This document shows, piece after piece, positions 1 to 64,000 of a DNA stretch of 64,000 nucleotides. The notes beneath the pieces are model-generated. The model was given only the letters and a program-made list of their open reading frames with translations, was not told the DNA's origin and searched no databases. The position numbers were made by a program, and so were the translations under genes. The stretch covers positions 19,313,540-19,377,539 of the forward strand of contig CM055094.1 of the NCBI GenBank assembly GCA_029204225.1, in the 5' to 3' direction. The DNA is from Diphasiastrum complanatum (Eukaryota > Streptophyta > Lycopodiopsida > Lycopodiales > Lycopodiaceae). Every line of letters starts with the position of its first letter. Position 1 is the stretch's first letter.

Positions 1-92
1 CTGGTCGAAGACAAATGCTGACTCGAACCTGCTCCAAGTGGCTGCACGAGCAATATCATAAGCATGATGTCTACTATTCCCGAACAAATGAA
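1..92 (+). pseudogene. Block A, 3' tail fragment
   Basis: The window opens inside the last part of an A-type reading frame (residues like GRRQMLTRTCSKWL then REQYHKHD). The match to the end of the complete A copy at 4,968-5,049 breaks at about position 93, where the A upstream flank begins, so this tail is fused directly to the start of another A unit. It is too short to be functional alone. Confidence 0.7.
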
Positions 93-900
93 CTGGGTTA
101 TGTTGGGTGTTGTTGGAAAAGCTCTCGTCGAGGACTTTCTAATGGCACCGTAATAGTCTCTATCCGAGTTGCCTTTTAAAAGTTACACTGTTTTTTTTGC
201 TGAGTTGCATACTATACTACAAATAAAATGGCTTATTTACGGGCTGCCCCGATGCAAAATTACAGTTCTTTTAAAAAGAAAAGAAAATCAATTTGAAGGA
301 GCTACGTTAAGTAGATTTGAAATTTGAGTGTTTTGATTGGACCATGTGGAAGAAACTTTTGAGAAAAAAAATAAAAGGTATGTTTTTGAAAGGCCCCTTT
401 TGTGCTCAAATTTTCTGCAATGGTTGATAAGTTGGATTCTCATTTACATCATGAAGCAAATAGTTCTGTAAGTTTTCTGTTCAAGTGGATCGGAAGCTCG
501 CTCTAATGGATGTTGAGATTAATATATCATGCTATCTCTAGCCTAACAGCCACACACTAGATGTTTGGATCCAGAAAATATTCACACAAAGGGACATCAC
601 ACATCAATATTAATCTACTTTCACCTTTTATTTCGTCACATCTCTTCGTGCTTATGCAACATGAAAAGCTCCCTTCAAACAAACCTGTGAATGTGCCTTT
701 CCTGTTGCCTTAATTTCTCATGCACTACCTTTGTTTTGGGCAACTAAAAGGTGATACAATTGTGACCTTTTCTCATGCTTATCTTTCTCCTATTCTTGGA
801 CAAGTAAAATTTGATTGTTGTAAGGGGGTGGGGGGGGTGTATAGTATAGATGGCTATGAGTGTGAAAGAGACATGGATTATTCTTGACTTTGAAATGAAT
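93..900 (+). other. Upstream flank of block A copy 1
   Basis: Non-coding flank repeated at 2,520-3,310 and, inverted, at 25,796-26,600, 50,641-51,490 and partly 59,660-59,880. It carries a G-rich tract near 826-838. A short frame starting MAYLRAA near 229 is present in most copies but stops after about 20 codons. I see no gene of convincing length. Confidence 0.6.
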
Positions 901-1031
901 GGAGGGCGGGCTCATTCAAGTCACCTAGAGAATGGTCACAAGTTCTCCTTTAAGGATGGGATGCTCTATACATTTGACTACAATGCCTCAACGTCTAACC
1001 CGAAATAGTACAAATAGAATGCAATGCATGG

Positions 1032-1070
<39 letters not shown>

Positions 1071-2289
1071 TATCGATGTTCTCTGTCCTTCTGATTTCGC
1101 CTCTTATTTTCATCATTTACAGGAGGCTGAAGAGTCTCAGAAAAGGATTGTTGATCTCCAACATCAGCTTAGGAAGATGGAGCAGGACCTAGAAATGAAC
1201 ATAGTATTGGCGGCTGAGAAAATCCGTTTGCCAAAATATCAGAAACTACGAAATCTATATGCGGAAGAGATTTGGAGGCACATGATATCAGTAATTCGAT
1301 TCTGGTAGGACGCAAAGACGCGGACAAGTCAGTTCCAACGACGGCATCTAATTTGATCGGGAGCTCTTCTGAGCCAGAATTAATGGCGTCTACCAGTTGT
1401 AGAGCTCCAGTCCTCAAAGATACGCACGTGAATGAAAGGCTTGAGAAAGCACCAAAGCAAGTCCAGAATGATCCTTCTTTCGACCCAAGATTTCGTAGAA
1501 GACGAGCATGGAGATCAGAAGACAACATATCAGGATATCCTTGCAACTTTGCGATAATAGATGGCTCGTTCTCTTCTCAGAAGGAATGTCATACATCAAT
1601 CAATAATTTCTGGGAACTGAGTTCCGATTCTCGCGATCCTACAATCTAGCTACAACACAAGTTCTCCCAGTTTTTGATGACTGTCATGGGCCAAAGGTTT
1701 GAGCGAGATCCACAATTTTCCATCAATCCCAACAAAGCGGTCCTTCACATGGAGGATACCAGGATCTATTTACGAGTTCAATACTTTCCTGCAGACTCCA
1801 TACATATCTTCGAAGAGATGTGCACTTCAGGATTTATCATCAATGCTGATGAGGGTTACATGTACACCCAGAGATCAAAAGCATTTACTATTCGAAGACA
1901 AATACTGACTCGAAACTGCTTCAACTGGCTACGTGAGCAAAATCATAAGCATGCCAGTAAGTCGACTTTGATAGGACGAAAAGACGGGGACAAGTCAGTT
2001 CCAACGACGGCATCTAATTCGATCGGGAGCTCTTCTCAGCCAGATTTAATTTCGTCGACCGGTTGGAGAGCTCCATTCCTCAAAGATACATACGTCTATG
2101 AAATGCTTGATCAATCACCAAAGCAAATTCAGAATGATCCTTCTTTCGACCCAAGTTTTCGTAGAAGACGAGCGCTAGCATGGAGATCGGAAGACAACAT
2201 ATCAGCATATCCTTGCAACTTTGCGATAATAGATGGCTCGTTCTCTTCTCAGAAGGAATGTCATACATCCATCAAGAACTTTTGCAAAT
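901..2289 (+). pseudogene. Block A copy 1: coiled-coil protein with repeated module (broken)
   Basis: I do not recognise this family. A likely exon at about 907-993 (RAHSSHLENGHKFSFKDG) is followed by an intron holding a CT microsatellite and ending TTTACAG at 1122. The next exon starts EAEESQKRIVDLQ and looks coiled-coil (about 1123-1260). Then comes module 1: a Ser/Thr-rich linker, TGWRAP-like motif, a basic RRRRAWR patch, PCNFAIIDGS, and a globular part with MTVMGQRFE, IYLRIQYFP-like and FEEMCTSGF. An in-frame TAG at 1647-1649 replaces a Gln codon seen in copy 2. Module 2 follows with no intron and is cut at 2289, where the frame meets copia-derived sequence. Compared with the other copies this one is truncated and has a nonsense codon, so it is probably a pseudogene. 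Confidence 0.7.
1034..1066 (+). repeat. (CT)n microsatellite in A intron
   Basis: About 16 CT dinucleotides upstream of the A acceptor site. The same position holds about 20 units at 3,459, about 9 at 25,627 (minus), about 57 at 50,399 and about 33 at 59,538. Confidence 0.95.
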
Positions 2290-2400
2290 GAACTCAAAGT
2301 CAAGCAAACCTTGGTCAAGAGGAAGAGGAGAGCTCTCATGAAAATTTCGTCATGATGTCAAGTTTCTCATATTCAAGCATAAGAGGTGAAGACCCTTGGT
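2290..2400 (+). mobile_element. Ty1/copia gag-protease fragment fused to block A
   Basis: Directly after the TGA that ends the A frame, the same frame reads TQSQANLGQEEEESSHENF and continues to SIRGEDPW before a stop at 2,398-2,400. This is the linker between zinc knuckle and protease found in the copia relics at 28.9, 53.8 and 61.4 kb. The fragment stops just short of the protease DSGAT motif. It is a ~110-bp relic caught at a junction. Confidence 0.75.
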
Positions 2401-3311
2401 GAATTTATCATTGTGTCTAACTTGCCATATACCAGTTTTATAAGTATTTGCTTGATCCTTTACTCTTAAATGCACCATAATGCTACTCCCTTACTGGCCA
2501 TAACTTCTTCATCGTAGCTCGGAACTAGGTCATGTTGGGTGTCGTTGAAAAAGCTCTCGTCGAGGGCTTTCTAATGGCACCATAATCATCTCTATCCGAG
2601 TTCAAAAGTTACACTGTTTTTTTGCTGAGTTGCATACTATACTACAAATAAAATGGCTTATTTACGGGCTTGCCCCGACGCAAAATTACAGTTCTTTTAA
2701 AAAGAAAAGAAAATCAATTTGAAGGTACTACGTTATGTAGATTTAAAATTAAAGTGTTTTGATTGGACCATGTGGAAGAAACTTTTGAGAAAAAAAATAA
2801 AAGGTATGTTTTTGAAAGGCTCCTTTTGTGCTCAATTTTTCTGTAATGGTTGATAAGTTGGATTCACATTTACATCATAAAGCAAATAGTCTTGTAAGTT
2901 TCGTGTTCAAGTGGATCGGACGCTCGCTCCAATGGATGTTGAGATTAATATATCATGCTATCTCTAGCCTAACAGCCACACACTAGATGTTTGGATCCAG
3001 AAAATATTCATACAAAGGGACATCACACATCAATATTAATCTACATTCACCTTTTATTTCGTCACATCTCTTCGTGCTTATGCGAATGAAAAGCTCCCTT
3101 CAAACAAACCTGTGAATGTGCCTTTCGTGCTGCCTTAATTTCTCATGCACTACCTTTGTCTTGGGCAACTAAAATGTGATACAATTGTGACCTTTTCTCA
3201 TGCTTATCTTTCTCCTATTCTTGGACAAGTAAAATTTGATTCTTGTAAGGTGGGGGGGGGGGTGTATAGTATAGATGGCTATGAGTGTGAAAGGGGCATG
3301 GATTATTCTTG
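2401..3311 (+). other. Upstream flank of block A copy 2
   Basis: Repeats the 93-900 flank, preceded by about 120 bp that recur inverted at 26,590-26,710. A tract of nine or more G sits near 3,251-3,262. No convincing gene. Confidence 0.6.
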
Positions 3312-3456
3312 ACTTTGAAATGTATGCAGGGCGGGCTTATTCAAGTCACCTAGAAAATAGTCACAAGTTCTCCTTTAAGGATGGGATGCTCTATACATAT
3401 GACTACAATGCCTCAACGTCCAACCCGAAATAGTACAAATAGAATGCAATGCATGG

Positions 3457-3503
<47 letters not shown>

Positions 3504-5049
3504 TATCGATGTTCTCTGTCCTTCTGATTTCGCCTCTTATTTTCGTCATTTACAAGAGGCTGAAGAGTCTCAGAAAAGGATTGTTGATCTCCAACATCGG
3601 CTTAGGAAGATGGAGCAGGACCTAGAAATGAACATAGTATCGGCGGTTGAGAAAATCCGTTTGGCCAAGATATCAGAAACTACGAAATCTATATGCGGAA
3701 GAGATTTGGAGGCACATGATATCAGTTATTCGATTATGGTAGGACGCAAAGACGCGGACAAGTCAGTTCCAACGACGACATCTAATTGATCGGGAGCTCT
3801 TCTCAGCTAGAAATAATGGCGTCTACCGGTTGGAGAGCTCCAGTCCTCAAAGATACGCACGTGAATGAAAGGCTTGAGCAAGCACCAAAGCAAGTCCAGA
3901 ATGATCCTTCTTTCGTCCCAAGATTTCGTAGAAGACGAGCATGGAGATCGGAAGACAACATATCAGCATATCCTTGCAACTTTGCGATAATAGATGGCTC
4001 ATACATCAATCAATAATTTCTGGGAACTGAGTTTCGATTCTCGCGATCCTACAATCCAGTTACAACACAAGTTCTGCCAGTTTCTGATGACTGTCATGGG
4101 CCAAAGGTTTGAGCAAGATCCACAATTTTCCATCAATCCCAACAAAGCGGTCCTTCACATGGAGGATACCAGGATCTATTTACGGATTCAATACTTTCCT
4201 GCAGACTCCATACATATCTTCGAAGAGATGTGCACTTCAGGATTTATCATCAATGCTGATGAGGGTTACATGTACACCCAAAGATCAAAAGCATTTATTG
4301 GTCGAAGACAAATACTGACTCAAAACTGCTTCAACTGGCTACGTGAGCAAAATCATAAGCATGCCAGTAATTATTGGACTCTGATAGGGCGAAAAGACGG
4401 GGACAAGTCAGTTCCAACGAGGGCATCTAATTCGATCGGGAGCTTTTCTCAGCCAGATTTAATTTCGTCGACCGGTTGGAGGGCTCCATTCCTCAAAGAT
4501 ACGTACGTATATGAAATGCTTGATCAATCACCAAAGCAAATTCAGAATGATCCTTCTTTCGGCCCAAGTTTTCGTAGAAGACGAGCGCTAGCATGGAGAT
4601 CGGAAGACAACATATCAGCATATCCTTGCAACTTTGCGATAATAGATGGCTCGTTTGCTTCTCAGAAGGAATGTCATACATCCATCAAGAACTTTTGCAA
4701 ATTAACTTCCGATTCTGACGATCCTACAATCAAGCTATAACACAAGTTCTGCCAGTTTCTGATGACTGTCATGGGCCGAAGGTTTGAGCAGGATCCACAA
4801 TTTTTCATCAATTCCAACAAACCGGCGCTTTACATGGAGGATACCAGGATCTATTTACGGATACAATACTTTCCTGCAGACCCCATACAAATCTTCGAAG
4901 AGATGTGCACTTCAGACTTTATCTTCAATGCTGATAAGGCTTACACCCAGAGATCAAAAGCATTTGCTGGTCGAAGACAAATGCTGACTCGAACCTGCTC
5001 CAAGTGGCTGCGCGAGCAATATCATAAGCATGATGCCCACTATTCCTGA
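3312..5049 (+). pseudogene. Block A copy 2: most complete plus-strand copy, with lesions
   Basis: Same unrecognised gene as copy 1. The small exon lies near 3,330-3,412 after a TATGCAG acceptor. The coiled-coil exon starts near 3,556, but its acceptor ACAG is changed to ACAA. A one-base loss near 3,784 shifts frame, and about 24 bp are missing near 3,998 inside module 1. The frame then stays open through the rest of module 1 and all of module 2's first half (3,994-4,740), has a TAA for a Gln codon at 4,738-4,740, and resumes to a natural-looking end KHDAHYS at 5,049. Both modules and the true C-terminus are present, so this copy shows the domain order best: coiled coil, module 1, module 2. 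Probably non-functional. Confidence 0.7.
3459..3499 (+). repeat. (TC)n microsatellite in A intron
   Basis: About 20 TC dinucleotides at the position equivalent to 1,034-1,066. Confidence 0.95.
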
Positions 5050-5415
5050 ACAAATGTTATGAAGAAAATCCTTTAGGCGCAATTTTTTGAATTGAGTACA
5101 TTGAAAACATCAACATTTGTTGATTGGAGCTTTTAAGATTGACCATTATAGTCATATAGGGTATATGGCACTCAACTGCTAATCTATCTCTCCACTGCTT
5201 TTGAAATGTCCACTTTAGTTCATAATCTATGATCTAGATATACCTTCTTCTCGTTGTGTATATATATATGTTCTTATCGTTGATATTTGATTTAATGTAT
5301 TAAATGAACATTGAATGCTCATTCAATCATAGTCAACAATATTTAGGTTACACATATTCTGTTCAAAAAATATTTAGACACACAATGAAAATATCATATC
5401 GACAAGAGGGAACAT
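5050..5415 (+). other. Downstream flank of block A
   Basis: AT-rich flank with a short TATATA tract. It recurs at 57,920-58,260 (plus) and inverted near 23,730-24,060 and 48,640-48,880. It joins block F at about 5,416, inside a short ORF start (ATGAAAATATCATATCG) that is complete at 58,261. No gene seen. Confidence 0.55.
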
Positions 5416-6179
5416 AATGTTACTGGTTATATTAATTTGGGGGGATTGCAAAGGATCGAACTTGAGTGTACAAGCCCAACTCATGTGCAGACACCAACTC
5501 ACCACACATGGGAAGATCATTAAATTTGAATTTGAAGAAAAATCAAAATTAAAAAAAAATGAAAAACTATTTCTCCTTAGAGGCATTGTGGTCATCATCT
5601 AGACGAGCTGTGCTTGCTTGAATCAATAGAAACAAAGAAAATATTAATAACAAGTTTTTATCCTATCGATGCACCAATAATATATAAATATAATTGAATT
5701 AAATGGGAAGATTATAATATTTATCGCTTCATTTAAACAATGATCTCTCATTTCAATGATTTCGTTCAAATTCAAATTCCAATGATTTGTGAAGTGTGAA
5801 TGAATGCAATGTAACTTGCATATGTTTGGAACATAGCATAGATTCATTATATGCTTTTTAACTATATGTTATTTAGTCTTCTAACAAGGAATAAGCATTT
5901 TTTTTAACAAATTTTCAATTTGTTTTTGGAAACCCTAGATTACAACATTTTAAAATATTAACAAAAATGACTTAATTTGCATGAACAACTTTGAGTTTTG
6001 AAAATCCTAGATTACAGCTTTATTTAATCTTCAAATTTCCAAGCTCGTTCAAACTTCAATGAAATATAATTCATTCCAAAATCCATTCTCGAATCCTAGA
6101 ACGATGTATTTTAAAAACTTTTGTAATGTGAAAGAGAGATCACCGAGCTAAAACATGACCCTGATTGCATTCGGAATTG

Positions 6180-6660
6180 CTTTCAAAAACTTATAAATTG
6201 TATTCATCAATGGAGATTCTAGAGGACATGGTGTGAAAAATTGTCAACTAGTTTGGTTTTTCATTTGGCAATTTTGGAGGCCAAAATGAATCTCAACTTC
6301 GAGTTAGTTTCATATTTGTTAATAAGGGCCTAAATAGTGGTTTAACTACCTCTGGCAAGGAGATAAGTGGATGAGGTCGAGTTTGGACCCATTCTAATTG
6401 GCTAAATTTTGGTGCATTGCTTTCAAAAACTTATAAATTGTATTCATCAACGGAGATGTCTAGAGGACATGGTGTGAAAAATTGTCAACTAGTTTGGTTT
6501 TTCATTTGGCAATTTTGGAGGCCAAAATGAATCTCAACTTCGAGTTAGTTTCATATTTGTTAATAAGGGCCTAAATAGTGGTTTAACTACCTCTGGCAAG
6601 TAGATCAGTGGATGAGGTCGAGTTTGGACCCATTCTAATTGGCTAATTTTGGTACATTGC
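6180..6660 (+). repeat. 240-bp tandem duplication inside block F
   Basis: Two head-to-tail units with an exact 240-bp period: TTTCAAAAACTTATAAATTG occurs at 6,181 and 6,421. Inverted equivalents lie near 21,690-22,200 and 46,580-47,090, also as two units, so the duplication predates the spread of block F. Confidence 0.9.
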
Positions 6661-6744
6661 ATCTAGACTAGATTTTCTAGGTTTTTGATAGAGTATCTAG
6701 AAGTTTCCAAATTAGGTCAAGTGGCCAAATGACATTTTGGAAGC

Positions 6745-6752
6745 TATAAATA
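6745..6752 (+). promoter_or_regulatory. Possible TATA box in block F
   Basis: TATAAATA in the context AAGCTATAAATAGTTG, kept in all F copies (inverted near 21,594 and 46,485; plus near 61,803). Its role as a promoter is inferred from the motif and its conservation only. Confidence 0.4.
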
Positions 6753-7198
6753 GTTGTACCTAAGTGGAGAAATAATCATCAAAGTTTCTTTCTTTGTGGA
6801 GAATTCATCTCTTATGTCCATCTCATGTGACTTTCTCTATCTTGGTTTTCTATGTGTAGAATGTTGATTTTGTTGTAGATCTTGATTCCACACGTGTGAA
6901 GATTATAATATATATGATTTTGTTAAACATCGATCTACAAACATTTCAATGATTTTTCTTCAAATTTAAATTTAACGATCTTTCCATGTGTGGTGAGTTG
7001 GTGTATGCGCTTTTGTTGGGCTTGTACACTCAAGTTCGATTCTTTGGGATCCCTCGCCAACTGTGGTTTCAATACTTTCTCTGCAAGATTCTCATTTGAA
7101 ATTTGCTTAAAACCCTTCTTATCTCCATCAGATATTTTTTTCAATGTTGATGCTAGGCCATACCACAGGGAAGAAGTTCATGTGTGACTCCTCACTCA

Positions 7199-7200
<2 letters not shown>

Positions 7201-7239
<39 letters not shown>
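7201..7239 (+). repeat. (CT)n microsatellite at the F/E boundary
   Basis: About 19 CT dinucleotides exactly between block F and the E satellite. The same junction is at 21,095, 45,884 (as GA) and 62,250. Confidence 0.95.
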
Positions 7240-7242
<3 letters not shown>

Positions 7243-7520
7243 CCACTCAAGCCTACATGGCAGACCCACGTGGTATATCTTAGTTGGCTTGCCACACAAG
7301 CCTATGTCAAGCCTATATGGCAGACTGCAACATACCAGCATGAACATACTAGCATCAAGCCTATGTCATGCCTATATGACCTACCACGCAAGCCTAGGAT
7401 AGGCCTACATGGCTTGCCACATGGCAAGTCCCAAGCCTGTGTGGTTTATCTCATGACATGCCTACATGGCTTGCCACATGGCAACTTGGGAGCCCCAGCT
7501 CTCTCTCTCTAGCTCCAACC
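7240..7520 (+). repeat. Satellite-like block E, array 1
   Basis: Short degenerate words such as GCCTACATGGC and TTGCCACATGGCAA recur every 15-25 bp. The array ends in CTCTCTCTAGCTCC. The frames through it are by-products of the repeat. Confidence 0.8.
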
Positions 7521-8970
7521 TTGATACAAGAATTGTAATTTAAAAGACTTTTAAATTTTTTTAAAAAAAATAAAAACTTTTGTTTTAATAAGAATTTTTT
7601 TTTTTTTTAGTTATTCTAATGGTTGTGTCCAATGATTTTATTTTGAATAGTATTATTATTTCATATAAGCTAAAGTGCAATTATTAATACAAATCTATTA
7701 ACAAAATTTTAGTAGCTTGATTAATTATCAAGCAAAATACAACATTTTTTTTAGCAATACAATATCTTTATCTGAAGCATTTTAAATATGGGTATTTTTT
7801 TTATAAAATTAAAAAAAAATGGGTCTCCATGTGATGATGAACAATCGTATTAAATTCTTCCTTGGTGCATCCTTACAAAATTAGATGAATGGCTTTTTTC
7901 ATTGGCTACACAAGCTCGCCAGAGATGTTGTCAAGTCACACATACTTTTCTCTTTTTACGCCAGCACATGAGTGACTTGCTGCAAACCCTTTTGCTTATC
8001 TCTTTGCCAACTTAGGAGATGCTGAAAACATCAGAGAGATTGAACGCCTCCTCAAAAGACCACATTTTTTCACTGTCTAAGATAAATTCTTCCAAAACTC
8101 AAATGAAAGGCCTGGTTCTTTCAACCTAAACAACCCTAGTTCGGTGGTCTCTGGACAAAATATGGGAAAAAGAAAGAAGTATACATGATATAAAGGAAAG
8201 GAAGGCCAAGGCAGTGGTGCAAAAGAAGACTTACTGGCTAAAAGACTGAACTTTTACAGGTATTAACTAGCTCGCAGGATCACGAGGATCTGCATAGAAG
8301 AACTCTCACTAGGAATACGGTGGATTGACTACAACTCAGCACGCGCAAGGACAAGGCAAAGATATTTTTACATTTACGCTACTGTAATAGAATGTTTGAG
8401 ACCATTCATGTGAGACACTTTTACACTCGTATTTTATTACAATCTTTGGCCTTATATACACAAGTTCTTCCATGATATTGTGTTTGCTTGGTCATACTTA
8501 CCTAACATCAAAAGTGAATGGTACTTTCTGTTTGATGTTTTCTGCAATTTCGAAATTGAAAATCTATCTTTATGTTCTTGCTCTTTTCTAAAACATTTCA
8601 AAGATTTCATTTCAAAAAAAATTGATTATGTGCTAACAATGGACTGCAATATAATTAGAAGCATGTACCTCAAAAAATTTTAGCTATTTAGGAAAAACAT
8701 CATTGAACTCTTGTTTTAAATCCTGCATTAAAAGCTGTTCTTGATGCTAATTTTTGGTCTTAAAGCATGTTAGCACATTCACATCACAATGCATACGAGA
8801 TTTCAAAACAAGATGAAAAAGCTCATACTTAGAATTATGTAGTTTTTCCATAATTTCCGCCGAGGAAACCATCGGTGATGGGAGTACATTAGTCTCCCCA
8901 TAAATAGAGACTATCTGGTCAAACTTATCTTTAAATACAATAGTATGGTTTTTAAAATCTATTTTCAACA
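7521..8970 (-). mobile_element. Block B unit 1: Ty3/gypsy relic
   Basis: On the minus strand at 8,971-8,747 the frame DFKNHTIVFKDKFDQI followed by SIYGETNVLPSPMVS is the tail of a gypsy aspartic-protease region. It continues into a short stretch resembling the protease-RT linker (DLKQEFNDVFPK in other copies). On the plus strand, about 7,985-8,262 carries an unrelated open stretch (ANLGDAENIREIERLLKR) seen in every B copy. An AT-rich segment (7,521-7,860) with poly-T and poly-A tracts closes the unit. There are several stops, so no protein is expected. Confidence 0.65.
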
Positions 8971-9340
8971 AATCTGTCTCGGCTCGGTCGACTGTGGAGG
9001 GCTTCAGATCGGTCGTCTTTGGATGGACTCGGCTCAGTCAACTTTGTATGCAGAATATGGACGTTCAGCTCAGTCCACAGTGAATGTAGAGTATGGACGC
9101 TCGACTCGGTCCACAGTGATTGCAGAGCATGGGGGCTAGGCTCTCTAAGCAATGTATGTAGAGTATTGCTCGACAGTGTATGGAGACTAAAAATTTGTGG
9201 AAAACTTTGGAGCAATGTTGCTCTGATAGGATGTGGAAACGATGATTATTGCATGATGATTCAACTGATCTTGTAGGAATGATTTGAAGAGGCATATTTA
9301 TGTGCATATGATTCCTTTTGGTTCAGCTTAGGTCATAATT
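8971..9340 (-). repeat. Block C leader, inverted fragment
   Basis: Minus-strand copy of the C leader, including three imperfect ~36-bp repeats of the type CCGAGYYGAGCGTCCATACTC. It is joined abruptly to gypsy sequence at about 8,970. Frames on both strands are antisense or leader frames with no counterpart in a known family. Confidence 0.7.
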
Positions 9341-11160
9341 TAAAAAATATTTTTCTTGATACAAGAATTGTAATTTAAAACACTTCTAAAATTTTTAAAA
9401 TAAAATAAAAAACTTTTGTTTTAATAAGCAAAATTTTTTTTTTTAGTTATTCTAATGGTTGTGTCCAATGATTTTATTTTGAATAGTATTATTATTTCAT
9501 GTAAGCTAATGTGCAATTATTAATAAAAATCTATTAACAAAATTTTAGTAGCTTGATTGATTTTCTTGCAAAATACAACATTTTTTTTAGCATTACAATA
9601 TCTTTATTTGAAGCATTTTAAATATGGGTATTTTTTTTATAAAATTAAAAAAAAATGGGTCTCCATGTCATTTCCTTTTTTTTGGATCATCGTGTTTCAT
9701 GATGAACAATCTTGGTAAATTCTTCCTTGGTGCATCCTTCCAAAATTAGATGAATGGCTTTTTTCTTTGGCTACACAAGCTCGCCAGAGATGTTGTCAAG
9801 TCACACATACTTTTCTCTTTTTACGCCAGCACATGATTGATTTGCTACAAACCCTTCTGCTAAACTCCTTGCCAACTTAGGAGATGATGAAAACATCAGA
9901 GAGATTGAACGCGTCCTCAAAAGACTACGTTTTTTCACTGTCCAAGATAAATTCTTCCAAAACTCAAATGAAAGGACTGGTTCTGTCAACCTAAACAACC
10001 CTAGTTTGGTGGTTTCTGGACAAAATATGGGAAAAAGAAAGAAGTATACATGATATAAAGGAAAGGATGGACAAGGCAGTGGTGCAAAAGAAGACTTACT
10101 GGCTAAAAGACTGAACTTTTACAGGTATTAACTAGCTCGCAGGATGACGAGGATCTGCATAGAAGAACTCTCACTAGGAATACGGTGGATCGACTACAGC
10201 TCAGCACGTGCAAGGACAAGGCAAAGATATTTTTGCATTTACGCTACTATAATAGAATGTTTGAGACCGTTCATGTAAGACACTTTTACACTTGTATTTT
10301 ATTACAGATCTTTGGCCTTATATACACAAGTCCTTCCATAATATTGTGTTTGCTTGGTCATACTTACCTAACATCAAAAGTGAATAGTACTTTCTGTTTG
10401 ATGTTTTCTGCAATTTTGAAATTGAAAATCTATCTTTATGTTCTTGCTCTTTTCTAAAACATTTCAAAGATTTCATTTCAGAAAAATTTGATTATGTTCT
10501 AACAACGGACTGCAATATAATTAGAAGTATGTACCTCAGAAAATCTTAGCTATTTAGGAAAAACATCATTGAACTCTTGTTTTAAATCTTGCATTAAAAG
10601 TTGTTCTTGATGCTAATTTTTGGTGTTAAAGCATGTTAACACATTCACATCACAATGCATACGAGATTTCAAAACAAGATGAAAAAGCTCATACTTAGAA
10701 TTATGTAGTTTTCCATAACTTCCGCCGAGGAAACCATCGGTGATGCGAGTACATTAGTCTCCCCATAAATAGAGACTATTTGGTCAAACTTATCTTTAAA
10801 TACAATAGTATGGTTTTTAAAATCTATTTTCAACGAATCTGATTTATCAAAAAACCATTCATATCCTAGGATTACATAAGTTCTATCAAGATTCATAACA
10901 TGGAAGTCGAGCCGCTCAACATGATCTTGCATCCGAACCTCCAAAGTAGGGACTTTCACATCCCAAACTTCTGTGTCTGACCCTGAGGCTAGAGGACCAC
11001 ATAATGTTGATCACTGGCCATGGTGGGCACTCGAAGCTTCTATACAAGCCGCACATTCAAAAAGTTGTGAGTACCTCCAAAATCAAACATTATACTTATG
11101 TCTTTCCCTAGAATATTAAACAAAACTTGCTTTTTTTTTTTAAGGCTTTCAATTGCCTTA
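9341..11160 (-). mobile_element. Block B unit 2: Ty3/gypsy relic with protease
   Basis: Direct repeat of unit 1, but it extends further into the protease. The antisense open stretch (plus, about 9,850-10,125) is again kept. The AT-rich part is at 9,341-9,700. The unit reads on minus from 11,160 down to about 10,560 for the protease side. Confidence 0.7.
10669..11160 (-). pseudogene. Ty3/gypsy aspartic protease (broken)
   Basis: The minus strand reads NILGKDISIMFDFGGTHNFL then a stop at about 11,040. After a frame change it reads VPTLEVRMQDHVERLDFHV followed by VILGYEWFFDKSDSLKIDF. The pattern D-x-G-x-T-H-x-F followed about 70 residues later by the ILG-W pair is that of retropepsins of Ty3/gypsy polyproteins (usually LVDSGATHNF and LGMDWL). 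The usual Ser after the catalytic Asp is Phe here. With a stop, a frame change and the odd active site, it is not expected to be active. Confidence 0.75.
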
Positions 11161-11500
11161 ACCAAAAAAGTGAATAGGGAAAAAGTAATGGCAAACCTGA
11201 ATGCAATAAAGGAACTTCCAAAATCCCTATTCAAGAGCAAAAAATCCAAAATCCCCCCCCCCCAATTAATATAACCAGTAACATTATTCTCAAAGCATCT
11301 ACGATGAGCTACAAACAACACTTGGAGAGTAAAGAATTAGGAATCTGTCAAATACTCTTGCATCTAGTATTTGAAAAGTTAGACATAATGATAGTATCAT
11401 AAGAATGAGTTAGAGAAGATTCTGAAGCCATCCAGAGGTGTGTTGTTGTTTTATTAGTTGCCTAGATACATATCAAGCTACCCCAAGTTACCACAGATCT
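11161..11500 (-). other. Spacer with poly-G/C tract and F-flank sequence
   Basis: Holds a C tract near 11,257-11,265 and sequence (ACATATCAAGCTACCCC, TTGGAGAGTAAAG) that recurs at 22,920-23,310, 36,446-36,690, 47,820-48,200 and 58,680-58,900. No gene seen. Confidence 0.5.
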
Positions 11501-12400
11501 ATTATATGAGTTAAACACGGGTCTATATGAGGCAAGGTGTATATATTGCAAAAAGCGAAAAGGAAGGTCTCCCCTTTTATCATATTTGGACAGATGTGTA
11601 CAACCGGTAATTGGGTTAAAGGTAATTGTAATATTCGGAAAGTTCACCAAATTACATGTGTTGTCGTTTCCGTCTATCTCAAGGTATTCCAGGGGATAGA
11701 TCCAAAAAGGATTGTCAAGTGTTCTTGGTTGAGTCTTGTCTGGAAAACGTCCAACCGTATGATTATTGATAAAGCATATATCGTCAATGTACCTGAACGA
11801 ATATTTGAAGTCGTTTATAAATTTAATTTCCCCTAATCTTGCAAGCCTCTTAATAAACTGCAATTTAAAAAAAGAACGGTACCAATTACAAGACATTGGT
11901 GAATATGAAAAACCCATTGGTATTCCCCCAACCTATCGCCAAGTATGATCCCCAAGTCTGATGTTGCAATTGTCTATCAAATAGAAATTCCAAATGCATA
12001 AGGTATTCTTGCGGTCTACAGTACTCCATTCATATTAACCTGTATTTTTCGAAACCCATTTAAAATCATTGGTTTCAGATATTCGTTTGTATTTGAGCAA
12101 TTTGATTTTAGCAATTTTAAATGCCGAAAAAATCATTTTAGTCATAATAGTTTTCAAATCGTCAATCCCGTTCAAAGGAATATTGCTTTTTTGGGGGTAA
12201 CCTAATTCTTTTGCTTGCTCGTTTTTTGAGTTTGTAATGCAATTTGAGGCTGAAATTTTCAGCACACAAGGCTTGTAGGAGGGCGAGTTCCTGCATCCAT
12301 CTAATGTGTGGTTTCGACACATCTTGGGGCTGATTTTTTAGATTTGATACTTGCTGTTTTTTGTGTCTTTTAGGGCACATTTAGGGTTTGAAAAAGTTTA
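11500..12400 (-). pseudogene. Penelope-type reverse transcriptase fragment (broken)
   Basis: On minus, about 12,060-11,510 reads FYLIDNCIIRLGDHTWR, stop, then VGGIPMGFSYSPMSCNWY and later FRYIDDICFINN, PLEYLEIDGNDN and SKYDKRGDLPF. These match in order the RT core of Penelope-like and related elements: FLIDN before VGIPMG, the RYIDD catalytic box, then LEI and LYDKR. Two of the catalytic Asp residues (YIDD) are intact. Upstream, 12,380-12,035 has open stretches that I cannot assign. A stop replaces the residue just before VGGIPMG. The last ~20 residues (TWGSLICI) come from unrelated repeat sequence, so the fragment is truncated at both ends. A second copy is at 35,885-36,445. Confidence 0.7.
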
Positions 12401-12423
12401 TCTTTTTGGCTGGTTTTTATGGC

Positions 12424-12904
12424 AAGAGATTTCAGCCCACCTATATATATATATAGATTTCTAGGTCCACTCAAGCCTACGTGGCACAGGGCCCAGTTGA
12501 CTTGACATACAAGGTTATGGTAGGCCTACATGGCTTGCCACATGGCAACCCTCAAGCCTGCATGATTTGCCATGTGGTAGACCTACATGGCTTTCCATGT
12601 GGTAGTGTGCGATAGGCTTCGCAAATAGCAGACCACGTAGGCAGAGCCTGGTTGGCTTGCCAGCCTATGATGGGCCTACGTGGCTTGCCACGTGGCTAGC
12701 CCCAAGCCTACATGATTTGCCACATGGCAGTCATACATGACTTGACACGTGGGCACCTATGACAACCTTGGCCAATCGCAGGCCTATGTGGCCTGCTACA
12801 CAAGTCTATGGTAGGCCATGTGGTAAACCACACAAGCCTATGGTAGGACTATGTGGTTGTAGTTGTAGCCTCAACTCGTCGTATGTTGACCTTTCTGAAA
12901 TCCC
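12424..12904 (+). repeat. Satellite-like block E, array 2
   Basis: Begins with a TATATATATATA stretch at about 12,442, then degenerate GCCTACRTGGCTTGCCAC words. The order, TATA tract then array, is the mirror of the arrays following the H3-like genes. Confidence 0.75.
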
Positions 12905-13010
12905 TGGAATCACTGGCCATTGTACAATCCCCGGGAATGGACTTATATAGGAGAAAAAAGTTGGCACGTGTGAATCCCAGTGACATGTGGCCCAGTCAGT
13001 AGCATTATGC
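12905..13010 (-). promoter_or_regulatory. Orphan copy of the H3-like promoter
   Basis: TGTACAATCCCCGGGAATGG, then CTTATATA at 12,942-12,949 (TATATAAG on minus) and GGCACGTGTG, match 63,528-63,605. Here the H3-like coding part and leader are missing: the array E sequence abuts the promoter directly. This is either a deletion or an independent capture of the promoter. Confidence 0.7.
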
Positions 13011-13029
13011 TTCTAAGATAGAAGGAATA

Positions 13030-13675
13030 GGATCCATACCTTTATGCTTGGGATTTTCAAGGAAAATCAAGATTGATGGAGTACTTTACTTTTCTAGTAT
13101 CACTAAGAACTTTCTTAGTGTAGTACAATTGCTTGACAATGGTTTGATTGTGGAGTTCGCCACAAATACATGTAACATCAAGAAGGATGGCAAGATCATT
13201 GCTAAAGGCATAAGGTTTGGAAGATTGTTCAAACTAGATGCCTATGTGGATGCTAATATTGTGATGCTAGCCAAGGAGACCAAAGTATCCAACCATATTC
13301 TACGGCACAAAAGACTTGGCCACATCAACTCAAAATCCATGGAGATCATGTGCAAGGAGGAGCTTGCCTCAGGACTTCCAAGATCCTTAGCAAAGTTTAT
13401 ATGATGTTCAAACTCTCTACAATGACATCATTTCAGTCCAACACCTTGAAACCAACCCAATCTTCCATGCAAGACCAAAACATATCGAGATCTCTCATCA
13501 TTTTTTGTCAGAGAAGGTGCAATCTAAGAAGATATCTTTGGAGCATGTGGCAAGTAGTGAATGTGTTGCTGATATCCTCACTAAACCACTTCAAAGAGCT
13601 GCATTTGTGAAGTTAAGGTCAGCCCTAGGGTTGATAGCAATTCTATGTTATCTTCAAACTAGTTGTGAGGAGGTG
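13030..13675 (+). mobile_element. Ty1/copia deletion derivative (pre-integrase plus RNase H tail)
   Basis: The frame starting near 13,048 reads KIDGVLYFSSITKNFLS and continues to NHILRHKRLGHINSKSM, the gag-pre-integrase region with the conserved HxRLGH motif. From about 13,400 in another frame it reads IFHARPKHIEISHHFLSEK and VADILTKPLQR, the very C-terminus of a copia RNase H. Integrase, reverse transcriptase and most of RNase H, normally ~900 residues, are missing between them. The element is therefore non-autonomous and inactive. The pre-integrase start overlaps a motif also present in the minus-strand relics at 28.7, 53.6 and 61.2 kb, but only this copy keeps the HxRLGH part. Confidence 0.85.
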
Positions 13676-14010
13676 TGTTAAATTTACACAAGCTAGTTTG
13701 CATAAATTCCACTTGTAAATGACTTTGAGGCCATGATGTGGGATGTCACACATGCCAAAAGCATAGGATACCTTATTCTAAGTCAAATTATTAACCTAGC
13801 TTTGGAATGGTACCTTTGGATTGTGTCCAAAGAGTGCTTAGATAGGGTAGAAAAAAAAGTAGGAGCTTAAAATAGCAGTTTTTGCATTGTTTTTGGATCT
13901 TGAGGTATCGACCCTAAATAGGGTGGATCAAATGGATTTTTAGGTTGGATGTTAGGGATAGGTTGTGATGATTACATAGAAGCTGTAATACGCTTGACTG
14001 TTACCAGAGC
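13676..14010 (+). mobile_element. Possible 3' LTR of the copia derivative
   Basis: A purine run GAGGAGG is followed by TGTTAAATTTACACAAGC, a usual layout for polypurine tract plus LTR start, about 60 bp after the RNase H stop. The far end is not clear. The section 13,860-14,010 recurs inverted at 33,180-33,310, joined to other sequence. No partner LTR is visible nearby. Confidence 0.4.
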
Positions 14011-14544
14011 CGAACCTTCAATAGAGTCATCAGCCGAGTCCAGAACCTGTCTACCACAACATCTTCCAGTTCTGATGACCCAACTCAAGACAGAATTGAC
14101 ATCACCATGGAAAGCCTTTCATTTGAGTTTTGGAAGAATTTATCTTGGATAGTGAAAAAAGTGGTCTTTTGAGGAGGCGTTCAAACTCTCTGATGTTTTC
14201 AGCATCTCCTAAGTTGGCAAGGAGTTTAGCAGAAAGGTTTGCAGCAAATCAATCATGTGCTGGCGTAAAAAAGAGAAAAGTATGTATAACTTGACAACAT
14301 CTCTGCCAAGCTTGTGTAGCCAAAGATAAAAGCCATTCATCTAATTTTGGAAGGATGCACCAGGGAAGAATTTACTAAGATTGTTCATCATGAAACACAA
14401 TGATCCCAAAAAAAAAAAATTTACATGGAGACCCATTTTTTTTTAATTTTATAAAAAAAATACCCATATTTAAAATGCTTCAAATAAAGATATTGTAATG
14501 CTAAAAAAAATGTTGTCTTTTGCAAGAAAATTAATCAAGCTACT
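14011..14544 (-). mobile_element. Junction of C leader and block B tail
   Basis: About 14,000-14,120 is a short plus-strand piece of C leader (TGTTACCAGAGCCGAACC to ACCATGGAAAGCC). It joins a minus-strand tail of block B (antisense ORF piece near 14,290-14,130 and AT-rich end to about 14,545). It shows recombination inside both blocks. No complete gene. Confidence 0.6.
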
Positions 14545-15000
14545 AAAATTTTATGACCTAACCTGAACCAAAAGGAATCATATGCACATAAATATGCCTC
14601 TTCGAATCATTCCTACAAGATCAGTCGAATCATCATGCAATAATCATCGTTTCCACATCCTATCAAAGCAACATTGCTCCAAAGTTTTCCACAAATTTCT
14701 AGTCCGCATACACTGTCGAGCAATACTCTACATACGCTGCTCAGAGAGCCTAGCCCCCAGGCTCTGCAATCACTATGGACCGAGTCGAGCGTCCATACTC
14801 TACATTCACTGTGGACTGAGTTGAGCATCCATACTCTGCATACAAAGTTGACTGAGTTGAGTCCATCCAAAGACGACCGATCCGAAGCCCTCCGTAGTCG
14901 ACCGAGCCGAGACACCACTTGTCTGTTACCAGAGCCGAACCTTCAACAGAGTCCTTCGCCGAGTCCAAAATATGTCTGCCACAACATCTTCCAGTTCTGA
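14545..15000 (+). repeat. Block C leader, copy 1
   Basis: Starts near CCTAACCTGAACCAAAAGG and runs through a motif TATCAAAGCAACATTGCTCC, then three to four ~36-bp degenerate repeats (CCGAGTCGAGCGTCCATACTC type), to TGTTACCAGAGCCGAACC. The latter resembles an initiator-Met primer-binding site (TGGTATCAGAGC) only loosely. Probably an untranslated leader of the C unit. Confidence 0.55.
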
Positions 15001-16115
15001 TGACCCAATTCTAGACAGAATTGACATCACCATGGAAAGCCTCGATATCTCTGAGATGAACACTTGGTACCAGGAGACACACCAGTTCCTGAGCCACATA
15101 GAGTTCCAACTTCCTCTTTTGATCAGTGGCTATCAGAGCCCATTTCAATTGCATATTGCTTATAACCACACTGACAGATTTTCCAGTTCATGTTACCTCC
15201 TTACCAAAATTTTGTTTATATTATCCCTATTTCAGGATAATATAACACAATCAATAGGACCCTCAAAAAGATTGAATCCACAACATACTTGAAATACATA
15301 GACCCCTCAGTGGACAAATGGAAAAAAAAAGATGGTTATCCTATTGAGGTCATAAATGATAAGCCCTTAGCTGCTCTGTGCGCCTATCTAACGAAATATA
15401 CATAGGGCTATAGGTCCAAGATCACGCGTATCCCCATGAAACTATTCCACATGATGGCTGATTCTAAACTACACGATCAGAACCTTTATGACTCGGCCCA
15501 GTTTGCTTCCAACTGCCTCCATGACTATATCAAGAACAAGCAAACCTCCAATTATTGGGCTATCTTCTGGTAGATGTCACATTGCAGCAGTTGAGCCACT
15601 GACCTCGATTTTGAGACCACTTGATGCTAGCAAATAAAAGCTTGGGAGACTCCCTCAGAACCAGCCAAGAATAACAACTCTACTTCCAGGCCTATTGCAA
15701 CAGATTCCACGCAAGCGGCTTCTCAAAAGAGAAAGAGTTCATTCTCTCCACAAGGGCCAACTACAAAGCACCAAACGGTCGACCTAGTGAAGCTTACATC
15801 AAGAAAGACACCCACGTACTCTATGTCACAGACGAAGGATCGTTACAAGTGAAGCGTCATGCTTCATCAGATGAAACAGACTCAAATGATATGGAGTTTA
15901 CATTCGAGGTGTTCCATGGCCCAAAAGGGCTGTCTAAGAAATGCCATGTAAGAGAGAGAAAATTGTCAAATTTTAAAACTCCGACCGAGTTTTTGGTCTG
16001 CCCGCACAACTCCGATGACTTGACCTCACTAGTAACGTATGTAGTTAACTGGAAGTTGGGTAGCCACAACGCGTGGGGTCCATACTTCAAGATTCTATTT
16101 TCTACCATTAACTAA
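14972..16115 (+). pseudogene. Block C copy 1, ORF-1 (unrecognised, broken)
   Basis: Starts MSATTSSSSDDP at 14,972 and reads DITMESLDISEMNTWYQ and a region IEFQLPLLISGY. It then changes frame near 15,185. It continues in other frames with IESTTYLKYIDPS, RSKITRIPMKLFHMM and QFASNCLHDYIKN, and ends in the clean 88-residue frame 15,849-16,115. Lesions against the best paralogues: a stop where others read KYTQRY, a 2-bp loss before the LLGYLL motif, and a TAA near 15,670. I do not recognise the family. It has no zinc knuckle, protease or RT motif. A structural protein of some element or a captured host gene are both possible. Confidence 0.5.
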
Positions 16116-16588
16116 CATGACTTCTCATGTAAATGTAAATCGTATTGCACATCAAAGTTTTCTTTCCATCTACTAAAGTGTTCACATCAAAGGAAAACAG
16201 TCTTATCGATCTGCAAATCATGGCAAGAAACTTTGAATATTTTGGTTCACAATGAGCGCCAACGTGAATCTAAATTTTTGAAACTCAGAAAATACGGAAG
16301 TGTGTTGGATCAAATGAAGCGGCAAGGTTATCTCAAACTTTTGCAATTCAAAAATTTGCAATTTCAACACACATCTATTGAAAAAATATTTTGCTTATTT
16401 TGCTCATAACTGCAAAGCTTTGATTTTGCATATAAAGCAAGAAACATGGAGTGTGATGGATCAAAAAGAGTGCCAAGGTCATTTCCAACTTTTCCAATTA
16501 TTTTTTTTTATAATTAAGATGAGTTTTAATAGCTTACAAGATATATAACAAGTGGGTTTTCTACTAGATTAATCTATCGATTATTAAG
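16116..16588 (+). other. AT-rich spacer between C ORF-1 and C ORF-2
   Basis: About 470 bp, 97-98% alike in the partner copy at 40,722-41,195 by eye. Poly-T at 16,501-16,510. No lasting frame; could be intergenic or intron. Confidence 0.5.
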
Positions 16589-18186
16589 ATGTCTAAATAT
16601 CATCTCCATATTGATCTTCCCACAGAATATGCTCCACTGTCGAGAAAAAATCTGAAAGGTTCCACCTTACCAGCTCACCAAAGGACGAAAGACAGGAAAT
16701 ATTGTGATCTATGGGTTGATGGAAGTTTGTATCCAATCGATCCAAGCTCAATGCAACATCCAAATTTTAGATCGGTCACACAACTCATATTGTTTTTGTG
16801 TGAAGGACACGATAGTCTATTGGGTTATTGTGAAAGATTGAAAAGTTATGGCATTAGTTATTCAATGAGAAAATCCACTATTTGGAAAATATGTTGAATG
16901 GTTTGCTTACTGACTACCGAGAAAAAGAAATTTTTTTTTGCAAACAAAAGAAGAAAATGAAATCTTGAAGATAGATAATTCTCGTTTGCAAGGTATTATA
17001 TTAAACCTCAACCAAGAAACTGACAATATGAAACTAATTGTACAAACATTGTGTACCTCATATTGTCAAATAAATGTAGAAGTAAACACATTTCGGAAGA
17101 AAATACTGAACAATAAGTGAAAAAGAGTTATTTTAAAAAGTAGTGACGAGCTCTCAACAAGTGGGGGTCAACGGAAAAAAGGAATATATGCTTTCAAGTA
17201 GGATCAATGGTTGTGAATTGTTTTTTTCTAAATCTTATTTTTATTTTGCGGAGCAGCTTTAGTCACCAATGAAAATCCGAAAGACAAGGACATGATTGGA
17301 AAGTCTTTGAGTGCATACTTACAGCCAAGTCAACGACGAGTCTACTTGGAAATCAACGATATTCTCGAATCGTGCCCAAGATTGCAGAGGCCCTTATGGG
17401 CGAAGTCGGCAAGATCATTGACCGAAAATTGATACAAGGAGCATGTGATTATTCTGGTATTAGTAGGGATGCATATGACACAATGTTTAAAATTATCAAA
17501 GAGGCATTTGGACAAGTACATGTAAAACAATTTCCTATTCCCCGGCCCTTTCAAATCAAATTAGCGAGGGATGTGTTAAACAGGGGTTTGCAAAACATCA
17601 TTGGTAATCCTTACCATATCAATAAAATTTATAACTCAAAACATGGCACTTTGTCATATGATTCTACCAACAATATGTTTGTAGATCTGAATCATTTATA
17701 GAGATTTATTGTAAAGTTTTATGGAATCACGAACGAAATTGAAAGGGTTAGTGTTACACTTATGAATGGAACATTAAGCAATACGATAAACTCGGAGAGT
17801 CTTAATTTCAGTGTGCAGTCCGAAAATAATATTTGGTGGTTGGCAGCTTTCCAGGTTTAAATCTATTCTATTGAGTACTAGCAACTAATTCATCTCGAGA
17901 ATTAATGGTTTTGTGTTTTAAGCTAATATTGTTTTGTTATTATAGGTCTGAGTTCAATTCTCTTCAAATAGTTCATGATTTTGTGTTTCAAACAGGTTTT
18001 AAAGAAGATCATGAAATTCTATTTTGGATTTTTAGTAAAACAGAATATCCAGAGATAATTAAGAATCATATGAGCGACACACCACTCAATGTTCCTAGAA
18101 TAGGTGATTTTAAGGTGGAATGGTATTTGGTTCACACACCAAGAGCTACAGGGAGTGAAAGTCCAAAACTTACAGAAATGTTTTAA
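16589..18186 (+). pseudogene. Block C copy 1, ORF-2: multi-part unrecognised protein
   Basis: Begins MSKYHLHIDLPTEYAPL at 16,589 with a basic N-terminal region and LWVDGSLYPIDPSS. Near 16,870 the useful frame shifts by one base into HYLENMLNGLLTDYREKE and a coiled-coil stretch ending at 17,118. A spacer ending in GCGGAGCAG at 17,261 looks like an intron 3' end. Then come SLSAYLQPSQRRVYLEIND and, after another one-base shift, ALMGEVGKIIDRK to NNMFVDLNHL, a TAG at 17,699, and on to WWLAAFQ. A probable intron of 94-104 bp follows (GTTTAAAT...TTATTATAG near 17,853-17,946). The final exon (FNSLQIVHDFVFQTG to KLTEMF) ends at 18,186. The frameshifts are shared with copy 2. Family not recognised. Confidence 0.5.
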
Positions 18187-18261
18187 CTAATCAAACAACA
18201 TTTATATAGCTAAAACCAATAAAACCCAAGTCGTACACTCGTCGATCCAACAACGGATCAG
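18187..18261 (+). other. Boundary between block C and block H promoter
   Basis: Short spacer with AATAAAACCC, a possible polyadenylation hexamer after the C end, before the CACGTG array starts. Confidence 0.3.
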
Positions 18262-18660
18262 ATCTATTGCACGTAATACAACCGTCCACACGTGTGAGAC
18301 CACACGTGCTACAATACACGTCAATCTGCCATTCGGCCGCATGCCCACACGTGCGAGCTAACACGTGCCAGAACACACGTCACCAAACCATTCGACCACA
18401 TGGCCACATGTGCAAGTTTCACGCGTGCGGATACAGAAGTGTGGTCCCACACGTCAATTACTGATTGGGCCACGTGACCACACGTGCGAGCCGATACGTG
18501 CAAGAACACATGTCGCTGATCCATTCGGCCACGTGTCCCCACATGGGATCCCAGACGTAATGATCCAGACGTGCAGTTTTACACATGCGTATACAAACGT
18601 GTGGTTCCACATGTCAGCTATTGACTGGGCCACGTGTCGCTGGGATTCACACGTGCCAAC
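18262..18660 (+). promoter_or_regulatory. CACGTG (G-box) array upstream of H3-like copy 1
   Basis: About twenty ACACGTG, CACGTG, ACATGTG or ACACGTC elements occur in 400 bp, usually 12-20 bp apart. Two imperfect direct repeats of about 130-165 bp make up most of it: one from CCCACACGTGCGAGC near 18,348 and one from ACCACACGTGCGAGC near 18,478, each ending GGGCCACGTG. In plants the CACGTG palindrome binds bHLH and bZIP factors. The array sits directly upstream of a TATA box. Regulation by such factors is inference. Confidence 0.65.
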
Positions 18661-18669
18661 TTTTTCTCC

Positions 18670-18677
18670 TATATAAG
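18670..18677 (+). promoter_or_regulatory. TATA box of H3-like copy 1
   Basis: TATATAAG in CTCCTATATAAGTCC, 335 bp before the ATG. The same element is at 43,276, 63,545 (minus) and 12,942 (minus). A start of transcription near 18,700 is expected from usual spacing. Confidence 0.6.
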
Positions 18678-18699
18678 TCCATTCTCGGGGATTGTATAG

Positions 18700-19004
18700 G
18701 GTTTCGCGTAATTTGCTGTCATGTTTGATTGCTTCCATACGACCTGCATTCGTGATATCGCCAGCATGCTAGCGACCTCGTCCCCAGGCCTAGTCCTTAC
18801 ACCCTCTCATGTCGTAGCGATATCAGCCTGACTTTCCCAGTATCGCCATCATGCAAGCCCCTGCCTCTCCCCGCCTGTCTCTGCCACTCTCTCGCGTTGT
18901 AGCGATATCACCCTTAGACTTCTCAGTGTTGCCATTACGCGAGATAATTTAGCTCTCTCTTCTGCTGTATCTCTGTCCTCGCATGGTATAGATATCCGGC
19001 CTCA
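18700..19004 (+). other. Leader of H3-like copy 1 with GATATC repeats
   Basis: About 300 bp with three imperfect ~65-bp repeats built round GTAGCGATATCA and AGTATCGCCATCATGC. Probably 5' untranslated. No splice sites are needed to reach the ATG. Confidence 0.45.
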
Positions 19005-19463
19005 ATGGCTCGGACGAAGCAAACTGCTAGGCTTACCCATTTTGTTCAACCATCCCGTCCCCTGACATTTGAACCCATACGTGTGCAAAGACGCGGAAGA
19101 CCTCGCCGTCCATGGTTGAGGGACATCAGGGCCTTACAGAGGTACACCAAACTTGTGATCCTGTAAGCAGCCTTGTACCGGGCTGTGAGGGAGGTTACAC
19201 AAGATATGACCACGCATCTGCCCTATGCAGTGAGGTGGAATATCGCTGCATTGGAGGCCCTCCATATTGCATACGAGGACTTCCAGACAAAATTGTTTGA
19301 GGAATCAATGCAGTGTTCCATTCATGGCAAGAGCGTGACACTGATGCCCAAGGACATGCTTCTTGTCATGAGGTTTCGAAACACCTATGACAACGGTATG
19401 CCACATGGCAAATCATACAGGCTTGAGGGTTGCCATGTGGCAAGCTATGTAGGCCTACCATAA
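19005..19463 (+). pseudogene. CENH3-like histone H3, copy 1 (nonsense codon)
   Basis: Same gene as 43,611-44,069, with all 53 codons of the tail and alpha-N present (ARTKQTAR start). A TAA at 19,164-19,166 replaces the Lys-54 codon AAA. The frame then stays open to 19,463 with the complete histone fold (RWNIAAL, LFEESMQCSI, VTLMPKDM). The base change that makes the stop also makes CTGTAAG, a donor-like sequence. An alternative is an internal start at Met 19,203 or 19,173, which would lack the tail. Promoter array, TATA box and leader are intact upstream. Most likely a recent pseudogene of the copy-2 type. Confidence 0.8.
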
Positions 19464-20198
19464 CCTTGTATGTCAAGCCAACTAGGCCCTGTGCCACGTA
19501 GGCTTGAGTGGACCTAGAGATCTATATATATATATAGGTGGGCTCAAAAGTTGCCACTTGGCAAACCACACAGGCCTACCATAGGCTTGCGTGGCAGGCC
19601 ACATAGGCATGGCATGTTTCTGATGCTTCCTACATAAGAATGTCGCAGGCTACCACATAGGCTTGTCATAGGCTTGTGTGGCAAGCAAACCAGGCTCTGC
19701 CATGTAGGCTTGAGCGGAGCTAGAGAGAGAGAGCTGGGGCTCCCAAGTTGCCATGTGGCAAGCCATGTAGGCATGTGATGAGATAAACCATAGGCTTGCG
19801 TGGCAGGCCACATAGGCATGGCATATTTCTGATGCTTCCCACGTAAGCATGTCGCAGGATACCACATGGGCTTGCCATAGGCTTGTGTGGCAAGCCAGCC
19901 AAGCTCTGCCATGTAGGCTTGAGTGGAGCTAGAGAGAGAGAGCTGGGCCTCCCAAGTTGCCATGTGGCAAGCCATGTAGGCATGTCATGAGATAAACCAC
20001 ACAGGTTGGGGACTTGCCATGTGGCAAGCCATGTAGGCCTATCATAGGCTTGCGTGGTAGGTCATATAGGCATGACATAGGCTTGATGCTAGTATGTTCA
20101 TGCTGGTATGTTGTAGTCTGCCATATAGGCTTGACATAGGCTTGTGTGGCAAGCCAACTAAGCTATACCACGTGGGTTTCCCATGTAGGCTTGAGTGG

Positions 20199-20201
<3 letters not shown>
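19390..20201 (+). repeat. Satellite-like block E after H3-like copy 1
   Basis: Starts inside the last ~25 codons of the histone frame. It has a TATATATATATA stretch near 19,523, then two tandem ~206-bp units (CTAGAGAGAGAGAGCTGGG at about 19,721 and 19,928) made of GGCTTGYGTGGCAAGCC and GCCATGTAGGC words. A third, shorter unit leads to the GA tract. Confidence 0.8.

Positions 20202-20238
<37 letters not shown>
20202..20238 (+). repeat. (GA)n microsatellite
   Basis: About 18 GA dinucleotides ending the E array, just before the ACTACTTCCCTGTGG segment that leads into the chimeric H3 frame. Confidence 0.95.
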
Positions 20239-20241
<3 letters not shown>

Positions 20242-20284
20242 TCACACATGAACTACTTCCCTGTGGTATGGCCTAGCATCAACG

Positions 20285-20647
20285 TTGAAAAAAATATCTG
20301 ATGGAGATAAGAAGGGTCCCAAAAAATATCTGATGGAGATAAGAAGGAAAGCAGCCTTGTACCGGGTTGTGAGGGAGGTTACACAAGATATGACCACGCA
20401 TCTGCCCTATGCAGTGAGGTGGAATATCGCTGCATTGGAGGCCCTCCATATTGCATACGAGGACTTCCAGACAAAATTGTTTGAGGATTCGATGCAGTGT
20501 TCCATTCATGGCAAGAGGGTGACACTGATGCCCAAGGACATGCTTCTTGTCATGAGGTTTCGAAACACCTATGACAGCGGTATGCCACATGGCAAATCAT
20601 GCAGGCTTGAGGGTTGCCATGTGGCAAGCCATGTAGTCCTACCATAA
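20285..20647 (+). pseudogene. Chimeric CENH3-like ORF 1 (tail replaced)
   Basis: An open 120-codon frame. The first ~20 residues (MKKISDGDKKGPKKYLMEI then RR) come from the end of block F, in which the ISDGDKKGP segment is repeated twice. From KAALYR on, it is the H3-like alpha-1 to alpha-3 core with loop 1 (RWNIAAL), LFEDSMQCSI and VTLMPKDM. The join is at residue 54 of the complete protein, removing the H3 tail and alpha-N helix. The CACGTG promoter is absent. Frame kept, no stop, but without the alpha-N helix it would not be a normal nucleosomal histone. Counted as a pseudogene, though expression is not excluded. Confidence 0.65.
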
Positions 20648-21091
20648 CCTTGTATGTCAAGCCAACTGGGCCCTGTGCCACGTAGGCTTGAGTGGACCTA
20701 TAGATCTATATATATATATAGGTGGGCTCAAAAGTTGTCACTTGGCAACCCATACAGGCCTACTATAGGCTTTCGTGGCCGGGCACATAGGCATGGCATA
20801 TTTCTGATGCTTCCCACGTAAGCATGTCGCAGGCTACCGCATAGGCTTGCCATAGGCTTGTGTGGCAAGCAAACCAAGCTCTGCCATGTAGGCTTGAGCG
20901 GAGCTAGAGAGAGAGAGCTGGGGCTCCCAAGTTGCCATGTGGCAAGCCATGTAGGCATGTCATGAGATAAACCATAGGCTTGCGTGGCAGGCCACATAGG
21001 CATGGCATATTTCTGATGCTTCCCAAGTAAGCATGTCGCATGCAAGCCAACGAAGCTATACCACGTGGGTTTGCCATGTAGGCTTGAGTGG

Positions 21092-21094
<3 letters not shown>
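20575..21094 (+). repeat. Satellite-like block E after chimeric ORF 1
   Basis: Same structure as 19,390-20,201, with a TATATATATATA stretch near 20,708 and one ~206-bp unit fewer; a short internal deletion near 21,040 joins two array positions. Confidence 0.8.

Positions 21095-21145
<51 letters not shown>
21095..21145 (+). repeat. (GA)n microsatellite
   Basis: About 25 GA dinucleotides. The partner in the second segmental copy has about 76. Confidence 0.95.
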
Positions 21146-21147
<2 letters not shown>

Positions 21148-21149
21148 TG

Positions 21150-23110
21150 AGTGAGGAGTCACACATGAACTACTTGCCTGTGGTATGGCCTAGCATCAAT
21201 GTTGAAACAAATATCTGATGGAGATAAGAAGGGTCCCAAGCAAATTTCAAATGAGAATCTTGCAGAGAAAGTATTGAAACCACAGTTGGCAAGGGATCCC
21301 AAAGAATCGAACTTGAGTGTACAAGCCCAACAAAAGCACATACACCAACTCACCACACATGGGAAGATCATTAAATTTGAATTTGAAGAAAAATCATTGA
21401 AGTGTTTGTAGATCGATGTTCAACAAAATCATATATATTATAATCTTCACACGTGTGGAATCAAGATCTACAAGAAAATCAACTTTCTACACATAGAAAA
21501 CCAAGATAGAGAAAATCACATGAGATGGACATAAGAGATGAATTCTCCACAAAGAAAGAAACTTTGATGATTATTTCTCCACTTAGGTACAACTATTTAT
21601 AGCTTCCAAAATGTCATTTGGCTACTTGCCCCAAACTTGACCTAATTTGGAAACTTCTAGATACTTTATCAAAAACCTAGAAAATCTAGTCTAGATGCAA
21701 TGTACCAAAATTAGCCAATTAGAATGGGTCCAAAATCGACCTCATCCACTGATCTACTTGCCAGAGGTAGTTAAACAACTATTTAGGCCCTTATTAACAA
21801 ATATGAAACTAACTCGAAGTTGAGATTCATTTTGGCCTCCAAAATTGCCAAATGAAAAACCAAACTCGTTGACAATTTTTCACACCATGTCCTCTAGACA
21901 TCTCCATTGATGAATACAATTTATAAGTTTTTGATAGCAATGTACCAAAATTTAGCCAATTAGAATGGGTCCAAACTCGACCTCATCCACTTATCTACTT
22001 GCCAGAGGTAGTTAAACCACTATTTAGGCCCTTATTAACAAATATGAATCTAACTCGAAGTTGAGATTCATTTTGGCCTCCAAAATTGCCAAATAAAAAA
22101 CCAAACTACTTGACAATTTTTCACACCATGTCCTCTAGACATCTCCATTGATGAATACAATTTATAAGTTTTTGAAAGCAATTCCGAATGCAATCAGGGT
22201 CATGTTTTAGCTCAGTGATCTCTCTTTCACATTACAAAAGTTTTTAAAATACATCGTTCTAGGATTCGAGAATGGATTTTGGAATGAATTATATTTCATT
22301 GAAGTTTGAACGAGCTTGGAAATTTGAAGATTGAATGAAGCTGTAATCTAGGATTTTCAAAACTCAAAGTTGTTCATGCAAATTAAGTCATTTTTGTTAA
22401 TATATTAAAATGTTGTAATCTAGGGTTTCCAAAAACAAATTGAAAATTTGTTAAAAAAAATGCTTATTCCTTGTTACACGACTAAATAACATATAGTTAA
22501 AAAGCATATAATGAATCTATGCTATGTTCCAAACATATGCAAGTTACATTGCATTCATTCACACTTCACAAATCATTGGAATTTGAAGTGGAACGAAATC
22601 ATTGAAATGAGTAGATCAATGTTTAAATGAAGCGATAAATATTATAATCTTCCCATTTAATTCAATTATATTTATATATTATTGGTGCATTAATAGGATA
22701 AAAACTCGTTATTATTATTTTCTTTGTTTTTATTGATTCAAGCAAGCATAGCTCGTCTAGATGATGACCACAATGCCTCTAAGGAGAAATAGTTTTTCAT
22801 TTTTTTTTTAACTTTGATTTTTCTTCAAATTCAAATTTAATGATCTTCCCATGTGTGGTGAGTTGGTGTCTGCACTTGAGTTGGGCTTGTACACTCAAGT
22901 TTGATTCTTTGCAATCCTCCCAAATTAATATAACCAGTAAGATTATTCTCAAAGCATGTACTATGAGCTAAAAACAACACTTGGAGAGTAAAGAGTTAGG
23001 AATATGTCAAACACTTTTACACCTAGTATTTGGCAAGATCGGATTCTTTGCGATAACCCCCCCCCAATTCTTAATATAACTTCTCAAAGCATCTAGTATG
23101 AGCTACAAAC
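21150..23110 (-). repeat. Block F copy 2 (inverted)
   Basis: Inverse of 5,416-7,190 with the same TATA motif and the two 240-bp units (about 21,690-22,200). The left end starts at GTCTGAGTGAGGAGTCACAC after the GA tract. The short frame 21,199-21,411 (KQISDGDKKGPKQISNE) supplies the piece that is fused to the H3 core in the chimeric ORFs. No independent gene. Confidence 0.6.
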
Positions 23111-23523
23111 AACACTTGGTAAGTCTTAAGACTTGGAGAGTAAAGAGTTATGCATTTGTCAAATACTTTTACACCTAGCATTTGGCAAGTTAGACACAAT
23201 GGCAGTAATTATAAGAATGAGTTAGACAAGCTTGTGAAGCCATCTAGAGGTGATTTGTTGTTTAGTTGCCTAGCTACATATCAAGCTACCCCAAGTTATC
23301 AAACAGTTTACTATTATTTTGATTGACAACCATGAAGCTATCATGATTTGAAATGACACCAATATATTAAGCTACTCCCAAGTTGACCCTTTCCCAGGAA
23401 GCTTCTCTCTTGAAACTATAGCAAAAAGCTCTTATTCACAGGAACAATCAAGGGTCGAGTACTTACCATACAAGATGAAGACCAACAAGTAGGGCAAGGA
23501 AAGAAGATGTACAATTTACTTTG
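23111..23523 (-). other. F-distal flank
   Basis: Non-coding sequence (AGCTACATATCAAGCTACCCC and others) shared with 48,001-48,407, 58,474-58,915 and partly 11,290-11,500 and 36,446-36,690. A C tract at 23,060-23,067 interrupts it. No gene seen. Confidence 0.5.
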
Positions 23524-23727
23524 CTATGTGCTTGGAGGTATGTTGAGCATGCTTGGAATATGAAGAACAGGTGTTTCCAAAAATATTAGTAGTCTCACAA
23601 AAAGGCTTGGAGTAACATTAGAATTTGGAAGTGGTGCACCTACTTTGGATGGATGATCACTAACAAACAATTTCTGTCTAGTCCTTTTGCGGTGATATGT
23701 TCCCTCTTGTCGATATGATATTTTCAT
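23524..23727 (-). CDS. Small conserved ORF, unrecognised, copy 1
   Basis: 67 codons reading MKISYRQEGTYHRKRTRQK and on to FVSDHPSKVGAP. Two further copies (48,408-48,620 minus and 58,261-58,473 plus) are 70 codons and differ at the C-terminus by a one-base change near LETPVL/LENTCS. Basic N-terminal half, no membrane segment. It may be an exon of a lost gene rather than a whole protein. Function unknown and coding status doubtful. Confidence 0.3.
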   Translation of the reverse strand: MKISYRQEGTYHRKRTRQKLFVSDHPSKVGAPLPNSNVTPSLFVRLLIFLETPVLHIPSMLNIPPST

Positions 23728-24061
23728 TGTCTAAATATTTTTTGAACAGAATATGTGTAACCTAATTATTGTTGATTTTGATTTAATGAGCAATCAATGT
23801 TCATTTAATACATTACATCAAATATCAACGATGAGAACATATATATATACACAACGAGAAGAAGGTATATCTAGATCATAGATTATGAACTAAAGTGGAC
23901 ATTTCAAAAGCAGTGGAGAGATAGATTAGCAGTTGAGTGCCATATACATTGGCCCTAGATGACTATAATGGTCAATCTTAAAAGCTCCAATCAACAAATG
24001 TTGATGTTTTCAATGTACTCAATTCAAAAAATTGCGCCTAAAGGATTTTCTTCATAACATT
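23728..24061 (-). other. Downstream flank of block A copy 3
   Basis: Inverse of 5,050-5,415, with a TATATATATACAC stretch. No gene seen. Confidence 0.5.
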
Positions 24062-25795
24062 TGTTCAGGAATAGTTGGCATCATGCTTATGATATTGCTC
24101 GCGCAGCTACTTGGAGCAGGTTCGAGTCAGCATTTGTCTTCGACCAGCAAATGCTTTTGATCTCTGGGTGTAAGCCTTATCAGCATTGATGATAAAGCCT
24201 GAAGTGCACATCTCTTCGAAGATTTGTATGGAGTCTGCAGGAAAGTATTGTATCCGTAAATAGATCCTGGTATCCTCCATGTGAAGCGTCGGTTTGTTGG
24301 GATTGATGAAAAATTGTGGATCCTGCTCAAACCTTCGGCCCATGACAGTCATCAGAAACTGGCAGAACTTGTGTTGTAGCTTGATTGTAGGATCGTCAGA
24401 ATCGGAAGTTAATTTGCAGAAATTCTTGATGGATGTATGACATTCCTTCTGAGAAGAGAACGAGCCATCTATTATCGCAAAGTTGCAAGGATATGCTGAT
24501 ATGTTGTCTTCCGATCTCCATGCTAGCGCTCGTCTTCTACGAAAACTTGGGTCGAAAGAAGGATCATTCTAAATTTGCTTTGGTGATTGATCAAGCATTT
24601 CATAGACGTACGTATCTTTGAGGAATGGAGCTCTCCAACCGGTCGACGCAATTAAATCTGGCTGAGAAGAGCTCCCGATCGAATTAGATGTCGTCGTTGG
24701 AACTGACTTGTCCCCGTCTATTCGTCCTATCACAGTCGACTTACTGGCATGCTTATGATTTTGCTCACGTAGCCAGTTGAAGCAGTTTCGAGTCAGTATT
24801 TGTCTTCGACCAGTGAATGCTTTTGATCTGTGGGTGTACATGTAACCCTCATCAGCATTGATAATAAATCCTGAAGTGCACATCTCTTCGAAGATATGTA
24901 TGGAGTCTGCAGGAAAGTATTGAATCCGTAAATAGATCCTGGTATCCTCCATGTGAAGGACCGCTTTGTTGGGATTGATGGAAAATTGTGGATCTTGCTC
25001 AAACCTTTGGCCCATGACAGTCATCAGAAACTGGCAGAACTTGTGTTTTAGCTGGATTGTGGGATCGCGAGAATCGGAACTCAGTTCCCAAAAATTATTG
25101 ATTGATGTATGACATTCCTTCTGAGAAGAGAACGAGCCATCTATTATCGCAAAGTTGCAAGGATATGCTGATATGTTGTCTTCCGATCTCCATGCTCGTC
25201 TTCTACGAAATCTTGGGTCGAAAGAAGGATCATTCTGGACTTGCTTTGGTGCTTGCTCAAGCCTTTCATTCACGTGCGTATCTTTGAGGACTGGAGCTCT
25301 CCAACCGGTAGACGTCATTAATTCTGGCTGAGAAGAGCTCCCGATCAAATTAGATGTCGTCGTTGGAACAGACTTGTTTTGCGTCCTACCAGAATCGAAT
25401 TACTGATATCATGTGCCTCCAAATCTCTTTTGCATATAGATTTCGTAGTTTCTGATATTTTGGCCAAACGGATTTTCTCAGCCGCCGATACTATGTTCAT
25501 TTCTAGGTCCTGCTCCATCTTCCTAAGCCGATGTTGCATCAACAATCCTTTTCTGAGACTCTTCAGCCTCCTGTAAATGACGAAAATAAGAGGCGAAATC
25601 AGAAGGACAGAGAACATCGATAATGCAGAGAGAGAGAGAGAGAGATATTCCATGCATTGCATTCTATTTGTACTATTTCGAGTTAGACGTTGAGGCATTG
25701 TAGTCATATGTATAGAGCATCCCATCCTTAAAGGAGAACTTGTGACCATTCTCTAGGTGACTTGAATAAGCCCGCTCTCCATTCATTTCAAAGTC
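24062..25795 (-). pseudogene. Block A copy 3 (broken)
   Basis: Minus-strand A gene. The coiled-coil exon starts at 25,570 behind an intact TTTACAG acceptor; a small loss in GTTGATGCAACATC and a 7-bp loss near 25,375 break its frame. Module 1 and the first part of module 2 are open for 259 codons (25,348-24,569). TAG at the Gln of SPKQIQ ends that stretch, and the frame is open again at 24,352-24,107 until TAG replaces the Trp of SKWLRE. Same domain order as copy 2: coiled coil, RRRRAWR patch, PCNFAIIDG, MTVMG globular part, twice. Two nonsense changes and two indels make function unlikely. Confidence 0.7.
25627..25645 (-). repeat. (GA)n microsatellite in A intron, short allele
   Basis: About nine dinucleotides at the position that holds about 57 in the partner copy at 50,399. 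Confidence 0.95.
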
Positions 25796-27364
25796 AAGAA
25801 TAATCCATGCCCCTTTCACACTCATAGCCATCTATACTATACACCCCCCCCCCCCCCCCCTTACAACAATCAAATTTTACTTGTCCAAGAATAGGAGAAA
25901 GATAACCATGAGAAAAGGTCACAATTGTATCACATTTTAGTTGCCCAAGACAAAGGTAGTGCATGAGAAATCAAGGCAACAGGAAAGGCACATTCACAGG
26001 TTTGTTTGAAGGGAGCTTTTCATGTCGCATAAGCACGAAGAGATGTGACGAAATAAAAGGTGAAAGTAGATTAATATTGATGTGTGATGTCCCTTCGTGT
26101 GAATATTTTCTAGATCCAAACATCTAGTGTGTGGCTGTTAGGCTAGAGATAGCATGATATATTAATCTCAACATCCATTGGAGCAAGCTTCCGATCCACT
26201 TGAACACAAAACTTACAAGACTATTTGCTTCATGATGTAAATGTGAATCCAACTTATCAACCATTACATATAATTTGAGCACAAAAGGGGCCTTTCAAAA
26301 ACATACCTTTTATTTTTTTTCTCAAAAGTTTCTTCCACATGGTCCAATCAAAACATTCAAATTTGAAATCCACGTAACGTAGCTCCTTCAAATTGATTTT
26401 CTTTTCTTTTTAAAAGAACTGTAATTTTGCCTCGGGACAGCCCATAAATAAGCCATTTTATTTGTAGTATAGTATGCAACTCGGCAAAAAAACAGTGTAA
26501 CTTTTGAATGGCAACTCAAATAGAGACGATTACGGTGCCATTAGAAAGCCCTCGACGAGAGCTTTTTCAACGACACCCAACATGACCCAGTTCCGAGCTA
26601 CGGTGAAGAAGTTATGGCCAGTAAGGGAGTAGCATTATGGTGCATTTAAGAGTAAAGGATCAAGCAAATACTTATAAAACTGGTATATGGCAAGTTAGAC
26701 ACAATGATAAATTCATGAGAATAAGTTAGTGAAGCTCAAAAAGTCATTTGGAGTGAGATCTTGCCGAGTCCCAATTTGTTACCTTGCTATTTGTGAACTT
26801 GCCCCAAGATAAGGTGAAAAGAAACTTTTAATATTACGAATGACAACCACGAAGCTGTCATAGTTTCAATCAACATCGATATAATTAAAGAACAAAAATC
26901 ATCACGTACATGGGAACATTACAAAAAATCACAATATCACGCTTTACAGCCATGCTGCCATGCATGCTTTTTAGGAAATGGAAACAAACTTTGATGGGAG
27001 AAGATTTGATGCTGGCACTTCCTTCTTCAGGCATGGAAATGAAATTCAGAAGCCTTGAAAAGCTATAACTTCAAAGGATCGATTTTCCATCTTTTAGTGG
27101 TGATCTATCATTCGCTATGACAGTGCTTGATTACTCCTTCACATCCTTGGACACCATCTACATACATCCACCACGGATTCGGAGCGCCATCATCATCCAT
27201 TTTCAAAAACCCTAAGCTGTCGAGATCTGCTACATTACACAAAAATCGTCACATCTAGCACGAGCCAAATGCTGAGGGGTAGTGCTCCTGGAGCTTGTCA
27301 AAATCCCACATTCAACACCGACTTGGGTTGAAAGCTCGCTACTAGTACGTTACTACGAAGAAAC
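25796..27364 (-). other. Upstream flank of block A copy 3 and spacer
   Basis: 25,796-26,600 is the inverted A flank. The rest, to about 27,290, is AT-rich non-coding sequence repeated at 51,490-52,200 and 55,626-55,990. No frame of interest. It leads into the C leader start near 27,280. Confidence 0.55.
25844..25860 (+). repeat. Poly-C tract
   Basis: 17 C in a row in the A upstream flank; equivalents are G9-G10 near 830 and 3,251 on plus and C14 near 50,722. Confidence 0.95.
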
Positions 27365-28390
27365 ATCATCGTTTCCACATCCTATCAGAAAGACATTGCT
27401 CCAAATTTTTCCACAAATTTCTACTCTCCATACACTGCCGAGCAATACTCTACATACACTACTCATAGAGCCGAGCCCCCAAACTCTGCATTCCCTATGG
27501 ACCGAGCTGAGCGTCCATACTCTGCATACAAAGTTGACCGAGACGAGTCCATCAAAAGTTGACCGATCCGAAGCCCTCCATAGTTGACCAAGCCGAGACT
27601 CCACTTTTCTGTTACCAGAGCCGGACCTTCAACAGAGTCCTCAGTCGAGTCCAGAACATGTCTGCCACAACATCTTCCAGTTTTGATGACCCAACTCTAG
27701 ACAGAATTGACATCACCATGGAAAGCCTTGATATCTATGAAATGAACACTTGGTACCAGGAGGCACACTAGTTCCTAAGCCACATAGAGTTCCAACTTCC
27801 TCTTTTGATCAGTGGCTATCAGAGCCCATTTTGATTGCATATTGCTTATAACCCCACCGACAGATTTTTCAGTTCATGTTACCTCCTAACCAAAATTTTG
27901 TTTATATTATCCCTATTTCTGGAGCTGACCTCAATACATTTGGCTTCCCTAGGGGACCAAACACAGTTAGTAGGACCCTCAAAAAAATTGAATCCATAGC
28001 ATACTTCAAATACATAGACCCCTCAGCGGACAAATGGAAAAAAAAGATGGTTACCGTATTGAGGTCATAATTGATAAGCCCTTAGGTCCTCCATGTGCCT
28101 ATCTAGCGAAATATACACAACGCTATAGGTCCAAGGTCACGCGTATCCCCATGAAACTATTCCACATGATGGCTGATTCTAGACTACACAATGAGAAGCT
28201 TTATGACTGGGCCCAATTTGCTTCCAACTGCCTCCATGACTATATCAAGAACAAGCAAACTTCCACGTTACTAGGCTATCTTCTGATAGATGTCACTTTG
28301 CAGCAGTTGAGCCACCGACCTCGAGTTCGAGACCAGTTGATACTAGCAGATAGAAGCTTGGGAGACTCCCTCGGAACCAGCGATCCACTA
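27365..28390 (+). pseudogene. Block C copy 3: leader plus truncated ORF-1
   Basis: Leader repeats from 27,365, then MSATTSSSFDDP at 27,659. One stop (AG/TAG after YQEAH) and the frame change near SSSCYLL are shared with other copies. The middle is better kept than in copies 1 and 2: KYTQRYRSKVTRIPMKLF, QFASNCLHDYIKN, LLGYLLIDVTLQQL and ADRSLGDSLGTS are open in one frame (28,034-28,402). At GGAACCAG/CGATCC near 28,380 it is joined to the copia relic. ORF-2 is absent. Family not recognised. Confidence 0.55.
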
Positions 28391-29790
28391 TTCTCACCTT
28401 GAGTGTGAGGCTTCTACTGTTGCTGCTGCACTTGATTCTTGCCCTTGGAATAGTCTTTCTTCTTGGTGTAGAGGGCCATGGATTTGTCTTTGATGGACAG
28501 GCCGTTGGTCTTTCTTCGCATTTCTTCCTGAAGAAGATGAACGATCACCTTTTGAAGAGTGAGGTCGGGTTGTGTGGAGATCATCACCCCTTTAGCAATG
28601 ATCTTGTCGTCCTTCTTGATGCTACATGTATTTGTGGCAAACTCCACAATCAAACGATTGTCAAGCAATTGCCCTACACTAAGCAAGTTCTTAGTGATAC
28701 TGCAAATGTAAAGCACTCCATCAATCTTGATCTTCCTTGAAGATCCCAAGCATAAAGGTATGGATCCTATTCCTTCTATCTTATAAGCATAATTATTTGC
28801 TGTAAAAATTCACGTGATAGGTCCTTCATAGGTAGATAAGGTTGAAAAATACTCCCTCTTACTTGTCATGTGGGAGGTAGCCCCACTATCTATCCACCAA
28901 GGGTCTTCACCTCTTATGCTTGAAGATGAGAAACTTGACATCATGACGAAATCTTCATGAGAGCTCTCCTCTTCCTCTTGACCAAGGTTTTCTTGACTTT
29001 GAGTTTGCTTCTTCATGAAGCACTTTGAGGCCTAGTGCCCCGTCTTGCCACAAAAGTAGCATTTGATCTTCGACGTATCCTTCTTTGGCTTGCTCGAGCT
29101 TTGACTTGGTTCTTCTTGAATGCAACACCTTTGCCTTTGTATTTTCTCTTCATCTTGATGAAAAGAGCCTTGTCATCTCCATCATTGAGGGAGAGCTTCT
29201 CCATCCTTGACTTGATGTGAGTTCTCCTACTCTCCTCGACCATGAGGAATCCTTGGAGATCTTCAAGTGAAGTCAACTTGCCCATGATTGCATAGCCTTG
29301 CACCAAGTTAGCAAAATCCATACTTAAAACCATTCAAGATTGGTTGAACAAGTTCACTTTCCTTAATGGAATCTCCTATGTAAGCAAGCTCTTTGTTTAA
29401 GTCCTTGACTCTCAGCACATATGGATTTGATTCTTCAAGGATATCATCCTTGAAGTATTCTTGGATTCATATATCTTTTGAAGAGTTTCCCATGATTCTT
29501 GAGCCAAGATGCAAGCACCTACCTCCTTAAGAAGCTCATGAGCCACATTCATTTTATACAATGGAGAGCAACCTTGCACCTCCTTTTGTATTTTGTAGCT
29601 TCTTGAGGGTGAATAGGCTCATCCTCTTCACCACTCACTATATCCATTAGATCTTGTAAAATAATGATTGATTCCATTCTTAGCTTCCAAATTGAATAAT
29701 TAGAAGCATTCAATCTATCATGTGAATCCAAAAGATATGCATTCATTGATCTCGACTTCCTCCTCCTTGATATCGACTTCACAAGGATAT
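28391..29790 (-). mobile_element. Ty1/copia gag-protease relic, copy 1
   Basis: Read on minus from 29,782: MNAYLLDSHDRLNASNYS and IWKLRMESIII (gag N-terminus), a stretch of gag in several frames, then FANLVQGYAIMGKLTSLEDL. A CCHC knuckle CYFCGKTGH follows near 29,060 (one residue of it a stop), then WWIDSGATSHMT, the copia protease active site, near 28,900. Next comes KIDGVLYICSITKNLLSV (28,749), but after KIIAKG the sequence becomes TLQKVIVHLLQEEMRRKT to ALYTKKKDYSKGKNQ, which is gag-like rather than pre-integrase. Integrase and RT are absent. Several frameshifts. An inactive, internally rearranged element. Confidence 0.85.
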
Positions 29791-30627
29791 AGGATTCACC
29801 TAACCTGAACCAAAAGGGATCATATGCACATAAATATGCCTCTTCAAATCATTCCTACAAGATCAGTTGAATCATCATGCAATAATCAATCCAAATATCT
29901 CACAAATCAAGCAAAATTGAACACAATCTTGACTAGAATTGCATTCACTTGATGAGCACTTGTCAAAAACTTTGGGCTGACCCTAAAATTTAATTTCTAA
30001 GATCTCAATAAGTCTAAGAACTAACTATTATAGTACCAAAGATAAGGATCTACCTTCCTTTTGATTGATTGAAAACTACGTGGCAGACCTGCATGGTAGA
30101 CGTATGTCCCTTTTTGTGAATATTTTCTGGATCCAAACATCTAGTGTGTGGCTATTAGGCTAGAGATAGCATGATATATTAATCTCAACATCAATTGGAG
30201 CGAGCTTCCGATCCACTTGACATGAAATTTATAAGACTATATGCTTCATGATGTAAATGTGAATCCAACTTATCAACAATGTGATTCCCTAGTGCACAAT
30301 GTATCACTATCATCACGTGGCAGAAAGTGATTCACTTTTGTGCATATGTTCCATAGAGATGTGAGACACTTTACCTACCATAGGCTTGAAAAAATTGGAA
30401 GGTAAAGATAGGGATCTACCTTCCTTTTGATTGATTGATTTAGTGGTGATCTATTATTTGCTACGACCATGCTTGATTACTCCTTCGCATCCTTGGACAC
30501 CATCTACATACATCCACCATGGATCCAGAGTGCCATCATCATCCATTTTCAAAAACCCTAAGCTGCCGAGATCTGCTACAATACACAAAAATCGTCACAT
30601 CTAGCACGAGCCAAGTGCTGAGGGGTA
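29791..30627 (+). other. Spacer after copia relic copy 1
   Basis: A mix of short pieces: C leader start (29,795-29,885), unassigned sequence, an A-flank piece (30,105-30,285, CATCTAGTGTGTGGC), and the CTAGCACGAGCC block before the next leader. No gene. Confidence 0.5.
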
Positions 30628-31010
30628 GTGCTACTGGAGCTTGTCAAAACGACACAATCAACACCGATTTGGGTTGAAAGCTCTCTACTAGTACGTTATC
30701 GCGAAGAAACATCATCGTTTGCACATCCTATCAGAGCGACATTGCTCCAAATTTTTCCACAAATTTCTAGTCTCCATACACTGCCGAGCAATACTCTACA
30801 TACACTGCTCATAGAGCCGAGCCCCCATACTCTGCAATCACCGTGGACCGAGCCGAGCGTCCATACTATGCATTCACTGTGGACCAAGTTGAGCGTCGAT
30901 ACTCTGCATACAAAGTTGACTGAGCCGAGTCCATCAAAAGTCGACTGATCCGAAGCCCTCCACAGTCGATCGAGCTGAGAATCCACTTGTAAATAGATTT
31001 TAAAAACCAT
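30628..31010 (+). repeat. Block C leader fused to block B, copy 1
   Basis: Leader with the ~36-bp repeats stops at GAATCCACTTG and joins TAAATAGATTTTAAAAACC of the gypsy relic. The same junction occurs at 33,705 and 56,350. Confidence 0.7.
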
Positions 31011-32520
31011 ACTATGGTATTTAAAGATAAGTTTGACCAGATAGTCTCTATTTATGGGGAGACTAATGTACTCCCGTCATCGATGGTTTGCTCGGCGGAA
31101 GTTATGGAACAACTACATGATTCTAAGTATGAGCTTTTTCATCTTGTTTTGACATCTCATATGCATTGTGATGTGAATGATGATGTGAATGTGTTAACAT
31201 GCTTTAACACCAAAAATTAGCATCAAGAACAACTTTTAATGCAAGATTTAAAACAAGAGTTCAATGATGTTTTTCCTAAATAGCTAAGATTTTCTGAGGT
31301 ACATACTTCTAATTATATTGCAGTCCGTTGTTAGCACATAATCAAATTTTTCTGAAATGAAATCTTTGAAATGTTTTAGAAAAGAGCAAGAACATAAAGA
31401 TAGATTTTCAATTTCAAAATTGCAGAAAACATCAAACAGAAAGTACTATTCACTTTTGATGTTAGGTAAGTATGACCAAGCAAACACAATATCATGGAAG
31501 GACTTGTGTATATAAGGCCAAAGATCTGTAATAAAATACAAGTGTAAAAGTGTCTTACATGAACGGTCTCAAATATTCTATTATAGTAGCGTAAATGTAA
31601 AAATATCTTTGTCTTGTCCTTGTGCGTGCTGAGTTGTAGTCGATCCACCGTATTCCTAGTGAGAGTTCTTCTATGCAGATCCTCAACATCCTGCGAGCCA
31701 GTTAATCCCTGTAAAAGTTTAGTCTTTTAGCCGGTAAGTCTTCTTTTGCACCACTCCCTTGTCCTTTCTTTCCTTTATATCATGTATACTTCTTTCTTTT
31801 TCCCATATTTTGTCCAGAAACCACCGAACTAGGGTTGTTTAGGTTGAAAGAACCATGCCTTTCATTTGAGTTTTGGAAGAATTTATCTTGGACAGCGAAA
31901 AAATATGGTCTTTTGAGGAGGCGTTCAATCTCTCTGATGTTTTCAGCATCTCCTAAGTTGGCAAGGAGTTTAGCAGAAGGGTTTACAACAAATCAATCAT
32001 GTGCTGGTGTAAAAAGAGAAAAGTAGGTGTGACTTGACAACATCTCTGGCGAGCTTGTGTAGCCAAAGAAAAAAGCCATTCATCTGATTTTGGAAGAATG
32101 CACTAGGGAAGAATTTACTAAGATTGTTCATCACGAAACACGATGACCCAAAAAAAAAAATGACATGGAGACCCATTTTTGTTTTGTCGCTTTTTTTTTT
32201 AATTTTATAAAAAAAATATCCATATTTAAAATGCTTCAAATAAAGATATTGTAATGCTAAAAAAAATGTTGTATTTCGCAAGAAAATTAATCAACCTACT
32301 AAAATTTTGTTAATAGATTTTTGTTAATAATTGCAAATTAGCTTATTTGAAATAATAATACTATTCAAAATAAAATCATTGGACACAACCATTAGAAAAA
32401 CTTAAAAAAACCTTTTTGCTTATTAAAACAAAAGTTTTCAATGTTGTTTTAAAAATTTTAAAAGTGTTTTAAATTACAATTCTTGTATCAAGGAAAATAT
32501 TTTTTAAATTATGACAAAAT
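31011..32520 (+). mobile_element. Block B unit 3: Ty3/gypsy relic
   Basis: Protease-tail frame 31,014-31,220 (VFKDKFDQIVSIYGE) with an in-frame six-base duplication (NDDVN) not present in units 1, 2 and 5. Then come QLLMQDLKQEFNDVFPK and a stop, and the antisense conserved stretch on minus near 32,010-31,740. The AT-rich end contains poly-A and poly-T tracts. Inactive. Confidence 0.65.
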
Positions 32521-33309
32521 TTTAATCAGTATTTAAATCTTTACTTATATTTAAACATTAAATGATTGCAAATGAAATTATTTCTACAAACTTCTTATAT
32601 AAACACAATGAAAAATTAAAATATTAAGAAACTTCCGGAAAATTTAATACTCCCGGAAATCATCAAGATCATTTACATTTTTTGTTTTTTTGAAGGAGCC
32701 ATTGTAGTGTCAATTGGCACCTCTTCCCCAATTTCCTTGACAACTGTAACCACATTTATCCTGAACTAGGACATCAGCAAACTCCCCTTTATCACCCACT
32801 TTTCCACTAGTAGGGGGTTGGGGTTCTTTTTGATAAAAATACAGCAAAATAAACCCATTTGATTCTAGAAATGATGGAGAAAGCACCTACTTAAAATCCA
32901 AACAAGATCTAGAAGCTAGATTACTAATCAATGTATTGATTCCTAGTTTATCTTGGCTTGAACTCCATGAATTATCTCCAAAACTTTTCACACATGTGGA
33001 TGTACAGCTTGTTGTTGCCTGCATATTGTACCTGCAACTCCAATCTCATTCAATGATCATAAAAAATCATAAGCCAATAGCGTTCATCAGTCAAATCATA
33101 GACTCAAACTAGTCAAGAAGGAAAATCTCAATTTTGCTCATAATTGGATGGAAATCCCATCACATATTTATACATGTAGAGCTCGAATTTGAGCGTATTA
33201 CAGCTTCTATGTAATCATCACAACCTAACCCTAACATCCAACCTAAAGATCCAATTGATCCACCCTATTTAGGGTCGATACCTCAAGATCCAAAAACAAT
33301 GCAAAAACC
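32521..33309 (+). other. AT-rich spacer
   Basis: Part of it (32,630-33,010) recurs at 35,495-35,870 and contains CACCTCTTCCCCAATTTCC and GGGGTTGGGGTTC-like words. 33,180-33,309 is the inverse of 13,860-14,010, the possible LTR end. No lasting frame. Confidence 0.5.
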
Positions 33310-33721
33310 ATCTACATACAAGCCAAGTGTTGAGGGGTAGTGCTACTGGAGCTTGTCAAAACGACACATTCAACACCGATTTGGGTTGAAAGCTCTCTAC
33401 TAGTACGTTATCGCGAAGAAACATCATCGTTTCTACATCCTATCAGAGCGAAATTGCTCCAAATTTTTCCACAAATTTCTAGTCTCCATACACTACCGAG
33501 CAATACTCTACATACACTGCTCATAGAGCCGAGCCCCCATACTCTGCAATCACCGTGGACCGAGCCGAGCGTCCATACTATGCATTCACTGTGGACCAAG
33601 TTGAGCGTCGATACTCTGCATACAAAGTTGACTGAGCCGAGTCCATCAAAAGTCGACTGATCCGAAGCCCTCCACAGTCGATCGAGCCGAGAATCCACTT
33701 GTAAATAGATTTTAAAAACCA
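33310..33721 (+). repeat. Block C leader fused to block B, copy 2
   Basis: Nearly identical to 30,628-31,010, offset 2,712 bp, with the same leader/gypsy junction. Confidence 0.7.
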
Positions 33722-35220
33722 TACTATGGTATTTAAAGATAAGTTTGACCAGATAGTCTCTATTTATGGGGAGACTAATGTACTCCCGTCATCGATGGTT
33801 TGCTCGGCGGAAGTTATGGAACAACTACATGATTCTAAGTATGAGCTTTTTCATCTTGTTTTGACATCTCATATGCATTGTGATGTGAATGATGATGTGA
33901 ATGTGTTAACATGCTTTGACACCAAAAATTAGCATCAAGAACAACTTTTAATGCAAGATTTAAAACAAGATTTCAATGATGTTTTTCCTAAATAGCTAAG
34001 ATTTTCTGAGGTACATACTTCTAATTATATTGCAGTCCGTTGTTAGCACATAATCAAATTTTTCTGAAATGAAAACTTTGAAATGGTTTAGAAAAGAGCA
34101 AGAACATAAAGATAGATTTTCAATTTCAAAATTGCAGAAAACATCAAACAGAAAGTACTATTCACTTTTGATGTTAGGTAAGTATGACCAAGCAAATACA
34201 ATATCATGGAAGGACTTGTGTATATAAGGCCAACGATCTGTAATAAAATACAAGTGTAAAAGTGTCTCACATGAATGGTCTCAAACATTCTATTACAGTA
34301 GCGTAAATGTAAAAATGTCTTTGCCTTGTCCTTATGCGTGCTGAGCTGTAGTCGATCCACCGTATTCCTAGTGAGAGTTCTTCTATGCAGATCCTCAACA
34401 TCCTGCGAGCCAGTGAATCCCTGTAAAAGTTTAGTCTTTTAGCCGGTAAGTCTTCTTTTACACCACTCCCTTGTCCTTTCTTTCCTTTATATCATGTATA
34501 CTTCTTTCTTTTTCCCATATTTTGTCCAGAAACCACCGAACTAGGGTTGTTTAGGTTGAAAGAACCATGTCTTGCATTTGAGTTTTGGAAGAATTTATCT
34601 TGGACAGCGAAAAAATCTGGTCTTTTGAGGAGGCGTTCAATCTCTCTGATGTTTTCAGCATCTCCTAAGTTGGCAAGGAGTTTAGCAGAAGGGTTTGCAG
34701 CAAATCAATCATGTGCTGGCGTAAAAAGAGAAAAGTAGGTGTGACTTGACAACATCTCTGGCGAGCTTGTGTAGCCAAAGAAAAAAGCCATTCATCTGAT
34801 TTTGGAAGAATGCACTAGGGAAGAATTTACTAAGATTGTTCATCATGAAACACGATTACCCAAAAAAAAGAAATGACATGGAGACCCATTTTTTTTTAAT
34901 TTTATAAAAAAAATATCCATATTTAAAATGCTTCAAATAAAGATATTGTAATGTTAAAAAAAATGTTGTATTTTGCAAGAAAATTAATCAACCTACTAAA
35001 ATTTTGTTAATAGATTTTTGTTAATAATTGCAAATTAGCTTATATGAAATAATAATACTATTCAAAATAAAATCATTGGACACAACCATTAGAATAACTA
35101 AAAAAAACCTTTTTGCTTATTAAAACAAAAGTTTTCAATGTTTTTTAAAAATTTTAAAAGTGTTTTAAATTACAATTCTTGTATCAAGGAAAATATTTTT
35201 TAAATTATGACAAAATTTTA
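33722..35220 (+). mobile_element. Block B unit 4: Ty3/gypsy relic
   Basis: Direct repeat of unit 3, 2.71 kb further on; protease tail at 33,726-33,932 with the NDDVN insertion, antisense stretch on minus near 34,730-34,440 reading NPSAKLLANLGDAENIREI. Units 3 and 4 are thus a recent tandem pair. Confidence 0.65.
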
Positions 35221-35884
35221 ATCAGTATTTAAATCTTTACTTATATTTAAACATTAAATGATTGCAAATGAAATTATTTCTACAAACTTCTTATATAAAC
35301 ACAACGAAAAATTAAAATATTAAAAACTTGACAGTTCGTTGCAATTTTTGTTTTGCTAATATTTAAATCATGAAAAAACTGCTAAATCTATATTTTTAAT
35401 ACAAACAAATTTAAAAACATTAAATTAATCAAAAAGATTTCCATACACAATATTTCAAGAAATATAAACGCAATTGTTTCTAAAATAAAAGAGAATTTAT
35501 TACTCCCGGAAATCATCAAGATCATTTACATTTTTTGTTTTTTTGAAGGAGCCATTGCAGTGTCAATTGGCACCTCTTCCCCAATTTCCTTGACAATTGT
35601 AACCAGATTTATCCTGAACTAGGACATCAGCAAACTCCCCTTTATCACCCACTTTTCCACTAGTAGGAGGTTGGGGTTCTTTTTGATAAAAATACAGCAA
35701 AATAAATCCATTTGATTCTAGAAATGATGGAGAAAGCACCTACTTAAAATCCAAACAAGTTCTAGAAGCTAGATTACTAATCAATGTATTGATTCCTAGT
35801 TTATCTTGGCTTGAACTCTATGAATTATCTCCAAAACTTTTCACACATGTGGATGTACGGCTTGCTGCTGCCTGCATCCAATGA
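35221..35884 (+). other. AT-rich spacer with repeat of 32.6 kb
   Basis: A very AT-rich 250-bp part, then the repeat of 32,630-33,010. It ends at CTGCCTGCAT, where the RT relic begins. No gene. Confidence 0.5.
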
Positions 35885-36445
35885 TTTTAAATGGGTTTCG
35901 AAAAATACAGGTTAATATGAATGGAGTACTGTAGACCGCAAGAATACCTTATGCATTTGGAATTTCTATTTGATAGACAATTGCATTATCAGACTTGGGG
36001 ATCATACTTGGCGATAGGTTGGGGGAATACCAATGGGTTTTTCATATTCACCAATGTCTTGTAATTGGTACCGTTCTTTTTTTAAATTGCAGTTTATTAA
36101 AAGGCTTGCAAGATTAGGGAAAATTAAATTTATAAAAAATATTCGTTCAGGTACATTGACGATATATGCTTTATCAATAATCATACGGTTGGACATTTCC
36201 CAGACAAGACTCAACCAAGAACACCTGACAATCCTTTTTGGATCTATCCCCTGGAATACCTTGAGATAGACGGAAACGACAACACATGTAATTTGGTGAA
36301 CTTTCCGAATATTACAATTACCTTTAACCCAATTACCGGTTGTACACATCTGTCCAAATATGATAAAAGGGGAGACCTTCCTTTTCTCTTTTTGCAATAT
36401 ATACACCTTGCCTCATATAGACCCGTGTTTAACTCATATAATAGA
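35885..36445 (+). pseudogene. Penelope-type reverse transcriptase fragment, copy 2 (broken)
   Basis: In one frame: NDFKWVSKNTG, stop, LCIWNFYLIDNCIIRLGDH, TAG, VGGIPMGFSYSPMSCNWY, IKRLARLGKIKF. A short loss relative to copy 1 (NDFKYSFRYIDD) shifts frame here, so the YIDD box is damaged (RSGTLTIYA in this frame). It recovers at PSPWNT/YLEIDGNDN and reads ITITFNPITGCTHLSKYDKRGD. The order LIDN, VGIPMG, YIDD and YDKR is that of RTs of the Penelope group. This copy has lost the catalytic box intact in copy 1 (11,500-12,400 minus). Confidence 0.7.
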
Positions 36446-36957
36446 TGTGTGGTAACTTGGGGTAGCTTGATATGTATCTAGGCAACTAATAAAACAACAA
36501 CACACCTCTGGATGGCTTCACAAGCTTCTCTAACTCATTCTTATGATACTATCATTATGTCTAACTTTCCAGATACTAGATGCAAGAGTATTTGACAGAT
36601 TCCTAATTCTTTACTCTCCAAGTGTTGTTTGTAGCTCATCGTAGATGCTTTGAGAATAATATTACTAGTTATATTAATTGGGGGGGGGGGGGGGGATTTT
36701 GGATTTTTTGCTCTTGAATAGGGATTTTGGAAGTTCCTTTATTGCATTCAGGTTTGCCATTACTTTTTCCCTATTCACTTTTTTGGGTTAAGGCAATTGA
36801 AAGCCTTAAAAAAAAAAGCAATTTTTGTTGAGTACTTTGTAGACCTAGCAACCGTATCCTTTTAGAGGTGTATGCTATTTTTTTCCATTTGAAAATGGCT
36901 TCTAATAATCACTTAAGGGTCACTTGATTGTGAATTGGCACACTGGCAATTCATAGT
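36446..36957 (+). other. Spacer with poly-G tract
   Basis: F-distal flank sequence to 36,679, sixteen G at 36,680-36,695, then sequence shared with the region before the gypsy protease at 11,160-11,320. No gene. Confidence 0.55.
36680..36695 (+). repeat. Poly-G tract
   Basis: 16 G after ATATTAATT. The same context gives C9 at 11,257 (minus sense), C8 at 23,060 and C11 near 47,947; non-homogeneous lengths across copies. Confidence 0.9.
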
Positions 36958-37215
36958 ATGGATTGTCAGCCGATTACCAAAAGGAGTGCAAATGGAATGT
37001 CCTCCATATTGAAAGATGCTATCCGACTTGTTAAAGCCTACGATAGCACCGTGATTGCCTCACAGAAGAGTATGCACAGCCAATCAGCCCAAAAGCCTAA
37101 GAATGAAAAGCCAAAAAATAATAAGATAAAAAATCTATTTTTTGATGAATTAGAAGCTACTGCTTGCCAACAAACTTGGGCATCATGCCAAACAGAGATC
37201 CGAGAGGGAAAATAA
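36958..37215 (+). pseudogene. Ty3/gypsy polyprotein segment before protease, unassigned
   Basis: 85 codons starting MDCQPITKRSANGMSS, with a Lys/Asn-rich stretch and LFFDELEATACQQTW, stop at 37,213. It overlaps a frame (from about 37,205) that runs into the protease, so it may be the linker between gag and protease of the gypsy element. It is absent from the inverted copy near 11.1 kb. Not recognisable by itself. Confidence 0.35.
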
Positions 37216-37851
37216 ATCATCAAGTTTCATGGCGATGGATTTACCGACAGGTAAATTGAATGTTGATTTGTTAAATGGTTGTGAATATACTTCTAACTTC
37301 AGTACACTTTCATTCAAGTCTAATCAATGGTTTCAAGTTAAAGGCAATATTCTAGGGAAAGACATAAGTATAATGGTTGATTTTGGAGGTACTCACAACT
37401 TTTTGAATGTGCGGCCTGTATAGAAGCTTCGAGTGCCCACCATGGCCAATGATCAACATTATCTGGTCCTCTAGCCTCAGGGTCAGACACAGAAGTTTGG
37501 GATGTGAAAGTCCCTACTTTGGAGGTTCGGATGCAAGATCATGTTGAGCGGCTCGACTTCCATGTTATGAATCTTGATAGAACTTATGTAATCCTAGGAT
37601 ATGAATGGTTTTTTGATAAATCAGATTCGTTGAAAATAGATTTTTAAAACCATACTATTGTATTTAAAGATAAGTTTGACCAGATAGTCTCTATTTATGG
37701 GGAGACTAATGTACTCCCATCACCGATGGTTTCCTTTGCGGAAGTTATGGAAAAACTACATAATTCTAAGTATGAGCTTTTTTATCTTGTTTTGAAATCT
37801 CGTATGCATTGTGATGTGAATGTGTTAACATGCTTTAACACCAAAAATTAG
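37205..37851 (+). pseudogene. Ty3/gypsy aspartic protease, copy 2 (broken)
   Basis: MDLPTGKLNVDLLNGC leads to VKGNILGKDISIMVDFGG and THNFLNVRPV with a stop at 37,421. A second frame reads VWDVKVPTLEVRMQDHVER, RTYVILGYEWFFDKSDS and KIDF followed by TAA, then NHTIVFKDKFDQI to CFNTKN at 37,849. The motif set D-x-G-x-T-H-x-F, ILG-W and DFxNxTIVF is retropepsin of Ty3/gypsy. The catalytic triplet is D-F-G rather than D-S/T-G. This is the best protease copy in the window, still broken by two stops and a frame change. Confidence 0.75.
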
Positions 37852-39130
37852 CATCAAGAACAGCTTTTAATGCAAGATTTAAAACAAGAGTTCAATGATG
37901 TTTTTCCTAAATAGCTAAGATTTTTTGAGGTACATACTTCTAATTATATTGCAGTCCGTTGTTAGAACATAATCAAATTTTTCTGAAATGAAATCTTTGA
38001 AATGTTTTAGGAAAGAACAAGAACATAAAGATAGATTTTCAATTTCAAAATTGCAGAAAACATCAAACAGAAAGTACCATTCACTTTTGATGTTAGGTAA
38101 GTATGACCAAGCAAACACAATATTATGGAAGGACTTGTGTATATAAGGCCAAAGATCTGTAATAAAATACAAGTGTAAAAGTGTCTTACATGAACGGTCT
38201 CAAACATTCTATTATAGTAGCGTAAATGCAAAAATATCTTTGTCTTGTCCTTGCGCGTGCTGAGCTGTAGTCGATCCACCGTATTCCTAGTGAGAGTTCT
38301 TCTATGCAGATCCTCGTCATCCTGCAAGCTAGTTAATACCTGTAAAAGTTCAGTCTTTTAGCCAGTAAGTCTTCTTTTGCACCACTGCCTTGTCCATCCT
38401 TTCCTTTATATCATGTATACTTCTTTCTTTTTCCCATATTTTGTCCAGAAACCACCAAACTAGGGTTGTTTAGGTTGAAAGAACCAGGCCTTTCATTTGA
38501 GTTTTGGAAGAATTTATCTTGGACAATGATAAAACGTGGTCTTTTGAGGAGGCGTTGAATCTCTCTGATGTTTTCATCATCTCCTAAGTTGGCAAGGAGT
38601 TTAGCAGAAGGGTTTGCAGCAAATCAATCATGTGCTGGCGTAAAAAGAGAAAAGTATGTGTGACTTGACAACATCTCTGGCGAGCTTGTGTAGCCAAAGA
38701 AAAAAGCCATTCATCTAATTTTGGAAGGATGGACCAAGGAAGAATTTACTAAGATTGTTCATCATGAAACACGATGATCCCAAAAAAAGGAAATGACATG
38801 GAGACCCATTTTTTTTTAATTTTATACAAAAAAATACCCATATTTAAAATGCTTCAAATAAAGATATTGTAATGCTAAAAAAAATGTTGTATTTTGCAAG
38901 AAAATTAATCAACCTACTAAAATTTTGTTAATAGATTTTTATTAATAATTGCACATTAGTTTACATGAAATAATAGTACTATTCAAAATAAAATCATTGG
39001 ACACAACCATTAGAATAACTAAAAAAAAAAATTTGCTTATTAAAACAAAAGTTCTTTAATTTTATTTTAAAAATTTTAGAAGTGTTTTGAATTACAATTC
39101 TTGTATCAAGAAAAATATTTTTTAAATTAT
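37851..39130 (+). mobile_element. Block B unit 5: Ty3/gypsy relic
   Basis: Downstream part of the unit after the protease: QLLMQDLKQEFNDVFPK and a stop, then the antisense ORF part (38,640-38,350, minus) and the AT-rich end (38,780-39,130). Orientation is opposite to units 1 and 2. Confidence 0.65.
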
Positions 39131-39550
39131 GACCTAAGCTGAACCAAAAGGAATCATATGCACATAAATATGCCTCTTCAAATCATTCCTACAAGAACAG
39201 TTGAATCATCATGCAATAATCATCGTTTCCACATCCTATTAGAGCAACATTGCTCCAAAGTTTTCCACAAATTTCTAGTCTCCATACACTGCCGAGCAAT
39301 ACTCTACATACACTGCTCAGAGAGCCTAGCCCCCATGCTCTGCAATCACTGTGGACCGAGTCGAACGTCCATACTCTGCATTCACTGTGGACTGAGCTGA
39401 GCGTCCATATTCTGCATACAAAGTTGACTGAGCCGAGTCCATCCAAAGACGACCGATACGAAGCCCTCCACAGTCGACCGAGCCGAGACTCCACTTGACT
39501 GTTACCAGAGCCGAACCTTCAATAGAGTCATCAGCCGAGTCCAGAACCTG
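39131..39550 (+). repeat. Block C leader, copy 2
   Basis: Same layout as 14,545-15,000, with the ~36-bp degenerate repeats between about 39,340 and 39,440 and TGTTACCAGAGCCGAACC at 39,500. Confidence 0.6.
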
Positions 39551-40721
39551 TCTGCAACAACATCTTCCAGTTCTGATGACCCAACTCAAGACATAATTGA
39601 CATCACCATGGAAAGCCTCGATATCTCTGAGATGAACACTTGGTACCAGTAGGCACACTAGTTCCTGAGCCACATAGAATTCCAACTTCCTCTTTTGATC
39701 AGTGGCTAGCAGAGCCCGTTTCGATTGCATATTGCTTATAACCACACCGACAGATTTTCTAGTTCATGTTACATCCTAACCAAAATTTTGTTTATATTAT
39801 CCCTATTTCTAGAGCTGACCTGAATACATTTGGCTTCCCTAGGGGAGCAAACACTGTCAATAGGACCCTCAAAAAGATTGAATCCACAACATACTTCAAA
39901 TACATAGATCCCTCAGTGGACAAATGGAAAAACAAAGATGGTTACCTTATTGAGGTCATAAATGATAAGCCCTTAGCTGCTCCGTGCGCCTATCTAACGA
40001 AATATACATAGTGCTATAGGTCCAAGATCACGTGTATCCCCATGAAACTATTCCACATGATGGCTGATTCTAAACTACATGATCAGAACCTTTATGACTC
40101 TGCCTACTTTGCTTCCAACTGCCTCCATGACTATATCAAGAACAAGCAAACCTCCAATTATTGGGCTATCTTCTGGTAGATGTCACTTTGTAGCAGTTGA
40201 GCCACTGACCTCGATTTTGAGACCACTTGATGCTAGCAGATAAAAGCTTGGGAGACTCCCTCAGAACCAGCCAAGAATACCAACTCTACTTCCAAGCCTA
40301 TTGCAACAGATTCCACGCAAGCGACTTCTCAAAAGAGAAAGAGTTCTTTCTCTCCACAAGGGCCAACTGTAAAGCACCAAACGGTCGACCTAGTGAAGCT
40401 TACATCGAGAAAGACACCCACGTACTCTATGTCACAGACGAAGGATCGATACAAGCGAAGCGTCATGCTTCATCAGATGAAACAGACTCAAATGATGTGG
40501 AGTTTACATTCAAGGAGTTCCATGGCCCAAAAGGGCTGTCTAAGAAATGCCATGTAAGAGAGAGAAAATTGTCGAATTTTAAAACTCCGACCGAGTTTTT
40601 GGTCTGCCCGCACAACTCCGATGACTTGACCTCACTAGTAACGTATGTAGTTAACTGGAAGTTGGGTAGCCGCAACGCGTGGGGTCCATACTTCAAGATT
40701 CTATTTTCTACCATTAACTAA
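39551..40721 (+). pseudogene. Block C copy 2, ORF-1 (unrecognised, partly open)
   Basis: Start codon lost: ATGTCTGCCAC of other copies is CTGTCTGCAAC here. The piece NQNFVYIIPISRADLNTFG to AYLTKYT (39,766-40,011) ends at the same TAG as copy 1, and the 2-bp loss before the LLGYLL motif is shared as well. The last 164 codons are open (40,227-40,721): ADKSLGDSLRTSQEYQLYF, TDEGSIQAKRHASSDETDS, VEFTFKEFHGPKGLSKKC and PTEFLVCPHNSDDLTSL up to FKILFSTIN. In copy 1 a TAA breaks this part. Family unknown. An acidic stretch (SSDETDSNDVEF) lies before a Cys-containing C-terminal domain. Confidence 0.5.
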
Positions 40722-41195
40722 CATGACTTCTCATGTAAATGTAAATCGTATTGCACATCAAAGTTTTCTTTCCATCTACTAAAGTATTCACATCAAAGGA
40801 AAACAGTCTTATCGATCTGCAAATCATGGCAAGAAACTTTGAATATTTTGGATCACAATGAGCGCCAATGTGAATCTAAATTTTTGAAACTCAGAAAATA
40901 CGGAAGTGTGTTGGATCAAATGAAGCGGCAAGGTTATCTCAAACTTTTGCAATTCAAAAATTTGCAATTTCAACACACATCTATTGAAAAAATATTTTGC
41001 TTATTTTGCTCATAACTGCAAAGCTTTGATTTTCCATATAAAGCAAGAAACATGGAGTGTGATGGATCAAAAAGAGTGCCAAGGTCATTTCCAACTTTTC
41101 CAATTATTTTTTTTTTATAATTAAGATGAGTTTTAATAGCTTACAAGATATATAACAAGTGGGTTTTCTACTAGATTAATCTATCGATTATTAAG
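40722..41195 (+). other. AT-rich spacer between C ORF-1 and ORF-2, copy 2
   Basis: Partner of 16,116-16,588. Near identity outside coding suggests the two copies are recent. No gene. Confidence 0.5.
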
Positions 41196-42791
41196 ATGTC
41201 TAAATATCATCTCCATATTGATCTTCCCACAGAATATGCTCCACTGTCGAGAAAAAATCTGAAAGGTTCCACCTTACCAGCTCACCAAAGGACGAAAGAC
41301 AGGAAATATTGTGATCTATGGGTTGATGGAAGTTTGTATCCAATCGATCCAAGCTCAATGCAACATCCAAATTTTAGATCGGTCACACAACTCATACTGT
41401 TTTTGTGTGAAGGACACGATAGTCTATTGGGTTATTGTGAAAGATTGAAAAGTTATGGCATAAGTTATTCAATGAAAAAATCCACTATTTGGAAAATATG
41501 TTGAATGGTTTGCTTACTGACTACCGAGAAAAAGAAAATTTTTTTTGCAAACAAAAGAAGAAAATAAAATCTTGAAGATAGATAATTATCGTTTGCAAGA
41601 TATTATATTAAACCTCAACCAAGAAACTGACAATATGAAACTAATTGTACAAACATTGTGTACCTCATATTGTCAAATAAATGTAGAAGTAAACACATTT
41701 CGGAAGAAAATACTGAACAATAAGTGAAAAAGAGTTATTTTAAAAAGTAGTGACGAGCTCTCAACAAGTGGGGGTCAACGGAAAAAAGGAATATATGCTT
41801 TCAAGTAGGATCAATGGTTGTGAATTGTTTTTTTCTAAATCTTATTTTTATTTTGCGGAGCAGCTTTAGTCACCAATGAAAATCCGAAAGACAAGGACAT
41901 GATTGGAAAGTCTTTGAGTGCATACTTACAGCCAAGTCAACGACGAGTCTACTTGGAAATCAACGATATTCTCGAATCGTGCCCAAGATTGCAGAGGCCC
42001 TTATGGGCGAAGTCGGCAAGATCATTGACCGAAAATTGATACAAGGAGCATGTGATTATTCTGGTATTAGCAGGGATGCATATGACACAATGTTTAAAAT
42101 TATCAAAGAGGCATTTGGACAAGTACATATAAAACAATTTCCTATTCCCCGGCCCTTTCAAATCAAATTAGAGGGATGTGTTAAACAGGGGTTTGCAAAA
42201 CATCATTGGTATTCCTTACCATATCAATGAAATTTATAACTCAAAACATGGCACTTTGTCATATGATTCTACCAACAATATGTTTGTAGATCTGAATCAT
42301 TTATAGAGATTTATTGTAATGTTTTATGGAATCACAAACGAAATTGAAAGGGTTAGTGTTACACTTATGAATGGAACATTAAGCAATACGATAAACTCGG
42401 AGAGTCTTAATTTCAGTGTGCAGTCCGAAAATAATATTTGGTGGTTGGCAGCTTTCCAGGTTTAAATCTATTCTATTGAGTACTAGCAACTAATTCATCT
42501 CGAGAATTAATGGTTTTGTGTTTTAAGCTAATATTGTTTTGTTATTATAGGTCTGAGTTCAATTCTCTTCAAATAGTTCATGATTTTGTGTTTCAAACAG
42601 GTTTTAAAGAAGATCATGAAATTCTATTTTGGATTTTTAGTAAAACAGAATATCCAGAGATAATTAAGAATCATATGAGCGACACACCACTCAATGTTCC
42701 TAGAATAGGTGATTTTAAGGTGGAATGGTATTTGGTTCACACACCAAGAGCTACAGGGAGTGAAAATCCAAAACTTACAGAAATGTTTTAA
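41196..42791 (+). pseudogene. Block C copy 2, ORF-2 (unrecognised, broken)
   Basis: Same parts as 16,589-18,186: MSKYHLHIDLPTEYAPL, LWVDGSLYPIDPSS, one-base shift into HYLENMLNGLLTDY and coiled coil, GCGGAGCAG intron end, SLSAYLQPSQRRVYLEIND, one-base shift into ALMGEVGKIIDRK. It has an extra 2-bp loss near 42,172 (IKLEGCV instead of IKLARDV), so the third part ends early at 42,228. The last exon (FNSLQIVHDFVFQ to KLTEMF) is intact. The two earlier shifts are identical in both copies. Not recognised. Confidence 0.5.
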
Positions 42792-42867
42792 CTGATCAAA
42801 CAACATTTATTTAGCTAAAACCAATAAAACCCAAGCCGTACACTCGTCGATCCAACAACGGATCAGA
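42792..42867 (+). other. Boundary between block C and H promoter, copy 2
   Basis: Contains AATAAAACCC as in copy 1, then the start of the CACGTG array. Confidence 0.3.
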
Positions 42868-43268
42868 TCTATTGCGCGTAATACAACCGTCCACACGTGT
42901 GAGACCACACGTGCTACAATACACGTCAATTTGCCATTCGGCCGCATGCCCAAACGTGCGAGCTAACACGTGCCAGAACACACGTCACCAAACCATTCGA
43001 CCACATGGCGACATGTGCAAGTTTCACACGTGCGGATACAGAAGTGTGGTCCCACACGTCAGTTACTGATTGGGCCACGTGACCACACGTGCGAGCCGAT
43101 ACGTGTAAGAACACATGTCGCTGATCCATTCGGCCACATGTCCCCACATGGGATCCCACACGTGTTGATCCAGAGGTGCAGTTTCACACATGCGTATACA
43201 AATGTGTGGTTCCACATGTCAGCTATTGATTGGGCCACATGTCGATGGGATTCACACGTGCCAACTTT
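42868..43268 (+). promoter_or_regulatory. CACGTG (G-box) array upstream of the intact H3-like gene
   Basis: About twenty CACGTG-like elements in two imperfect direct repeats, as at 18,262-18,660. Several elements differ between copies (for example ATACGTGTAAG here, ATACGTGCAAG there), yet the core ACGT is usually kept. It lies just upstream of TATATAAG. Binding by bHLH/bZIP factors is a family-based expectation, not shown. Confidence 0.65.
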
Positions 43269-43275
43269 TTTCTCC

Positions 43276-43283
43276 TATATAAG
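43276..43283 (+). promoter_or_regulatory. TATA box of the intact H3-like gene
   Basis: TATATAAG, 335 bp before the ATG at 43,611, same context as copy 1 (CTCC before, TCCATTC after). Confidence 0.6.
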
Positions 43284-43299
43284 TCCATTCCCAAGGATT

Positions 43300-43610
43300 G
43301 TATAGGTTTTCTCGTAATTTGCTGTCGTGTTTGATTGCTTCCATACGACCTACATTCGTGATATCGCCAGCATGCGAGCGACCTCGTCCCCAAGCCTATT
43401 CCTTACACCCTCTCATGTCGTAGCGATATCAGCCTGACTTTCCCAGTATCGCCATCATGCAAGCCCCTGCCTCTCCCCGCCTGTCTCTGCCACTCTCTCG
43501 CGTTGTAGTGATATCACCCTTAGAGTTCTCAGTGTCGCCATTACGCGAGATAATTTAGCTCTCTCTTCTGCTGTATCTCTGTCCTCGCATGGTATAGATA
43601 TCCGGCCTCA
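43300..43610 (+). other. Leader of the intact H3-like gene
   Basis: Probable 5' untranslated region with three GATATC/TATCGCC repeats as in copy 1. A purine/pyrimidine-mixed stretch, no upstream ATG with a long frame in it. Confidence 0.45.
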
Positions 43611-44069
43611 ATGGCTCGGACGAAGCAAACTGCTAGGCTTACCCATTTTGTTCAACCATCCCGTCCCCTGACATTTGAACCCATACGTGTGCAAAGACGC
43701 GGAAGACCTCGCCGTCCATGGTTGAGGGACATTAGGGCCTTACAGAGGTACACCAAACTTGTGATCCTGAAAGCAGCCTTGTACCGGGCTGTGAGGGAGG
43801 TTACACAAGATATGACCACGCATCTGCCCTATGCAGTGAGGTGGAATATCGCTGCATTGGAGGCCCTCCATATTGCATACGAGGACTTCCAGACAAAATT
43901 GTTTGAGGATTCGATGCAGTGTTCCATTTATGGCAAGAGGGTGACACTGATGCCCAAGGACATGCTTCTTGTCATGAGGTTTCGAAACACCTATGATAGC
44001 GGTATGCCACATGGCAAATCATGCAGGCTTGAGGGTTGCCATGTGGCAAGCCATGTAGGCCTACCATAA
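43611..44069 (+). CDS. CENH3-like histone H3 variant, intact frame
   Basis: 152 codons, no intron. Residues 2-9 are ARTKQTAR, the invariant H3 tail start with Lys-4 (K5 when counting Met). The tail then diverges completely: it has no K9/K14/K27-type ARKS motif and is short, ending in RRGRPRRPW. The fold follows: alpha-N/alpha-1 (LRDIRALQRYTKLVILK, YRAVREVTQDM), an extended loop 1 with RW at 77-78, alpha-2 ending LFEDSMQCSI (97-106), and KRVTLMPKDM (109-118). Trp in a lengthened loop 1, DSMxC and RVTLMxKD are CENH3 traits, while the tail start is H3-like. Residues after about 128 come from satellite E. The start is chosen for ARTKQTAR. Its promoter array and TATA box are upstream. The lack of introns may mean a retrocopy. 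Histone H3-like origin is firm; a centromeric role is inference. Confidence 0.8.
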   Translation: MARTKQTARLTHFVQPSRPLTFEPIRVQRRGRPRRPWLRDIRALQRYTKLVILKAALYRAVREVTQDMTTHLPYAVRWNIAALEALHIAYEDFQTKLFEDSMQCSIYGKRVTLMPKDMLLVMRFRNTYDSGMPHGKSCRLEGCHVASHVGLP

Positions 44070-44750
44070 CCTTGTATGTCAAGCCAACTAGGCCTTGTGC
44101 CACGTAGGCTTGAGTGGACCTAGAGATCTATATATATATATATATAGGTGGGCTCAAAAGTTGCCACTTGGCAAACCACACAGGCCTACCATAGGCTTGC
44201 GTGGCAGGCCACATAGGCATGGCATGTTTTTGATGCTTCCTACATAAGCATGTCGCAGGCTACCACATAGGCTTGCCATAGGCTTGTGTGGCAAGCAAAC
44301 CAGGCTCTGCCATGTAGGCTTGAGCAGAGCTAGAGAGAGAGAGCTGGGGCTCCCAAGTTGCCATGTGGCAAGCCATGTAGGCATGTGATGAGATAAACCA
44401 TAGGCTTGCGTGGCAGGCCACATAGGCATGGCATATTTTTGATGCTTCCCACGTAAGCATGTCGCAGGATACCACATAGGCTTGCCATAGGCTTGTGTGG
44501 AAAGCCAACCAAGCTCTGCCATGTAGGCTTGAGTGGAGCTAGAGAGAGAGAGCTGGGCCTCCCAAGTTGCCATGAGGCAAGTCATGTAGGCCTATCATAG
44601 GCTTGCGTGGTAGGTCATATAGGCATGACATAGGCTTGATGCTAGTATGTTCATGCTGGTATGTTGCAGTCTGCCATATAGGCTTGACATAGGCTTGTGT
44701 GGCAAGCCAACGAAGCTATACCACGTGGGTTTGCCATGTAGGCTTGAGTG

Positions 44751-44754
<4 letters not shown>
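44000..44754 (+). repeat. Satellite-like block E after the intact H3-like gene
   Basis: Begins within the last ~24 codons of the histone frame, has a TATATATATATATATA stretch near 44,129, then two ~206-bp units and a third shorter one, up to the GA tract. Confidence 0.8.

Positions 44755-44785
<31 letters not shown>
44755..44785 (+). repeat. (GA)n microsatellite, interrupted
   Basis: About 15 dinucleotides with one C interruption (GACAGAGA at 44,761). Confidence 0.95.
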
Positions 44786-45129
44786 GAGTCACACATGAAC
44801 TACTTCCCTGTGGTATGGCCTAGCATCAACGTTGAAAAAAATATCTGATGGAGATAAGAAGGGTCCCAAAAAATATCTGATGGAGATAAGAAGGGTCCTG
44901 AAAGCAGCCTTGTACCGAGCTGTGAGGGAGGTTACACAAGATATGACCACGCATCTGCCCTATGCAGTGAGGTGGAATATCGCTGCATTGGAGGCCCTCC
45001 ATATTGCATACGAGGACTTCCATACAAAATTGTTTGAGGATTCGATGCAGTGTTCCATTCATGGCAAGAGGGTGACACTGATGCCCAAGGACAAGCGTCT
45101 TGTCATGAGGTTTCGAAACACCTATGACA

Positions 45130-46038
<909 letters not shown>

Positions 46039-46039
46039 T

Positions 46040-48000
46040 GAGTGAGGAGTCACAATGAACTACTTCCCTGTGGTATGGCCTAGCATCAATGTTGAAAAAA
46101 ATATCTGATGGAGATAAGAAGGGTCCCAAGCAAATTTCAAATGAGAATCTTGCAGAGAAAGTATTGAAACCACAGTTCGCGAGGGATCCCAAAGAATCGA
46201 ACTTGAGTGTACAAGCCCAACAAAAGCACATACACCAACTCACCACACATGGGAAGATCATTAAATTTGAATTTGAAGAAAAATCATTGAAGTGTTTGTA
46301 GATCGATGTTTAACAAAATCATATATATTATAATCTTCACACGTGTGGAATCAAGATTTACAAGAAAATCAACTTTCTACACATAGAAAACCAAGATAGA
46401 GAAAATCACATGAGATGGACATAAGAGATGAATTCTCCACAAAGAAAGAAACTTTGATGATTATTTCTCCACTTAGGTACAACTATTTATAGCTTCCAAA
46501 ATGTCATTTGGCCACTTGCCCCAAACTTGACCTAATTTGGAAACTTCTAGATACTTTATCAAATACCTAGAAAATCTAGTCTAGATGCAATGTACCAAAA
46601 TTAGCCAATTAGAATGGGTCCAAAATCGACCTCATCCACTGATCTACTTGCCAGAGGTAGTTAAACAACTATTTAGGCCCTTATTAACAAATATGAAACT
46701 AACTCGAAGTTGAGATTCATTTTGGCCTCCAAAATTGCCAAATGAAAAACCAAACTAGTTGACAATTTTTCACACCATGTCCTCTAGACATCTCCATTGA
46801 TGAATACAATTTATAAGTTTTTGAAAGCAATGTACCAAAATTTAGCCAATTAGAATGGGTCCAAACTCGACCTCATCCACTTATCTACTTGCCAGAGGTA
46901 GTTAAACCACTATTTAGGCCCTTATTAACAAATATGAAACTAACTCGAAGTTGAGATTCATTTTGGCCTCCAAAATTGCCAAATAAAAAACCAAACTACT
47001 TGACAATTTTTCACACCATGTCCTCTAGACATCTCCATTGATGAATACAATTTATAAGTTTTTGAAAGCAATTCCGAATGCAATCAGGGTCATGTTTTAG
47101 CTCAGTGATCTCTCTTTCACATTACAAAAGTTTTTAAAATACATCGTTCTAGGATTCGAGAATGGATTTTGGAATGAATTATATTTCATTGAAGTTTGAA
47201 CGAGCTTGGAAATTTGAAGATTGAATGAAGCTGTAATCTAGGATTTTCAAAACTCAAAGTTGTTCATGCAAATTAAGTCATTTTTGTTAATATATTAAAA
47301 TGTTGTAATCTAGGGTTTCCAAAAACAAATTGAAAATTTGTTAAAAAAAATGCTTATTCCTTGTTACACGACTAAATAACATATAGTTAAAAAGCATATA
47401 ATGAATCTATGCTATGTTCCAAACATATGCAAGCTACATTGCATTCATTCACACTTCACAAATCATTGGAATTTGAATTTGAACGAAATCATTGAAATGA
47501 GTAGATCAATGTTTAAATGAAGCGATAAATATTATAATCTTCCCATTTAATTCAATTATATTTATATATTACTGGTGCATTAATAGGATAAAAACTCGTT
47601 ATTATTATTTTCTTTGTTTCTATTGATTCAAGCAAGCACAGCTCGTCTAGATGATGACCACAATGCCTCTAAGGAGAAATAGTTTTTCATTTTTTTTTAA
47701 CTTTGATTTTTCTTCAAATTCAAATTTAATGATCTTCCCATGTGTGGTGAGTTGGTGTCTGCACTTGAGTTGGGCTTGTACACTCAAGTTTGATTCTTTG
47801 CAATCCTCCCAAATTAATATAACCAGTAAGATTATTCTCAAAGCATGTACTATGAGCTAAAAACAACACTTGGAGAGTAAAGAGTTAAGAATATGTCAAA
47901 CACTTTTACACCTAGTATTTGGCAAGATCGGATTCTTTGCGATAACCCCCCCCCCCCCAATTCTTAATATAACTTCTCAAAGCATCTAGTATGAGCTACA
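46040..48000 (-). repeat. Block F copy 3 (inverted)
   Basis: Partner of 21,150-23,110 with both 240-bp units (about 46,580-47,090) and the TATA motif. Frame 46,089-46,301 repeats the KKISDGDKKGPKQISNE segment. C tract near 47,947-47,957. No gene. Confidence 0.6.
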
Positions 48001-48407
48001 AACAACACTTGGTAAGTCTTAAGACTTGGAGAGTAAAGAGTATGCATTTGTCAAATACTTTTACACCTAGCATTTGGCAAGTTAGACGCAATGGTAGTAA
48101 TTATAAGAATGAGTTAGACAAGCTTGTGAAGCCATCTAGAGGTGATTTGTTGTTTAGTTGCCTAGCTACATATCAAGCTACCCCAAGTTACCAAACAGTT
48201 TACTATTATTTTGAGTGACAACCATGAAGCTATCATGATTTGAAATGACATCAATATATTAAGCTACTCCCAAGTTTACCCTTTCCCAGGAAGCTTCTCT
48301 CTTGAAACTATAGCAAAAAGCTCTTATTCAAAGGAACAATCAAGGGTCGAGTACTTACCATACGAGATGAAGACCAACAAGTAGGGCAAGGAAAGAAGAT
48401 GTACGGT
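48001..48407 (-). other. F-distal flank, copy 3
   Basis: Same as 23,111-23,523; one base less near 48,041 leaves a chance 75-codon frame. No gene supported. Confidence 0.5.
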
Positions 48408-48620
48408 TTACTTTGCTATGTGCTTGGAGGTATGCTGAGCATGCTTGGAATATGAAGAACAGGTGTTTTCCAAAAATATTAGTAGTCTCACAAAAAGGCT
48501 TGGAGTAACATTAGAATTTGGAAGTGGTGCACCTACTTTGGATGGATGATCACTAACAAACAATTTCTGTCTAGTCCTTTTGCGGTGATATGTTCCCTCT
48601 TGTCGATATGATATTTTCAT
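48408..48620 (-). CDS. Small conserved ORF, unrecognised, copy 2
   Basis: 70 codons: MKISYRQEGTYHRKRTRQK, FVSDHPSKVGAPLPNSNV, FLENTCSSYSKHAQHTSK, ending AK. The 58,261 copy has the same length with two changes. Function unknown; it may be an exon. Confidence 0.3.
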   Translation of the reverse strand: MKISYRQEGTYHRKRTRQKLFVSDHPSKVGAPLPNSNVTPSLFVRLLIFLENTCSSYSKHAQHTSKHIAK

Positions 48621-48820
48621 TGTGTCTAAATATTTTTTGAACAGAATATGTGTAACCTAATTATTGTTGATTTTGATTTAATGAGCATTCAATGTTCATT
48701 TAATACATTAAATCAAATATCAACGATGAGAACATATATATATACACAATGAGAAGAAGGTATATCTAGATCATAGATTATGAACTAAAGTGGACATTTC
48801 AAAAGCAGTGGAGAGATAGA
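48621..48820 (-). other. Downstream flank of block A copy 4
   Basis: AT-rich with TATATATATACAC, partner of 23,728-23,960. No gene. Confidence 0.5.
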
Positions 48821-50640
<1,820 letters not shown>

Positions 50641-52229
50641 TAAGCCCGCCCTCCATTCATTTCAAAGTCAAGAATAATCCATGCCCCTTTCACACTCATA
50701 GCCATCTATACTATACACCAACCCCCCCCCCCCCCTTACAACAATCAAATGCTACTTGTCCAAGAATAGGAGAAAGATAAGCATGAGAAAAGGTCACAAT
50801 TGTATCACATTTTAGTTGCCCAAGACAAAGGTAGTGCTTGAGAAATTAAGGCAATAGGAAAGGCACATTCACAGGTTTGTTTGAAGGGAGCTTTTCATGT
50901 CGCATAAGCACAAAGAGATGTGACGAAATAAAAGGTGAAAGCAGATTAATATTGATGTGTGATGTCCCTTTGTGTGAATATTTTCAGGATCCAAACATCT
51001 AGTGTGTGGATGTTAGGCTAGAGATAGCATGATATATTAATCTCAACATCCATTGGAGCGAGCTTCCGATCCACTTGAACACAAAACTTACAAGACTATT
51101 TGCTTCATGATGTAAATGTGAATCCAACTTATCAACCATTACAGAAAATTTGAGCACAAAAGGGGCCTTTCAAAAACATACCTTTTATTTTTTTTCTCAA
51201 AAGCTTCTTCCACATGGTCCAATCAAAACACTCAAATTTGAAATCTACGTAACGTAGCTCCTTCAAATTGATTTTCTTTTCTTTTTAAAAGAACTGTAAT
51301 TTTGCGTCGGGGCAGCCCGTAAATAAGCCATTTTATGTGTAGTATAGTATGCAACTCAGTAAAAAAACAGTGTAACTTTTGAACAGCAACTCAAATTGAG
51401 ACGATTAGGTTGCCATTAGAAAGCCCTCGACGAGAGCTTTTTCAACGACACCAACATGACCCAGTTCCGAGCTATGGTGAAGAGGTCATGGCCAGTAAGG
51501 GAGTAGCATTATGGTGCATTTAAGAGTAAAGGATCAAGCAAATACTTATAAAACTAGTATATGGCAAGTTAGACACAATGATAAATTCATGAGAATAAGT
51601 TAGTGAAGCTCAAAAAGTTATTTGGAGTGAGTTCTTGCCGAGTCCCAATTTGTTACCTTGCTATTTGTCAACTTGCCCCAAGATAAGGTGAAAAAAACCT
51701 TTTAATATTACGAATGACAACCACGAAGCTATCATAGTTTCAATCAACATAGATATAATTAAACAACAAAAATCATCACATACATGGAAACATTACAAAA
51801 AATCACAATATCACGCTTTACTGCCATGCTGCCATGGATGCTTTTTAGGAAATGAAAACAAACTCTGATGGGAGAAGATTTGATGCTGGCACTTCCTTCC
51901 TCAGGCATGGAAATGAAATTCAGAAGCCTTGAAAAGCTATAACTTCAAAGGATCGATTTTCCATCTTTTAGTGGCGATCTATCATTTGATATGACAGTGC
52001 TTGATTACTCCTTCGCATCCTTGGACACCATCTACATACATCCACCACGGATCCGGAGCGCCATTATCATCCATTTTCAAAAACCCTAAGCTACCAAGAT
52101 CTGCTACATTACACAAAAATCGTCACATCTAGCACAAGCCAAATACTGAGGGGTAGTGCTCCTGAAACTTGTCAAAATCCCACATTCAACACCGATTTGG
52201 GTTTAAAGCTCGCTACTAGTACGTTACTA
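50641..52229 (-). other. Upstream flank of block A copy 4 and spacer
   Basis: Partner of 25,796-27,364, with C14 near 50,722. No gene; leads to the C leader near 52,160. Confidence 0.55.
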
Positions 52230-53250
52230 CGACGAAACATCATCGTTTTCACATCCTATCAGAACGACATTTCTCCAAATTTTTCCACAAATTTCTAGTC
52301 TCCATACACTGCCGAGCAATATTCTACATACACTACTCATAGAGCCGAGCCCCCATACTTTGCATTCACTATGGACCGAGCTGAGTGTCCATACTCTGCA
52401 TACAAAGTTGACTGAGCCGAGTCCATCCGAAGACGACCGATTCGAAGCCCTCCACAGTCGACCGAGCCGAGACTCCACTTGTCTGTTACCAGAGCCGAAC
52501 CTTCAACAAAGTTATCAGCCGAGTCTAGAACCTATCTGCCACAACATCTTCCAGTTCTGATGACCCAACTCAAGACAGAATTGACATCACCATGGAAAGC
52601 CTCGATATCTATGAGATGAACACTTGGTACGAGGAGGCACACTAGTTCCTGAGCCACATAGAGTTCTAACTTCCTCTTTTGATCAGTGGCTATCAGAACC
52701 CATTTCGATTGCATATTGCTTATAACCCCACCGACAAATTTTCCAGTTCATGTTACCTCCTAACCAAAATTTTGTCTATATTATCCCTATTTCTGGAGCT
52801 GACCTCAATACATTTGGCTTCCCTAGGGGGCCGAACACAATTAGTAGGACCCTCAAACAAATTGAATCCATAGCATACTTCAAATACATAGACCCCTCAG
52901 CGGACAAATGGAAAAAAAGATGGTTACCGTATTGAGGTCATAAATGATAAGCCCTTAGTTGCTCCATGTGCCTATCTAGCAAAATATACACAGCGCTATA
53001 GGTCCAAGATCACGCGTATCCCCATGAAACTATTCCACATGATGGTTGATTCTAGACTACACAATGAGAACCTTTATGATTGGGCCCAGTTTGCTTCCAA
53101 CTGCCTCCATGACTATATCAAGAACAAGCAAACATCCACGTTATTAGGCTATCTTCTGATAGATGTCACTTTGCAGCAGTTGAGCCACCGACCTCGAGCT
53201 TGAGACCAGTTGATAGTAGCAGATAAAAGCGACTCCCTCAGAACCAGCGA
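52230..53250 (+). pseudogene. Block C copy 4: leader plus truncated ORF-1
   Basis: Leader repeats, then start lost (CTATCTGCCAC for ATGTCTGCCAC). Reads DITMESLDIYEMNTWYE, SYQNP-type changes, NQNFVYIIPISGADLNTFG, RRYRSKITRIPMKLFHM, QFASNCLHDYIKN. It has a 4-5 bp loss near GATAAAAGCGACTCC before the shared C/copia junction at 53,245. One A shorter poly-A run (GGAAAAAAAGATGG) breaks KWKKKDGY. Family not recognised. Confidence 0.55.
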
Positions 53251-53265
53251 TCCACTATTCTGACC

Positions 53266-54462
53266 TTGAGTGTGACGCTTCTGTTGTTGCTACTACACTT
53301 GATTCTTGACCTTGGAATAGTCTTTCTTCTTGGTGTACAGGGCCATGGATTTGTTTTTGATGGACAGGCCGTTTGTCTTTCTGCGCATTTCTTCCTGAAG
53401 AAGATGACCGATCACCTTTTGAAGAGTGAGGCCGGGTTGTGTGGAGATCATCACCCCTTTAGCAATGATCTTGCCATCCTTGTTGATCTTACATGTATTT
53501 GTGGTAAACTCCACAATCAAACCATTGTCAAGCAATTGCCCTACACTAAACAAGTTCTTAGTGATACTGAAAATGTAAAGCACTCCATCAATCTTGATCT
53601 TCCTTGAAGATCCCAAGCAAAAAGGTATGGATCCTATTCCTTCTATCTTATAAGCATAATTATTTGCTATACAAATTCACGTGATAGGTCCTTCCTAGGT
53701 AGATAAGGTTGAAAAATACTCCCTCTTACTTGTCATGTGGGAGGTAGCCCCACTATCTATCCACCAAGGGTCCTCACCTCTTATGCTTGAAGATGAGAAA
53801 CTTGACATCATGACGAAATCTTCATGAGACCTATCCTCTTCCTCTTGACCAAGGTTTTCTTGACTTTGAGTTTGTTTCTTCTTGAAGCACTCCGAGGCAT
53901 AGTGCCCTGTCTTGCCAAAAAAGTAGCATTTGATCTTTGACTTATCCTTCTTTGGCTTGCTCGAGCTTTGACTTGGTTCTTCTTGAATGCAACGCCTTTG
54001 CCTTTGTATTTTCTCTTGATCTTGATGAAAAGAGCCTTGTCATGTCCATCCTTGACTTGATGTGAGTTCTCCTACTCTCCTCGACCATGAGGAATCCTTG
54101 GAGATCTTCAAGTGAAGGCAACTTGCCCATGATTGCATAGCCTTGCACCAAGTTAGCGAAATCCATACTTAAACCATTCAAGATTGGTTGAACAAGTTCA
54201 CTTTCCTTAATGGAATCTCCTATGTAAGCAAGCTCTTTGTTTAAGTCCTTGACTCTCAGCACATATGGATTTGATTCTTCAAGGATATCAACCTTGAAGT
54301 ATTCTTGGATTCATATATCTTTTGAAGAGTTTCCCATGATTCTTGAGCCAAGATGCAAGCACCTACCTCCTTAAGAAGCTCATGAGCCACATTCATTTTA
54401 TACAATGGAGAGCAACCTTCCACCTCCTTTTGTATTTTGTACGAGATAAGTTGAATCATCAT
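53266..54462 (-). mobile_element. Ty1/copia gag-protease relic, copy 2
   Basis: Partner of 28,391-29,790 but without the gag N-terminus (MNAYLLDSHDR part) and with a loss of the KLSLNDGDDKAL segment. Has LRVKDLNKELAYIGDSIKE, MDFANLVQGYAIMGKLPS, a knuckle, protease site near 53,760, and KIDGVLYIFSITKNLFSV joined after AKG to TLQKVIGHLLQEEMRRKT. Inactive. Confidence 0.85.
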
Positions 54463-55215
54463 GCAATAATCAATCCAAATATCTCACAAATCGAGCAAAA
54501 TTGAACACAATCTTGACTAGAATTGCATTCACTTGATGAGCACTTGTCAAAAACTTTGGGCTGACCCTAAAATTTAATTTCTAAGATCTCAATAAGTCTA
54601 AGAACTAACTATGATAGTACCAAAGATAAGGATCTACCTTCCTTTTGAATGATTGAAAACTACGTGGCAGACCTACATGGTAGACCTATGTCCCTTTGTG
54701 TGAATATTTTCTGGATCCAAACATCTAGTGTGTGGCTATCAGGCTAGAGATAGCATGATATATTAATCTCAACATCAATTAGAGCGAGCTTCTGATCCAT
54801 TTGAACACGAAACTTACAAGACTATTTGCTTCATGATGTAAATGTGAATCCAACCTATCAACAATGTGATTACCTAGTGCACAATGTATCACTATCATCA
54901 CGTGGCAGAAAGTGATTCACTTTTGTGCATATGTTCCATAGAGATGTGAGATACTTTACCTACCATAGGCTTGAAAAAATTGGAAGGTAAAGATAGGGAT
55001 CTACCTTCCTTTTGATTGATTGATTTAGTGGTGATCTATTATTTGCTACGACCATGCTTGATTACTCCTTCGCATCCTTGGACACCATCTACATACATCC
55101 ACCATGGATCCAGAGTGCCATCATCATCCATTTTCAAAAACCCTAAGCTGCCGAGATCTGCTACAATACACAAAAATCGTCACATCTAGCACGAGCCAAG
55201 TGCTGAGGGGTAGTG
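54463..55215 (+). other. Spacer after copia relic copy 2
   Basis: Partner of 29,866-30,625: unassigned sequence, an A-flank piece (54,690-54,860) and the CTAGCACGAGCC block. No gene. Confidence 0.5.
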
Positions 55216-55625
55216 CACCGCAAATAGGCTTCAAAAAATTGGAAGGTAATTTGGTTGTACAAGAAGCAAGTGTTAAAGATTGTGCTCTCTTTCTCTTACC
55301 TTAAATGGTGCAAAAAAGCTACTAGAATATTGAACCAATAATATCATTAGCTACATTCAAATGTGCTAAGATAACACGAAAGTGCAGCACAAATTGCTTA
55401 TAATAGGCTACTTGCAAATGATCATAATCATGGTGAGCTGCAAACTCAATCTTTGCCATTACAAATTAGCCTACATTTGGTATAAATAGCTTCTTTTCCA
55501 CCAAAAAGAAACTTTCAGAAGAAGTTGATTTGTAGAAAAACTAGAATTTCAACCTCATAAAACTCTTTAAGAATCTAGGTCTTTAATTTTCTCATTTGGT
55601 GTAGCTATGTATGTAAGCAAATGTT
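55216..55625 (+). other. Stretch without a partner in the window
   Basis: About 410 bp, from CACCGCAAATAGG to ATGTTGCAGAAC. I see no second copy and no lasting frame. A recent insertion or the only surviving copy of an older segment. Confidence 0.5.
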
Positions 55626-56350
55626 GCAGAACATTACAAAAAGTCACAATATCATGCTTTACTGCCATGCATGCTTTTTAGGAAATGCAAACAAACTCTG
55701 ATGGGAGAAGATTTGATGCTGGCACTTCCTTCTTCAGGCATGGAAATGGAATTCAGAAGCTTCGAAAAGCCATAGCTTCAAAGGATTGATTTTCCATCTT
55801 TTAGTGGTGATCTATCATTTGCTACAACCATGCTTGATTACTCCTTCGCATCCTTGGACACCATCTACATACATCCACCATGGATCCAGAGCGCCATCAT
55901 CATCCATTTTCAAAAACCCTAAGCTGCCGAGATCTGCTACATTACACAAAAATCGTCACATCTAGCACGAGCCAAGTGTTGAGGGGTAGTGCTACTGGAG
56001 CTTGTCAAAACGACACATTCAACACTGATTTGGGTTGAAAGCTCTCTACTAGTACGTTATCGCGAAGAAACATCATCATTTCCACATCCTATCAGAGCGA
56101 CATTGCTCCAAATTTTTCCACAAATTTCTAGTCTCCATACACTACCGAGCAATACTCTACATACACTGCTCATAGAGCCGAGCCCCCATACTCTGCAATC
56201 ACCGTGGACCGAGCCGAGCGTCCATACTATGCATTCATTCTGGACCAAGTTGAGCGTCGATACTCTGCATACAAAGTTGACTGAGCCGAGTCCATCAAAA
56301 GTCGACCGATCCAAAGCCCTCCACTGTCGATCGAGCCGAGAATCCACTTG
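55626..56350 (+). repeat. Spacer and C leader fused to block B, copy 3
   Basis: Repeats the pre-leader spacer and the leader, then the leader/gypsy junction at GAATCCACTTG as in 31,010 and 33,705. Confidence 0.65.
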
Positions 56351-57540
56351 TAAATAGATTTTAAAAACCATACTATGGTATTTAAAGATAAGTTTGACCA
56401 GATAGTCTCTATTTATGGGGAGACTAATGTACTCCCGTCATCGATGGTTTGCTCGACGAAAGTTATGGAACAACTACATGATTCTAAGTATGAGCTTTTT
56501 CATCTTGTTTTGAAATCTCGTATCCATTGTGATGTGAATGATGATGTGAATGTGTTAACATGCTTTAACACCAAAAATTAGCATCAAGAACAACTTTTAA
56601 TGCAAGATTTAAAACAAGAGTTTAATGATGTTTTTCCTAAATAGCTAAGATTTTCCGAGGTACATACTTCTAATTATATTGCAGTCCGTTGTTAGCACAT
56701 AATCAAATTTTTCTGAAATGAAATCTTTGAAATGTTTTAGACAAGAGCAAGAACATAAAGATAGATTTTCAATTTCAAAATTGCAGAAAACATCAAACAA
56801 AAAGTACCATTCACTTTTGATGTTAGGTAAGTATGACCAAGCAAACACAATATCATGGAAGGACTTGTGTATATAAGGCCAAAGATCTGTAATAAAATAC
56901 GACTGTAAAAGTGTCATACATGAACGGTCTCAAACATTCTATTACAGTAGCGTAAATGTAAAAATATCTTTGCCTTGTCCTTATGCGTGCTGAGCTGTAG
57001 TCGATCCACCGTATTCCTAGTGAGAGTTCTTCTATGCAGATCCTCAACATCCTGCGAGCCAGTTAATCCCTGTAAAAGTTTAGTCTTTTAGCCGGTAAGT
57101 CTTCTTTTGCACCACTCCCTTGTCCTTTCTTTCCTTTATATCATGTATACTTCTTTATTTTTCCCATATTTTGTCCAGAAACCACCGAACTAGGGTTGTT
57201 TAGGTTGAAAGAACCAGGCCTTTCATTTCAGTTTTGGAAGAATTTATCTTGGACAGCGAAAAAATTTGGTCTTTTGAGGAGGCATTCAATCTCTCTGATG
57301 TTTTCAGCATCTCCTAAGTTGGCAAGGAGTTTAGCAGAAGGGTTTGCAGCAAATCAATCATGTGCTGGCGTAAAAAGAGAAAAGTAGGTGTGACTTGACA
57401 ACATCTCTGGCGAGCTTGTGTAGCCAAAGAAGAAAGCCATTCATCTAATTTTGGAAGAATGCACTAGGGAAGAATTTACTAAGATTGTTCATCATGAAAC
57501 ACGATGACCCAAAAAAAAAAAAATGACATGGAGACCCATT
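56351..57540 (+). mobile_element. Block B unit 6: Ty3/gypsy relic
   Basis: Protease tail 56,375-56,581 with the NDDVN insertion, QLLMQDLKQEFNDVFPK and stop, antisense stretch on minus near 57,380-57,080. Cut in the AT-rich end at GAGACCCATTT, where an A piece follows. Confidence 0.65.
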
Positions 57541-57919
57541 TAGGATACCAGGATCTATTTATGGATTCAATACTTTCCTGTAGACTCCATACATATCTCT
57601 CAAGCTACAACACAAGTTCTGCCAGTTTCTGATGACTGTCATGGGCCGAAGGTTTGAGTAGGATCCACAATTTTTCATCAATCCCAACAAACCGGCGCTT
57701 CACATGGAGGATACCAGGATCTATTTACGAATACAATACTTTCCTGCAGACTCCATACAAATCTTCGAAGAGATGTGCACTTCAGGCTTTATCATCAATG
57801 CTGATAAGGCTTACACCCAGAGATCAAAAGCATTTGCTGGTCGAAGACAAATGCTAACTCGAACCTGCTCCAAGTGGCTGCGCGAGCAATATCATAAGCA
57901 TGATGCCCACTATTCCTGA
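57541..57919 (+). pseudogene. Block A copy 5: C-terminal half of module 2
   Basis: A short piece (RIYLWIQYFPVDSIHI-like) directly after the B tail, then KLQHKFCQFLMTVMGRRF and, after TAG in FEQ, DPQFFINPNKPALHMEDTR to HDAHYS at 57,919. Only the last 110 residues of the gene are present. Confidence 0.7.
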
Positions 57920-58260
57920 ACAAATGTTATGAAGAAAATTCTTTAGGCGCAATTTTTTGAATTGAGTACATTGAAAACATCAACATTTGTTGATTGGAGC
58001 TTTTAAGATTGACCATTATAGTCATCTAGGGCCAATGTATATGGCACTCAACTGCTAATCTATCTCTCCACTGCTTTTGAAATGTCCACTTTAGTTCATA
58101 ATCTATGATCTAGATATACCTTCTTCCCGTTGTGTATATATATATGTTCTCATCGTTGATATTTGATTTAATGTATTAAATGAAAATTGAATGCCCATTA
58201 AATCAAAATCAACAATAATTAGGTTACACATATTCTCTTCAAAAAATATTTAGACACACA
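57920..58260 (+). other. Downstream flank of block A copy 5
   Basis: Same as 5,050-5,400. No gene. Confidence 0.5.
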
Positions 58261-58473
58261 ATGAAAATATCATATCGACAAGAGGGAACATATCACGGCA
58301 AAAGGACTAGACAGAAATTGTTTGTTAGTGATCATCCATCCAAAGTAGGCGCACCACTTCCAAATTCTAATGTTACTCCAAGCCTTTTTGTGAGACTACT
58401 AATATTTTTTGAAAACACATGTTCTTCATATTCCAAGCATGCTCAGCATACCTCCAAGCACATAGCAAAGTAA
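58261..58473 (+). CDS. Small conserved ORF, unrecognised, copy 3
   Basis: 70 codons, MKISYRQEGTYHGKRTRQK onward. Third copy of the small ORF, always about 340 bp past the end of an A gene. Function unknown; may be an exon or a chance frame kept by recency. Confidence 0.3.
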   Translation: MKISYRQEGTYHGKRTRQKLFVSDHPSKVGAPLPNSNVTPSLFVRLLIFFENTCSSYSKHAQHTSKHIAK

Positions 58474-58918
58474 ACCGTACATCTTCTTTCCTTGCCCTAC
58501 TTGTTGGTCTTCATCTCGTATGGTAAGTACTCGACCCTTGACTGTTCCTTTGAATAAGAGCTTTTTGCTATAGTTTCAAGAGAGAAGCTTCCTGGGAAAG
58601 GGTCAACTTGGGAGTAGCTTAATATATTGATGTCATTTCAAATCATGATAGCTTCATGGTTGTCACTCAAAATAATAGTAAACTGTTTGGTAACTTGGGG
58701 TAGCTTGATATGTAGCTAGGCAACTAAACAAAAAATCACCTCTAGATGGCTTCACAAGCTTGTCTAACTCATTCTTATAATTACTACCATTGCGTCTAAC
58801 TTGCCAAATGCTAGGTGTAAAAGTATTTGGCAAATGCATAACTCTTTACTCTCCAAGTCTTAAGACTTACCAAGTGTTGTTTGTAGCTCATACAAGATGC
58901 TTTGAGAAGTTATATTAA
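58474..58918 (+). other. F-distal flank, plus-strand copy
   Basis: Mirror of 48,001-48,407. It meets the next A copy at TTATATTAAGT/ATGACATTCC. No gene. Confidence 0.5.
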
Positions 58919-59533
58919 GTATGACATTCCTTCTGAGAAGAGAACTTGTGTTGTAGCTGGATAGTAGGATCGCGAGATTCGGAACTCAGTTCCCAGAAAT
59001 TATTGATTGATGTATGACATTCCTTCTGGGAAGAGAACGAGCAATCTATTATCGCAAAGTTGCAAGGATATGTTGATATGTTGTCTTCCGATCTCCATGC
59101 TCGTTTTCTATGAAATCTTGGGTCGAAAGAAGCATCATTCTGGACTTGCTTTGGTGCTTGCTCAAGCCTTTCATTCACGTGCGTATCTTTGAGGACTGGA
59201 GCTCTCCAACCGGTAGACGCCATTAATTCTGGCTGAGGAGAACTCCCGATCAAATTAGATGCGTCGTTGGAACTGACTTGTCCGCGTCTTTGCGTCCTAC
59301 CAGAATCGAATTACTAATATTATGTGCCTCCAAATCTCTTCGGCATATAGATTTTGTAGTTTCTGATATTTTGGCCAAACGGATTTTCTCAGCCACCGAT
59401 ACTTTGTTCATTTCTAGGTCCTGCTCAATCTTCCTAAGCCGATGTTGGATCAACAATCCTTTTCTGAGACTCTTCAGCCTCCTGTAAATGACGAAAATAA
59501 GAGACGAAATCAGAAGGACAGAGAACATCGATA

Positions 59534-59606
<73 letters not shown>

Positions 59607-59720
59607 TTCCATGCATTGCATTCTATTTGTACTATTTCGAGTTAGACGTTGAGGCATTGTAGATTCTCTTTTCTTTTTAAAAGAATTGTAATTTTGTGTC
59701 AGGGCAGCCCGTAAATAAGC
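58919..59720 (-). pseudogene. Block A copy 6: coiled coil and half of module 1
   Basis: Minus strand. Coiled-coil exon from about 59,487 (EAEESQKRI, with the GATCCAACATC loss as in copy 4), then KIRLAKISETTKSIC, a 1-bp loss near 59,262, TGWRAPVLKDTHVNERL, RFHRKRAWRSEDNIS (basic patch changed from RRRR to HRKR) and PCNFAIIDCSFSS. It stops after IQLQHKF, with a second SSQKECHT piece attached. Upstream it lacks the small exon: the microsatellite intron is followed by a piece of far flank (MAYLRAALTQ). Confidence 0.65.
59538..59604 (-). repeat. (GA)n microsatellite in A intron
   Basis: About 33 dinucleotides. Confidence 0.95.
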
Positions 59721-59984
59721 CATTTTATTTGTAGTATAGTATGCAACTTAGCAAAAAAACAGTGTAACTTTTGAACGGCAACTTGGATAGAGACGATTAC
59801 GGTGCCATTAGAAAGCCCTCGACGAGAGCTTTTTCAACGACACCCAACATGACCCAATTCCGGGCTACGGTGAAGAAGTTATGGCCAGTAATGGAGTAGC
59901 ATTATGGTGCATTTAAGAGTAAAGGATCAAGCAAATACTTATAAAACTGGTATATGGCAAGTTAGACACAATGATAAATTCAAG
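59721..59984 (-). other. A far-upstream flank piece
   Basis: Shared with 26,450-26,720, joined to C leader at about 59,984 (TTCAAGTTGACCGAG). No gene. Confidence 0.5.
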
Positions 59985-60840
59985 TTGACCGAGACGAGTC
60001 CATCAAAAGTCGACCGATTCGAATCCCTCCACAGTCGACCGAGCCGAGACTCCACTTGTCTGTTACAAGAGCCGAACCTTCAACAGAGTCCTCAGCCGAG
60101 TCCAGAACATGTCTGCCACAACATCTTCAAGTTCTGATGACCCAACTCTAGACATAATTGACATCACTATGGAAAGCCTCTATATCTATGAGATGAACAC
60201 CTGGTACCAGGAGGCACACTAGTTCCTGAGTCACATAGAGTTCCAACTTCCTCTTTTGATCAGTGGCTATCAGAGCCCATTTCGATTGCATATTGCTTAT
60301 AACCACACCCACAGATTTTCCAGTTCATGTTGTCTCCTAACCAAAATTTTGTTTATATTATCCCTATTTCTGGAGCTGACCTCAATACATTTGGCTTCCC
60401 TAGGGGACCAAACACAGTTAGTAGGACCCTCAAAAAAATTGAATCCATAGCATACTTCAAATACATAGACCGCTCAGCGGACAAATGGAAAAAAAAGATG
60501 GTTAACGTATTGAGGTCATAAATGATAAGCCCTTAGCTGCTCCATGTGCCTATCTAACGAAATATACACAGCGCTATAGGTCCAAGATCACCCGTATCCC
60601 CATGAAACTATTCCACATGATGGCTGATTCTAGACTACACAATGAGAACCTTTATGACTGGGCCCAGTTTGCTTCCAACTGCCTCCATGACTATATCAAG
60701 AACAAGCAAACCTCCACGTTATTAGGCTATCTTCTGATAGACGTCACTTTGTAGCAGTTGAGCCACTGACCTCGAGTTCAAGACCAGTTGATACTAGCAG
60801 AAAAAAGCTTGGGAGACTCCCTCAGAACCAGCGATCCACT
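59985..60840 (+). pseudogene. Block C copy 5: end of leader plus truncated ORF-1
   Basis: MSATTSSSSDDP at 60,110, DIIDITMESLYIYEMN, NQNFVYIIPISGADLNTFG, KYTQRYRSKITRIPMKLFH, QFASNCLHDYIKN, LLGYLLIDVTL then TAG, up to the C/copia junction near 60,833. Most like copies 3 and 4. Family not recognised. Confidence 0.55.
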
Positions 60841-61611
60841 ATTCTCACCTTGAGTGTGAGGCTTCTGCTGTTGCTGTTGCACTTGATTCTTGCCCTTGGA
60901 ATAGTCTTTCTTCTTGGCGTACAGGGCCATGGATTTGTCTTTGATGGACAGGTCGTTTGTCTTTCTTCACATTTCTTCCTAAAGAAGATGACCGATCACC
61001 TTTAGAAGAGTGAGGCCGAGTTGTGTGGAGATCATCACCCCTTTAGCAATGATCTTGCCATCCTTCTTGATGTTACATGTATTTGTGGCGCACTCCACAA
61101 TCAAACCATTTTCAGGCAATTGCCCTACATTAAGCAAGTTCTTAGTGATACTGAAAATGTAAAGCACTCCATCAATCTTGATCTTCCTTGAAGATCCCAA
61201 GCATAAAGGTATGGATCCTATTCCTTCTATCTTATAACCATAATTATTTGCTGTAAAAATTTACGTGATCCTTCATAGGTAGATAAGGTTGAAAAATACT
61301 CCCTCTTACTTGTCATGTGGGAGCTAGCCCCACTATCTATCCACCAAGGGTCTTCACCTCTTATGCTTGAAGATGAAAAACTTGACATCATGAGGAAATC
61401 TTCATGAGAGCTCTCCTCTTCCTCTTGACCAAGGTTTGCTTGACTTTGAGTTTGCTTCTTCTTGAAGCACTCCGAGGCATAGTGCCTCATCTTGCCACAA
61501 AAGCAGCATTTGATCTTCGACTTATCCTTCTTTGGCTTGCTCGAGCTTTGACTTGGTTCTTCTTGAATGCAACACCTTTGCCTATGGATTTTCTCTTAAT
61601 CTTGATGAAAA
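60841..61611 (-). mobile_element. Ty1/copia zinc-knuckle/protease relic, copy 3
   Basis: Minus: knuckle CCFCGKMRHYASECFKKK (last Cys kept, Gly replaced by Arg), SSIRGEDPWWIDSGASSHMT (DSGAS rather than DSGAT), KIDGVLYIFSITKNLLNV, AKG, then the gag-like TLLKVIGHLL with a stop. Shorter than copies 1 and 2, cut at GAAAAGRGCC where block F starts. Confidence 0.8.
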
Positions 61612-62245
61612 GGGCCTAAATAGTGGTTTAACTACCTCTGGCAAGTAGATAAGTGGATGAGGTCGAGTTTGGACCCATTCTAATTGGCTAATTTTGGTAC
61701 ATTGTATCTAGACTAGATTTTCTAGGTTTTTGATAAAGTATCTAGAAGTTTCCAAATTAGGTCAAGTTTGGGGCAAGTGGCCAAATGACATTTTGGAAGC
61801 TATAAATAGTTGTACCTAAGTCAAAAAATAATCATCAAACTTTCATTCTTTGTGGAGAATTCATCTCTTATGTCCATCTCATGTGATTTTCTCTATCTTG
61901 GTTTTCTATGTCTAGAATGTTGATTTTCTTGTAGATCTTGATTCCACACGTGTGAAGATTATAATATATATGATTTTGTTAAACATCGATCTACAAACAT
62001 TTCAAAGATTTTTCTTCAAATTCAAATTTAACGATCTTCCCATGTGTGGTGAGTTGGTGTATGCGCTTTTGTTGGGCTTGTACACTCAAGTTCGATTCTT
62101 TGGGATCCCTCGCCAACTGTGGTTTCAATACTTTCTCTGCAAGATTCTCATTTGAAATTTGCTTGGGACCCTTCTTATCTCCATCAGATATTTGTTTCAA
62201 CGTTGATGCTAGGCCATACCACAGGCAAGTAGTTCATGTGTGACT
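61612..62245 (+). repeat. Block F copy 4 (3' half)
   Basis: Part of one 240-bp unit, TATAAATA near 61,801, and the 3' part up to the CT tract. No gene. Confidence 0.6.
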
Positions 62246-62247
62246 CC

Positions 62248-62249
<2 letters not shown>

Positions 62250-62304
<55 letters not shown>
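62250..62304 (+). repeat. (CT)n microsatellite at the F/E boundary
   Basis: About 27 dinucleotides. Confidence 0.95.
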
Positions 62305-62308
<4 letters not shown>

Positions 62309-62835
62309 CCACTCAAGCCTACATGCCAAACCCACGTGGTATAGCTTAGTTGGCTTGCCACACAAGCCTATGTCTAGCCTATATGGCAGACTGCAACATA
62401 CCAGCATGAACATACTAGCATCAAGCCTATGTCATGCCTATATGACCTACCACGCAAGCCTATGATAGGCCTACATGGCTTGCCACATGGCAACTTGGGA
62501 GCCCCAGCTCTCTCTCTCTCTAGCTCCACTCAAGCCTACATGGCAGAGCTTGGTTGGCTTGCAACACAAGCCTATGGCAAGCCTATGTGGTATCCTGCGA
62601 CATGCTTACGTAGGAAGCATCAGAAACATGCCATGCCTATGTGGCCTGCGACGCAAGCCTATGGTAGGCCTGTGGTAGGCAACTTTTGAGCCCACCTATA
62701 TATATATATAGATATCTAGGTCCACTCAAGCCTACGTGGCACAGGGCCCAGTTGGCTTGACATACAAGGTTATGGTAGGCCTACATGGCTTGCCACATGG
62801 CAACCCTCAAGCTTGTATGATTTGCGATGTGGCAT
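62305..62835 (+). repeat. Satellite-like block E, array beside H3-like copy 3
   Basis: Mirror of the arrays after the other H3-like genes: one ~206-bp unit, TATATATATATA near 62,698, then words running into the 3' end of the minus-strand histone frame. Confidence 0.8.
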
Positions 62836-63217
62836 ACCATTGTCATAGGTGTTTCGAAACCTCATGACAAGAAGCATGTCCTTGGGCATCAGTGTCATGA
62901 ATGGAACACAGCATCGAATCCTCAAACAATTTTGTCTGGAAGTCCTCGTATACATTATCGAGGGCCTCCAATGCAGCGATATTCCACCTCACTGGATAGG
63001 GCAGATGCGTGGTCATATCTTGTGTAACCTCCCTCACAGCCCGGTACAAGGCTGCTTTCAGGATCACAAGTTTGGTGTACCTCTGCAAGGCCCTGATGTC
63101 CCTCAACCATGGACGGCGAGGTCTTCCGCGTCTTTGCAGACGTATCGGTTCAGATGTCTGGGGACAGGACGGTTGAACAAAATGGGTAAGCCTAGCAGTT
63201 TGCTTCGTCCGAGCCAT
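62770..63217 (-). pseudogene. CENH3-like histone H3, copy 3 (frameshift)
   Basis: Minus strand, ARTKQTARLTHFVQPS start at 63,217, tail and alpha-N complete (QRRGRPRRPW, QRYTKLVILKAALYRAV). RWNIAALEALDNVYED shows changes in alpha-2, then LFEDSMLCSIHD. About 11 bp covering the GKRV codons are missing near 62,905, which shifts frame; the lost frame MTLMPKDMLLVMRFRN is visible from 62,888. DSMLCSI is closer to typical CENH3 than the DSMQCSI of copy 2. Promoter and leader follow on minus. Pseudogene by the frameshift at the end of alpha-2. Confidence 0.8.
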
Positions 63218-63530
63218 TGAGGTTGGATATCTATACCATGCGAGGACAGAGATACAGCAAAAGAGAGAGCTAAATTATCTTGTGTAATGGCGACACTGAG
63301 AACTCTAAGGGTGATATTGCTACAACGCGAGAGAGTGGCAAAGACAGGCGGGGAGAGACAGGGGCTTGCATGATGGCAATACTGGGAAAGTCAGGATGAT
63401 ATCGCTACGACGTGAGAGGGTGTAAGGAATAGGCCTGGGGACGACGTCGCCCCCATGATGGCGATATCAGGAATGCAGGTTGTATGGAAGCAATCAGACA
63501 TGACAGCAAATTACACGAAAACCTATACAA
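63218..63530 (-). other. Leader of H3-like copy 3
   Basis: Mirror of 43,300-43,610, with the GATATC/TATCGCC repeats. No gene. Confidence 0.45.
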
Positions 63531-63544
63531 TCCCCGGGAATGGA

Positions 63545-63552
63545 CTTATATA
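63545..63552 (-). promoter_or_regulatory. TATA box of H3-like copy 3
   Basis: CTTATATA on plus (TATATAAG on minus), 328 bp before the ATG. Confidence 0.6.
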
Positions 63553-63554
63553 GG

Positions 63555-63960
63555 AGAAAAAAGTTGGCACGTGTGAATCATAGCGAAACGTGGCCCAGTC
63601 AATAGCTGACATGTGGAACCACATGTTTGTATACGCATGTGTGAAACTGCACGTCTGGATCAACATGTGTGGGATCCCATGTGGGGACATGTGGCCGAAT
63701 GGATCAACGACATGTCTTCTTGCACGTATCGGCTCGCATGTGTGGTCACGTGGCCCAATCAGTAACTGATGTGTGGTACCACACTTCTGTATCTGCATGT
63801 GTGAAACTTGCACATGTGGCCATGTGGTCGAATGGTTTGGCGACGTGTGTTCTGGCACGTGTTAGCTCGCACGTGTGGGCACATGGCCGAATGGCAGATT
63901 GACGTGTATTGTAGCACGTGTGGTGTCACACGTGTGGACGGTTGTATTACGCGCCATAGA
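63555..63960 (-). promoter_or_regulatory. CACGTG (G-box) array of H3-like copy 3
   Basis: Same two-repeat array as the other copies, but several CACGTG cores have turned into CACATGTG or CGCATGTG, i.e. C-to-T changes at CpG. This is the most decayed array of the three full ones. Confidence 0.6.
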
Positions 63961-64000
63961 TCTGATCCGCTGTTGAATCGACGAGTGTACGGCTTGGGTT

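Follow-up and report, generated by a model that had tools for sequence, protein, structure and literature searches.

A histone H3/CENH3-like open reading frame of Diphasiastrum complanatum looks like a clipped copy of a transposon gene joining a histone to a protease

This work indicates that an open reading frame (ORF) for an H3/CENH3-like histone, located in a 64,000-nucleotide stretch of Diphasiastrum complanatum DNA (the window), is quite probably a copy, truncated and locked in satellite DNA, of a CMCT-type DNA transposon's second gene, the histone-C48 product of which may act at chromatin as proposed below. CMCT is the CACTA/EnSpm-Mirage-Chapaev-Transib group, which includes RAG1. The ORF looks like a clipped copy of a transposon gene that joins a histone to a protease and not like a host centromere gene. 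The complete unit is bounded by terminal inverted repeats (TIRs) and holds a gene for a RAG1-fold transposase (gene A) with the histone-C48 gene downstream of it. The window features are as follows.

43611..44069, plus strand: H3/CENH3-like ORF, 152 aa
43611..43997, plus strand: H3/CENH3-like histone domain, codons 1-129, open frame; homology to the dispersed elements stops here
43998..44069, plus strand: last 23 codons and stop, satellite-like DNA where dispersed copies have the protease part
40507..40536, plus strand: left TIR of the ORF-bearing element copy, 2 mismatches to the TIR
40507..42791, plus strand: gene A remnant (RAG1/Transib-fold transposase family, fold from relatives)
42890..43270, plus strand: repeats rich in CACGTG, separating gene A from the histone gene, present in dispersed copies too
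44188..44591, plus strand: 209-bp tandem repeat adjoining the ORF, also at 19578-19999 and 45319-45727
39127..45595, plus strand: block with the ORF, 95.5% identical to 14551-21040, ~24.6 kb away
15901..15930, plus strand: left TIR of a second element copy, 2 mismatches
15901..18186, plus strand: what remains of gene A in the second element copy
19005..19463, plus strand: another full-length histone copy (95% identity), interrupted by a stop at codon 54
20348..20647, plus strand: histone copy, 5'-truncated, without about the first 52 codons
44895..45200, plus strand: histone copy, 5'-truncated, without about the first 52 codons
62773..63217, minus strand: third histone copy, starting at ATG, frameshift near codon 108

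The ORF picked out by the sequence-only reading is real, since its product matches Pfam Histone (PF00125) with 71.1 bits (E 1.3e-19) over the fold of the histone H3 family, above the gathering cut-off of 26.4 bits, and it also matches many solved H3 chains (best E 2.6e-18). The motifs named in that reading are all found (MARTKQTAR, RW at 77-78, DSMQC and RVTLMPKD), ARKS and STGGK are absent as it had stated, and its description of a mixed histone-fold protein, with an H3-like ARTKQTAR start and a longer, CENH3-like loop 1 bearing RW, holds. So does its count of three full-length copies with a single open one, as the copy at 43611 is open, that at 19005 is stopped and that at 63217..62773 is frameshifted. 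The extent of the ORF has to be revised in part: codons 1-129 are histone, whereas satellite supplies the last 23 codons and the stop, histone and element homology both ending at ~43998. Having lost the protease, the window copy could yield no more than a histone whose tail is encoded by satellite. The nearest database protein is the predicted D. complanatum protein O6H91_14G014700 (P0001), 79% identical over 89% of the ORF, which itself appears to be one copy of the histone-carrying element.

A whole-genome search with the ORF returned 7,537 loose first-look candidates, the best 150 of which were scored and all matched (150/150). Among these best 150, 94 lie in arrays, on C3 at 18.5-21.8 Mb (n=77) and 29.9-30.2 Mb (n=8) and on C14 at 49.4-49.9 Mb (n=9), and the 56 others are spread over 18 large contigs (including C14 outside its array) and three small ones. 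The matches are stop-free in 55/94 array cases and 34/56 cases elsewhere, fractions that are biased upward because the 150 are the best by protein score. Identity of the dispersed copies is 78-85%, and several of them belong to frames of 330-382 aa, a clue that the histone part continues into another domain.

Fourteen dispersed loci (L031-L036 and L039-L046), all chosen from the protein-scored list, were examined for this second domain, and in every one of them a linker rich in Lys and Pro comes after the histone domain and leads into exon sequence of Ulp1/C48 type. The first exon comprises the histone and the start of the C48-type domain; it can be aligned without a change of frame up to, or almost up to, its end at 6/14 loci (L031, L032, L034, L035, L042 and L046), three of which are stop-free (L031, L034 and L046), and is shifted or deleted in 8/14, L044 being without the start of the C48 part. 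Most of the remaining domain would be carried by two further exons, placed from reading frames and splice-like borders. When spliced accordingly, the predicted tails of L035 (22.1 bits, E 1.5e-4) and L042 (27.8 bits, E 2.8e-6) exceed the Pfam Peptidase_C48 cut-off of 20.7 bits and span profile positions 5 to ~181 of 217; that of L041 gives no Peptidase_C48 match. With positions assigned by eye, the putative catalytic Cys in exon 3 is found in 9/12 copies (Tyr in L031, L032 and L033) and the putative catalytic His in 10/11 (Asn in L046), and Thr stands where the catalytic Asp is usual in each of the 11 copies that have exon 2. A PDB sequence search with the C48 tail gave nothing (best E 0.71), and the AF2 model of the histone-C48 fusion was poor (pLDDT 52.5), its best Foldseek match being H3.3 at an E of 0.08. 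Within the 3' part of the element, the opposite strand holds a 255-aa open frame (gene C; L032 8065..7298, minus strand) with broken relatives in L033 and L034 and no Pfam family above the cut-off.

The copies cease to be homologous at an inverted repeat of 30 bp, CATTAGAGGAGTT(4)G(2)CCAAAAGGGC, giving TIR ends of the form CATTAGAGGAGTT..CCAAAAGGGC. Both TIRs are present in L033 (6,400 bp apart, with a different right end), in L040 (4,898 bp apart, a large part of gene A being lost) and in L039 (2,733 bp apart), whose flanks are the same as those of L040, making it a duplicate of the L040 insertion. One TIR is seen in L034, L035, L036, L038 (which extends L031), L042 and L044, besides the left ends at window 15901 and 40507; look-alikes at L039 5261 and window 51137 were left out as weak (5 and 6 mismatches). 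The pair L039 (C8) and L040 (C11) shares insertion and flanks and differs in internal deletions, and so reflects either segmental duplication from one chromosome to another or an effect of the assembly. The CA..TG ends fit the CMCT group, for which a target-site duplication of 2-5 bp is the rule, and none was seen at the two distinct two-ended insertions, L033 (right end changed) and L039/L040. The gene A family is predicted to adopt the RAG1/Transib transposase fold and has the DDE residues together with C(2)C and H(4)H, in agreement with the CMCT motif definition of PMC12730594, in which the His spacing is H(3-4)H. Its identity to solved RAG1 and Transib is ~10-16%, and Pfam returned nothing above the cut-off for it. 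In the fetched stretches, gene A is not visible at 4/14 dispersed loci and no copy could be shown intact across both genes. A TIR-bounded unit with a RAG1-fold transposase and with inferred introns in its protease part is hardly what a giant DNA virus would have left behind. Some DNA viruses do encode histones (PMC9145170, available text), and a viral remnant was considered on that ground; a search for gene A relatives in viral contigs gave a single, unconfirmed pattern match, and we regard such an origin as extremely improbable.

In the ORF-bearing copy, the gene A remnant aligns to the L033 element at 92% from 40507 to 41959, with homology again from 42735. CACGTG (G-box) sites occupy the interval from gene A to the histone gene, 8 of them in the window (42890-43270) and 9 in L033 (4166-4790), and 4 lie upstream of the histone gene in L042; these repeats may be promoter or transposase-binding repeats. 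Large repeats make up much of the window, many ~24.6-24.9 kb apart and with some pieces inverted (14551-21040/39127-45595, 21095-24011/45986-48906 and 25627-29597/50501-54441), and long (GA)n/(AG)n arrays lie at or near their junctions (45884-46036, 50399-50519 and 59538-59604). They belong to the array region of chromosome 3 (matches at 18.5-21.8 Mb, the window itself lying at 19313540-19377539), with relatives on chromosome 14, and the chromosome-3 array could be a centromeric or heterochromatic block. There, satellite DNA cuts the histone-C48 gene after codon 129, and the gene recurs in blocks ~24.6-24.9 kb apart. The window also contains an ORF at 11462-11917 (minus strand) with a reverse-transcriptase-like FRYIDD motif, seen by eye, and no Pfam match, as well as a repeated ORF family beginning MTVMGQRFEQDPQFSINPNK with internal duplications (1677-2291, 3994-4740, 24569-25318 and 48821-49789), whose scanned copies at 24569 and 48821 matched no Pfam family. 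The remaining window ORFs that were tried gave nothing above the Pfam cut-off.

The affinity of the histone domain is mixed. Its core is 46-51% identical to H3 references and 41-48% to plant CENH3 references, with no clear preference copy by copy. Canonical H3 was rejected, the tail not being near-invariant, position 9 being Leu in 44/44 copies and only 37-40 of 77-81 core positions being identical to the H3 references. In the same 44 copies (30 array and 14 dispersed, picked by protein score), Lys4 is kept and the RW of loop 1 is present throughout. Loop 1 is longer by 4 residues, which together with the divergent tail is what distinguishes a CENH3, and the majority sequence of the dispersed copies reads LLIP and DSMLC, also CENH3-like. 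The longer loop 1 with RW is shared with plant CENH3, and LLIP, DSMLC and RVTLM are as in Arabidopsis. The element histone differs from plant CENH3 in its ARTKQTAR start, its fused protease and its mobility, and its core is no closer to CENH3 than to H3. In a tree with angiosperm CENH3 references, the element copies form one clade (100%) that groups weakly with the angiosperm sequences, at 52% support. Since this clade and a core of ~41-51% identity denote an old, diverged lineage, the copies are not simply fresh processed copies of H3 or CENH3.

The proposal of the sequence-only reading that the ORF encodes a new centromeric or gamete-specific H3 of the host is unsupported. A host variant that is multi-copy by chance would account for the CENH3-like loop 1 with its RW, for LLIP and DSMLC in the dispersed majority sequence and for the weak placement near plant CENH3, and the array could be centromeric. 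However, the TIRs, the transposase gene and the protease fusion, on which a host gene was rejected, make this most unlikely, as do the dispersal of copies over many contigs and the state of the window, where the ORF ends in satellite and the remaining copies are broken or truncated. The alternative offered by the same reading, a decaying copy spread with satellite DNA, is borne out, although the decaying sequence is the front part of a dispersed TIR-bounded transposon gene and not a simple retrocopy.

Selection on the histone was examined through substitution patterns. In the 14 dispersed copies, third codon positions account for 25/77 singleton changes, near the neutral third, versus 32/57 changes shared by at least two copies (Fisher p 0.008), a pattern that is suggestive only and would fit constraint while the element was mobile, followed by neutral decay. 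Without CpG changes the signal falls to p 0.07, and without all C/T and G/A changes to p 0.44, the odds ratio still being 2.2-2.6. The 30 array copies give no such signal (20/51 vs 25/59, p 0.85; 1.0 and 0.10 in the other two versions). Pairwise dN/dS is 0.376 for the 30 array copies and 0.289 for 6 dispersed copies, compared with medians of 0.81-0.85 and 0.74-0.76, respectively, in neutral simulations; these values were discarded as a signal of selection because the copies were picked by protein score, and neutral copies picked by protein similarity give 0.26-0.74 in a control. This control, the even spread of private changes over codon positions, the weakening of the dispersed signal without CpG-type changes and the silence of the array copies would all suit a neutral cargo, that is, a piece of an H3 or CENH3 gene acquired by transduplication whose histone part is idle and hitch-hikes. 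A precedent is the Pseudocercospora hAT transposon, described in the available text of PMC6710886 as having amplified hundreds of dead H3 copies. Nevertheless, about half of the core differs from known H3s and yet the frame is open and the Pfam score strong, the variants shared among dispersed copies are skewed to third positions, and K4, L9 and RW are kept in 44/44 copies (picked by protein score), so that a neutral cargo seems less likely than not. The 55/94 array matches that are stop-free among the best 150 could likewise be read as a domesticated derivative, in which array copies without the protease now express a truncated histone that is used, for example, at the chromosome-3 array. We consider this improbable, as the matches were chosen by protein score, the array shows no codon-position signal (p 0.85, 1.0 and 0.10) and amplification after truncation explains the common breakpoint.

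Returning to the transposon gene itself, we tentatively propose that it provides the plant transposon with a histone of its own, one that would target nucleosomes and be deSUMOylating. Such a mimic of H3/CENH3, with Lys4 kept, no Lys9 and a C48 protease, may let chromatin of the element escape the usual silencing or may steer insertion to chosen chromatin. The histone part would pair with H4 and become part of nucleosomes or of complexes for chromatin assembly. It would bring the protease to chromatin, where the C48 domain would strip SUMO or related marks, or otherwise blunt silencing. The element would in this way be shielded from silencing or be able to choose its target. As Leu replaces Lys9 in 44/44 copies, nucleosomes holding this histone could not be marked at H3K9. 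The working model, drawn by analogy, is that of the anti-silencing proteins of Vandal/KIU MULEs, here with a histone as the possible targeting part.

Comparable systems are known in pieces, each described here from the available part of its report. In Pyrenophora tritici-repentis, a hAT transposon with 26 copies carries an H3-like ORF (H3L) (PMC3538342); like the Diphasiastrum element, it is a TIR-bounded DNA transposon whose H3-like ORF fits neither H3 nor CenH3 and which exists in long and internally deleted forms. It differs in being fungal, with a hAT transposase and a separate H3L ORF, whereas the plant element has a RAG1/Transib-fold transposase, a histone fused to a C48-type domain and the best 150 relatives scored. 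The H3-capturing hAT of Pseudocercospora, Cercospora and Sphaerulina (PMC6710886) shares an old capture and mass amplification of H3, but that H3 is a transcript copy, RIP-inactivated and associated with a hAT transposase, and the text at hand mentions no fusion. On the protease side, VANC-type proteins of KIU/Vandal MULEs cause hypomethylation and some of these elements carry Ulp1 (PMC13317346), as does the grapevine CACTA-ULP (PMC2528002). These plant DNA transposons thus share an Ulp1 domain, and Vandal proteins counter silencing, but their transposases are of MULE or Tnp2 type and the accessible passages mention no histone domain. Transib-like proteins have been reported from plants (PMC9435367); with the CMCT, RAG1 and Transib proteins of that report and of PMC12730594, our element has in common the DDE core with C(2)C and H(4)H, the RAG1 fold and the CA..TG ends, and it differs in its extra histone-protease gene, ~10-16% identity and no target-site duplication seen. 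The consulted portions of PMC11687628 and PMC4357034, on plant H3 and CENH3, contain nothing bearing on the element. Among the titles and abstract openings listed from the open-licence PMC literature, no plant transposon with a histone and no histone-Ulp1 fusion was found, and the combination of histone, C48 and transposase is absent from the protein database matches.

To conclude, the two fungal hAT cases seem to be joined here by another, independent one in which H3 and a DNA transposon have come together, and such repeated unions suggest that histones may be useful to mobile DNA and not accidental cargo. The lycophyte RAG1-fold transposase extends the known spread of Transib-like proteins. 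Besides, ORFs like O6H91_14G014700 can pass for CENH3 paralogues, which is a warning for annotation. Finally, the fusion to a SUMO-type protease offers a testable mechanism of escape from silencing, and our results hint that mobile DNA can make its own histones.
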